A stretch of DNA of 42,069 nucleotides. Source: Bacteroidales bacterium. GTDB taxonomy: Bacteria > Bacteroidota > Bacteroidia > Bacteroidales > UBA7960. The stretch is taken from NCBI GenBank assembly GCA_007120085.1, contig SKOK01000108.1, positions 1-42,069 of the forward strand. Reading direction: 5' to 3'. Below, piece by piece: positions 1-42,069 of the stretch. The notes beneath the pieces are model-generated. The model saw nothing but the letters and a program-made list of their open reading frames with translations. It was not told where the DNA came from and ran no database searches. The number at the start of each line of letters is the position of its first letter. Positions within the stretch are counted from its first letter, which is position 1. The position numbers and the translations under genes are program-made.

Positions 1-1
1 A

Positions 2-61
2 TTATTGGGTAATAAGAAACATGTTGTGGCAGTCGACGCCCGCATCAATATCATCCGATAA
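2..61 (+). CDS. C-terminal tail of a CDS entering from outside the window (…LLGNKKHVVAVDARINIIR*), unidentified
   Basis: Open frame 2 from the window edge to TAA at 59-61; only 19 codons. Frame 3 is also open across this short stretch, so the call is tentative. Confidence 0.35.
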   Translation, partial: LLGNKKHVVAVDARINIIR

Positions 62-187
62 CCGATAACCGATTATCAATTATCGATTATCAATTATCGA
101 TTATCAATTATCAGTTATCAATTATCAGTTATCAGTTATCAGTTATCAATTATCAATTATCAGTTATCAATTATCAATTATCAATCA
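55..187. repeat. Heptanucleotide tandem array, 19 in-phase 7-bp units (consensus TCRRTTA; first units CCGATAA)
   Basis: Read directly: ccgataa ccgataa ccgatta tcaatta tcgatta tcaatta tcgatta tcaatta tcagtta tcaatta tcagtta x3 tcaatta x2 tcagtta tcaatta x2 tcaatca. Confidence 0.95.
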
Positions 188-211
188 TAAATACTCTATC
201 TTCTTACACCT

Positions 212-1651
212 ATGACAGCACGAATCATCATATTAATTCTATATGCCCTGATGATCATCGTCGTGGGCATTCGCGGGTTGCGTGGCACTAAAACCTTCAA
301 TGACTTTTACCTTGGCGGTGGCAATGTGGGTCCCTGGATGACGGCTTTTTCCTATGGCACTGCTTATTTCAGTGCTGTGTTGTTTATTGGCTTTGCCGGA
401 AACATTGGCTGGAACTTCGGTTATTCAGGTTTGTGGGTTGCCCTGGTGAACTCCCTTGTCGGGGTTGCTTTGGCCTGGCGGCTGGTAGGTATGAAGCTGA
501 AGGAGCCGGGTGCTACCTTTGGTGCTACGACCTTGCCCGAATATCTGAGCAGGCGATATGGCAGTCCGGAGCTCAAGCTGTTGTCGAGCCTGGTGATTTT
601 CGTGTTTATGATTCCATACACAGCAGCGGTGTTTATGGGACTGTCCTATCTTTTTACATCCAATTTCAATATTGAATACTGGCACGCATTGGCTTTTATG
701 GGATTCTTTACTGCCCTTTACATGGTTCTGGGGGGCTATAAATCGATGGCACTGATTGATATGATCTTTGGCGGAATTATGGCAGTGAGTGTGATCATCT
801 TGTTTTTCAGCACGGTGCATCAGGGCGGAGGCATTTCGGCCATCACTTTTGACTTGCGCGCCATTGATCCGCGACTGACACAGGCAGTTGGCCCGCCCGG
901 ATGGTGGCCGCTACTGTCTTTGGTGCTGCTCACCAGCATGGCACCCTTTGCCATGCCCCAGCTGATTCAAAAATTTTATGCCATCAAAGACAGAGACACC
1001 GTTAAACGCGGGATGCTCGCCTCAACACTTTTTGCCATACTGATTGGTGGCGTCGCTTACTTTATCGGTTCAACATCACGCGTATTTCTGAATCCCGGTA
1101 ATGCTCCTGCAGCATTTAATGAAGCCGGACAGCCATTATTTGACATCATTATGCCGGAGCTGCTGACCAATGTGGTGCCGGTATCATTGAGCGTAATTAT
1201 CTTATTGCTCATATTGTCAGCCTCAATGTCAACGTTGGCAGCCCTCGTGCTGGTGTCAAGTTCCACATTTGTGAAGGATTTTTACCAGGGTTTTATCAAT
1301 GAGGGCGCCGATGACAAGCGAATGACCTTGCTGATGCGCCTGATGAGCGCATTGTTCATCCTGCTTGCCGTGGTGCTTGCATATATGAATATTGACAGCA
1401 TTGTGGCCATTCTTGGTATTTCCTGGGGTGCGTTGGGCTCGTTTTTCCTTGGACCGTTTATCTGGGGTCTGTATAATAAAAAAGTACGACGGAGTGGTGC
1501 CATCGCGTCAGGCGTTGGCGGCCTGATGGTTTGCATCCTGCTTTACGCCGGCGGCATGCCATCCCCACAGGCCGGAACCATCGGGATGTTTGCTTCACTG
1601 GCGCTCAACCCTATTGTGAGCTACATCAGGAACAAAAGCCAGGGCAAATGA
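212..1651 (+). CDS. Sodium:solute symporter family protein (SSS)
   Basis: 479 aa multi-spanning protein with SSS-like N-terminus (IVVGIRGLRGTKTFNDFYLGGGNVGPWMTAFSYGTAYFSAVLFIGFAGNIGWNFG). Confidence 0.85.
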   Translation: MTARIIILILYALMIIVVGIRGLRGTKTFNDFYLGGGNVGPWMTAFSYGTAYFSAVLFIGFAGNIGWNFGYSGLWVALVNSLVGVALAWRLVGMKLKEPGATFGATTLPEYLSRRYGSPELKLLSSLVIFVFMIPYTAAVFMGLSYLFTSNFNIEYWHALAFMGFFTALYMVLGGYKSMALIDMIFGGIMAVSVIILFFSTVHQGGGISAITFDLRAIDPRLTQAVGPPGWWPLLSLVLLTSMAPFAMPQLIQKFYAIKDRDTVKRGMLASTLFAILIGGVAYFIGSTSRVFLNPGNAPAAFNEAGQPLFDIIMPELLTNVVPVSLSVIILLLILSASMSTLAALVLVSSSTFVKDFYQGFINEGADDKRMTLLMRLMSALFILLAVVLAYMNIDSIVAILGISWGALGSFFLGPFIWGLYNKKVRRSGAIASGVGGLMVCILLYAGGMPSPQAGTIGMFASLALNPIVSYIRNKSQGK

Positions 1652-1675
1652 GTAAATGAGTAAATGTGCACCTGT

Positions 1676-1705
1676 TCCCTTTGGGGGAGGGATCGGGGGT
1701 GCGGG
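1676..1705. repeat. Short intergenic palindromic element TCCCTTTGGGGGAGGGATCGGGGGTG
   Basis: Stem TCCCT (1676-1680)/AGGGA (1688-1692) with G-rich 3' tail; resembles a commonly seen intergenic TCCCT..GGGAGGGATCGGGGGTG motif. Confidence 0.5.
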
Positions 1706-1777
1706 CATTTCAGGCACAATCTTAAAATTCAGATCATCAAACAAATTCGTATGTATTTATAAATCAACAGAATAAAG

Positions 1778-3025
1778 ATGAAGCACTGCTTATTGATCTT
1801 TCTTCTTCTAACAAGCTTTACTTTATTTTCTTCTGAAACTGATAATAAGGCTGTTGAAGAAGAAAAAGCGTTTTCTGTCAGGTTAACTGGTTTTGTGAAG
1901 TCTGACTACTGGCTGGACAGCCGGACAGTTGTTGCAGCGCGTGAAGATTTGTTTTTGCTGTATCCTGCGAATGTAATGCCTGACTCGGAGGGCATAGACA
2001 TCAATGGCGACCCGGTGTTTAACTTTTCGGCGATCACTTCAAGGATCGCTACGGTTTTGCGAGGGCCGGATGCATTTGGCGCGAAGGTCAGCGGTCTTAT
2101 AGAGGCTGATTTTTCCGGTGTTACCAATACCGACATTAACGGTTTTCGTTTGAGGCATGCATACCTGAAGCTTGATTGGGAGCATTGGGGTTTGCTTTTA
2201 GGCCAATGGTGGCATCCATTGTTTGGTGCAGAGGTGATTCCCACTGTGGTGTCACTGAATACCGGCGCCCCGTTTCAGCCATTTATCCGTAACCCGCAGG
2301 CTACGCTGACCTATCAGACAGAAAGCTCCCGATGGCTTTTTTCGATGATTGCGCAACGCGACAATGCCAGCGACGGGCCTAAAGGGGCATCTCCGGATTA
2401 TATCAGGGATGCGACGCTCCCCAATTTACATTTGCAGTACACAAGAACCAATGGCAACATAACTACAGGTTTGGCTTCTGATTATAAAGTGATTAGGCCC
2501 CGTCGATTTGTTGTCGATGATGATTTTCAAATTCGTTATTCATCAGAAACCCTCAACACCTTTGCCTTTATGGCTTATGGAAGATACAGGTATCAAAATC
2601 TCGACATCAAAGGGAAAGCCATTTATGGTCAAAACCTGAGCGAGCACCTGCTGATGGGGGGTTATGCTGAAAGCCACGTTGATCCGGGCAGTGGAACGAT
2701 CAAATATACACCGATGAATAACCTCAGTTTATGGGGCAACATCCTGTATGGCGACAGGGTAGTAGCAGGCTTTTTTGCGGGATATGCAAGGAATCTGGGT
2801 GCTTCAGATGAGATTGTCGGGGATTATTTTGGCAGAGGCAAAGACATCGCTTATGTTTACCGGTTTGCGCCCTCTGTGACTTTCAACTCCGGAAGTGTTG
2901 CTTTATGCACTGAGCTTGAATATACTGCTGCCGCTTATGGCAATCCCGACGCCATGGGCCGGGTAAAAGACCATGGCGAAGTGAGTAACCTGCGTCTGCT
3001 TTTTACGGCTTTGTACTTTTTTTGA
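1778..3025 (+). CDS. Putative outer-membrane beta-barrel/porin-like protein
   Basis: 415 aa, N-terminal signal peptide (MKHCLLIFLLLTSFTLFSSE), alternating amphipathic strands, C-terminal aromatic residue (LFTALYFF). Confidence 0.65.
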   Translation: MKHCLLIFLLLTSFTLFSSETDNKAVEEEKAFSVRLTGFVKSDYWLDSRTVVAAREDLFLLYPANVMPDSEGIDINGDPVFNFSAITSRIATVLRGPDAFGAKVSGLIEADFSGVTNTDINGFRLRHAYLKLDWEHWGLLLGQWWHPLFGAEVIPTVVSLNTGAPFQPFIRNPQATLTYQTESSRWLFSMIAQRDNASDGPKGASPDYIRDATLPNLHLQYTRTNGNITTGLASDYKVIRPRRFVVDDDFQIRYSSETLNTFAFMAYGRYRYQNLDIKGKAIYGQNLSEHLLMGGYAESHVDPGSGTIKYTPMNNLSLWGNILYGDRVVAGFFAGYARNLGASDEIVGDYFGRGKDIAYVYRFAPSVTFNSGSVALCTELEYTAAAYGNPDAMGRVKDHGEVSNLRLLFTALYFF

Positions 3026-3040
3026 TCAAAATTTGCTTAA

Positions 3041-3048
3041 TATATTTG
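3041..3048 (+). promoter_or_regulatory. Candidate Bacteroidetes -7 box TATATTTG upstream of the USP gene
   Basis: Matches TAnnTTTG, 70 bp upstream of ATG 3119. Confidence 0.4.
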
Positions 3049-3118
3049 GATGATGCTTTCAAATATTGTATATTTATGCAAGATTATATAATGAATTACT
3101 CATTAAACGCAATCAACC

Positions 3119-4228
3119 ATGGAAAAATCTTTGGTAACCCTGGCAACGGATCATTACACAGCGGCGGAAGTGTTGAGGGCACGCCTTGAGGCTGCTGGCA
3201 TCGAATGCTTTTTGAGCAATGTGCATCTCATTCAGGGTGCTGCTCCCGAAGGTGTAAAGATCAAGATCAAATCAAGTGACGTTGAAAAGGCTTTGCGCCT
3301 TATGCAAGAGTGGAAGGCAGAGCAGGAGTACGCCGACAGGAAAAACCCAAAAACCGTCAGGCGTGTGCTGGTTCCTGTTGATTTTTCTGATTATTCGCGA
3401 AACGCCTGTATGTATGCCTTGAACCTGGCGCACAAGATCAAGGCTGAATTGAAAATCCTGCACGTTTATTATGCCCCGATTGTTGACCTGGTTCCAATTA
3501 CGGATGCTTACAGCATTCAGGTTGATATGGACATCAACCTTCGCGAAATGGAAGCAAATGCCAAAAAAAGCCTTATGGCTTTTGTGGACGACATCAGGAA
3601 GATGGCCACGGACAGAAAAATGGATGATGTCAAGATCGGTTACGCTTTACGCGAAGGCGTTACAGAGGATGAGATTGCCCGTGTGGCAAAGGATTACAAC
3701 CCTGGCATCATTGTTTTGGGAACCAAGGGCAAAGGCGAAAAACAAAGCGACATCATTGGCAGCGTGGTGTACCGGGTGCTCGACCGTACGAAAGTACCCG
3801 TTCTTGCCATTCCTGAACATTCGACATACAATATCAACCGTGAAGTGAAGAACATCGCCTATGCCACGGAGTTCGACGATTCTGACTTTGTGGCAATACG
3901 CCGTTTGCTGACCATCCTTTCGGAGTTTAAGGTCAAAGTACACTGCATTCATTTCTCCAAAGAGTCAAGGAAGTCAATTGATAATGTCAGGATGGAAAAA
4001 ATGAAAGAATATTTCCGAAAGGTACATAAAAGCATTGAGGTTAATTGTCACTTGCTTGAGGGTGAGGATGATCTCAAAGAGGTTGAGTCCTTTGTTGAGC
4101 AAAACCAAATCGACTTGTTCTCGATGGTAAACCGCAAGCGCGGCCTTTTAGCCCGGCTGTTCAATCCCGGCCTGACCCGGAAGTTGATTTATCAAAGTAC
4201 AATTCCCTTGTTGATTTTCAGGGCCTGA
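3119..4228 (+). CDS. Universal stress protein, N-terminal DUF2007-like domain plus two USP domains
   Basis: N-term LVTLATDHYTAAEVLRARLEAAGIECFLSN (DUF2007-like); RRVLVPVDFSDYSRNACMYALNLA and IVLGTKGKGEKQSDIIGSVVYRVLDRTKVPVLAIP (USP). Confidence 0.85.
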   Translation: MEKSLVTLATDHYTAAEVLRARLEAAGIECFLSNVHLIQGAAPEGVKIKIKSSDVEKALRLMQEWKAEQEYADRKNPKTVRRVLVPVDFSDYSRNACMYALNLAHKIKAELKILHVYYAPIVDLVPITDAYSIQVDMDINLREMEANAKKSLMAFVDDIRKMATDRKMDDVKIGYALREGVTEDEIARVAKDYNPGIIVLGTKGKGEKQSDIIGSVVYRVLDRTKVPVLAIPEHSTYNINREVKNIAYATEFDDSDFVAIRRLLTILSEFKVKVHCIHFSKESRKSIDNVRMEKMKEYFRKVHKSIEVNCHLLEGEDDLKEVESFVEQNQIDLFSMVNRKRGLLARLFNPGLTRKLIYQSTIPLLIFRA

Positions 4229-5163
4229 CAGCGATTAAGCCAGTCCAGTAAATACAAATAGACATCCTTTTTGTTTTTTTCGTGCAGCAACTCGTGTCTT
4301 CCTGGAAAAATCTTTAAAAAAAGATTCTGAAAATTCTGTGTATAAAACTCTTTGTGGAGTTTTATGGCATCTTTTCCAAAATTACCGACCGGGTCATCCT
4401 GTCCGCTCATGATCATCACTGGCAAAGACTTCCGGTATGTAAGAAGCTTTTCAGCCTTCCTGGTTTCTGCAATGCCCTTCAAAAGGTTCATATAGAAACC
4501 GTTTGAATAATTAATGCCACAGTAAGGGTCATTTACATAAGCATCAACTTCAGCCCTGTCTGAAGATATCCATTCAAACAGGGTGGGGCGGTCCTTGAAG
4601 TGCCTGTTGAAATTGCGGTAAAAAAGCTTGTTAAACCATTTGCTCTTTCGTTTGCTGCCCTCAAACAGTATTTTAATGCGCATGAAGATCAGTCCAGCAT
4701 TCAAAAGGAAGGGGTTCATTATGAAGCTGCCCGAAAGAATCAATCCTTGCAGATAAACGGGGTATAGTGCGGTAAAGTGCCTGGCTATCACAGAGCCCAT
4801 GCTGTGTCCGAGTACGAAAACTGGTATTTCCGGCTGGTTCTTGCGGATGTTGGTATATAGGGCGCGTACATTCTCCAGCATATGCTGCCAGCTTCTGCTG
4901 TCTGTAACCAATCCTGCTTGCTGGGGTGATCCTGCTGTTCTGCCCTGGCCAGGATGATCACAAGTATATACCCCGTAACCATTCTCAACCAGGAAACAGG
5001 CAAAATCCCTGTAGCGACCGGTATGTTCGGCCATGCCGGGAATGATGAGCACCATGGCCGAAGGTGTTTGGTTGAGCGGCAGATAGCTTTTAACATAAAA
5101 ACGGTTCCTTGTAGAACTGCTGAGATAAAAACCCTGTTCCCGCAATAATTGCACTGCCATCAT
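4192..5163 (-). CDS. Alpha/beta hydrolase, monoacylglycerol lipase-like (lysophospholipase)
   Basis: GHSMGS nucleophile elbow, HPGQGRT, C-terminal GRHELLHE catalytic His. Confidence 0.85.
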   Translation of the reverse strand: MMAVQLLREQGFYLSSSTRNRFYVKSYLPLNQTPSAMVLIIPGMAEHTGRYRDFACFLVENGYGVYTCDHPGQGRTAGSPQQAGLVTDSRSWQHMLENVRALYTNIRKNQPEIPVFVLGHSMGSVIARHFTALYPVYLQGLILSGSFIMNPFLLNAGLIFMRIKILFEGSKRKSKWFNKLFYRNFNRHFKDRPTLFEWISSDRAEVDAYVNDPYCGINYSNGFYMNLLKGIAETRKAEKLLTYRKSLPVMIMSGQDDPVGNFGKDAIKLHKEFYTQNFQNLFLKIFPGRHELLHEKNKKDVYLYLLDWLNRCQALKINKGIVL

Positions 5164-5321
5164 TCGTGTTTTTTTACGATCTTTGAGCCTTTTTAAAACG
5201 GATTACCATTCCATGAATTGTTACAAACAAATGCTGTTCGTATTTGTTTGCTTGTTGGTTGCTTACAAAACAACCTGATTTCAGTTCAGTTACCTGGTTC
5301 AAAAATATAAACTTCTTCCTA

Positions 5322-5729
5322 ATGAAGGAGCAAAAACCGACATTTGGCAAAAAGCTCAGCCCCATCCAGCGATACCTTTTTATGGTGGCTGGCACAATTG
5401 CTTTAGGGTTGGGCGTTTTGGGAATTCCAATGCCACTGCTACCCACGACTCCATTCCTGTTGCTGTCTGCCTATTGTTATGCACGCAGCTCCAGGCGCTT
5501 TTATTACTGGCTTATTAATCATAAAGTGCTTGGCAAGCACATACACAATTACTGGGAGTATCGTGGCATAACACACAGTGTCAAAGTTGGCGCCATATCA
5601 TTTTTGTGGATATCAATGACACTTACAGCCATTTTTGCAATGGATGGTTTGTGGATGCGACTGCTTCTGCTGGTGGTGGCCATTGCAGTTACCATTCACA
5701 TTGCTGCCATTAAAACCATTAAGCTCTGA
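5322..5729 (+). CDS. DUF454 (YbaN-like) inner membrane protein
   Basis: GVLGIPMPLLPTTPFLLLSAYCYARSSRRFYYWLINHKVLGKHIHNYWEYRGI; start placed at internal ATG 5322 rather than ORF start 5244. Confidence 0.85.
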   Translation: MKEQKPTFGKKLSPIQRYLFMVAGTIALGLGVLGIPMPLLPTTPFLLLSAYCYARSSRRFYYWLINHKVLGKHIHNYWEYRGITHSVKVGAISFLWISMTLTAIFAMDGLWMRLLLLVVAIAVTIHIAAIKTIKL

Positions 5730-5733
5730 TGCC

Positions 5734-6246
5734 TTATTTCGCTTCCGGATTTTGACCGTCAGGCTTCGCAAAACCTTGTTTTAGCTCTTCCTCTGTTGGG
5801 TTACGCTTCGCAATAACCTTGCCTTGAAAATGCAAGTCCATGCCAGCCAAAGGGTGGTTAAAGTCCATTTTAACATTTTCGTCTCCAATTTCTACGACCA
5901 TGCCGCGGTGGGGGTTTCCCTCCTTGTCTTCCATGTTGATGATGTTGCCTTCTACCAGAAGATCTTCAGCGAGTTTGCCCTCAATCATGAATATGCTTTT
6001 GGGCAAATCCACAATCGCTTTTTCATTTACCGGACCGTAGGCTTTTTCTGACTCAATCAGGAATTCAAAATCTGCACCTTCTCCAAGGTCCCTGACATTG
6101 CTTTCAAAGCTTTGGTTTAGCGTGCCCGCCCCAAATAAAAACTCAATGGGTTTGTCGGGCTGCACTGCTTCCAGTACTTTGCCTTCAGGTCCTCCTTCAC
6201 GCAGCTCGTATGTGAGTGCAATAACTTTGGCTTCGGTTTGTGCCAT
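5734..6246 (-). CDS. FKBP-type peptidyl-prolyl cis-trans isomerase (SlyD-like)
   Basis: ALTYELREGGPEGKVLEAVQPDKPIEFLFGAGTLNQSFESNV...NHPLAGMDLHFQGKV; start at MAQTEAK (6246). Confidence 0.88.
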   Translation of the reverse strand: MAQTEAKVIALTYELREGGPEGKVLEAVQPDKPIEFLFGAGTLNQSFESNVRDLGEGADFEFLIESEKAYGPVNEKAIVDLPKSIFMIEGKLAEDLLVEGNIINMEDKEGNPHRGMVVEIGDENVKMDFNHPLAGMDLHFQGKVIAKRNPTEEELKQGFAKPDGQNPEAK

Positions 6247-6467
6247 GATAATTTTGTTTAAGTTAAAAAAATGCGGGATCATCCTCAGTTGAGAAAGATA
6301 ACCCCGTTAATTGCGATTTTAATGCGAAGGTATGATAAATAAAAAAAAAGACAAAAAAAATGTCGCTTTTTTTGTTTCAGGCTCCGAAAACAAGGAGCAG
6401 CAAACAGGAAACCATCAATGCTCCGAAAAATTTCCGAAAAAGCTTGTTGTATTTTAAAGAAAAGATG

Positions 6468-6475
6468 TATCTTTG
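6468..6475 (+). promoter_or_regulatory. Candidate -7 box TATCTTTG for rpmG
   Basis: TAnnTTTG match with upstream TTG (6447-6449) about 18 bp away; 34 bp before rpmG ATG. Confidence 0.6.
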
Positions 6476-6508
6476 CGCTCCTGAAAAACATAAAGGTTTA
6501 TTGTAATC

Positions 6509-6697
6509 ATGGCAAAGAAAACGAAAGAAGCACGGATTCAGGTTATCCTCGAATGCACCGAGCACAAAAACAGCGGTTTACCAGGCACATCAAGGTATAT
6601 TACCACTAAAAACAAAAAGAACCACCCGGAAAGGCTGGAGTTGAAGAAATTCAACCCCATCATGAGAAAAATGACAGTTCACAGAGAAATTAAATAA
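6509..6697 (+). CDS. rpmG: 50S ribosomal protein L33
   Basis: [62 protein letters not shown]. Confidence 0.95.
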
Positions 6698-6707
6698 TAT
6701 TTGAATC

Positions 6708-6866
6708 ATGGCAAAGAAAGTAGTAGCAGCACTGAAGTCCACTACCGGTAAGAGTTATGCAAAGGTTATCCGGATGCAAAAATCGGAAAAGTCGGGCGCA
6801 TATGCTTTTGAAGAAGACATTGTAGATACGGATAAAGTAAAAGAGTATTTCGCGCAGAAGAAATAA
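6708..6866 (+). CDS. DUF4295 family small protein (52 aa)
   Basis: Not in the supplied ORF track; translated by hand: MAKKVVAALKSTTGKSYAKVIRMQKSEKSGAYAFEEDIVDTDKVKEYFAQKK*, directly after rpmG. Confidence 0.9.
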   Translation: MAKKVVAALKSTTGKSYAKVIRMQKSEKSGAYAFEEDIVDTDKVKEYFAQKK

Positions 6867-6938
6867 TAATGTTGTTAAGTGAGGCCGGCAAAGCGGGCAC
6901 ACCAGCTTAACAAGTCTGTTTATTTCTAAAAATTTCTC

Positions 6939-6976
6939 AGATCTGTTCCGGCAATCACGGTACAGGTCTGTTTTTT
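6939..6976 (+). terminator. Rho-independent-type terminator between DUF4295 and ftsY
   Basis: AGATCTGT (6939-6946) / ACAGGTCT (6962-6969) stem with one G-U, internal CCG/CGG, followed by GTTTTTT. Confidence 0.65.
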
Positions 6977-7006
6977 ATATTATAACTCTTCATATACCTT
7001 TCTGTT

Positions 7007-7957
7007 ATGGGCTTATTTGATATTTTCTCTAAAAACAAAGAGGAGAAACTGGATAAAGGCTTGTCCAAAACGCGTAGTTCTTTTTTTTCGCGTTTGTCGA
7101 AAGCCGTAGCCGGTCGTTCTACAGTGGATGCTGCCGTTCTTGATGACCTTGAGGAGGTGCTGATCAGTTCTGATGTGGGAGTAGCAACCACAATCAAGAT
7201 CATAGAACGCTTGGAAGAGCGGGTGGCCCGCGATAAGTACCTTGGCACTGACGAGCTGAATAGTATTTTGAAGGAAGAGATCAAGCAGCTTCTGTTTGAA
7301 AATAAAGCGAATGACTTTTCAGGAATACTGTCTGAGAGCAATGAAAAGCCTTATGTGGTAATGGTGGTAGGTGTTAATGGCGTAGGCAAAACCACCACCA
7401 TCGGTAAGCTGGCCAACCAGTTCCGGCTGGCCGGTAAAAAAGTCGTGATGGGAGCCGCCGATACCTTCAGGGCTGCGGCCGTTGATCAGCTCACGATTTG
7501 GTCTGAGCGTGCCCAGGTCCCCATAGTGTCTAAGGGGATGAATACTGACCCTGCAGCTGTGGCCTATGAAACAATGGTGTATGCTAAGAATAATGACGTT
7601 GACGTGGTCATCGTTGATACAGCAGGGCGCCTCCACAACAAGGTGAACCTGATGAATGAGCTTTCAAAGATCAAGCGCGTGATGCAAAAGGTGATTCCCG
7701 GTGCTCCGCACGAAGTATTGCTCATCCTTGATGGAAGCACCGGTCAGAACGCATTTGAGCAAGCAAAACAATTTACTTCTGCCACCGAGGTGAATGCCTT
7801 GGCAATCACAAAGCTGGATGGCACTGCAAAAGGTGGTGTGGTGCTCGGGGTTAGCGATCAGTTCAGCGTACCCGTTAAATACATTGGCGTTGGAGAAGGC
7901 ATTGACGACCTGCAGCTATTCGACCGTGAAGCCTTTGTTGACACACTATTCCAATAG
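7007..7957 (+). CDS. ftsY: Signal recognition particle receptor FtsY
   Basis: GVNGVGKTTTIGKLA, DTFRAAAVDQL, DTAGRLHNK, TKLDGTAKGG. Confidence 0.96.
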   Translation: MGLFDIFSKNKEEKLDKGLSKTRSSFFSRLSKAVAGRSTVDAAVLDDLEEVLISSDVGVATTIKIIERLEERVARDKYLGTDELNSILKEEIKQLLFENKANDFSGILSESNEKPYVVMVVGVNGVGKTTTIGKLANQFRLAGKKVVMGAADTFRAAAVDQLTIWSERAQVPIVSKGMNTDPAAVAYETMVYAKNNDVDVVIVDTAGRLHNKVNLMNELSKIKRVMQKVIPGAPHEVLLILDGSTGQNAFEQAKQFTSATEVNALAITKLDGTAKGGVVLGVSDQFSVPVKYIGVGEGIDDLQLFDREAFVDTLFQ

Positions 7958-7963
7958 ATTTTG

Positions 7964-9256
7964 ATGACAAAGAAAACTTCCATCCAGGTGATTACCCTGG
8001 GATGCTCCAAGAACCTTGTGGATTCTGAGAAAATGCTTGGACAGTTGCCTCCCGGTCGCTTTCAGATTGTCCCTGAAGGCGAAGGGAATGCCCATGTCGT
8101 AATCATCAATACCTGTGGTTTTATACAAGACGCTAAGGAGGAAAGCATCGACACCATCCTGGAAACACTGGAAAAAAAGAAAAATGGCCTTGTTGGTGAG
8201 GTCCTGGTTACGGGGTGTTTGTCAGAGCGATACAGGGATGAATTAAGGAAAGAGATCCCTGAGGCAGATGCCTGGTTTGGGGTTAATCAGCCCGGCGACC
8301 TTTTTGCCTATCTTAAGGAGAAATACCTGGATGATAGCCCGCAGCGCCTGCTTACCACACCCTCTCACTATGCCTATCTGAAAATAGCTGAAGGCTGTGA
8401 CCGTACCTGTTCCTTTTGTGCAATCCCCATGATACGCGGTGCTTATCGTTCTCATACTGTAAATCAGCTTGTTGAAGAAGCACAGCTGCTGGCCGATAAA
8501 GGTGTTAAGGAGTTGATCCTGATTGCCCAGGATTTGACCTATTATGGCTATGACCTTACCGGCAAACCCATGCTCGGACAATTGCTGAAAGAGCTCGCCG
8601 ACATCTCCGGCATTGAATGGATCAGGCTCCACTATGCTTACCCGCACAATTTTCCCCAGGACGTGATCAACCTCATGGCATCCAATCCGAAAATATGCCG
8701 ATATCTCGACATCCCCTTGCAGCACATCAATGATGACATCTTGCGCTCGATGCGCCGGGGGCACGGCAAGGCCGGAACGCTGGCCTTCCTGGAAAAGATG
8801 CGCAGGGAGGTTCCTGGCCTTGCGTTGCGCACCACCCTCATGGTGGGATACCCCGGCGAAACCGATGATGTATTTAGTGAGCTGATGGACTTTGTGAAAG
8901 AGATGCGCTTCGACCGCCTGGGGGTATTTGCTTATTCTCCTGAAGAAGGTACCAGGGCTTATGATCTGGGCGACCCAATAAGCGAAAATGTAAAGCAGGA
9001 ACGGCTTGAAGCCATCATGGAACTACAATCGGGAATTTCGCTTCAGATCAATGAGAATAAGGTTGGACAGCAGTTTCGTGTCCTGGTTGATCGTGAGGAT
9101 GATGAATTTTTTGTGGCGCGAACCGAATATGACTCACCCGAAGTTGATAATGAGGTGCTGATCACCAAAGATAACCGGTTGTCCATTGGGCAATTTGCCC
9201 AGGTGGAAATAACGGCAGCCAGTGAATTCGATCTGTATGGTCGGGTTCTCCTTTAA
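7964..9256 (+). CDS. rimO: Ribosomal protein S12 methylthiotransferase RimO
   Basis: ITLGCSKNLVDSEKMLGQL; radical SAM CDRTCSFCAIPMIRG; C-terminal TRAM. Starts at ATG 7964 (ORF track starts at TTG). Confidence 0.95.
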   Translation: MTKKTSIQVITLGCSKNLVDSEKMLGQLPPGRFQIVPEGEGNAHVVIINTCGFIQDAKEESIDTILETLEKKKNGLVGEVLVTGCLSERYRDELRKEIPEADAWFGVNQPGDLFAYLKEKYLDDSPQRLLTTPSHYAYLKIAEGCDRTCSFCAIPMIRGAYRSHTVNQLVEEAQLLADKGVKELILIAQDLTYYGYDLTGKPMLGQLLKELADISGIEWIRLHYAYPHNFPQDVINLMASNPKICRYLDIPLQHINDDILRSMRRGHGKAGTLAFLEKMRREVPGLALRTTLMVGYPGETDDVFSELMDFVKEMRFDRLGVFAYSPEEGTRAYDLGDPISENVKQERLEAIMELQSGISLQINENKVGQQFRVLVDREDDEFFVARTEYDSPEVDNEVLITKDNRLSIGQFAQVEITAASEFDLYGRVLL

Positions 9257-11916
9257 TGGCTTTCCTGGCTCAGCAGCAGACTGTTAAATATCAGCTTGTT
9301 AGAGACTGGCGTTGACCCACGAAAGTTTGGCACAAATGAAAACAAAACGGCCTCACCTTTGCCTTTTCTGAGCCAGACAATGGCAGGCTGACGTTCCAGG
9401 AGTTCTTCTTTTTCAGCAAAACCGCTAAGCAGTAAATCCGTGTCTTCCGGAAACAGGCCAATGACGCGCCTGTCCATATCAAAAGTGGGTATGGAGGTTC
9501 CGAAAACGGGCGCATTCCTGTGGAAAACGCCAATTTCGGCTGGCATCCCATAAGTGACCGGGTGGTTCTCACGCAGATGGATCTTAAGAAATGAGCCAGG
9601 GCAGTCAAAACCAGCCCGCTGCAACCTTTGCGAAATGTCCTGTATCGGAAAACGGAAGTCCTGCTTGCCCTCACCCGGACTCATCAAGCCAAAGAACAGC
9701 TCGGTTGAGCGTCCCCAGGACACAAGTTTACCACCCTCTTCCATGAAATCGAGCACGTTCTGCCATCCTTCCTTGCCCATTCCTTCAATGTATTCTGGAT
9801 TGTAAAACGGCACAAAGACTTCGCCGCCGCGCGTACTGCGTCCCTGGATGATCTGGTCTTTGTTGCTGTCAGGAAACACAATTACATCGAAACGTTTTTT
9901 AAGATCAGCATTCTTGAAATCAGCAGGGTTTAGCACTGTAAAAGGAATGCCGTGGGTGTCGAACAGGAACCTTGTCCAGCCGGCATCCATGTCATGAAAG
10001 TTGGTTTCGCACAAAGCTATGCGAGGCAGACTTAAGCGTGTGAACGTAGCCTCAGGGATGTCTGTGATGAAGAGAGGAGGATCATAAAGCTGATTCAGAA
10101 TGTCTTGCAACACCTCCCTGTTCCTGTTGCGTATTTCAATAAAAAAGGAGCCAACAGGGAGCTCTTCACCTGCCGGGCCCGGGATGGTCTGCTGCAGGCG
10201 ATTCACCTCGATTCTCTGGTTCATGGCCAGGAAGGCAGCCTTGTAACTTTCATTTTTGTTTGATGTAAAAAAGACATGCGAAGCCTCTTCCGGCAAAACT
10301 ACGGGGCGCATGAGCGTTTCAGGCATAACGGGCGACATGGGGATTTCGCTTTCCGGTTTGAATGTATTGATCTCCATGCTATGTAAACCCCTGTGGAGAG
10401 GCAATGACCAGCTGGTGATGTCGTAAGGGCGAATGATCTCACCGCCCGGTGTGTATCTTCTCACCGGATAGCGCTGGTTTTCCATGACCTCCTTGATGAA
10501 GGCCCGGAAAGGTTGTGCAAGCGGAATGATGTAATCTCCCTTAAGTGCTTGACTTCCTTCCATTATGATGTCTTCATCAAGTTGAAAAAGCTGAATGCCG
10601 TGTCGGTCAAGCAGCAGGAGCAATGCTTTAAGCTCACTATTGTCGTGCTGTTGTGCAGGGAGTACGTAATAAAAAGGAGGTTGGGTTCTCCCTTTTTCAA
10701 TTTCTTTGCGGCACATCATGTTTCTGAAGCTGAGGATGTCGTCGCGGTGCAATGCAGCCGTTTTTACCAAGCTGTAAACAGATTCAAGTTCATACTGCAC
10801 GAGATCGGCCAGTCTCCACCAGCCACCCGGCCAGGGTGCCAGGAAGTTTATGCTTTTTTTGTACTCAGAGAGGCCCTTGCCCCAAACAGCAAGTTCGTTG
10901 GCTTCGATATAAACAGGTGTTGCAAGTTGTACGCTGGCAGCTTCAGTAAGGAGGCTGATCACGTTTTTCCAGGCACTGGTTTGTGTTGATCCCGGCCAGT
11001 AATCGTCAAAAAGATAGTGCTGGCTGATTCCTTTGAGGCCTGCGGCTGTCATGTCACGCGCCATATTGGATCCAAATACCCATGTCCAGTTCCACACCAG
11101 TTCATCAATGTTCTGCGCAATGGGATCGTGGTTTGGTGGCACAAAGTATCGCGGCCCGGTACCTCCCATCTGGTGCTTTTCAACAAGCACGTGAGGAAAC
11201 CAGTCGCGGTTGTAAATGTCTGCAACGGCTTGGTTGTCAGTTTGTGTAAGTGTAACGAAATCGCGGTTGATGTTATGTCCGACATATTTATGATACACAC
11301 CCGGAAGGGAACTCCCTTCAAAAGGAGTGCCGGTGTACTTGTTATAATGCTCAACGATCATGTTCATTCCGTCGGGGTTATGGCTCGGTACCATCATAAA
11401 CACAACATCATCCAGGTATTCAGGCTTGCTACCGGTACCTGTGATGAGGTTGTAAGCCATCAGCGGTGCAGCCTGTGAGGGCGAAACTTCCGTTGAATGC
11501 ATCGACAGGGTAACCAGTACAAACACTTTTCCTTCAGCTTTCAAGGCTTCCAGCTCTTCTTCCGGAATGTTGCCGTCAAGAGCGAGGCGCCGATTGATCT
11601 CACGCAGCCTGTCAAGATTAGCAATGTTCTGTGCGGCAGAAACAAAGGCTATGTACATCGGTTTCCCCATAGGGGATTCGCCGTGTTCAATGATTTTTAG
11701 CATGTCCGATTCGCCATCCAGCAGGTTGAGGTAGTCAATCAATGGCTCGTATTTAAAAAGCTTGCGGTCTTCGCCTGGCATGAAACCGAAAAAGTCTTGC
11801 GGGTGGGTGAGTTCGGTATTATCTATGGCTTTCCCTTGCGCAGATAAAGCAACCAGGAAGGATAGCAATACAGTAATCAGCGTATTTCTCATTGTTTTGA
11901 CGTATTGGTTTATCAT
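9253..11916 (-). CDS. M14-family zinc carboxypeptidase, secreted
   Basis: Signal peptide (MRNTLITVLLSFLVALSAQGKA), zinc motif HSTE, VPSHNPDGMN, GHNINRDF. Confidence 0.85.
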   Translation of the reverse strand: MINQYVKTMRNTLITVLLSFLVALSAQGKAIDNTELTHPQDFFGFMPGEDRKLFKYEPLIDYLNLLDGESDMLKIIEHGESPMGKPMYIAFVSAAQNIANLDRLREINRRLALDGNIPEEELEALKAEGKVFVLVTLSMHSTEVSPSQAAPLMAYNLITGTGSKPEYLDDVVFMMVPSHNPDGMNMIVEHYNKYTGTPFEGSSLPGVYHKYVGHNINRDFVTLTQTDNQAVADIYNRDWFPHVLVEKHQMGGTGPRYFVPPNHDPIAQNIDELVWNWTWVFGSNMARDMTAAGLKGISQHYLFDDYWPGSTQTSAWKNVISLLTEAASVQLATPVYIEANELAVWGKGLSEYKKSINFLAPWPGGWWRLADLVQYELESVYSLVKTAALHRDDILSFRNMMCRKEIEKGRTQPPFYYVLPAQQHDNSELKALLLLLDRHGIQLFQLDEDIIMEGSQALKGDYIIPLAQPFRAFIKEVMENQRYPVRRYTPGGEIIRPYDITSWSLPLHRGLHSMEINTFKPESEIPMSPVMPETLMRPVVLPEEASHVFFTSNKNESYKAAFLAMNQRIEVNRLQQTIPGPAGEELPVGSFFIEIRNRNREVLQDILNQLYDPPLFITDIPEATFTRLSLPRIALCETNFHDMDAGWTRFLFDTHGIPFTVLNPADFKNADLKKRFDVIVFPDSNKDQIIQGRSTRGGEVFVPFYNPEYIEGMGKEGWQNVLDFMEEGGKLVSWGRSTELFFGLMSPGEGKQDFRFPIQDISQRLQRAGFDCPGSFLKIHLRENHPVTYGMPAEIGVFHRNAPVFGTSIPTFDMDRRVIGLFPEDTDLLLSGFAEKEELLERQPAIVWLRKGKGEAVLFSFVPNFRGSTPVSNKLIFNSLLLSQESH

Positions 11917-13322
11917 AGGTTCATAATGGTTTTATACCCTGACTCCAGGATATGCAAGGCTTCTTCTTTCGTAGCACCTTCGGCGTATGTCCTGAGCACG
12001 GGTTCAGTGCCCGATGGACGTATCATCAGCCACTGGCTGTCGCTAAAGTAATATTTAAAGCCGTCCAGGGTTTCGGTTTTCCTGACTTCGTAGTCACCGA
12101 AACGCTTGTAGGCATTGTTGTTGCAGTTCTTAACGATTCTCTCCTTATCTTCTTGTGAGATTTTGAGGTCGGCACGTTCGAAGGCAAATGCACCAGTGAT
12201 TGCATAAATTTCCTCTATCAGTTCGGTAAGAGACTTGCCGGTTTTGACCATAGCCTCCCAGATGAGCAGACCATTGTAAATGCCGTCGCGTTCGGGAAGC
12301 TGCCCGATAACGGCAATTCCGCCTGATTCTTCACCACCTACGAGTACCCTCTCTTCAAGCATGATCCCACAGATGTGCTTGAACCCGATCTTTACAAATT
12401 GAAGCGGGATGCCGTAAGCCTCGCAAAGCTTTTTAATCTTTACGGATGAAGAGAATCCGACAACGGCTTTCCCTTTAATATTCTTATAATGATGAAGGTA
12501 ATGAATAAGCAGCAATATGACATGGTGTGAGTCAATATATTGCCCCCTGCTGTCCATCAGTGCAGTGCGATCGGCATCACCGTCAACGGCCAGGCCACAG
12601 TCGATGTTTCCGCTGGCCTTTATGGTTTCGCTGAATGCTTTTAGGTTTCTGGCAAGGGGTTCAGGTGGAATGCCGTCAAAAAGCGGTTGGCGTTCACAAT
12701 GCAAAAGCGTAATGTCAGGGAATAGCCGGCGCATCACAGCCTGGCCTGAACCATACATGGCATCAAAGGCAAACCGCCATTTGGAACTGCGAATTTCTTC
12801 AAGGTCAAATTGCTCTTCGATATATTTGGCATACATCCCTTCCAGGTCAATATGTTCGAGCAGTCCTTGATGCTCCATGTCAGCCAGACTTATCTTGTCC
12901 AGGTCATCTTCAAGTCCATCAGGAATAAGCGCTTCAACTTCCAGCACCTGCTCTTCCAGCAGTGGCCCGCCATAGTTGCCTTTTAGTTTATAACCATTGT
13001 AAAGTGGTGGGTTGTGGCTGGCGGTAATAAAAACACCGAGGGCACATTGATGGTTTTTTGTGCCCATGGATATCATGGGTGCAGTTACAAAAGTGCTGGC
13101 CAGATAAACTTTGATTCCGTGTTTGGTTAGCACCCTGGCAACCGTTTCGACGAATAACTCGCCACCAAACCTGCAGTCGTGGCCCAGCATGATGGCTGGC
13201 TTTTCCTGCTTTTGCTTTGCCCAAAGTGCCGTGCCTGTTGAAATGCGGGCCACATTGTTTACGGTGAATTCTTTTGCAATGATGGCACGCCATCCATCGG
13301 TTCCAAATTTGATTTTAGTCAT
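11913..13322 (-). CDS. Phosphoglucomutase/phosphomannomutase family protein
   Basis: TASHNPPLYNGYK phosphoserine loop, DGDADR metal loop, RPSGTEP phosphate loop. Confidence 0.93.
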   Translation of the reverse strand: MTKIKFGTDGWRAIIAKEFTVNNVARISTGTALWAKQKQEKPAIMLGHDCRFGGELFVETVARVLTKHGIKVYLASTFVTAPMISMGTKNHQCALGVFITASHNPPLYNGYKLKGNYGGPLLEEQVLEVEALIPDGLEDDLDKISLADMEHQGLLEHIDLEGMYAKYIEEQFDLEEIRSSKWRFAFDAMYGSGQAVMRRLFPDITLLHCERQPLFDGIPPEPLARNLKAFSETIKASGNIDCGLAVDGDADRTALMDSRGQYIDSHHVILLLIHYLHHYKNIKGKAVVGFSSSVKIKKLCEAYGIPLQFVKIGFKHICGIMLEERVLVGGEESGGIAVIGQLPERDGIYNGLLIWEAMVKTGKSLTELIEEIYAITGAFAFERADLKISQEDKERIVKNCNNNAYKRFGDYEVRKTETLDGFKYYFSDSQWLMIRPSGTEPVLRTYAEGATKEEALHILESGYKTIMNL

Positions 13323-13381
13323 GAATAAGGGTTTAGGATTGGATGATGAATTATAACTTGTGAAGGAGGGCTCAAAGCAGG

Positions 13382-14431
13382 TTATCTGAAAATTCTCATT
13401 TCATTTAGTTTTTGCTGGTATGTTCTTGCATTTCTCAAGTGCTCCCTGTGGGTTCGGGCAAAAACATGATAGCCGTTGAATTCTGGACTTGCGCTAAAAA
13501 ACAGGTAGCTATGTGTTTCGTAGTTTAATACAGCATCAATGGCAGTTGGTTCAGGCAGGTTGATCGGGCCGGGCGGCAAGCCTGCATGCAGGTATGTGTT
13601 GTAGGGTGATTGTGTGTCGAGCTGGTCATTCAAAAGGCGGGTAATGCTAAAGTCACCAATTGCATAAATTACTGTTGGACAAGCCTGCAGCGGCATGTTC
13701 CTGGACAGGCGGTTAATGTAAACTCCTGCTATGCGTGGCATTTCATCCATCTTATTGGTTTCACTTTGAACGATGGATGCCAGTATGCCAACCTCTTCAG
13801 GTGTCAGCCCGATTTGTTGTGCCCGCTCACGACGTGTGGCATTCCAGAATGCATCAAACTCTCTTTGCATACGAGCTACAAGCTGTCCCGGACTTATCGT
13901 CCAGTAAACTTCATAGGTATTTGGGATGAATAGCAGCTTGATGTTTGGTGTGTTTAGACCCGATTCACGAATGACCCCTTCACTTCTAATATGATGCAAA
14001 ATTGCCGTGGAGTCCATCTCCAGCTGTCTGGCAATGCTGCCTGCCAGGTCTTCTTCTGTCCGAATATTTGTAAATGTAAGTCTTACCGGGTCCTGTTCGC
14101 CTGACCTTAGCAGGTTTATCAACTCATTATTGCTCATCTGGTTGCGGATGAGGTAACGGCCGGGCATCACGCGGTTAGGATAATTCTTACGCTGTGCCAG
14201 CCGGTCAAAGCTGTTAAGGTTTTTGACAATTTCCTCCTTTTTCAGCAGTTCCAGCACCTCCGCATAACTGCTATCTCTGGTTATGTAAAAGTGCATACTT
14301 TCACGATCAGCAAGCTGCACATTTGGTGCAAAAATAATTTTATATGCAACTGCGGCGACGATCATTCCGGCTAATACTGCCACGATCAGTGCAGAAAACA
14401 ATAAAACATATGTTTTTCTTAACTTTCGCAT
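13382..14431 (-). CDS. mltG: Endolytic transglycosylase MltG
   Basis: LASIVQSETNKMDEMPRIAGVYINRL and SPYNTYLHAGLPPGPINLP; N-terminal TM. Confidence 0.93.
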   Translation of the reverse strand: MRKLRKTYVLLFSALIVAVLAGMIVAAVAYKIIFAPNVQLADRESMHFYITRDSSYAEVLELLKKEEIVKNLNSFDRLAQRKNYPNRVMPGRYLIRNQMSNNELINLLRSGEQDPVRLTFTNIRTEEDLAGSIARQLEMDSTAILHHIRSEGVIRESGLNTPNIKLLFIPNTYEVYWTISPGQLVARMQREFDAFWNATRRERAQQIGLTPEEVGILASIVQSETNKMDEMPRIAGVYINRLSRNMPLQACPTVIYAIGDFSITRLLNDQLDTQSPYNTYLHAGLPPGPINLPEPTAIDAVLNYETHSYLFFSASPEFNGYHVFARTHREHLRNARTYQQKLNEMRIFR

Positions 14432-14441
14432 TATGAAGTCA

Positions 14442-14963
14442 TTATGATAACAGCAGTTGCATGAAATACTCGTCTTTCCATTGTTTTTGGTGAAGCCTCC
14501 AGCTTTTGCGTGTACCGGTTAATTCAAACCCTTTGTTTTTGAAAAGCCTTACGCTATGATGGTTGTCAATACCCACACCGCAATGCAACTGTTTTAAATT
14601 CAGCACCTTGTCGGCATAACTGATGATTACGTCAAGTGCCTCCGATCCATATCCTTTGTTTCGTGAATCGGGCCCAAGAATGATGCCTATTGCAGCACGC
14701 TGGTGATGGGGATCAAAGTCGAAAAGGTCAATGATTCCAATTTGTTTTTCATTCTCGTCAACGATAACCAGACGCAGTTGCTTGTCTTCATAAATGTTGT
14801 TCTGTGCATTCAGAATGTATTGCTCAAGAAAAAACCGGGAGTGAGGATTGAGGTTGTTGGACGTATGCCAGTTTTCGGTATCGTTTTCCCATTCATACAA
14901 GACACCCAGGTCATCAATTTCAATTGGCCTGAGCTTTACGCGTTTTCCTTTTAGAAGTGTCAT
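14442..14963 (-). CDS. GNAT family N-acetyltransferase
   Basis: LKGKRVKLRPIEIDDL...AAIGIILGPDSRNKGYGSEALDVIISYA...NHHSVRLFKNKGFELTG. Confidence 0.9.
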   Translation of the reverse strand: MTLLKGKRVKLRPIEIDDLGVLYEWENDTENWHTSNNLNPHSRFFLEQYILNAQNNIYEDKQLRLVIVDENEKQIGIIDLFDFDPHHQRAAIGIILGPDSRNKGYGSEALDVIISYADKVLNLKQLHCGVGIDNHHSVRLFKNKGFELTGTRKSWRLHQKQWKDEYFMQLLLS

Positions 14964-14981
14964 GTGTTTATATTTTGGAGT

Positions 14982-14999
14982 GACAGGTCAAGCCCTGTC
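14982..14999. repeat. Mini-hairpin GACAGG-TCAAGC-CCTGTC, copy 1
   Basis: Perfect 6-bp stem, 6-nt loop; 20-bp exact direct repeat ACAGGTCAAGCCCTGTCGTT with copy 2 at 31-bp spacing. Confidence 0.9.
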
Positions 15000-15012
15000 G
15001 TTGCATTTGGGT

Positions 15013-15030
15013 TACAGGTCAAGCCCTGTC
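15013..15030. repeat. Mini-hairpin TACAGG-TCAAGC-CCTGTC, copy 2
   Basis: 5-bp core stem ACAGG/CCTGT, same loop TCAAGC; exact 20-bp repeat with copy 1. Confidence 0.9.
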
Positions 15031-15079
15031 GTTACGATGGTTTTTTGGGCTTGCATCCTGACTATCTGAAACGAGATTA

Positions 15080-15901
15080 TCAAAGTTTAATACTTCCTTC
15101 AAAAACAAGCTGAGCCGGACCATGCAGCCAGACATTGGTGAAAGCACGTTTTGTTTCCGTTGGGGCATCGAACGAAACGTCGAGACCTCCTCCATTTGTG
15201 TTGATGCGATAATGTGTAATTGATTTGTTGTTATTGTACATCCATGCAGAGATGGCTGCTGCCGTGGCTCCTGTTCCGCAAGAAAGCGTTTCGCGTTCGA
15301 CGCCTCGTTCGTATGTCCTGACAGCTATTGTTTGCTTGTCAAGTATTTTGACAAAATTTACATTGATGCCATCGACTTTCCACGGCGGGGAGTTTCTGAT
15401 TTCCCTGCCTGCCTCGATTACATCAATTTTCCATAGATGTTCGTTAAAGATGATCAGATGCGGTGAACCAGTGTCGATGAAGAATTCACCAGGGTTAAGC
15501 GTTTTGGGAGCAGCAACATCATTCAGTTGCACAGAAACTTCATATTTATTTTTGCTGATGTCGGTTATCACGGCCTTATGCAATCCGTCAACGGCCTTGA
15601 AAGTGGTTTTTGTTTCCTTTATGATTCCTGTCTGATGGGCAAAAGCCACAATTGACCTGCTGCCATTGCCACAAAGGCTGCCTTCCTTGCCATCTGCATT
15701 GTAATACTCCATCCGAAAATCAGCATTTCGTTCAGGCTGGAGAATAATCATGCCGTCAGCACCAATGCCATATTGCCGGTGGCAAATACCTGCAATGACT
15801 GCCTGTTTCAGAAAGCCCTCGAACTTGAACTTTCGGCGCCGGTTGTCAATGATAACAAAATCGTTACCACTACCGTGGTATTTATAAAATGGTAAAATCA
15901 T
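15080..15901 (-). CDS. dapF: Diaminopimelate epimerase
   Basis: YHGSGNDFVIIDNR, GSLCGNGSRS, YERGVERETLSCGTGATA. Confidence 0.96.
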   Translation of the reverse strand: MILPFYKYHGSGNDFVIIDNRRRKFKFEGFLKQAVIAGICHRQYGIGADGMIILQPERNADFRMEYYNADGKEGSLCGNGSRSIVAFAHQTGIIKETKTTFKAVDGLHKAVITDISKNKYEVSVQLNDVAAPKTLNPGEFFIDTGSPHLIIFNEHLWKIDVIEAGREIRNSPPWKVDGINVNFVKILDKQTIAVRTYERGVERETLSCGTGATAAAISAWMYNNNKSITHYRINTNGGGLDVSFDAPTETKRAFTNVWLHGPAQLVFEGSIKL

Positions 15902-15974
15902 CTGTCAAATATACATCAGAATTTTCAAATGAATGATATGCGAATAAAATTCTCCATGAAATTTTGCGGGTTGC

Positions 15975-16019
15975 CATGCTGAACCCTGATGTTTTAGTTT
16001 TTATTAAGAATTCAGCATG
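15975..16019. promoter_or_regulatory. 9-bp inverted repeat CATGCTGAA ... TTCAGCATG (27-nt spacer) in the dapF/degP divergent region
   Basis: Perfect 9-bp arms read at 15975-15983 and 16011-16019. Confidence 0.5.
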
Positions 16020-16065
16020 TTGTCAGGCATATTTATTGCTAACGGTCAATATGAATCAATTCAAG

Positions 16066-16078
16066 TGACAAAATGTCA
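16066..16078. promoter_or_regulatory. Candidate operator TGACA-AAA-TGTCA upstream of degP
   Basis: Perfect 5-bp palindrome with 3-nt spacer, 68 bp upstream of the degP ATG. Confidence 0.4.
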
Positions 16079-16145
16079 ACATTTTTGCAGGTTTTAGAAC
16101 AAAATGTAATTATAGTTGTTATAAACTTGATAAAATAAATATATT

Positions 16146-17639
16146 ATGAAAAAGTTTATTGGTCTGTTTTTTGTTGCTGTATTGGGTGGCGTTGTGGCTT
16201 TGAGTGTTAACACATTCATTCATGGCGCCCAGGATGAAGTTGTTGTATCTCATACCATCCCATATCGCCCTCTGGGTGTGCCTGTACATATGACTGGCCA
16301 GCGAGGTGAAGTTTTATCGTCTGTGCCCGACTTTACTGTGGTTGCGGAGCATACCATTGATGCTGTAGTGCACATTCGGGCCGAGTTTAACCGACGTGGT
16401 TCCCAACCAGATGATTTTTTCGGACAGGGTGACATTTTTGATTTTTTCTTTGGCCCGCGGGGACGGCGTCCAGCACCCGAACGTCAACCCATCGTGGGAT
16501 CTGGTAGTGGTGTGATTGTTACAGAGGATGGTTACGTGCTTACCAACAACCACGTCATTGATAATGCCAGGCTCATAGAAGTCACTTTAAATGACAGCCG
16601 TGTTTATGAGGCTTACCTTGTTGGAAGTGACCCCACTACTGATCTTGCCCTTCTCAAAATAGAAGAAAAGGCTTTGCCTTACCTGGTTTTTGGTGATTCT
16701 GATGCTCTACGCGTAGGGGAGTGGGTGCTTGCCATCGGCAACCCCTTCAACCTTGCTTCAACGGTAACATCTGGTATCGTTAGCGCTAAAGGCAGGAATA
16801 TCAACATATTGTCTGAAGAGATGGCCATTGAGTCATTTATTCAGACAGACGCAGCCGTCAACCGTGGCAACAGTGGGGGTGCGCTGGTTAATACGCGTGG
16901 CGAACTTGTAGGCATTAATACGGCCATCGCATCCACAACGGGCACTTTTGCAGGCTATTCCTTTGCCGTGCCATCCAGCATTGCGTTAAAAGTGATGGAG
17001 GATTTGCTTGAATATGGTGAGGTGCAGCGTGGATTGCTGGGTGTAACCATTTCGCCTCTGACAAGCAGAAGAGCAGACGAGCTTGGTTTGGGCATCATCC
17101 AGGGTGCCTATGTGGAAGCTGTTGGCGAAGGCAGTGCCGGCGACCTTGCCGGGCTTAAACCCGGTGATGTCATTACGGCCATCAATGAAACAGCAGTCAG
17201 GAATCCTTCAGAGCTTATTGAGGCAGTTGGCCGCAAACGTCCCGGCGACCAGATACGCGTTGCCTATTATCGAAATGGAAGGGAAGGGGTCACGACGGCT
17301 ACCCTGAAAAATATTTATGGTGAAGTCGCTGCAGTTACGCGTGATTCTCGTGATTCCCGTGATATCTCTGAAATGCTTGGTGCCCGCTTTGAGCCGCTGA
17401 CAGAAGAGGATATGGGTTCGCTGAACATTGAACATGGCGTCAAGGTAGTAAACCTCTCAAGAGGTGCATTGAGCAATGCCGGCATTCGCAATGGATTTGT
17501 GATCACACACATTGATAACCAGCCCGTAAGCTCGCCATCTGAATTGAGGGAAATGCTGCAGGGAAGGACTGGCGGCGTATTGATCGAAGGGGTTTATCCC
17601 GGAGGCCGTCGAGCCTACTACGGTGTAGGCCTTGGCTAA
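16146..17639 (+). CDS. degP: Do-family periplasmic serine endopeptidase (DegP/HtrA) with two PDZ domains
   Basis: GVIVTEDGYVLTNNHVID, TDLALLKI, NRGNSGGALVN catalytic motifs; two C-terminal PDZ domains. Confidence 0.94.
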   Translation: MKKFIGLFFVAVLGGVVALSVNTFIHGAQDEVVVSHTIPYRPLGVPVHMTGQRGEVLSSVPDFTVVAEHTIDAVVHIRAEFNRRGSQPDDFFGQGDIFDFFFGPRGRRPAPERQPIVGSGSGVIVTEDGYVLTNNHVIDNARLIEVTLNDSRVYEAYLVGSDPTTDLALLKIEEKALPYLVFGDSDALRVGEWVLAIGNPFNLASTVTSGIVSAKGRNINILSEEMAIESFIQTDAAVNRGNSGGALVNTRGELVGINTAIASTTGTFAGYSFAVPSSIALKVMEDLLEYGEVQRGLLGVTISPLTSRRADELGLGIIQGAYVEAVGEGSAGDLAGLKPGDVITAINETAVRNPSELIEAVGRKRPGDQIRVAYYRNGREGVTTATLKNIYGEVAAVTRDSRDSRDISEMLGARFEPLTEEDMGSLNIEHGVKVVNLSRGALSNAGIRNGFVITHIDNQPVSSPSELREMLQGRTGGVLIEGVYPGGRRAYYGVGLG

Positions 17640-17732
17640 TGCCAATTATGATTTGAAATACAGGCAGTACGCAACCTGAAATGGCTCAAAATTAGTGAGA
17701 AGACAAGGCTTGTTTATTCAGAATTTTTTTCG

Positions 17733-17740
17733 TACCTTTG
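17733..17740 (+). promoter_or_regulatory. Candidate -7 box TACCTTTG for rpoD
   Basis: TAnnTTTG match with TTG (17710-17712) about 20 bp upstream. Confidence 0.55.
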
Positions 17741-17806
17741 GGGGCTTTTTAAAACGGTTTTGGTTTAAATATTTCCCCTTCATTATCAAAACATTATATT
17801 TTTAAT

Positions 17807-18673
17807 ATGCGACAATTAAAGATTTCAAAGTCAATTACCAATCGCGATACTGCCTCTTTGGATAAGTACCTTCAGGAGATAGGCAAGGTGCCATTGATAT
17901 CAGCTGAGGAGGAAGTTCAGCTGGCACAACGGATAAAGCAGGGGGACCAGGTGGCTTTGGAAAAACTGACCAAGGCGAATCTTCGTTTCGTTGTTTCTGT
18001 AGCAAAGCAATATCAGAACCAGGGGCTTAGTTTGCCTGACCTGATCAATGAAGGCAATCTCGGCCTGATCAAGGCGGCCAAGAGGTTTGATGAAACCAGG
18101 GGCTTTAAATTTATTTCTTATGCTGTTTGGTGGATACGGCAATCCATATTGCAGGCACTGGCTGAGCAGTCGCGCATCGTGCGCTTGCCGCTTAACCAGG
18201 TCGGGTCGCTGAACAAAATCAAAAAAGAGGCTTCCAGGCTGGAGCAAAGATTTGAAAGGCCCCCTTCTGCTGAAGAACTGGCAGATGCGCTTGACGTGCA
18301 CGAGGACAAGATCACTGAATCATTCAGGATCTCCACGCATCACGTTTCCGTGGATGCACCCCTGGTGCAAGGTGAGGATGCCAGCCTGCTTGATGTCTAT
18401 GTAAACCAGGATTCCCCGAATGCTGATTCAAGCCTCATCCACGAATCACTGGCCAGGGAGATTCAACGTTCACTCGCAACACTTACAGAAAAGGAACGTG
18501 ACGTCATCAATCTCTATTTTGGCATCGGTATGAACCACGGACTTACACTGGATGAGATAGGTGCAAAATTTGACCTTACGCGTGAACGCGTTCGCCAGAT
18601 CAAGGAAAAGGCGATCCGCCGCCTCAAGCATACTTCGCGCAGCAAGCTGCTTAAGGCCTATCTCGGACAGTAA
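17807..18673 (+). CDS. rpoD: RNA polymerase primary sigma factor RpoD/SigA (copy A)
   Basis: 288 aa; [96 protein letters not shown]. Confidence 0.95.
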
Positions 18674-18693
18674 AACCAATTTGATCTGATTTT

Positions 18694-18722
18694 AAAAGGC
18701 ATCTAAAGATGCCTTTTTTTTA
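18694..18722 (+). terminator. Rho-independent terminator downstream of rpoD copy A
   Basis: AAAAGGCATC-TAAA-GATGCCTTTTTTTT hairpin with U-tract. Confidence 0.88.
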
Positions 18723-18730
18723 TATCTTTG
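18723..18730 (+). promoter_or_regulatory. Candidate -7 box TATCTTTG for the 5'-nucleotidase gene
   Basis: TAnnTTTG match 22 bp upstream of ATG 18753. Confidence 0.45.
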
Positions 18731-18752
18731 ACTCCAATGTGAATTAATTTCT

Positions 18753-20510
18753 TTGATGATGATTACTATTCCAAGATTTTTATTGATTTGGGCTTTGCTG
18801 TTGATACCAGTAAGCATTCTTGCACGCGAAATCAAGGTGCAAGTGGCCGCCACGGCAGATGTCCATGCCAGGCTTTTTGCTTATGACTTTATTGAAAACA
18901 GACCTGCTTCCACTTCTCTGGCCAATGTGCACTACCTTGTGCAGGCGATGCGTGCCCGCGAGGGAAGCAACCTCATTCTGCTCGATAATGGCGACATGCT
19001 GCAGGGAACACCAGCAGCCTGGTATGCAAACTTTGTGCAAGAAGCCGATCAAAATCTTTTCAGCCGTGTGATGAACTTTGTTGGATATGACGCAGCTACG
19101 ATTGGTAATCACGACATTGAAGCCGGCCCAGAGGTTTATAACCGGCTAAAGGAGGAGTTCGATTTCCCCTGGCTGGGAGCCAATGTGCTGGATGCCAATA
19201 CGGGAGAGCCATATTTCAAACCATACACTATCATTGAGCGGCAGCGCATACGGATTGCCATACTTGGCCTGACCACCACGGGGGTGCCTAACTGGTTACC
19301 GCCTCATCTATGGGAAGGGCTTGCATTTAAGGACATGGTGGAATCAGCGGCTTACTGGGTGGCGCATATCCAGGAAAATGAACAGCCTGACGCCATCGTT
19401 GGTCTGTTCCATAGCGGTCTTGGCCCGCTTGATGCTGACCCCGATGACCATCCGCTTGAAAATGCATCGGGATACATTGCTAAGCATGTGCCCGGGTTCG
19501 ATCTTATTTTTACCTCGCATGATCATCGTGAAAGGGTGCAAACCATCACAAATGTTGAAGGTGATAATGTGCTGATACTGGGTCCGGGCCATTTTGCCCA
19601 GAACCTTGCCATTGCTGAATTTACCTTCTCGCGTTTGTCCCGGAACTCCTTTGAGCTGAAAGACATCCGTGCCGATATGCTACATACGAAAGGACTTGCG
19701 CCAAGCCATACATTTATCAGGAAATTTGAAGACGATGTGCAGGAGATCCTTAAGTTTGCAAACCAGGAAGTGGGCAGGCTCACCGAACCAATGCACTCCA
19801 TAGAATCACTGTTTGGAAGCGCGCCATTTACAGACATGGTGCACGATGTTCAGCTGATGATCACCGGTGCTGATGTTTCATTTACCGCCCAGCTGGCATT
19901 TGACCAAACCATCAATGCCGGAATGCTCCGAAAGCGTGATTTCTTTAAACTGTATGAGTATGAGAATTATCTCTATACTATGGAGTTGACCGGCCAGGAG
20001 ATACACGACTTCATGGAGTTCTCGGCTGCGTTGTGGTTTAATCATATGAAATCAGCCGATGATCACCTGCTGAATTTGCATCTGGACCAGCTTGGCCGTG
20101 TGCCGGCAGATCGCCGGGGAAGGCGTGCTCTTCGAAACCCTTCATTTAATTTTGATTCGGCAGCAGGCATCGTTTATTTAATCGACGTGTCGCAGCCTCC
20201 CGGATCGCGCGTTACCATAAAAGGTTTTGAAGATGGAAGCCCCTTTGACAAGGATGGCTTATATAAAGTGGCCATAAACTCATATCGTGGAAGTGGCGGT
20301 GGCGGTCACCTCACTGAGGGTGCCGGTATTCCGCATCAAAAACTGGGTGAACGTATCATTGCAACAACCGATACGGATCTTCGCAAGAAGATAATAGACT
20401 TTTTCTCAGAAGCCGGAATATACGAACCTCAAACAAGGGGAAACTGGCATATAGAACCAAAAGAATGGGCAGAGAAAGGAAGAGAAAAGGATTTGCAATT
20501 CCTTAGATAA
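18753..20510 (+). CDS. Bifunctional metallophosphoesterase/5'-nucleotidase, secreted
   Basis: ATADVHARLFAYDF, NGDMLQGTP, TIGNHDIEAG, FTSHDHRE; C-terminal 5'-nucleotidase domain YKVAINSYRGSGGGGHLTEGAG. Confidence 0.92.
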   Translation: MMMITIPRFLLIWALLLIPVSILAREIKVQVAATADVHARLFAYDFIENRPASTSLANVHYLVQAMRAREGSNLILLDNGDMLQGTPAAWYANFVQEADQNLFSRVMNFVGYDAATIGNHDIEAGPEVYNRLKEEFDFPWLGANVLDANTGEPYFKPYTIIERQRIRIAILGLTTTGVPNWLPPHLWEGLAFKDMVESAAYWVAHIQENEQPDAIVGLFHSGLGPLDADPDDHPLENASGYIAKHVPGFDLIFTSHDHRERVQTITNVEGDNVLILGPGHFAQNLAIAEFTFSRLSRNSFELKDIRADMLHTKGLAPSHTFIRKFEDDVQEILKFANQEVGRLTEPMHSIESLFGSAPFTDMVHDVQLMITGADVSFTAQLAFDQTINAGMLRKRDFFKLYEYENYLYTMELTGQEIHDFMEFSAALWFNHMKSADDHLLNLHLDQLGRVPADRRGRRALRNPSFNFDSAAGIVYLIDVSQPPGSRVTIKGFEDGSPFDKDGLYKVAINSYRGSGGGGHLTEGAGIPHQKLGERIIATTDTDLRKKIIDFFSEAGIYEPQTRGNWHIEPKEWAEKGREKDLQFLR

Positions 20511-20549
20511 GCCAGCAAGTCATTATTGCGGCAGGTAAATATTGGCAAC

Positions 20550-21788
20550 TCATAAATCCTCCCTAAGCCTGAAATGTTTGCGCAGCAATAAGCCGTCGCG
20601 GTTCACCAGCATGGAGATATGGTGACCTTCCCTGAGGTTTATTTGGTCCAGGATTTCATCCAGGTTAAGTTCAGTACGGCTTAAATGGTTAAGTTGCATA
20701 ATGTAATCACCTGACTGGATACCTGCTTCATAAGCTGGTGAACCAGGCCGCACATAATGTATCTTGAACTTGTTCAACTGTGGGCCACTTGCAACTACTT
20801 CCAGACCGCTCAGACTCGTATTAAATGGATCTGAAAAGTTTCTGCCAGGCCGGAGCACAAGTTTTTCAGAAGGATAATCAATGATGATGTTGAAACGCTT
20901 GATGATTGCTCCGCCAATCAGACCCTGCCAGTTAATCTCCATCTCATTAAATACTAAAAATTCTCGTTCCGGGTAAAAAACAAGCGGTTCATTTACTTCA
21001 ATGTCACCAATGCGTATTTTATCAGCACGTCCAATATTTCCCATCAGGTTGCCACTGATTCCTTTCCCGATGAAACTGTTTAAGGTGCGGTCAGATAAGT
21101 GAATGTGGCTTCGATTTAAATAGACGGGATGACTTGCGCCCAGGTCGAGAAGCAGGTTTGTGGTCAGCGAGTCCCCATTTTCACCAATGATGGTTGCTGA
21201 CACGTAAGGTTTGTCATTTACCAGCCTAAAGGGGGTTACCTGGCTTCTTCGGCCAATCCTGTAATCAGGTTCACGAAAAACCCGCATCCTTTCGTTGGAG
21301 TAGCTGATTTCAATGGCAAAATTCTTGAATAAATCATAACCGATAACACCATAAACCGGAAATCCAAATATTTCGGAAAACGTAAGGATGTTTTCAGGGA
21401 TCACAATCATGTTCATGTTTTTTCCTCTTAATCCGTGCAGCCTGATGTCAACACCCCGTGCAACCAGGGCTTCCACAATTCCATCGCCGCCAAGTCCATA
21501 AACATAAATGCTTTCCTGGAGGTTCAGATCCAGAAGGTGGGCCAGCATTGGTTCCGTCAGAATTGTTGTTCGTACGCCGGTATCTAGGATAAAATAAAAC
21601 GGACCCCGGTCATTGATGTGCAATTGTACAACTGCCAGGTTGTTCCGCACTTTGATCGGCATGCTAATGCTGCGGCGATCCCTGGTAAAGCTAAAACCAT
21701 CCGCATTGGCAACAGCGGGCAGGGGGATGCAAAACAGGATTGCCAGGTATAATTGTAATATGCGCATTGACTTAGTTTTCACAAGCAA
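20550..21788 (-). CDS. Retropepsin-like aspartyl protease with C-terminal PDZ domain
   Basis: FILDTGVRTTILTE and LLLDLGASHPVYLN motifs; PDZ VRPGSPAYEAGIQSGDYIMQLNH. Confidence 0.88.
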   Translation of the reverse strand: MLVKTKSMRILQLYLAILFCIPLPAVANADGFSFTRDRRSISMPIKVRNNLAVVQLHINDRGPFYFILDTGVRTTILTEPMLAHLLDLNLQESIYVYGLGGDGIVEALVARGVDIRLHGLRGKNMNMIVIPENILTFSEIFGFPVYGVIGYDLFKNFAIEISYSNERMRVFREPDYRIGRRSQVTPFRLVNDKPYVSATIIGENGDSLTTNLLLDLGASHPVYLNRSHIHLSDRTLNSFIGKGISGNLMGNIGRADKIRIGDIEVNEPLVFYPEREFLVFNEMEINWQGLIGGAIIKRFNIIIDYPSEKLVLRPGRNFSDPFNTSLSGLEVVASGPQLNKFKIHYVRPGSPAYEAGIQSGDYIMQLNHLSRTELNLDEILDQINLREGHHISMLVNRDGLLLRKHFRLREDL

Positions 21789-21972
21789 TAAACAACAATA
21801 ATCCGACCAAAGTTTAATTATGTCCTGAGAAATGTAAATATAGTGTTTTATTTAAGGCGAAACATCAAAAAATACATACTAGAGCATATTTGTTTTTTGT
21901 TAGCAGCTGTCTTGTGCCAAGGAAAGTGTACTTTGGTGAACATATGATTGTACAAAAACGAACGTGTAGCCA

Positions 21973-23013
21973 TCAATGCGCTTTCAGTTTTAACAGCGCC
22001 CTGTTGATCTTTCTGGCAACGGAAGGCCCTTCGTAAACAAAACCGGTATAGACCTGAACAAGGCTGGCACCTGCATTGAGTTTTTCCAGTGCATCGGCAG
22101 GTGAGAAAATGCCCCCAACGCCAATAATGGGGATTTCACCTTTACATTTTTTATACAGGTAAGCGATGATGCGGGTGGATTTGTCTTTAAGTGGAAGGCC
22201 GCTGAGCCCTCCCTGGCCGATCCGGTCTGCTGCCTCATTTCCATGCCTGATGTTTTCACGCAGCGAAGATGTGTTGGTTGCAATGATGCCATTCAGCTTT
22301 GTGGCAGTCACAATTTCCACTACCTCATCAAGTTGCCCGTTACTGAGATCGGGTGATATTTTCAACAAAATGGGTGCAGGTTTTTGCTTTGATCCGTTGA
22401 TGCTTTGAATGGCACTCAGCAGTTCAAGCAGGCTGTCCTTGTCCTGTAGTTTGCCCAGATCTTTGATGTTTGGACAACTCACATTGACGACGAAATAGTC
22501 AACCAGTCCAAACAGTTTCTCAAAGCAAAGACAATAGTCACTAATGGCTTCATCATTCGGTGTCAGCGTATTTTTTCCAATGTTACCTCCAATGATAAGC
22601 TTAGGGTGATTCTTTCGCAGGTTTCTTGCAAATGCTTCTACACCGTGGTTGTTGAATCCCATGCGGTTGATGAGGGCTTTGTCTTTTGGCAGGCGGAACA
22701 GCCTGGGCTTTGGGTTCCCTTTTTGCCCCAGTGGGGTTACCGTTCCAATTTCAATGTGTCCAAAACCAAAGTTTGACAGGGCGTTATAGAGCTTTGCTTC
22801 TTTGTCAAAACCAGCAGCAACCCCTACAGGATTTGGGAAACGGAGGCCAAATACCTCTCTTTCAAGGCGTTTGTCGGTTATGCAATAATGCTTTTGCAGG
22901 ATAAAACCGAGGCCTGGAATGAATGCAATGATGCGCATGATTATCGCCACCAGTTTATGGATGAATTCTGGTGGGAACAAAAAGAGGATAGGGCGCAATA
23001 ATCTTTTGTACAT
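21973..23013 (-). CDS. pyrD: Quinone-dependent dihydroorotate dehydrogenase
   Basis: NPVGVAAGFDKEAKLYNALSNFGFGHIEIGTVTPLGQKGNPKPRLFRLP, NRMGFNNHG, VNVSCPN, IGVGGIFSPADALEKLNAGASLVQVYTG. Confidence 0.96.
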   Translation of the reverse strand: MYKRLLRPILFLFPPEFIHKLVAIIMRIIAFIPGLGFILQKHYCITDKRLEREVFGLRFPNPVGVAAGFDKEAKLYNALSNFGFGHIEIGTVTPLGQKGNPKPRLFRLPKDKALINRMGFNNHGVEAFARNLRKNHPKLIIGGNIGKNTLTPNDEAISDYCLCFEKLFGLVDYFVVNVSCPNIKDLGKLQDKDSLLELLSAIQSINGSKQKPAPILLKISPDLSNGQLDEVVEIVTATKLNGIIATNTSSLRENIRHGNEAADRIGQGGLSGLPLKDKSTRIIAYLYKKCKGEIPIIGVGGIFSPADALEKLNAGASLVQVYTGFVYEGPSVARKINRALLKLKAH

Positions 23014-23017
23014 CAGC

Positions 23018-23509
23018 TTATTTGCCGGTTTCAGTGTCTTTGTCGTGCTGCTCTTCCTTGTCGTTGTTTATTTCTTGTTCAGCATCATCCTGAGCTGCAG
23101 TTTCCTCCTCTTCTTTCTTTTCTTCAGGTTTACTGATCATGTCTTTTTCCAGCAAAATGCCATACCAGGCAAATACCTTCTTAATGTCAGAAAAATAGAC
23201 CCTTTCCTTGTCATATTCCGGAACTGCTTCTTCAAATCTGGCTTTTGCTCCTTCGGGGTCTTCTTTGGGGTCAATGCTTTGCTTACCTTCTTCCAGCTCA
23301 TACAAACTCCAAAGCACTTCCTTCAGGGGCTTTTCACCCTCGATGGTGAATATGCTGATGTCTTCAAGCATACTGGAACGGTCGGTAGCGAAGACATGCG
23401 TTTTACGTCCATCAGCCAGTGACTCGACAAGCAAACCATTTCGTGTTTCAGACAAAATTTTAAACAATCCGCTTTTTCCGGCAATGGTCATTATCTTACT
23501 CAGGTCCAT
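23018..23509 (-). CDS. DUF5606 domain-containing protein
   Basis: MDLSKIMTIAGKSGLFKILSETRNGLLVESLADGRKTHVFATDRSSMLEDISIFTIEGEKPLKEVL; acidic low-complexity C-terminus. Confidence 0.85.
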   Translation of the reverse strand: MDLSKIMTIAGKSGLFKILSETRNGLLVESLADGRKTHVFATDRSSMLEDISIFTIEGEKPLKEVLWSLYELEEGKQSIDPKEDPEGAKARFEEAVPEYDKERVYFSDIKKVFAWYGILLEKDMISKPEEKKEEEETAAQDDAEQEINNDKEEQHDKDTETGK

Positions 23510-23552
23510 AAAAATCAATGTTAGTGGTTAAATTCAGTATCATTTATGCTTG

Positions 23553-23560
23553 CAAAAATA
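23553..23560 (-). promoter_or_regulatory. Candidate -7 box (CAAAAATA = TATTTTTG on minus) for the DUF5606 gene
   Basis: TAnnTTTG with CAA (TTG) at 23581-23583, 20 bp spacing. Confidence 0.55.
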
Positions 23561-23654
23561 CGCAATATTGTGATTTTCTGCAAGGGTTGCCTTGGCTTTC
23601 AATGTTTGCGCTCTTTCGGATCATCAAATAGGTAAAAGGATGAAGCAAGTATGA

Positions 23655-25475
23655 TCATGAGAACATTTGCAGCCCATGAAGTTTTTTATAGATGCCGTTC
23701 TTTTTCAGCAACTCCTGGTGGCTGCCGGTTTCCACGATCTGCCCCTCATGCATGACGCAAATCAGATCAGCATTGATGATGGTTGACAGCCTGTGTGCAA
23801 TGACGATGGATGTGCGATTTTCCATTACGTTCATCAGGGCTTCCTGTACAAATTTTTCAGATTCGGTATCCAGTGATGATGTTGCCTCATCGAGGATCAG
23901 TATGGGTGGATTCCGGAGGATGGCCCTTGCAATGCTGATTCGCTGCCGCTGACCACCCGATAGCTTGTTGCCCTGGTCACCAATGTTGGTGTAATATCCC
24001 AGTGGTGATTGTTTGATGAAATCGTGGGCATTGGCAATCCGCGCCGCCTGGATGACTTCTTCTTCAGTGGCATTATCGACACCAAAAGCAATGTTGTTGA
24101 AAAAAGTGTCGTTGAAAAGGATTGGTTCCTGGTTGACATTGCCCATCAGGTTGCGCAGGTCTTTGATCTTGATTTTTGAAATAGGCACACCATCGATGCT
24201 GATCTCTCCAACTGGTGCTTCATAAAACCTCGGAATCAGGTCAACGAGCGTAGATTTTCCAGCGCCTGATTGTCCTACGAGTGCAACCTTTTGCCCTTTG
24301 CTGATTCGCAGGTTAATATTTTTCAGAACGGGAGCATCTTCATAGCTAAAGCTGACATTTTTGAATGTGATGTCAGAAGAAAAATCATTTTTTGGTAAGG
24401 CATCCACAGCATCGGTGATGCTTACTTCAGCAGTCAGGATATTGTCAATGCGTTCAGCTGATGCCATCCCTTTCTGGATGTTGTACCAGGCTTTTGAAAA
24501 GTTCTTTGAAGGCTGGATGATTTGAGAAAAAACAGCTAAGTAGCCAATAAATACTTCAGGGTTAAGGGTCGAGGTGCCCGAAAGCACAATGGAGCCGCCA
24601 AAAAACATGATCACGATGAACACCCCGGTGCCTAGAAACTCACTCACGGGAGAGGCCAGGTCTTGCCGGCGATAGAGTTTGTTCATGATGCGTGTGTAAA
24701 AACTATTCAGACCCTGGAAGCGCCCTTCCATCCTCTTTTCTGCATTGAAGGCTTTGATGACACGGAGGCCAGAGAGTGTTTCTTCTGTTACTGACAGGAT
24801 CACACCCAGTTCGCCCTGGCTTTTCAGTGCCGTGGGTTTCAGTGACCTGGCAATGCGCCCGATGATAAACCCAGCCACAGGCAAGAGGAGGAAGACAAAA
24901 AGGGTCATCTGTGGACTCATGATCAAAAGCCAGCCCATATATACAATAATGGTCATCGGGTCACGAAACATCATCGCCATCGAACTGATCACGCTGATCT
25001 CAATCTGGTAAACATCATTGGTCATACGGCTGATCAGGTCACCCTTGCGCCCTTGCGAAAAATAGGCCAGGGGCAAAGCCAGGGTCTTGTTGTAAATGGC
25101 ATTGCGCAGGTCTTTTACCACCCCGTTGCGAACAGGCGCAAGATGATAGAGCGCCAGGTATTTGAATCCATTTTTTAACAAACTGGTCAATACCACCAGC
25201 AGGCTGATGAAGATCAGGGCAGAAAGTTCTCCATAATGGCTGATCAGAAGGTTCAGGTAATAGTAGAAATTATTGATAATGACATCGAAGCTCATCCTGA
25301 AAGGCATCAATTCATAAACTTCTTCCTGTGTTTGAAAGAGGATGCTCAAAAACGGGATGACCATTGTGAGGCTGAACAGGGAGAAAAGAATTGACAAAAA
25401 GTTGAATCCCACATTCAGTGCAATCCTGCTCCAGTAGGGCACTAAGTAGAAAAGGATTTTCCTGAAGCTTTGCAT
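23655..25475 (-). CDS. ABC transporter permease/ATP-binding protein (MsbA-like)
   Basis: GQSGAGKSTLVDLIPRFY, LSGGQRQRISIARAI, LILDEATSSLD; N-terminal six-TM domain. Confidence 0.93.
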   Translation of the reverse strand: MQSFRKILFYLVPYWSRIALNVGFNFLSILFSLFSLTMVIPFLSILFQTQEEVYELMPFRMSFDVIINNFYYYLNLLISHYGELSALIFISLLVVLTSLLKNGFKYLALYHLAPVRNGVVKDLRNAIYNKTLALPLAYFSQGRKGDLISRMTNDVYQIEISVISSMAMMFRDPMTIIVYMGWLLIMSPQMTLFVFLLLPVAGFIIGRIARSLKPTALKSQGELGVILSVTEETLSGLRVIKAFNAEKRMEGRFQGLNSFYTRIMNKLYRRQDLASPVSEFLGTGVFIVIMFFGGSIVLSGTSTLNPEVFIGYLAVFSQIIQPSKNFSKAWYNIQKGMASAERIDNILTAEVSITDAVDALPKNDFSSDITFKNVSFSYEDAPVLKNINLRISKGQKVALVGQSGAGKSTLVDLIPRFYEAPVGEISIDGVPISKIKIKDLRNLMGNVNQEPILFNDTFFNNIAFGVDNATEEEVIQAARIANAHDFIKQSPLGYYTNIGDQGNKLSGGQRQRISIARAILRNPPILILDEATSSLDTESEKFVQEALMNVMENRTSIVIAHRLSTIINADLICVMHEGQIVETGSHQELLKKNGIYKKLHGLQMFS

Positions 25476-25480
25476 TGGCT

Positions 25481-26830
25481 TTATATTTTTGGTATAATCC
25501 CGGTGTAGTTAAAGGGCGTGACCTTCCTTAGCCATTCTTTTTCCTTTTCAGGGATGTCAAGCGTGTCAATGAATTCCGTGATCTCTTTTTTTCCGGCCGG
25601 CTTGTCACTCCTTGTCAGCGCTTTCAGGGCTTCGTAGGGAGCAGGATAATCCAGTGTTCGCAACATTGTTTGTATGGCTTCAGCCACTACGGCATAATTT
25701 GCTTCAAGGTCCTGATCAATTTTTTCTTTGTTCAGATTCAGTTTGTTAAGCCCCCTGCTGCTTGCCTTGATGCTGATCAGCAAGTGGGCAATGGCCACCC
25801 CGATGTTGCGGATTGCTGTGGAATCGCTGAGGTCGCGTTGAAGGCGGCTGACTGGCAGCTTGGCCGAGAGGTGTTCAAACAGGGCAATGGCAATGCCGGC
25901 ATTTCCTTCTGAGTTTTCGAAATCTATTGGATTCACCTTGTGTGGCATTGCCGAGGAACCCACTTCGCCGGGAGTGATCTTCTGTTTGAAGTAGTCGAGC
26001 GAGATGTATGTCCAGAAATCACGATCCATATCAACAATGATAACGCAAAGGCGTTTAAGGCAGTCAAGGATGGCTGACAATCTGTCGTAATGGTCAATTT
26101 GGGTGGTAGTTTGCGACCTGGTAAGGCCCAGGGAGGCCGTAAAGCCGTTGGCAAAACTGACCCAGTCAACATCCGGGTAGGCCACATGGTGGGCGTTGAA
26201 GTTGCCGGTTGCACCTCCAAACTTTGCAGGGTAGGGAAGGCTGGTCAGCTCCTCCAACTGGATCTTGAGTCTTTCGTAAAACACCAGGACTTCCTTGCCC
26301 ATTGTCGTTGGGCTGGCTGCTTGCCCGTGGGTGCGCGCCAGCATGGGCACAGACAAATGTTCGCGGGCAATGCCATACAGTGTATTAAGCAGCTCATCGA
26401 AAGCAGGTATGATAACAGCCTCCATTGCTTCCTTAAGGGATAGCGGTATGGCAGTGTTATTGATGTCCTGGGATGTAAGACCCAGGTGAACGAACTCTTT
26501 CAGCTGATCGTAACCCGCTTCGACCAGGCGTTGTTTGACAAAATATTCAACGGCCTTGATATCATGGTTTGTGGTTTTCTCAATGTTTTTAACCTCGCTG
26601 GCATCTTTGGCAGAAAAATTATTGAAAATTGCCCTGATCTTATCGTGGTCGTTGATGGTGAGGTGGTCTAGCTGGGGCAGAGGTATTTCCGACAGTGCGA
26701 TGAAGTATTCGAGTTCAATGAAAACCCGATACCTGATCAGTGCCTGTTCAGAGAAATAGTCCTGAAGTGGTGCTGTGACCTTTGCATATCGCCCGTCAAC
26801 CGGGCCAATGTTTAGAAGCGTACTCATCAT
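25481..26830 (-). CDS. purB: Adenylosuccinate lyase
   Basis: VGSSAMPHKVNPIDFENSEGN signature; LARTHGQAASPTTMGKE. Confidence 0.95.
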   Translation of the reverse strand: MMSTLLNIGPVDGRYAKVTAPLQDYFSEQALIRYRVFIELEYFIALSEIPLPQLDHLTINDHDKIRAIFNNFSAKDASEVKNIEKTTNHDIKAVEYFVKQRLVEAGYDQLKEFVHLGLTSQDINNTAIPLSLKEAMEAVIIPAFDELLNTLYGIAREHLSVPMLARTHGQAASPTTMGKEVLVFYERLKIQLEELTSLPYPAKFGGATGNFNAHHVAYPDVDWVSFANGFTASLGLTRSQTTTQIDHYDRLSAILDCLKRLCVIIVDMDRDFWTYISLDYFKQKITPGEVGSSAMPHKVNPIDFENSEGNAGIAIALFEHLSAKLPVSRLQRDLSDSTAIRNIGVAIAHLLISIKASSRGLNKLNLNKEKIDQDLEANYAVVAEAIQTMLRTLDYPAPYEALKALTRSDKPAGKKEITEFIDTLDIPEKEKEWLRKVTPFNYTGIIPKI

Positions 26831-26838
26831 TTGGTAGT

Positions 26839-26863
26839 GCCCGGGTGTGGCTCATTGCCGGGC
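26839..26863. promoter_or_regulatory. GC-rich hairpin in the yidC-purB gap (purB leader)
   Basis: GCCCGG (26839-26844) / CCGGGC (26858-26863), 13-nt loop, no T-run. Confidence 0.45.
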
Positions 26864-26871
26864 TGTCTCGT

Positions 26872-28821
26872 TTAGCGTTTCTTGCGTTTTTTCTGTGCTG
26901 CTTCCTGTTGTTTGGCCAGCTCTTCCATTCTTTGCTGCCATTTTGATTTCTTGACGGGTTTCTTTTTGTTCTCTTCTATTTTGGCGTGCAGGGCGTCCTC
27001 GTCAATCATTCTTTTAAAAATGAACATCTGTCCGAAGGTGATTACATTGGCCAGGAAGTAATAGTAGCTGAGCCCTGAAGCGAAGCTGTTGAATATCCCA
27101 AGCATCATGACAGGCATCAGGTACATCATGGTTTTCATCCCCGGCATCTGGTTTGATGAACTCATCATTTGCGAGTTCATGTGCGTATAGATTACCATGG
27201 AGCCGGCCATCAGTATGGTGAACAAGCTGACGTGATCTCCATAGAAGGGGATGGTAAAGGGCAGGTCAAGTATTGAGTCGTAGGATGAGAGGTCATCTGC
27301 CCACAGAAATCCCTGCTGGCGCAGCTCAATGGAGGCAGGGAAAAAGCGGAACAGGGCTAAAAGTATTGGAAGTTGTAACAGCATTGGAACACACCCTGCC
27401 ATTGGGTTAACACCTGCTTTCTTATACAGTGCCATGGTGGCCTGCTGCTTCTTCATTGCATCTTCCTTCTTGGGAAACTTCTTACCCAGCTCATCAATTT
27501 CGGGTTTTAGTACCCGCATTTTGGCCTGTGAAAGATAGGTTTTGTATGCAATGGGGAGCAAGACGATTTTCAACAGTATGGTGAGAATCAGGATGATGAT
27601 CCCGTAGTTCAGTTCAAAACCATCAAGGTAATTAAAGATGGGGATCACGGCAAAGCGATTGATCCACGACATCAGGAAGAACCCCCAGCCCAGCGGTATT
27701 TGTCTTTCCAGGTCCAGGTCATAGGCATTAAGAATCCTGTAACTGTTGGGTCCAATGTACCACTGCATGTTAAAGCTGTTGTCTATCCTTGGATCATAGT
27801 CGAGGTTAACGGAGGCCTCCAGCAGCTTAAGGAACTCTTCATCGGTTTCGGGAGCGGTAGTGCTTTGGATATCAGCATTTACAAAGCCGTCATTAGTGAT
27901 AAGGGCCCTGGAGAAGAACTGTTGTTTAAATGATATCCACTCAACCCTTGTACTTAGCCTTTCGGCACCATCCCTGGTAGGCCTGATGCGCGACACCTCA
28001 TCGTGCACGTATTTGTAATAGACAGTGGTATTGTTTTGTTCGTTCTGGCGGTTTTTTTCCTGTCGCAACAGGTTTGATTGCCAGTCAAGACTCATCATGG
28101 TGGTGTTTGCTGCAATCACCTGTCGCATGCCAACGAAGTTTACTTCGAAATCAATCATGAAATCATGACGGTCAATGCCATAAGCGAATTCAACATAGCT
28201 GGGGGTGGCAGCGCTGTGCAGGTCGGTATAAGCTCGCATGGCAAAAACCTGTACATCATTGCCTGTAATTTCAATGCCTGAATGACCAGTGTATGGCCTG
28301 TTGTTCATGTAAGGCATGAAAAATAATTGATCTGTTGATATACTCCTGTTATCAGCTGTGAAAAAGCTGAATGCGAAGCGTTCATTTTCACTGGTAAAGA
28401 GGATGAGCTGACTTTGGTCGTATGACTTAAAGTTCTTAAGCTCAGCAGAATGGATGTGTCCGCCTTTGGTGCTGATATTCAGTCTTAAATCGTCATTTTC
28501 AATGGTGAAGAATTCTTGTTCGCCAATTGCAGCATTTGAAAAGAATCCCATTGCTGAGCGGATGCGCTGCTTTTCCAGCGAGTCAATCAGTTCGGGAGCC
28601 GTGCCATCTGGCAGAATGACATCTTCAGGCAATTGAGTTTCCTGTTCGCGTGCATCCCTTAATGCTTCTGCTTCAGCCCTTGCACGTTGTTGCACCTCTG
28701 CGATGCTATCCTGGATTCGCCTTGCTTCCAGTCGCTCATCCTCACTGGGGGCCATCCATATGCTGTAGCCTATAAGGATGGCGGCGATCAGAAGCAAGCC
28801 AATAATATTGTCTCTGGTCAT
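26872..28821 (-). CDS. yidC: Membrane protein insertase YidC
   Basis: MTRDNIIGLLLIAAILIGYSIWMAPS; KPEIDELGKKFPKKEDAMKKQQATMALYKKAGVNPMAGCVPMLLQLPILLALFRFFPASIELR. Confidence 0.96.
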   Translation of the reverse strand: MTRDNIIGLLLIAAILIGYSIWMAPSEDERLEARRIQDSIAEVQQRARAEAEALRDAREQETQLPEDVILPDGTAPELIDSLEKQRIRSAMGFFSNAAIGEQEFFTIENDDLRLNISTKGGHIHSAELKNFKSYDQSQLILFTSENERFAFSFFTADNRSISTDQLFFMPYMNNRPYTGHSGIEITGNDVQVFAMRAYTDLHSAATPSYVEFAYGIDRHDFMIDFEVNFVGMRQVIAANTTMMSLDWQSNLLRQEKNRQNEQNNTTVYYKYVHDEVSRIRPTRDGAERLSTRVEWISFKQQFFSRALITNDGFVNADIQSTTAPETDEEFLKLLEASVNLDYDPRIDNSFNMQWYIGPNSYRILNAYDLDLERQIPLGWGFFLMSWINRFAVIPIFNYLDGFELNYGIIILILTILLKIVLLPIAYKTYLSQAKMRVLKPEIDELGKKFPKKEDAMKKQQATMALYKKAGVNPMAGCVPMLLQLPILLALFRFFPASIELRQQGFLWADDLSSYDSILDLPFTIPFYGDHVSLFTILMAGSMVIYTHMNSQMMSSSNQMPGMKTMMYLMPVMMLGIFNSFASGLSYYYFLANVITFGQMFIFKRMIDEDALHAKIEENKKKPVKKSKWQQRMEELAKQQEAAQKKRKKR

Positions 28822-28846
28822 TTTGCTTATGTTTTTTATTGGATTG

Positions 28847-28854
28847 CAAAGATA
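28847..28854 (-). promoter_or_regulatory. Candidate -7 box (CAAAGATA = TATCTTTG on minus) for yidC
   Basis: TAnnTTTG match 26 bp upstream of the yidC start; -33 element not clear. Confidence 0.45.
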
Positions 28855-28911
28855 ATTTAAAAGGGTGAACTACGCCTTCATTATACCTGAAAAAACGCAA
28901 CTCGCAATGGC

Positions 28912-30606
<1,695 letters not shown>

Positions 30607-30666
30607 TCACAGGAAATAAAAACATAAAATAATGATGCGAAAGTAAGAAAAGATCAGCACATGTGC

Positions 30667-31293
30667 TTAATCCTTCTTAAGTTTAATGGATTCTTTTTCT
30701 TTCTCTTTTTCTGCCATTTCAGATGGTGCGATCAAATTCTCTCCGGTTTTTTCCTTGATGATCTTTTCTCGCTCTATGATGCTGTCGTCATCTTTGTTTA
30801 CTTTTTCCTTGATGATCACATCTCTTTTTTCTTCTGTTTCCTTAGGCCAGAAGCCACAGCCACCGGTTTTCTTGATCAAATAGTAGCCTGCTGAAAGTGC
30901 GAGAATGACGACAGCGATGCCAATGGTTTCCAGCCCTGAATATTTATCATAATCCATCACGATGATCTTGCGGGAAATGGCAATAATTGCAACCAGCATA
31001 ACCACTTCGACGTGAATGACGTGTTCACGGAAATAGACTTTTATGGTGTCGAGTAGTTCTATGCCTATCAGCACAAGCAGAAATACGCCAAAGACATTCA
31101 GCAGGTTGTCGAGGTTAATGATGAAATAGCCTTCGCCGGGTTCTGTAATGGCCTTGTAAAACACGTAGCCCAGTTCGATGGTAGCCACTACCAGCAAAAC
31201 TGACATCAGGGCGATGAGGGTTTTGATTATGTAGCGTTCAGTTGTTTGAACTGCCTTTTTGAGCTTTGGAGGGGTGTTGTCTTTGTATCCCAT
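30667..31293 (-). CDS. PsiE-like (phosphate-starvation-inducible E family) membrane protein
   Basis: Four TM helices; LLVLIGIELLDTIKVYFREHVIHVEVVMLVAIIAISRKIIVMD; charged C-terminal tail. Confidence 0.75.
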   Translation of the reverse strand: MGYKDNTPPKLKKAVQTTERYIIKTLIALMSVLLVVATIELGYVFYKAITEPGEGYFIINLDNLLNVFGVFLLVLIGIELLDTIKVYFREHVIHVEVVMLVAIIAISRKIIVMDYDKYSGLETIGIAVVILALSAGYYLIKKTGGCGFWPKETEEKRDVIIKEKVNKDDDSIIEREKIIKEKTGENLIAPSEMAEKEKEKESIKLKKD

Positions 31294-31326
31294 ATCGTCG
31301 AACTTTGAACTGTTTCGTATGGTCTG

Positions 31327-31980
31327 TTAACTTTGTTTTTTGAGCCTGGAGATATAATCCAGTGGTTTAACAGCATTAAAAACGGCACTACCGGCTACCA
31401 GGATGTTTGCACCTGCTTTCAGCAGTGCTGATGCATTGTGCTCATCAACACCGCCGTCCACCTCGATGAGCAATGCCGGATTCAATGCTTTGCGCATTTC
31501 ATCAAGCCTTTGTAAACGAGTGTATGTGGAAGCAATGAACTGTTGTCCTCCAAAGCCCGGATTTACAGACATCAGCAAGGCATGGTGTACGTCTGGCAGG
31601 ATGCCTTCAAGCAGCTCTACATTGTTATGCGGGTTAATGACAACCCCGGCCTTCATGCCAAGCTTTTTAATCCGGTTGATGGTGCTGTGCAGGTGGGTGC
31701 AGGTTTCATAATGAACACTCAGCCAGTCTGCGCCAGCATCCTTGAAACTCTCGAGGTAGCGATCGGGGTCATTGATCATCAGGTGCACGTCCAGCGGTTT
31801 CCGGGCGATTGACTTGATCTGTTTGATGATGGAAAAGCCAAATGAGATGTTAGGGACGAATTGACCATCCATCACATCAACATGAAAAAGATCTGCCTCA
31901 CTCTGGTTGACCATTTCAACCTCTTCTCCCAAACGAAGGAAGTCGGCAGCAAGCAATGATGGTGCTACAAGGTGCTGCAT
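31327..31980 (-). CDS. rpe: Ribulose-phosphate 3-epimerase
   Basis: VAPSLLAADFLRLGEEVEMVNQSEADLFHVDVMDGQFVPNISFG; SVNPGFGGQQF; EVDGGV. Confidence 0.96.
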   Translation of the reverse strand: MQHLVAPSLLAADFLRLGEEVEMVNQSEADLFHVDVMDGQFVPNISFGFSIIKQIKSIARKPLDVHLMINDPDRYLESFKDAGADWLSVHYETCTHLHSTINRIKKLGMKAGVVINPHNNVELLEGILPDVHHALLMSVNPGFGGQQFIASTYTRLQRLDEMRKALNPALLIEVDGGVDEHNASALLKAGANILVAGSAVFNAVKPLDYISRLKKQS

Positions 31981-32016
31981 CGGTGTGTTACTTTAGAAAT
32001 TATAACTTTTTTTAGC

Positions 32017-32883
32017 TTACCCGAGATAGGTGCGCAATATTTTGCATTTTGAGGCCTGTTTCAGGTGGCGCAGCGCCCTTTCCTTGATCTGCCTGGCTCG
32101 CTCCCTGGTCAGGTGAAGCTTTTCGCCTATCTCTTCAAGACTATGCGGTGGCATGTCGTTGAGCCCAAAAAAAAGCCGGATCACATCAGCCTCTCTTTCG
32201 GGTAATGTGGATATGGTACGCTCTATTTCACTTTTCAACGAGTCGTATAGCAGGTTGTTTTCAGGGGTGTTGCTCTTTTCGTCAGTTTGCAGTATTTCAT
32301 ACATGTCTGATTCTTCTCCTTCGAGCAGGGGTGCATCCATTGACAAATGCCTTCCGGAATGTTTGAGCGCATCCTTTACTTCATCAACAGTGATGTCAAG
32401 CATTTCAGCTATCTCATCAGGATTTGGTTCGCGTTCATGTTTTTGTTCGAGCTGGCTGAATGCCTTGTTAACCTTGTTGATGGTGCCAATCTTGTTCAGT
32501 GGAAGTCTGACAATCCTGGCCTGCTCGGCAAGCGCCTGCAAGATGGATTGCCTGATCCACCAAACCGCATATGAAATGAATTTGAAGCCCCTGGTTTCGT
32601 CAAAACGCTGTGCCGCTTTGAGCAGGCCCATGTTGCCTTCATTGATAAGATCGGGGAGGCTGAGTCCCTGGTTTTGGTATTGTTTTGACACGGATACCAC
32701 AAAGCGCAGGTTGGCCTTGCAGAGTTTTTCAAGGGCTTGCTTGTCACCTTTTTTAATGAGTTTTGCTAACCTCACCTCCTCTTCGGCAGATATCAAACCC
32801 ACCCTCGCAATCTCCTGAAGGTACTTATCCAGTGATGCGGTATCCCTGTTTGTGACTTGTTTTACAATTTTAAGCTGTCTCAT
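32017..32883 (-). CDS. RpoD/SigA-type sigma-70 factor (copy B, paralog)
   Basis: 288 aa; same architecture as copy A but diverged C-terminus [31 protein letters not shown]. Confidence 0.93.
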
Positions 32884-33012
32884 GGAAATACCTTTCTTGG
32901 ATAATTATCCAATAATAGTACGCATTTTTGATCAATGAGGTTGCACCAAGCCGCATTTTTAACACAGATCCTGCATCTGACAATTGGTATTATGCCGAAT
33001 GCGGGACAACTG

Positions 33013-35151
33013 CTATTTGCGTTCGCGGGGCAGCAGGGCCTTGCGCGAAAGCTTCAGTTTGCCTGTTTTCTTGTCAACGTCAAGGAGCTTCACTTCTATC
33101 TCATCACCAACTTTATATCCGCTATCTTCAACTTTTTCAAGCCTGCGCCATTCAATTTCACTGATGTGCAGTAAGCCTTCCTTTCCGGGAATGATCTCAA
33201 CAAACATTCCGAAAGAAACGATGCTCTTGATCTTTCCTTGGTAAATTTCACCAATTTCAGGAACAGCAATGATGCTTTTGATGCGGTTTACGACGAAATC
33301 AATTGAAGATTTGTTTTCGGATACGATGTCAACCACTCCATATTCGCCAACCTCTTCAATTACGATGGTGCTGCCACTTTCTTTCTGAAGCTCTTGAATG
33401 ACTTTGCCTCCGGGTCCAATGACGGCACCGATGAATTCTTTCGGGATGGTCATCTTCACGATACGCGGAACGTGTGGTTTGTAATCGGCCCTGGGCTCAC
33501 TGATGGTCTTTTGCATCTCATTGAGAATATGCAGGCGACCTTCTTTGGCTTGCAAGAGTGCCTCTTCCAGTACTTCAAAGCTCAGGCCTTCAATCTTGAT
33601 GTCCATCTGACAGGCGGTTATGCCTTCCGTAGTGCCTGTTACTTTAAAATCCATGTCGCCGAGGTGGTCTTCATCACCAAGGATGTCTGAAAGCACGGCA
33701 TATTTACCTGATTCCGGATCTGCTATCAAGCCCATGGCAATGCCTGATACTGGTTTGGTGATCTTGACACCGGCGTCCATAAGTGCCAGTGTACCTGCAC
33801 ACACGGTGGCCATTGATGAGGACCCGTTTGATTCAAGGATGTCTGAAACTACGCGAATGGTGTAAGGGTTGTCGTTGCCATTGGGCAGGATGGGTTTAAT
33901 GGCACGCATGGCCAGGTTGCCGTGGCCAATTTCGCGACGACTGGTAAAGCGCATCATTTTGACTTCACCTGTACAGAAAGGTGGGAAGTTGTAATGCAGC
34001 AGGAATTTGCTCTTACCTTCAATCACGGCTCCATCAATGGTTTGTTCGTCAAGCTTGGTGCCAAGGGTGACGGTTGTCAGCGATTGTGTTTCACCACGTG
34101 TAAAAACAGCTGAGCCGTGTGCGGCTGGCAGGTAGTTCACTTCCGACCAGATGGGGCGAATTTCTTCCGGCTTGCGACCGTCAATGCGCTTGCGCTCATC
34201 CAAAACGAAGTTACGGATGGCCTTCTTCTGGATGTCGCTAAAGTATTCGCTGACGAGCCCGCCTTTTTCTTCCAGCTCCTCTTCTGTCATACTTTCAAGG
34301 AAGGCAGTTTTTATATCTTCGTAAGCCTGCTTTCGTTCTTGTTTGATCACAATGCACTGGCTTGTAATGTCATAAATCTTATCGTAAAGCTCCTTCTCCA
34401 TTCTTTCGCGGAGCTCTGCATCTTCTTCTATCGGAGGATATTCCCGCTTATTTTGTGCTTTTTCTACCTCTTTTGCAAGCTCGATCTGAGCCTCACACTG
34501 AATCTTAATGGCTTTGTGAGCATATGCAATGGCTTCAAGCATTTCCTGCTCCGATACCTCCTTCATTTCACCTTCAACCATCACGATGTTGTCAATGGTG
34601 CCAGCCACGATCATTTCAAGATCAGCTTTTTCGAGCTCGGCCATGCCCGGATTGACTGTAAACTCTCCGTCGATTCGTGCCACGCGCACTTCTGAAATGG
34701 GTCCGTTGAAAGGGATGTCAGATACGCCGATGGCCGCTGATGCTGCCAGGCCTGCCAGTGCATCGGGCAAGGTGTCTTTACCTGCTGAGATCAGCGATAT
34801 TAGTACCTGTGTTTCAGCCATGTAGTTGTCTGGAAACATGGGGCGCAAAGCCCTGTCAACCAGTCTTGAGATGAGTATTTCGTGCTCAGAGGGGCGTGCT
34901 TCCCGCTTGAAAAAGCCACCGGGGAAACGCCCTGCTGCAGCGTATTTTTCCTGGTAATCAACAGAAAGCGGCAAAAATGATTGCCCTTCCTTTACGTCTG
35001 TTCTTGCTACTACGGTTGCCAATAGCATGGTGTCGCCCATCCTGAGCACCACCGAACCATCAGCTTGTTTGGCTAGCTTGCCGGTTTCCAATGTAATCAC
35101 CTTGCCGTCGCCAAGGTCAATCGTCTTCTGAATTCCAATGTTTTTGTTCAT
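33013..35151 (-). CDS. pnp: Polyribonucleotide nucleotidyltransferase (PNPase)
   Basis: Two RNase PH domains ([31 protein letters not shown]), KH ([15 protein letters not shown]) and S1 ([32 protein letters not shown]). Confidence 0.97.
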
Positions 35152-35195
35152 CTTCTTGTTTTTTTCTTAATATATATATCGATCTTAAATATGTT

Positions 35196-35233
35196 GAAAA
35201 AAAAACAGGCAACTATAAATAATTGCCTGTTTT
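35196..35233 (-). terminator. Rho-independent terminator downstream of rpsO
   Basis: 11-bp perfect stem AAAACAGGCAA (35202-35212) / TTGCCTGTTTT (35223-35233); T-tract on minus strand. Confidence 0.85.
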
Positions 35234-35246
35234 CTCCAAAAATCAA

Positions 35247-35516
35247 TTACTTTCTTAAATTCAGCTTCTTGATAATCGCCCTGTAACGCTCAATATCGTT
35301 ATTTTTCAGGTAGTTGAGAAGCTTCCTTCTTTTTCCAACCAGCAGGATCAGTGAACGCTGGGTGTTTTTGTCTTTCTTATTCTTTTTCAGATGCCCTGTC
35401 AGGTGGCTGATTCTATGTGTAAAAAGCGCTACCTGGCTTTCCGGTGAACCGGTATCGGCTTCATTGCCACCGTGTTCAGCAAAAATATTCTTCTTTATCT
35501 CCGAAGTTAAATACAT
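35247..35516 (-). CDS. rpsO: 30S ribosomal protein S15
   Basis: NEADTGSPESQVALFTHRISHLTGHLKKNKKDKNTQRSLILLVGKRRKLLNYL. Confidence 0.97.
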   Translation of the reverse strand: MYLTSEIKKNIFAEHGGNEADTGSPESQVALFTHRISHLTGHLKKNKKDKNTQRSLILLVGKRRKLLNYLKNNDIERYRAIIKKLNLRK

Positions 35517-35573
35517 AAATGTAGATGATTTGTGTTTCTTTTTTTATTTGTTTTTCCTTTATAAACAGGCCTG

Positions 35574-35581
35574 CAAAAGTA
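35574..35581 (-). promoter_or_regulatory. Candidate -7 box (CAAAAGTA = TACTTTTG on minus) for rpsO
   Basis: TAnnTTTG with CAA at 35602-35604, 20-bp spacing. Confidence 0.55.
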
Positions 35582-35657
35582 CAAAGATTTATTTATTTTA
35601 ACAAGCTTTTTTCTTAATTATCACAAATTAATGCAGGGATGTATCAGCAGGATACTT

Positions 35658-38105
35658 TTAGTTATGTCGCAAACGCTGAATTGACAGGTAGTCCAGGTAA
35701 TAAAGGAATCTTATTGAAAAGCTGTTGATCTGTGGTTGCCCAAGCATGTTGTCAAGGTTTTCGAAATAGTTTGCATAAATATTGCTGCTTCTGCTGTCAA
35801 TGATGTTCTTCCATGCAATGGTCATACGGCTGCCGGGAGCAAAATGCCAGGTGATCATCATATCGATGGTGAAGGCGTTATAGTTTATGTCGCTGATGTT
35901 AAGGTCATCTGAAACCGGCTTAAGCCTTCCGTCGGTTTGCAGGAAATAATAACTGCCGTTGTAATCAACCCGCGACCAATAGTGCCGCAGGTTAAAATTA
36001 AGGGAAAGCCTGTTGTTAAAAATGTAAGTTGTTTTGAATGTGTTGACGGTAGTTGGCGATTGCCGCCTGCCAAAATACACTGAGTCGGCATTCAGTTGCA
36101 TCACATATCCAATGTCGTTTGTTTTTTTGTTATACTCAAAACGATAGGCCATGTTGAATTTATCATTTACCCTTAAAGTTGGCTGCAGCATAAAACTGTA
36201 TTCATCCTGGGGCTGATCGGCATTGATCCGTTCGAAGCCCATGTTTCCGTCAAAGTATATTCTTTTGCGGTAATCTGATGACCAGCTAAGGTGGGTATTC
36301 CAGGCATCCTCCGTCCGGTAGAAACGGCCGGGGGCCCTGGGTTCAAAGTAGTCGCGCTCACCTCTCGGACTGTAAGTGTTGCGCCAGTTTATGAAGAATC
36401 TTGTATCAAACAACACCCTGAATGTATATTGCATTTGCAGGCCTGTGAAATTTTCAGGATCATAAAGCCTTGAATGATTGATGCTGAAGGAGTTTGTTAG
36501 AGTCCATATCCTCCAAAAAGGGTCAAAAATGTTGTGGCTTGCCGAAAAGGAATTGTTAACCTGGTTGTTTCGGCGCAGGAATCCCATATCATTCTGGTCG
36601 TAGTCGTTGCTGATCACATTGCGGCTGTAGTTGTATTGCCAGGTGCCGCCAAATTTCCCCATCCTGACATCATATTTATGGCCATAAACATTGTCACTGC
36701 CTGAAAGATACTGTTGGCTTACTGCCCCTGAGCCGCTTATGCGAAACATATTGCTCTGGTCCATGATCCTGAACTCAGTGCCGGTCACATTGGATGTATA
36801 ATCTTTTTCGGCACCGGCTACATTGGTGTTGATCAGGCTGATAAATGAGTTGTTTTTCAGGCTTTGGTCAACCACGACCAGGTTGTAATTTGTGAAATTC
36901 TGTGTGCTTACTGACCGTTTTTGTCCTGTGATGGTGTCTTTAAGGATGGCTTCTGATGGGGCCGTCATGGCGTTGAATATGCCTATGCCGAGTCCGCCCG
37001 AAGTGCGGCCCGATAATTTTGAAGCATTGATGAGGCGCGTTTCAAGAGGGTTTTCCAGCAATACCTCATTGGTGTCAAGCTGCTGTGCCGCCCGACGATA
37101 ATTCCTGGGTTGTGCCCCGATTCTGCGCGAATAAAACAGGTCTGCTTTCTCAAAAAGCTCCGTACCTTCAGTAAAGAACTGCCTGTTTTCATCATATTTG
37201 ACCTCAAAAGGGGAGAGGTTAAGTACCTTGGCATCCGACTGCACTTGTCCGAAGTCAGGAATCAGGGTAACATCCATTGTAAAGCTTGGGCTGATGCCTA
37301 GCTTCAGGTCCATGCCACCGTTGAAGGAGTTTGCCCAACCCTGATCAGCACCGTTTTTTTCCATATAATTGGAAATGTAAGGATACAGGGCGATTCGCGG
37401 AGGTGGTTTCACACCGCTGATGCCGTTCATTTGCCCCATGGAAGCCACGGGATCTCCTATTCTGCGATCCACAAAGTTCCAGCTTGATAATTCTCGCTTG
37501 CGCCTGATCTCACGCCAGAAGTTGATGCCCCAGGTTTGTATCTCCCCTTTTGGGAATCGCAGTGCGGAGTAGGGTATTTCCATTTCCACGATCCAGCCAT
37601 CATCCGTAATGCTGTGCTTGCTGACCCATACGGCATCCCAGTTGGTATCGCCGCGGGAGCCACCTCCCGACATGTTGCTGTCGGTTTGCACGCCGGATGC
37701 AGAGACCTGGAAGCGAAAACCATTGATGCCGTCGTTGAAAGGATTGATGTCAACATAGAAACGGTCTGCATTCAGGTTATCTCCAGAGTTGCGCAAACCC
37801 ATTTCTTGCAGGATGCTGTCGGGTGCAGGGTCAAACATCCTGGCTGCGATGTAAATGGCCCCGTCATTATACAGCACCCTGACTTCGGTGTCAAAACTTG
37901 CACGCCTGTCGTTGTGTGGCTCATATTGATGAAAGTCTGAAGCTGCATTTGCCTTTTGCCAAACAGCATCACGAAGCGTTCCGTCCATTTCGGGTGGAAG
38001 CGATGTTCTGACTGCCAATATCTCACGACGCTCCACAGATGCGCTAGATATCTGCCAGCCAGTTAAAAGAAAAAACAAGGGAAACAAAAATGCAGAAAAC
38101 CTCAT
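35658..38105 (-). CDS. DUF5916 domain-containing protein (CBM9-like N-terminus plus outer-membrane barrel)
   Basis: DGTLRDAVWQKANAASDFHQYEPHNDRRASFDTEVRVLYNDGAIYIAARMFD; start placed at MRFSAFLFPLFFLLTG (38105), signal peptide, ATGA overlap with the upstream gene. Confidence 0.88.
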   Translation of the reverse strand: MRFSAFLFPLFFLLTGWQISSASVERREILAVRTSLPPEMDGTLRDAVWQKANAASDFHQYEPHNDRRASFDTEVRVLYNDGAIYIAARMFDPAPDSILQEMGLRNSGDNLNADRFYVDINPFNDGINGFRFQVSASGVQTDSNMSGGGSRGDTNWDAVWVSKHSITDDGWIVEMEIPYSALRFPKGEIQTWGINFWREIRRKRELSSWNFVDRRIGDPVASMGQMNGISGVKPPPRIALYPYISNYMEKNGADQGWANSFNGGMDLKLGISPSFTMDVTLIPDFGQVQSDAKVLNLSPFEVKYDENRQFFTEGTELFEKADLFYSRRIGAQPRNYRRAAQQLDTNEVLLENPLETRLINASKLSGRTSGGLGIGIFNAMTAPSEAILKDTITGQKRSVSTQNFTNYNLVVVDQSLKNNSFISLINTNVAGAEKDYTSNVTGTEFRIMDQSNMFRISGSGAVSQQYLSGSDNVYGHKYDVRMGKFGGTWQYNYSRNVISNDYDQNDMGFLRRNNQVNNSFSASHNIFDPFWRIWTLTNSFSINHSRLYDPENFTGLQMQYTFRVLFDTRFFINWRNTYSPRGERDYFEPRAPGRFYRTEDAWNTHLSWSSDYRKRIYFDGNMGFERINADQPQDEYSFMLQPTLRVNDKFNMAYRFEYNKKTNDIGYVMQLNADSVYFGRRQSPTTVNTFKTTYIFNNRLSLNFNLRHYWSRVDYNGSYYFLQTDGRLKPVSDDLNISDINYNAFTIDMMITWHFAPGSRMTIAWKNIIDSRSSNIYANYFENLDNMLGQPQINSFSIRFLYYLDYLSIQRLRHN

Positions 38106-40036
38106 ATCTTCCAGCCCAACAGATTCCAGAAATGGAGTTGCCAAATACTAATTATGAAGAGTAAGGTTGCGAAGCTGTAGAATAACCGGCTCGCAGCGCG
38201 GATATTGGGGGTTTTCCACACGACAAGGCTATTCCAGATCATCAATAATATAAAGGGAATCGCTGCCAAGGGAAAAAACAGTGCAATACGCATTGCCTTC
38301 GGTATCCCAAATACAATATCCGTGCCGCTGCTACTTGATACTATGATCAGCACTAAAAAGATCATAAAAAACAAAGCAGCAAAAAAGGCAGTAACCTTGG
38401 TGAAAGGAGGTAGTGGATGCGGTGTACGTGGGGTTTTGTCATACCTCCTTCTAATGAAATACATCCATGGCCAGGCCAGAAGAATAAACAAGCTTACGAC
38501 TATTGTGAGGGCGAGTAACAGCAGATGCAGTCCAGGTTCGTATATGGTTTTCATTCTGTCGAAAGCGAGTATTGGGAGGTTGCTGATGTACATTTTCTCA
38601 GCTTTTCCTTTGTCTGAAAGGTCAAAGGCTATAAAAATGTTGTCGGAAGCAATGTAAAAGCTTGTGCTATCGACCGGGGCCATTTTTTTCAGCTCTCCTT
38701 CAAAATCTTTTATGGCGAGAGATGTATTGTCAAGGCTTATTTCCAAGGTGTTCATAAAGCCGATCAATTTAAGCAGATCCGTGTGCGGGCGGCGGTTAGG
38801 AATGTATTTTCCCGTAAAACCTGCCAGGTATTCTTCGGTGAGATGCATCGGCTCGGGCTGTGTTTCCGGTGCAGGAAAAAACCGTTTGACAAACTGGGTG
38901 ATTACGTCAACATAAGTGCTTCCACCGCTCTCGCTGTTGAACGACATGAACACACCTGTTTCATATTCAGGGAAAAGGGCCAGCAGTGAGTGAAAAAGGA
39001 AGGTGTTGCCCCCATGACCAATGATCTGAACATGGGGCATGCTAATATCCATAAAACCGTGAAGAGCCGGATTCATAAACGGAGCATGCTGAAGTACAGG
39101 TTGTTTCATTATGGCATATGTTGCAGAGTCCATCAGGCTGATGGTGTCTTTTCTGGCATTGTTGAGCAAGGCATCCATAAATATGAGCATATCTTTCGCG
39201 GTGGTACTTGCGCCACCTGCACCTGCCATTGGAACGACCTCAAAGCCCTGGGCCTCAAAACGGCCGTTGCGGAATGCGTATCCATTCGACATATGCGTCT
39301 TCAGTTTGTCAGGAATGGGTTGCCTGAAAGTTGTAGAGCGCATACCCAGCGGCTCCAGGATGTTTTCTTCCACATACTCTTCAAAAGCTTTGCCAGAAAC
39401 GAGTTCGACAAGATATTGAGCCAGGCCGGTTCCGTGGTTGCTATATGCTGCCTCCTGCAAGGGCGGGAAAATCCTTTTGGGTATGTTATTTTGAAAAATT
39501 TGTTCCAGTGGAGGTATGGGGGCATCTTCGCGGATGAAAAGCTCCAGCAGGATGTCTTCAAAGCCGGGTGTGTGCGATAAGATGCTGCGTAACGTAATGG
39601 GTTCTTCGAAGGTATCCGGAATCGAGAAGGCGGAAACGTAAGCATTGATGTCGGTGTCCAGATCGAGTCTTCCTTGTTCAACTTGTTGCATGACAGCTAT
39701 CCAGGTGAAAAGCTTTGAAATGGAACCAATGCGAAAAATGCTTGTTTCGGGATCAACCTTAATTTTTCTTTCCACGTCTGCATAGCCATAGCCCTTGAGT
39801 AAAAGTGTTTCGCCCCTGTGCATGATGCCCAAGGTGGCACCGGCAATTTTTTGCTTGTCCATGTAGGCCAGGATGATGCCTTCCATGAAGGCTTCCAGTT
39901 CGCCAATATTTTCCAGGTTGTGGGCTTGCAGATCAGTGGTTTGCTGCTGGTTGGCATGGCCGGAAACGCCCGGCAGGCATGTGACCATGATCATGAATAA
40001 AAAAGCAGGCAGAAGTTTGCCATTTATATATCGCAT
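38102..40036 (-). CDS. Serine hydrolase (class C beta-lactamase-like) with C-terminal TM region
   Basis: FRIGSISKLFTWIAVMQQVEQGRLDLD (SxxK), YSNHGTGLAQYLVELVSG (YxN), HGGNTFLF. Confidence 0.9.
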   Translation of the reverse strand: MRYINGKLLPAFLFMIMVTCLPGVSGHANQQQTTDLQAHNLENIGELEAFMEGIILAYMDKQKIAGATLGIMHRGETLLLKGYGYADVERKIKVDPETSIFRIGSISKLFTWIAVMQQVEQGRLDLDTDINAYVSAFSIPDTFEEPITLRSILSHTPGFEDILLELFIREDAPIPPLEQIFQNNIPKRIFPPLQEAAYSNHGTGLAQYLVELVSGKAFEEYVEENILEPLGMRSTTFRQPIPDKLKTHMSNGYAFRNGRFEAQGFEVVPMAGAGGASTTAKDMLIFMDALLNNARKDTISLMDSATYAIMKQPVLQHAPFMNPALHGFMDISMPHVQIIGHGGNTFLFHSLLALFPEYETGVFMSFNSESGGSTYVDVITQFVKRFFPAPETQPEPMHLTEEYLAGFTGKYIPNRRPHTDLLKLIGFMNTLEISLDNTSLAIKDFEGELKKMAPVDSTSFYIASDNIFIAFDLSDKGKAEKMYISNLPILAFDRMKTIYEPGLHLLLLALTIVVSLFILLAWPWMYFIRRRYDKTPRTPHPLPPFTKVTAFFAALFFMIFLVLIIVSSSSGTDIVFGIPKAMRIALFFPLAAIPFILLMIWNSLVVWKTPNIRAASRLFYSFATLLFIISIWQLHFWNLLGWKI

Positions 40037-40225
40037 AGGATAATAATTTGTCGATTAGGACTGTAAAATTAGCAAAGCTTGTTGAAACAAGATTGTTCTA
40101 AAGTAAAAATAATCATTTTATTAACATATTTATAGAAATCCCATTCGAACTTATTCAAGCGGCGAAATATGTTTTTTCAAAAATTGGAAGAGAAAGGCCT
40201 GGAGGAGAAGCTGAAGTTGCAGATG

Positions 40226-40417
40226 TTAGAGTTCAACTTTGCCGTTGATCTTTTCGAGCATCAGGTAAATTTCATCTACGCAGCCTCCGCACATCGTGCC
40301 GGCGGTTGTTGCATCGCCAACGTCTTCAATGGTTTTGAGCTGTTGTTCGCGTATGGCTTTTTCTACCTCGCCATAGCTTATCTCGTTGCAGGTGCAAATG
40401 ATGGTGTCTGGGTTCAT
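40226..40417 (-). CDS. BFD-like [2Fe-2S]-binding protein
   Basis: MNPDTIICTCNEISYGEVEKAIREQQLKTIEDVGDATTAGTMCGGCVDEIYLML (CxC..CxxC); the alternative ATG at 40432 lies inside the heptad array. Confidence 0.85.
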   Translation of the reverse strand: MNPDTIICTCNEISYGEVEKAIREQQLKTIEDVGDATTAGTMCGGCVDEIYLMLEKINGKVEL

Positions 40418-40508
40418 AGGCTTATGGTTCATTGTTACGGGTTTCTGGTTACGGGTTTCTGGTTTCTAATTTCTAATTTTTGGTTGATGGTTTCTGATCG
40501 ATGATGTT
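40418..40508. repeat. Degenerate heptanucleotide tandem array, 13 in-phase units
   Basis: aggctta tggttca ttgttac gggtttc tggttac gggtttc tggtttc taatttc taatttt tggttga tggtttc tgatcga tgatgtt. Confidence 0.85.
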
Positions 40509-40532
40509 TTTCCTTTGAGGCGCGACTGTATT

Positions 40533-40550
40533 GGCCGGGCTTGACCGGCC
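40533..40550. repeat. Mini-hairpin GGCCGG-GCTTGA-CCGGCC
   Basis: Perfect 6-bp stem (7 with flanking T-A); loop is the reverse complement of the loop at 14988-14993. Confidence 0.9.
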
Positions 40551-40579
40551 AGCAAAATAACCCAGGGTGTGCTGTAGGC

Positions 40580-40597
40580 GACGACACTGGGGTCGTC
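40580..40597. repeat. Mini-hairpin GACGAC-ACTGGG-GTCGTC
   Basis: Perfect 6-bp stem and 6-nt loop, same geometry as the GCTTGA hairpins. Confidence 0.85.
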
Positions 40598-40658
40598 CGC
40601 AATCAAAAAGGCGGTGGCCACAATGCGGTAATGACATAATGTTCTTTATTCATTGTTT

Positions 40659-40707
40659 TTTTGCGCTCTTTGCGAGGAACAAAAAATTCCACGCAAAGGC
40701 CGCAAAA
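40659..40707. repeat. Imperfect 21-bp inverted repeat built of CTTTGCG/CGCAAAG modules
   Basis: TTTTGCGCTCTTTGCGAGGAA (40659-40679) vs TTCCACGCAAAGGCCGCAAAA (40687-40707), 18/21 complementary; further CGCAAAG at 40716-40722. Confidence 0.8.
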
Positions 40708-40794
40708 GTTTCTCACGCAAAGGTGTCATTAGTAGTCCCTCAGTATGAGCAAAATACAGCTCGAGATCAAATAACTTCAAAAACAAGTTACATA

Positions 40795-40863
40795 AGAGCG
40801 ATAGCGAAGAATCTCTCAGCCCAAACAAATCCTTCACTCCGCTATGCTCCATTCAGGATGACA
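40795..40863 (-). repeat. TGTCATCCTGA...GAAGGAT...GAGATTCTTCGCT-type intergenic repeat
   Basis: Minus-strand sequence TGTCATCCTGAATGGAGCATAGCGGAGTGAAGGATTTGTTTGGGCTGAGAGATTCTTCGCTATCGCTCT; internal imperfect arms at 40803-40812 and 40829-40838. Confidence 0.75.
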
Positions 40864-40970
40864 ATCTGCCGCGAACCTTCCAGCTTCCAGCTTCGGGCTA
40901 ACAAGATTTCCGGGGTAAAAATACAAATTATTTATCGGCGGCTTTCACTGCCAGGGTCATTAAATACTTG

Positions 40971-41900
40971 TCATATCCATTCTTCTTTGATCACTTCGCC
41001 TTGCAGACTTACTGTTATGGCTTTAACCGGCACTTTTCGGTTTGCTCTTTCGCTGGCCAGTTGTGCCATTTGCAGCAATCCTGAGCAGCAGGGTACCTGC
41101 ATTTTCATTACGGTTAACGTATTGATGCTGGCATCGTTGATCATTGCAGTCAGTTTGTCAATATAAACTTCTTTGCCCTGATCAAGCTTCGGGCAGGCAA
41201 TCGCCAGGCCCTTCCCTGCCAAATATTTGCTGTGAAAATTGCCCATCGAAAAAGCTACGCAGTCGGCAGCTAACAACACATCCGCATTTTGAAAATATGG
41301 GGCTTGCGGGTTGAGCAGATGAAGCTGCACAGGCCACTGCCTGAGCATGGAGCTTTGCTCTGTTTGGTTGTTTACCTCCACCGCCCTCGCAGGCTTTTCA
41401 AAATCCATCATTTGGGATCCGGGACAACCGCCAAAATGAACCTGACCATTCTTTAAGGATCTTTTAATATCATTATCAGTAACTTGCGAAGTGCCTTCGT
41501 GATCTTGTTTGCTCATAATGGGATTATTGTTAAATGGTTTTAGTTTCGTTAGGTTTACCTTGAGCTTGTGCTCTTTGATGTATTGTATGCCTTGTTCCAC
41601 AAATTCTGTTTGCAGATGGTCAATTAAATGGTTAAGGTGTGCGATTACGGTAGCTTCACCTTTTGGTGAAATCCTTTCCATTACTTTGTATTCGTCATAA
41701 GGTTCGGCCTCTCTTTCTTCGAGCGTGATGGCCGCAACCGGGCATTCGGGGATGCAAGCCCCCAGTCCGTCGCAATACAGGTCGCTGATCATGCGTGCTT
41801 TTCCGTCAATCAGCTGCAAGGCGCCCTCGTGGCAGCCCTCAACGCAAAGACCACATCCGTTGCAGAGGTCTTCGTCTATTTTAATTATGGTTCGTTTCAT
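40971..41900 (-). CDS. 4Fe-4S dicluster ferredoxin-type iron-sulfur protein
   Basis: CNGCGLCVEGCHEGALQ and CDGLGACIPECPVAAI; C-terminal cysteines in FGGCPGSQMMDF, ADCVAFSMGNFHSKYLAGKGLAIACPKLD, PCCSGLLQMA. Confidence 0.88.
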   Translation of the reverse strand: MKRTIIKIDEDLCNGCGLCVEGCHEGALQLIDGKARMISDLYCDGLGACIPECPVAAITLEEREAEPYDEYKVMERISPKGEATVIAHLNHLIDHLQTEFVEQGIQYIKEHKLKVNLTKLKPFNNNPIMSKQDHEGTSQVTDNDIKRSLKNGQVHFGGCPGSQMMDFEKPARAVEVNNQTEQSSMLRQWPVQLHLLNPQAPYFQNADVLLAADCVAFSMGNFHSKYLAGKGLAIACPKLDQGKEVYIDKLTAMINDASINTLTVMKMQVPCCSGLLQMAQLASERANRKVPVKAITVSLQGEVIKEEWI

Positions 41901-41977
41901 TGGTTCATAGTTTATGGTTCATGGTTGCTGGTTGCTGGTTACTGGTTTCTGGTTTCTGGTTTCTGGTTACTGGTTAC
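41901..41977. repeat. Heptanucleotide tandem array, 11 in-phase units (TGGTTNC)
   Basis: tggttca tagttta tggttca tggttgc tggttgc tggttac tggtttc tggtttc tggtttc tggttac tggttac; abuts the ferredoxin ATG (41898-41900). Confidence 0.95.
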
Positions 41978-42069
41978 GGCCGAGATAAATACATCCGTTT
42001 TTTCCGGCAACAAGATGGGCAACGGCGCGGGTGATCTTGCGCGTCACAAATGTCTCACCCCGCCGCGGG
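41967..42069 (-). pseudogene. gmd: Truncated GDP-mannose 4,6-dehydratase: …[33 protein letters not shown]
   Basis: Hand translation of the minus strand from the window edge; matches the conserved GMD segment (E. coli: [46 protein letters not shown]) and then reads into the heptad array, where TAA (41967-41969) stops it. Confidence 0.8.

Follow-up and report, generated by a model that had tools for sequence, protein, structure and literature searches.

The hairpins of the window and their surroundings

The window, i.e. the whole stretch of 42,069 nt that was analysed, contains three hairpins with perfect 6-bp arms exactly where the preliminary description had located them, at 40533-40550 (GGCCGG-GCTTGA-CCGGCC), at 14982-14999 on the minus strand, and at 40580-40597. 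The first and the third are separated by 29 nt (47 nt from start to start). The second lies 18 nt upstream of the start codon of a GNAT acetyltransferase gene and is accompanied on the same strand by a copy at 15014-15029, which had been overlooked, as had the position of both copies just 5′ of the minus-strand ATG at 14963. The two copies form a direct repeat (D5, spacing 31), and the pair occupies the region between dapF and the GNAT gene (14964-15050). The features are as follows, with the hairpins listed as candidate REP elements:

14442..14963, minus strand: GNAT acetyltransferase gene, start just 3′ of the REP pair (Pfam PF13302, 3e-21)
14982..14999, minus strand: outer-type (A-type) REP hairpin GACAGG-GCTTGA-CCTGTC with a degenerate foot, GCAA (sequence)
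15014..15029, minus strand: second A-type copy, ACAGG-GCTTGA-CCTGT (sequence; foot GTAA at 15032-15035)
15080..15901, minus strand: diaminopimelate epimerase gene (dapF), neighbour of the GNAT gene in relatives too (Pfam PF01678, 2e-41; synteny)
40528..40531, plus strand: GTAT foot (GTAN tetranucleotide) of the inner REP hairpin (sequence)
40532..40551, plus strand: inner REP hairpin TGGCCGG-GCTTGA-CCGGCCA, 7-bp stem and 6-nt loop (sequence)
40574..40577, plus strand: GTAG foot of the outer REP hairpin (sequence)
40580..40597, plus strand: outer REP hairpin GACGAC-ACTGGG-GTCGTC, 47 nt past the inner one (sequence)

Other copies of the outer hairpin at 40574-40597 read GTAGGGACGAC-ACTGGG-GTCGTCC. 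Two further kinds of repeats are found nearby. A second dispersed repeat (TTTGCGCTCTTTGCGAGGAAC...CGCAAAGGCCGCAAAAG...) at 40653-40735 has many copies in the genome of the window and in sister genomes. Arrays of 7-bp units (TTATCAA/TTATCAG and GGTTTCT/GGTTACT types) at positions 45-200, 40430-40495, and 41898-41990 are close to the contig ends and adjoin the hairpin module.

A dispersed family of hairpins with a common loop

The window belongs to a fragmented assembly of 2.56 Mb in 329 contigs that is 88% complete. The window alone contains 20 perfect hairpins of the 6-6-6 geometry, and dinucleotide shuffles yielded a mean of 13 (range 6-21), i.e. there is no excess; the unusual feature is the shared loop and not the number of hairpins. 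The preliminary description had held that GCTTGA should be more frequent as a loop than a random hexamer, and this was borne out: unbiased counts over the 2.56 Mb genome gave 103 occurrences of GGGCTTGACC and 9 of the reversed control.

The loops were then counted in 0.79 Mb of the genome. Among the perfect 6-6-6 hairpins, 64 had the loop GCTTGA, with four different stems, GACAGG (42), GGCCGG (17), CACAGG (4), and GGCTGG (1). The next most common loops were ACTGGG (9) and ACTTGG (8), followed by a loop with four instances, and the mean was 0.18 per possible loop. The fraction of GCTTGA hexamers that are enclosed in a perfect 5-bp hairpin is 11.6%, compared to 0.15% for all hexamers; as the contigs of the 0.79 Mb were mostly picked for holding GGGCTTGACC, the absolute enrichment of GCTTGA is inflated about threefold. 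The 7-bp stem TGGCCGG/CCGGCCA of the inner hairpin of the window was found in 17 copies in this part of the genome.

The copies share a common anatomy, i.e. a GTAN foot, a 7-bp stem, and a 6-nt loop (GCTTGA or the variants ACTTGG and ACTGGG). The foot is immediately 5′ of the stem; GTA is present in 81-86 of the 94 family hairpins and is followed by A, T, G, or C, with GTAG being common in other genomes. The outer (A) type is GTAA-TGACAGG-GCTTGA-CCTGTCA-AACCGAAATAT. The inner (B) type is GTAT-TGGCCGG-GCTTGA-CCGGCCA and is followed about 47 nt on by an outer hairpin with the loop ACTGGG or ACTTGG, e.g. GTAG-GGACGAC-ACTGGG-GTCGTCC. Additional stems with the GCTTGA loop include ACACAGG/CCTGTGT and AGGCTGG/CCAGCCT, among others, and some outer subtypes carry a short 3′ tail, ACCGAAATAT. 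The genome of the window contains 18 two-hairpin modules, in which the spacing of the inner and the outer hairpin is 46-51 nt. Thus, the hairpins with the same loop described earlier are members of a single dispersed family in which the loop is conserved and stem changes are compensated, and the ACTGGG hairpin at 40580, for which only the same geometry had been pointed out, also belongs to it; its loop is the second most common one and it is part of the same composite element.

Could the hairpins be accidental, with a hexamer that happens to be common as a loop in a genome of moderate GC content? The number of 6-6-6 hairpins inside the window, which falls into the range of the shuffles, would be compatible with this. 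The genome-wide ratio of 103 to 9, the ranking of the loops, the conservation of the foot, the fixed spacing of the modules, and the fact that RAYT genes in other species carry these modules too (see below) make a chance origin hardly credible.

The family has a high copy number and is dispersed and mostly extragenic: only eight of 55 A-type hairpins are situated inside crude ORFs, the calls of which cover 87% of the sequence. Copy counts of the family are patchy between sister species. A scan of public genomes with GACAGGGCTTGACCTGTC yielded, among the matches listed, some in Streptococcus suis, Mycobacterium, and Micrococcales without the GTA foot, which look like chance coding matches.

Compensatory changes in the stems

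For the analysis of stem pairing, 72 sequences of the form GTA-N8-GCTTGA-N7 were picked by the GTA foot and the GCTTGA loop only and were left unfiltered; they fall into two groups. At least six of the seven pairs can form in 51 of the 72, compared to 16.3 (maximum 25) after shuffling of the 3′ arms, and 12 distinct perfect 7-bp stems are represented. In an alignment of 56 sequences, 90.8% of the cells are paired, and changes on both sides occur in six of the seven pairs. The covariation score is 0.467, compared to 0.155 for shuffled arms (0 of 500) and 0.03-0.09 for slid arms. This alignment leaves out 16 seemingly unrelated background sequences, and the unfiltered count of 51 of 72 is therefore the cleaner test.

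The preliminary description had interpreted the covariation as evidence for selection on the folded form. The compensated stems are indeed seen. However, copies of a mobile repeat are related and changes are partly spread by copying, so that the covarying cells are not independent and the sites cannot be counted as separate events.

Presence and absence in related species

The dapF-GNAT region was compared with 17 relatives in which the GNAT gene could be aligned, and no such hairpin was found 5′ of the GNAT start in any of them. In the closest relatives, the junction of the two genes is only about 10-30 nt long. The absence fits an insertion in the lineage of the window, at a degree of divergence that makes the target-site junction undefinable. 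An empty-site comparison at 40533 showed that the gene order around this position differs in relatives.

At another site, the orthologous genes at L036 (genome of the window, G000) and L429 (G001) carry REPs of different subtypes and opposite orientation just 5′ of the start codon, which suggests independent insertions at one spot.

Association with RAYT genes in relatives

A search for hairpin-binding transposases had been recommended in the preliminary description, and the family could be linked to genes for RAYTs (Y1/HUH REP-associated transposases) in relatives. A Y1_Tnp search led to a locus in G032, a Bacteroidales MAG from soda-lake sediment of the same family as the window, where a gene is bordered by these hairpins on both sides. 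The coding frame of this first G032 copy (L115) reads as broken near the N-terminus. When its protein was used as a query, the best homologues were L150, a further and degraded copy in G032, and L132, an intact gene of 161 amino acids in G007, a species of the genus of the window.

At L131 and L150 (both G032), each side has an outward-pointing inner hairpin of the GGCCGG type and an outer hairpin of the GACAGG type, and the compensated stem AGGTCGG/CCGACCT is found in these flanks. On the 3′ side of L132, the inner hairpin is GGCCGG-acttgg-CCGGCC and the outer one GGACAGC-acttgg-GCTGTC; on the 5′ side, an outer hairpin (GGACAGC-acttga-GCTGTCC) is accompanied by degenerate repeats, with a further pair beyond. 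An N-terminal RAYT fragment in another species of the genus (L329, G003) has the module on its one remaining side. Thus, the inverted flanking hairpins are complete at L131 and L150, partly degenerate at L132, and one-sided at L329. The spacing of the inner and the outer hairpin at the RAYT loci is 46-49 nt, and the layout matches that of the window at 40528-40597. Dozens of other Y1/RAYT loci, within the family and the order as well as in further genomes with REPs, did not show the module and have different hairpins or none.

The RAYTs of the REP-rich genomes G020, G026, and G001 and those of Adhaeribacter and WOR-3 were rejected as partners, as their flanks contain other hairpins or none. 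One Adhaeribacter RAYT has REPs with a GGACAGG stem and the loop TCGCGA, and a GCTTGA copy is nearby; the inverted module is absent. More distant Bacteroidota RAYTs (L324, L325, L340, and L360; Adhaeribacter soli and Rufibacter roseus are among the hosts) have GTAN-GGACAGGTC-GC-GACCTGTCC in their flanks, i.e. the GGACAGG stem is kept and TCGCGA replaces GCTTGA as the loop.

In an alignment of nine RAYT proteins, the motifs N-H-x-H and Y-I-x-x-N-P (HUH and catalytic tyrosine) are invariant. The L115 protein scores 32.6 bits with Pfam Y1_Tnp (PF01797, cut-off 23), and the L132 protein is just below the cut-off (22.8). The best family match is NCBIfam NF047646 (REP_Tyr_transpos) with 52.6 and 60.5 bits, under the equivalog cut-off of 80; judged by these scores, the flanked RAYT is a divergent relative of this family and not an equivalog. 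The L132 RAYT had no match in the PDB when searched by sequence.

Taken together, we estimate with a probability of roughly 90% that the hairpins are non-autonomous, non-coding REP elements of a RAYT/TnpA_REP (Y1/HUH) lineage, because the nearest RAYT genes carry the same outward-pointing two-hairpin module. The family is presumably mobilised by the flanked RAYT. The founding module would have consisted of two hairpins of the same orientation about 47 nt apart with unlike stems (inner GGCCGG and outer GACAGG type), and the RAYT gene would have been bordered by two such modules, one on either side and inverted with respect to each other. The RAYT is predicted to bind the hairpin folded in single-stranded DNA and to read the loop and the GTAN foot; its tyrosine would nick next to the hairpin, and the unit would be copied or moved to new intergenic sites. 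As the stem need only pair, it could drift with compensation while the loop and the foot stay constant.

An origin as intrinsic terminators or other host extragenic signals (e.g. for supercoiling or DNA-uptake-like), rather than as mobile DNA, would agree with short, GC-rich hairpins that are mostly intergenic. For a terminator, a T-run 3′ of the hairpins would be needed, yet it is absent and the 3′ sides are A-rich, e.g. AAACCGAAATATAAACA, and a host signal is at odds with the fixed-spacing two-hairpin modules, the copies at RAYT ends, and the patchy counts in sister species. We therefore regard this explanation as very improbable.

The genome of the window itself (88% complete) did not yield a cognate RAYT in spite of the high copy number of the REPs. 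The only RAYT found, G000:C201, is tied to another REP type, GTAG-GGGCGACC-CTTGT-GGTCGCCC, which adjoins the gene and is also inserted in frame. The PF01797 profile search of this genome was empty because the RAYT lineage is divergent and the local RAYT carries an insert; its detection required a protein query. A close homologue of the flanked RAYT was also not found in the REP-rich relatives G020, G001, and G009. Across genomes, most of which are fragmentary MAGs, REP copy number and RAYT presence track poorly. The GCTTGA REPs of the window may have been left behind by a RAYT that has since been lost, or the missing 12% may contain the gene.

A subtype close to start codons

The positions of the hairpins relative to start codons were determined separately for the subtypes. 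For 42 of the 55 A-type copies (ACAGG stem, TGACAGG subtype), the ATG of an ORF of at least 40 codons follows 3-70 nt downstream on the sense strand, and in 13 copies the distance is exactly 19 nt. The control values were 11 of 55 for the antisense side and 305 of 1000 for random intergenic points. The inner type (3 of 18) and the ACTGGG/ACTTGG hairpins (7 of 17) are not associated with starts. The arrangement of the TGACAGG subtype is the same in G003, and the CACAGG subtype in G001, which has the same tail, shows no start-codon association. An A-rich stretch before the ATG is also present without hairpins; the A-rich leader is thus, at least in part, the host's own.

The start-codon subtype is the most interesting feature of the family. 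The TGACAGG subfamily (with the AAACCGAAATAT tail) might be specifically inserted or retained about 19 nt 5′ of starts in the sense direction and hence act as genome-wide 5′-leader control elements, a proposal that we consider tentative and rather doubtful. If it were true, TGACAGG REPs would supply a part of the A-rich initiation leader together with a hairpin. The REPs described so far are situated near the 3′ end of the gene that precedes them, with a varying distance to the downstream gene (PMC3733652), and the start-proximal subtype contradicts this placement; its effects on translation are testable. The position close to starts could reflect a preference for certain targets or a regulatory role that was adopted.

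The sense-strand association of the A-type (42 versus 11 of 55), its recurrence in G003, and the predicted RNA fold (−11.6 kcal/mol, z −4.1) could also indicate that the hairpins as such are cis-acting RNA leader elements in 5′-UTRs, where a protein would bind the loop or the hairpin would control initiation at the nearby start. However, the inner-type, ACTGGG/ACTTGG, and G001 CACAGG hairpins are devoid of this association, the same hairpins flank RAYT genes, they are missing at dapF-GNAT in the 17 relatives, and no Rfam match above the gathering score was found in the window. A primary function as RNA leader is thus unlikely; some copies of the REP family could have taken on such a role secondarily.

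Comparison with known REP systems

The preliminary description had proposed an undescribed element. This does not hold for the kind of element, as the hairpins fit the RAYT-associated, GTAG-tagged REPs (PMC2817692, PMC3733652, PMC6006769), and the class of REPs and RAYTs is known, also from Bacteroidetes (PMC6006769). A description of the GCTTGA family itself was not found in the open-access literature searched.

The features shared with GTAG-tagged REPs (Nunvar et al. 2010, PMC2817692; Di Nocera et al. 2013, PMC3733652) are a short perfect hairpin, an unpaired tetranucleotide at the 5′ foot, high copy number, dispersal, extragenic sites, compensated stem changes, and inverted hairpins on both sides of the RAYT gene. 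The GCTTGA family differs by the GTAN foot, the 6-nt loop, the module of two unlike hairpins that follow each other in the same direction at a distance of about 47 nt, the ACCGAAATAT tails of some outer subtypes, and the start-codon link of the TGACAGG subtype. The TnpA_REP subclasses 2.4 and 2.6 of Bacteroidetes have the phylum and the protein family in common with the present lineage (PMC6006769). In subclass 2.4, in-frame REP inserts occur, as in the G000:C201 RAYT of the window's genome; in contrast, the GTAN-7-6-7 hairpins of the L115/L132 lineage are unlike the double-foot type of subclass 2.4 and are not matched by a description in the sections of that source that were consulted.

For the group 3 TnpA_REP of Stenotrophomonas/Marinomonas, recognition depended critically on loop bases and cleavage on GTAG, and a paired stem was needed (PMC8266576). 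Because related enzymes read the loop and the GTAG foot, a constant loop and foot with a drifting, compensated stem would be predicted. Perfect stems and the logic of a conserved loop and a variable stem are shared with group 3, which has loops of 3-4 nt and for which a two-hairpin module was not described. The constant loop and foot of the GCTTGA family with a drifting stem represent a natural data set on how RAYTs read hairpins, and a REP family from uncultured Bacteroidales that was so far uncharacterised gains a candidate transposase.

REPINs (Bertels and Rainey 2011, PMC3116915) are likewise RAYT-dependent short repeats that are able to pair up. A REPIN consists of two identical inverted REPs that move as a unit, whereas the common pair of the GCTTGA family has direct orientation and unlike stems: all 18 modules in the window's genome are of this same-strand kind, and only one inverted pair (L014) was found, so that the elements are not REPINs. 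Inverted hairpin pairs, rare in the window's genome, are present in G032. Two compact elements of G032 (L280 and L266) are made up of inverted REP modules without a RAYT, in L280 around about 100 nt that contain no gene, and are embedded in a longer dispersed repeat, which is found around the copy with the RAYT in L131 as well; they look like internal deletion derivatives.
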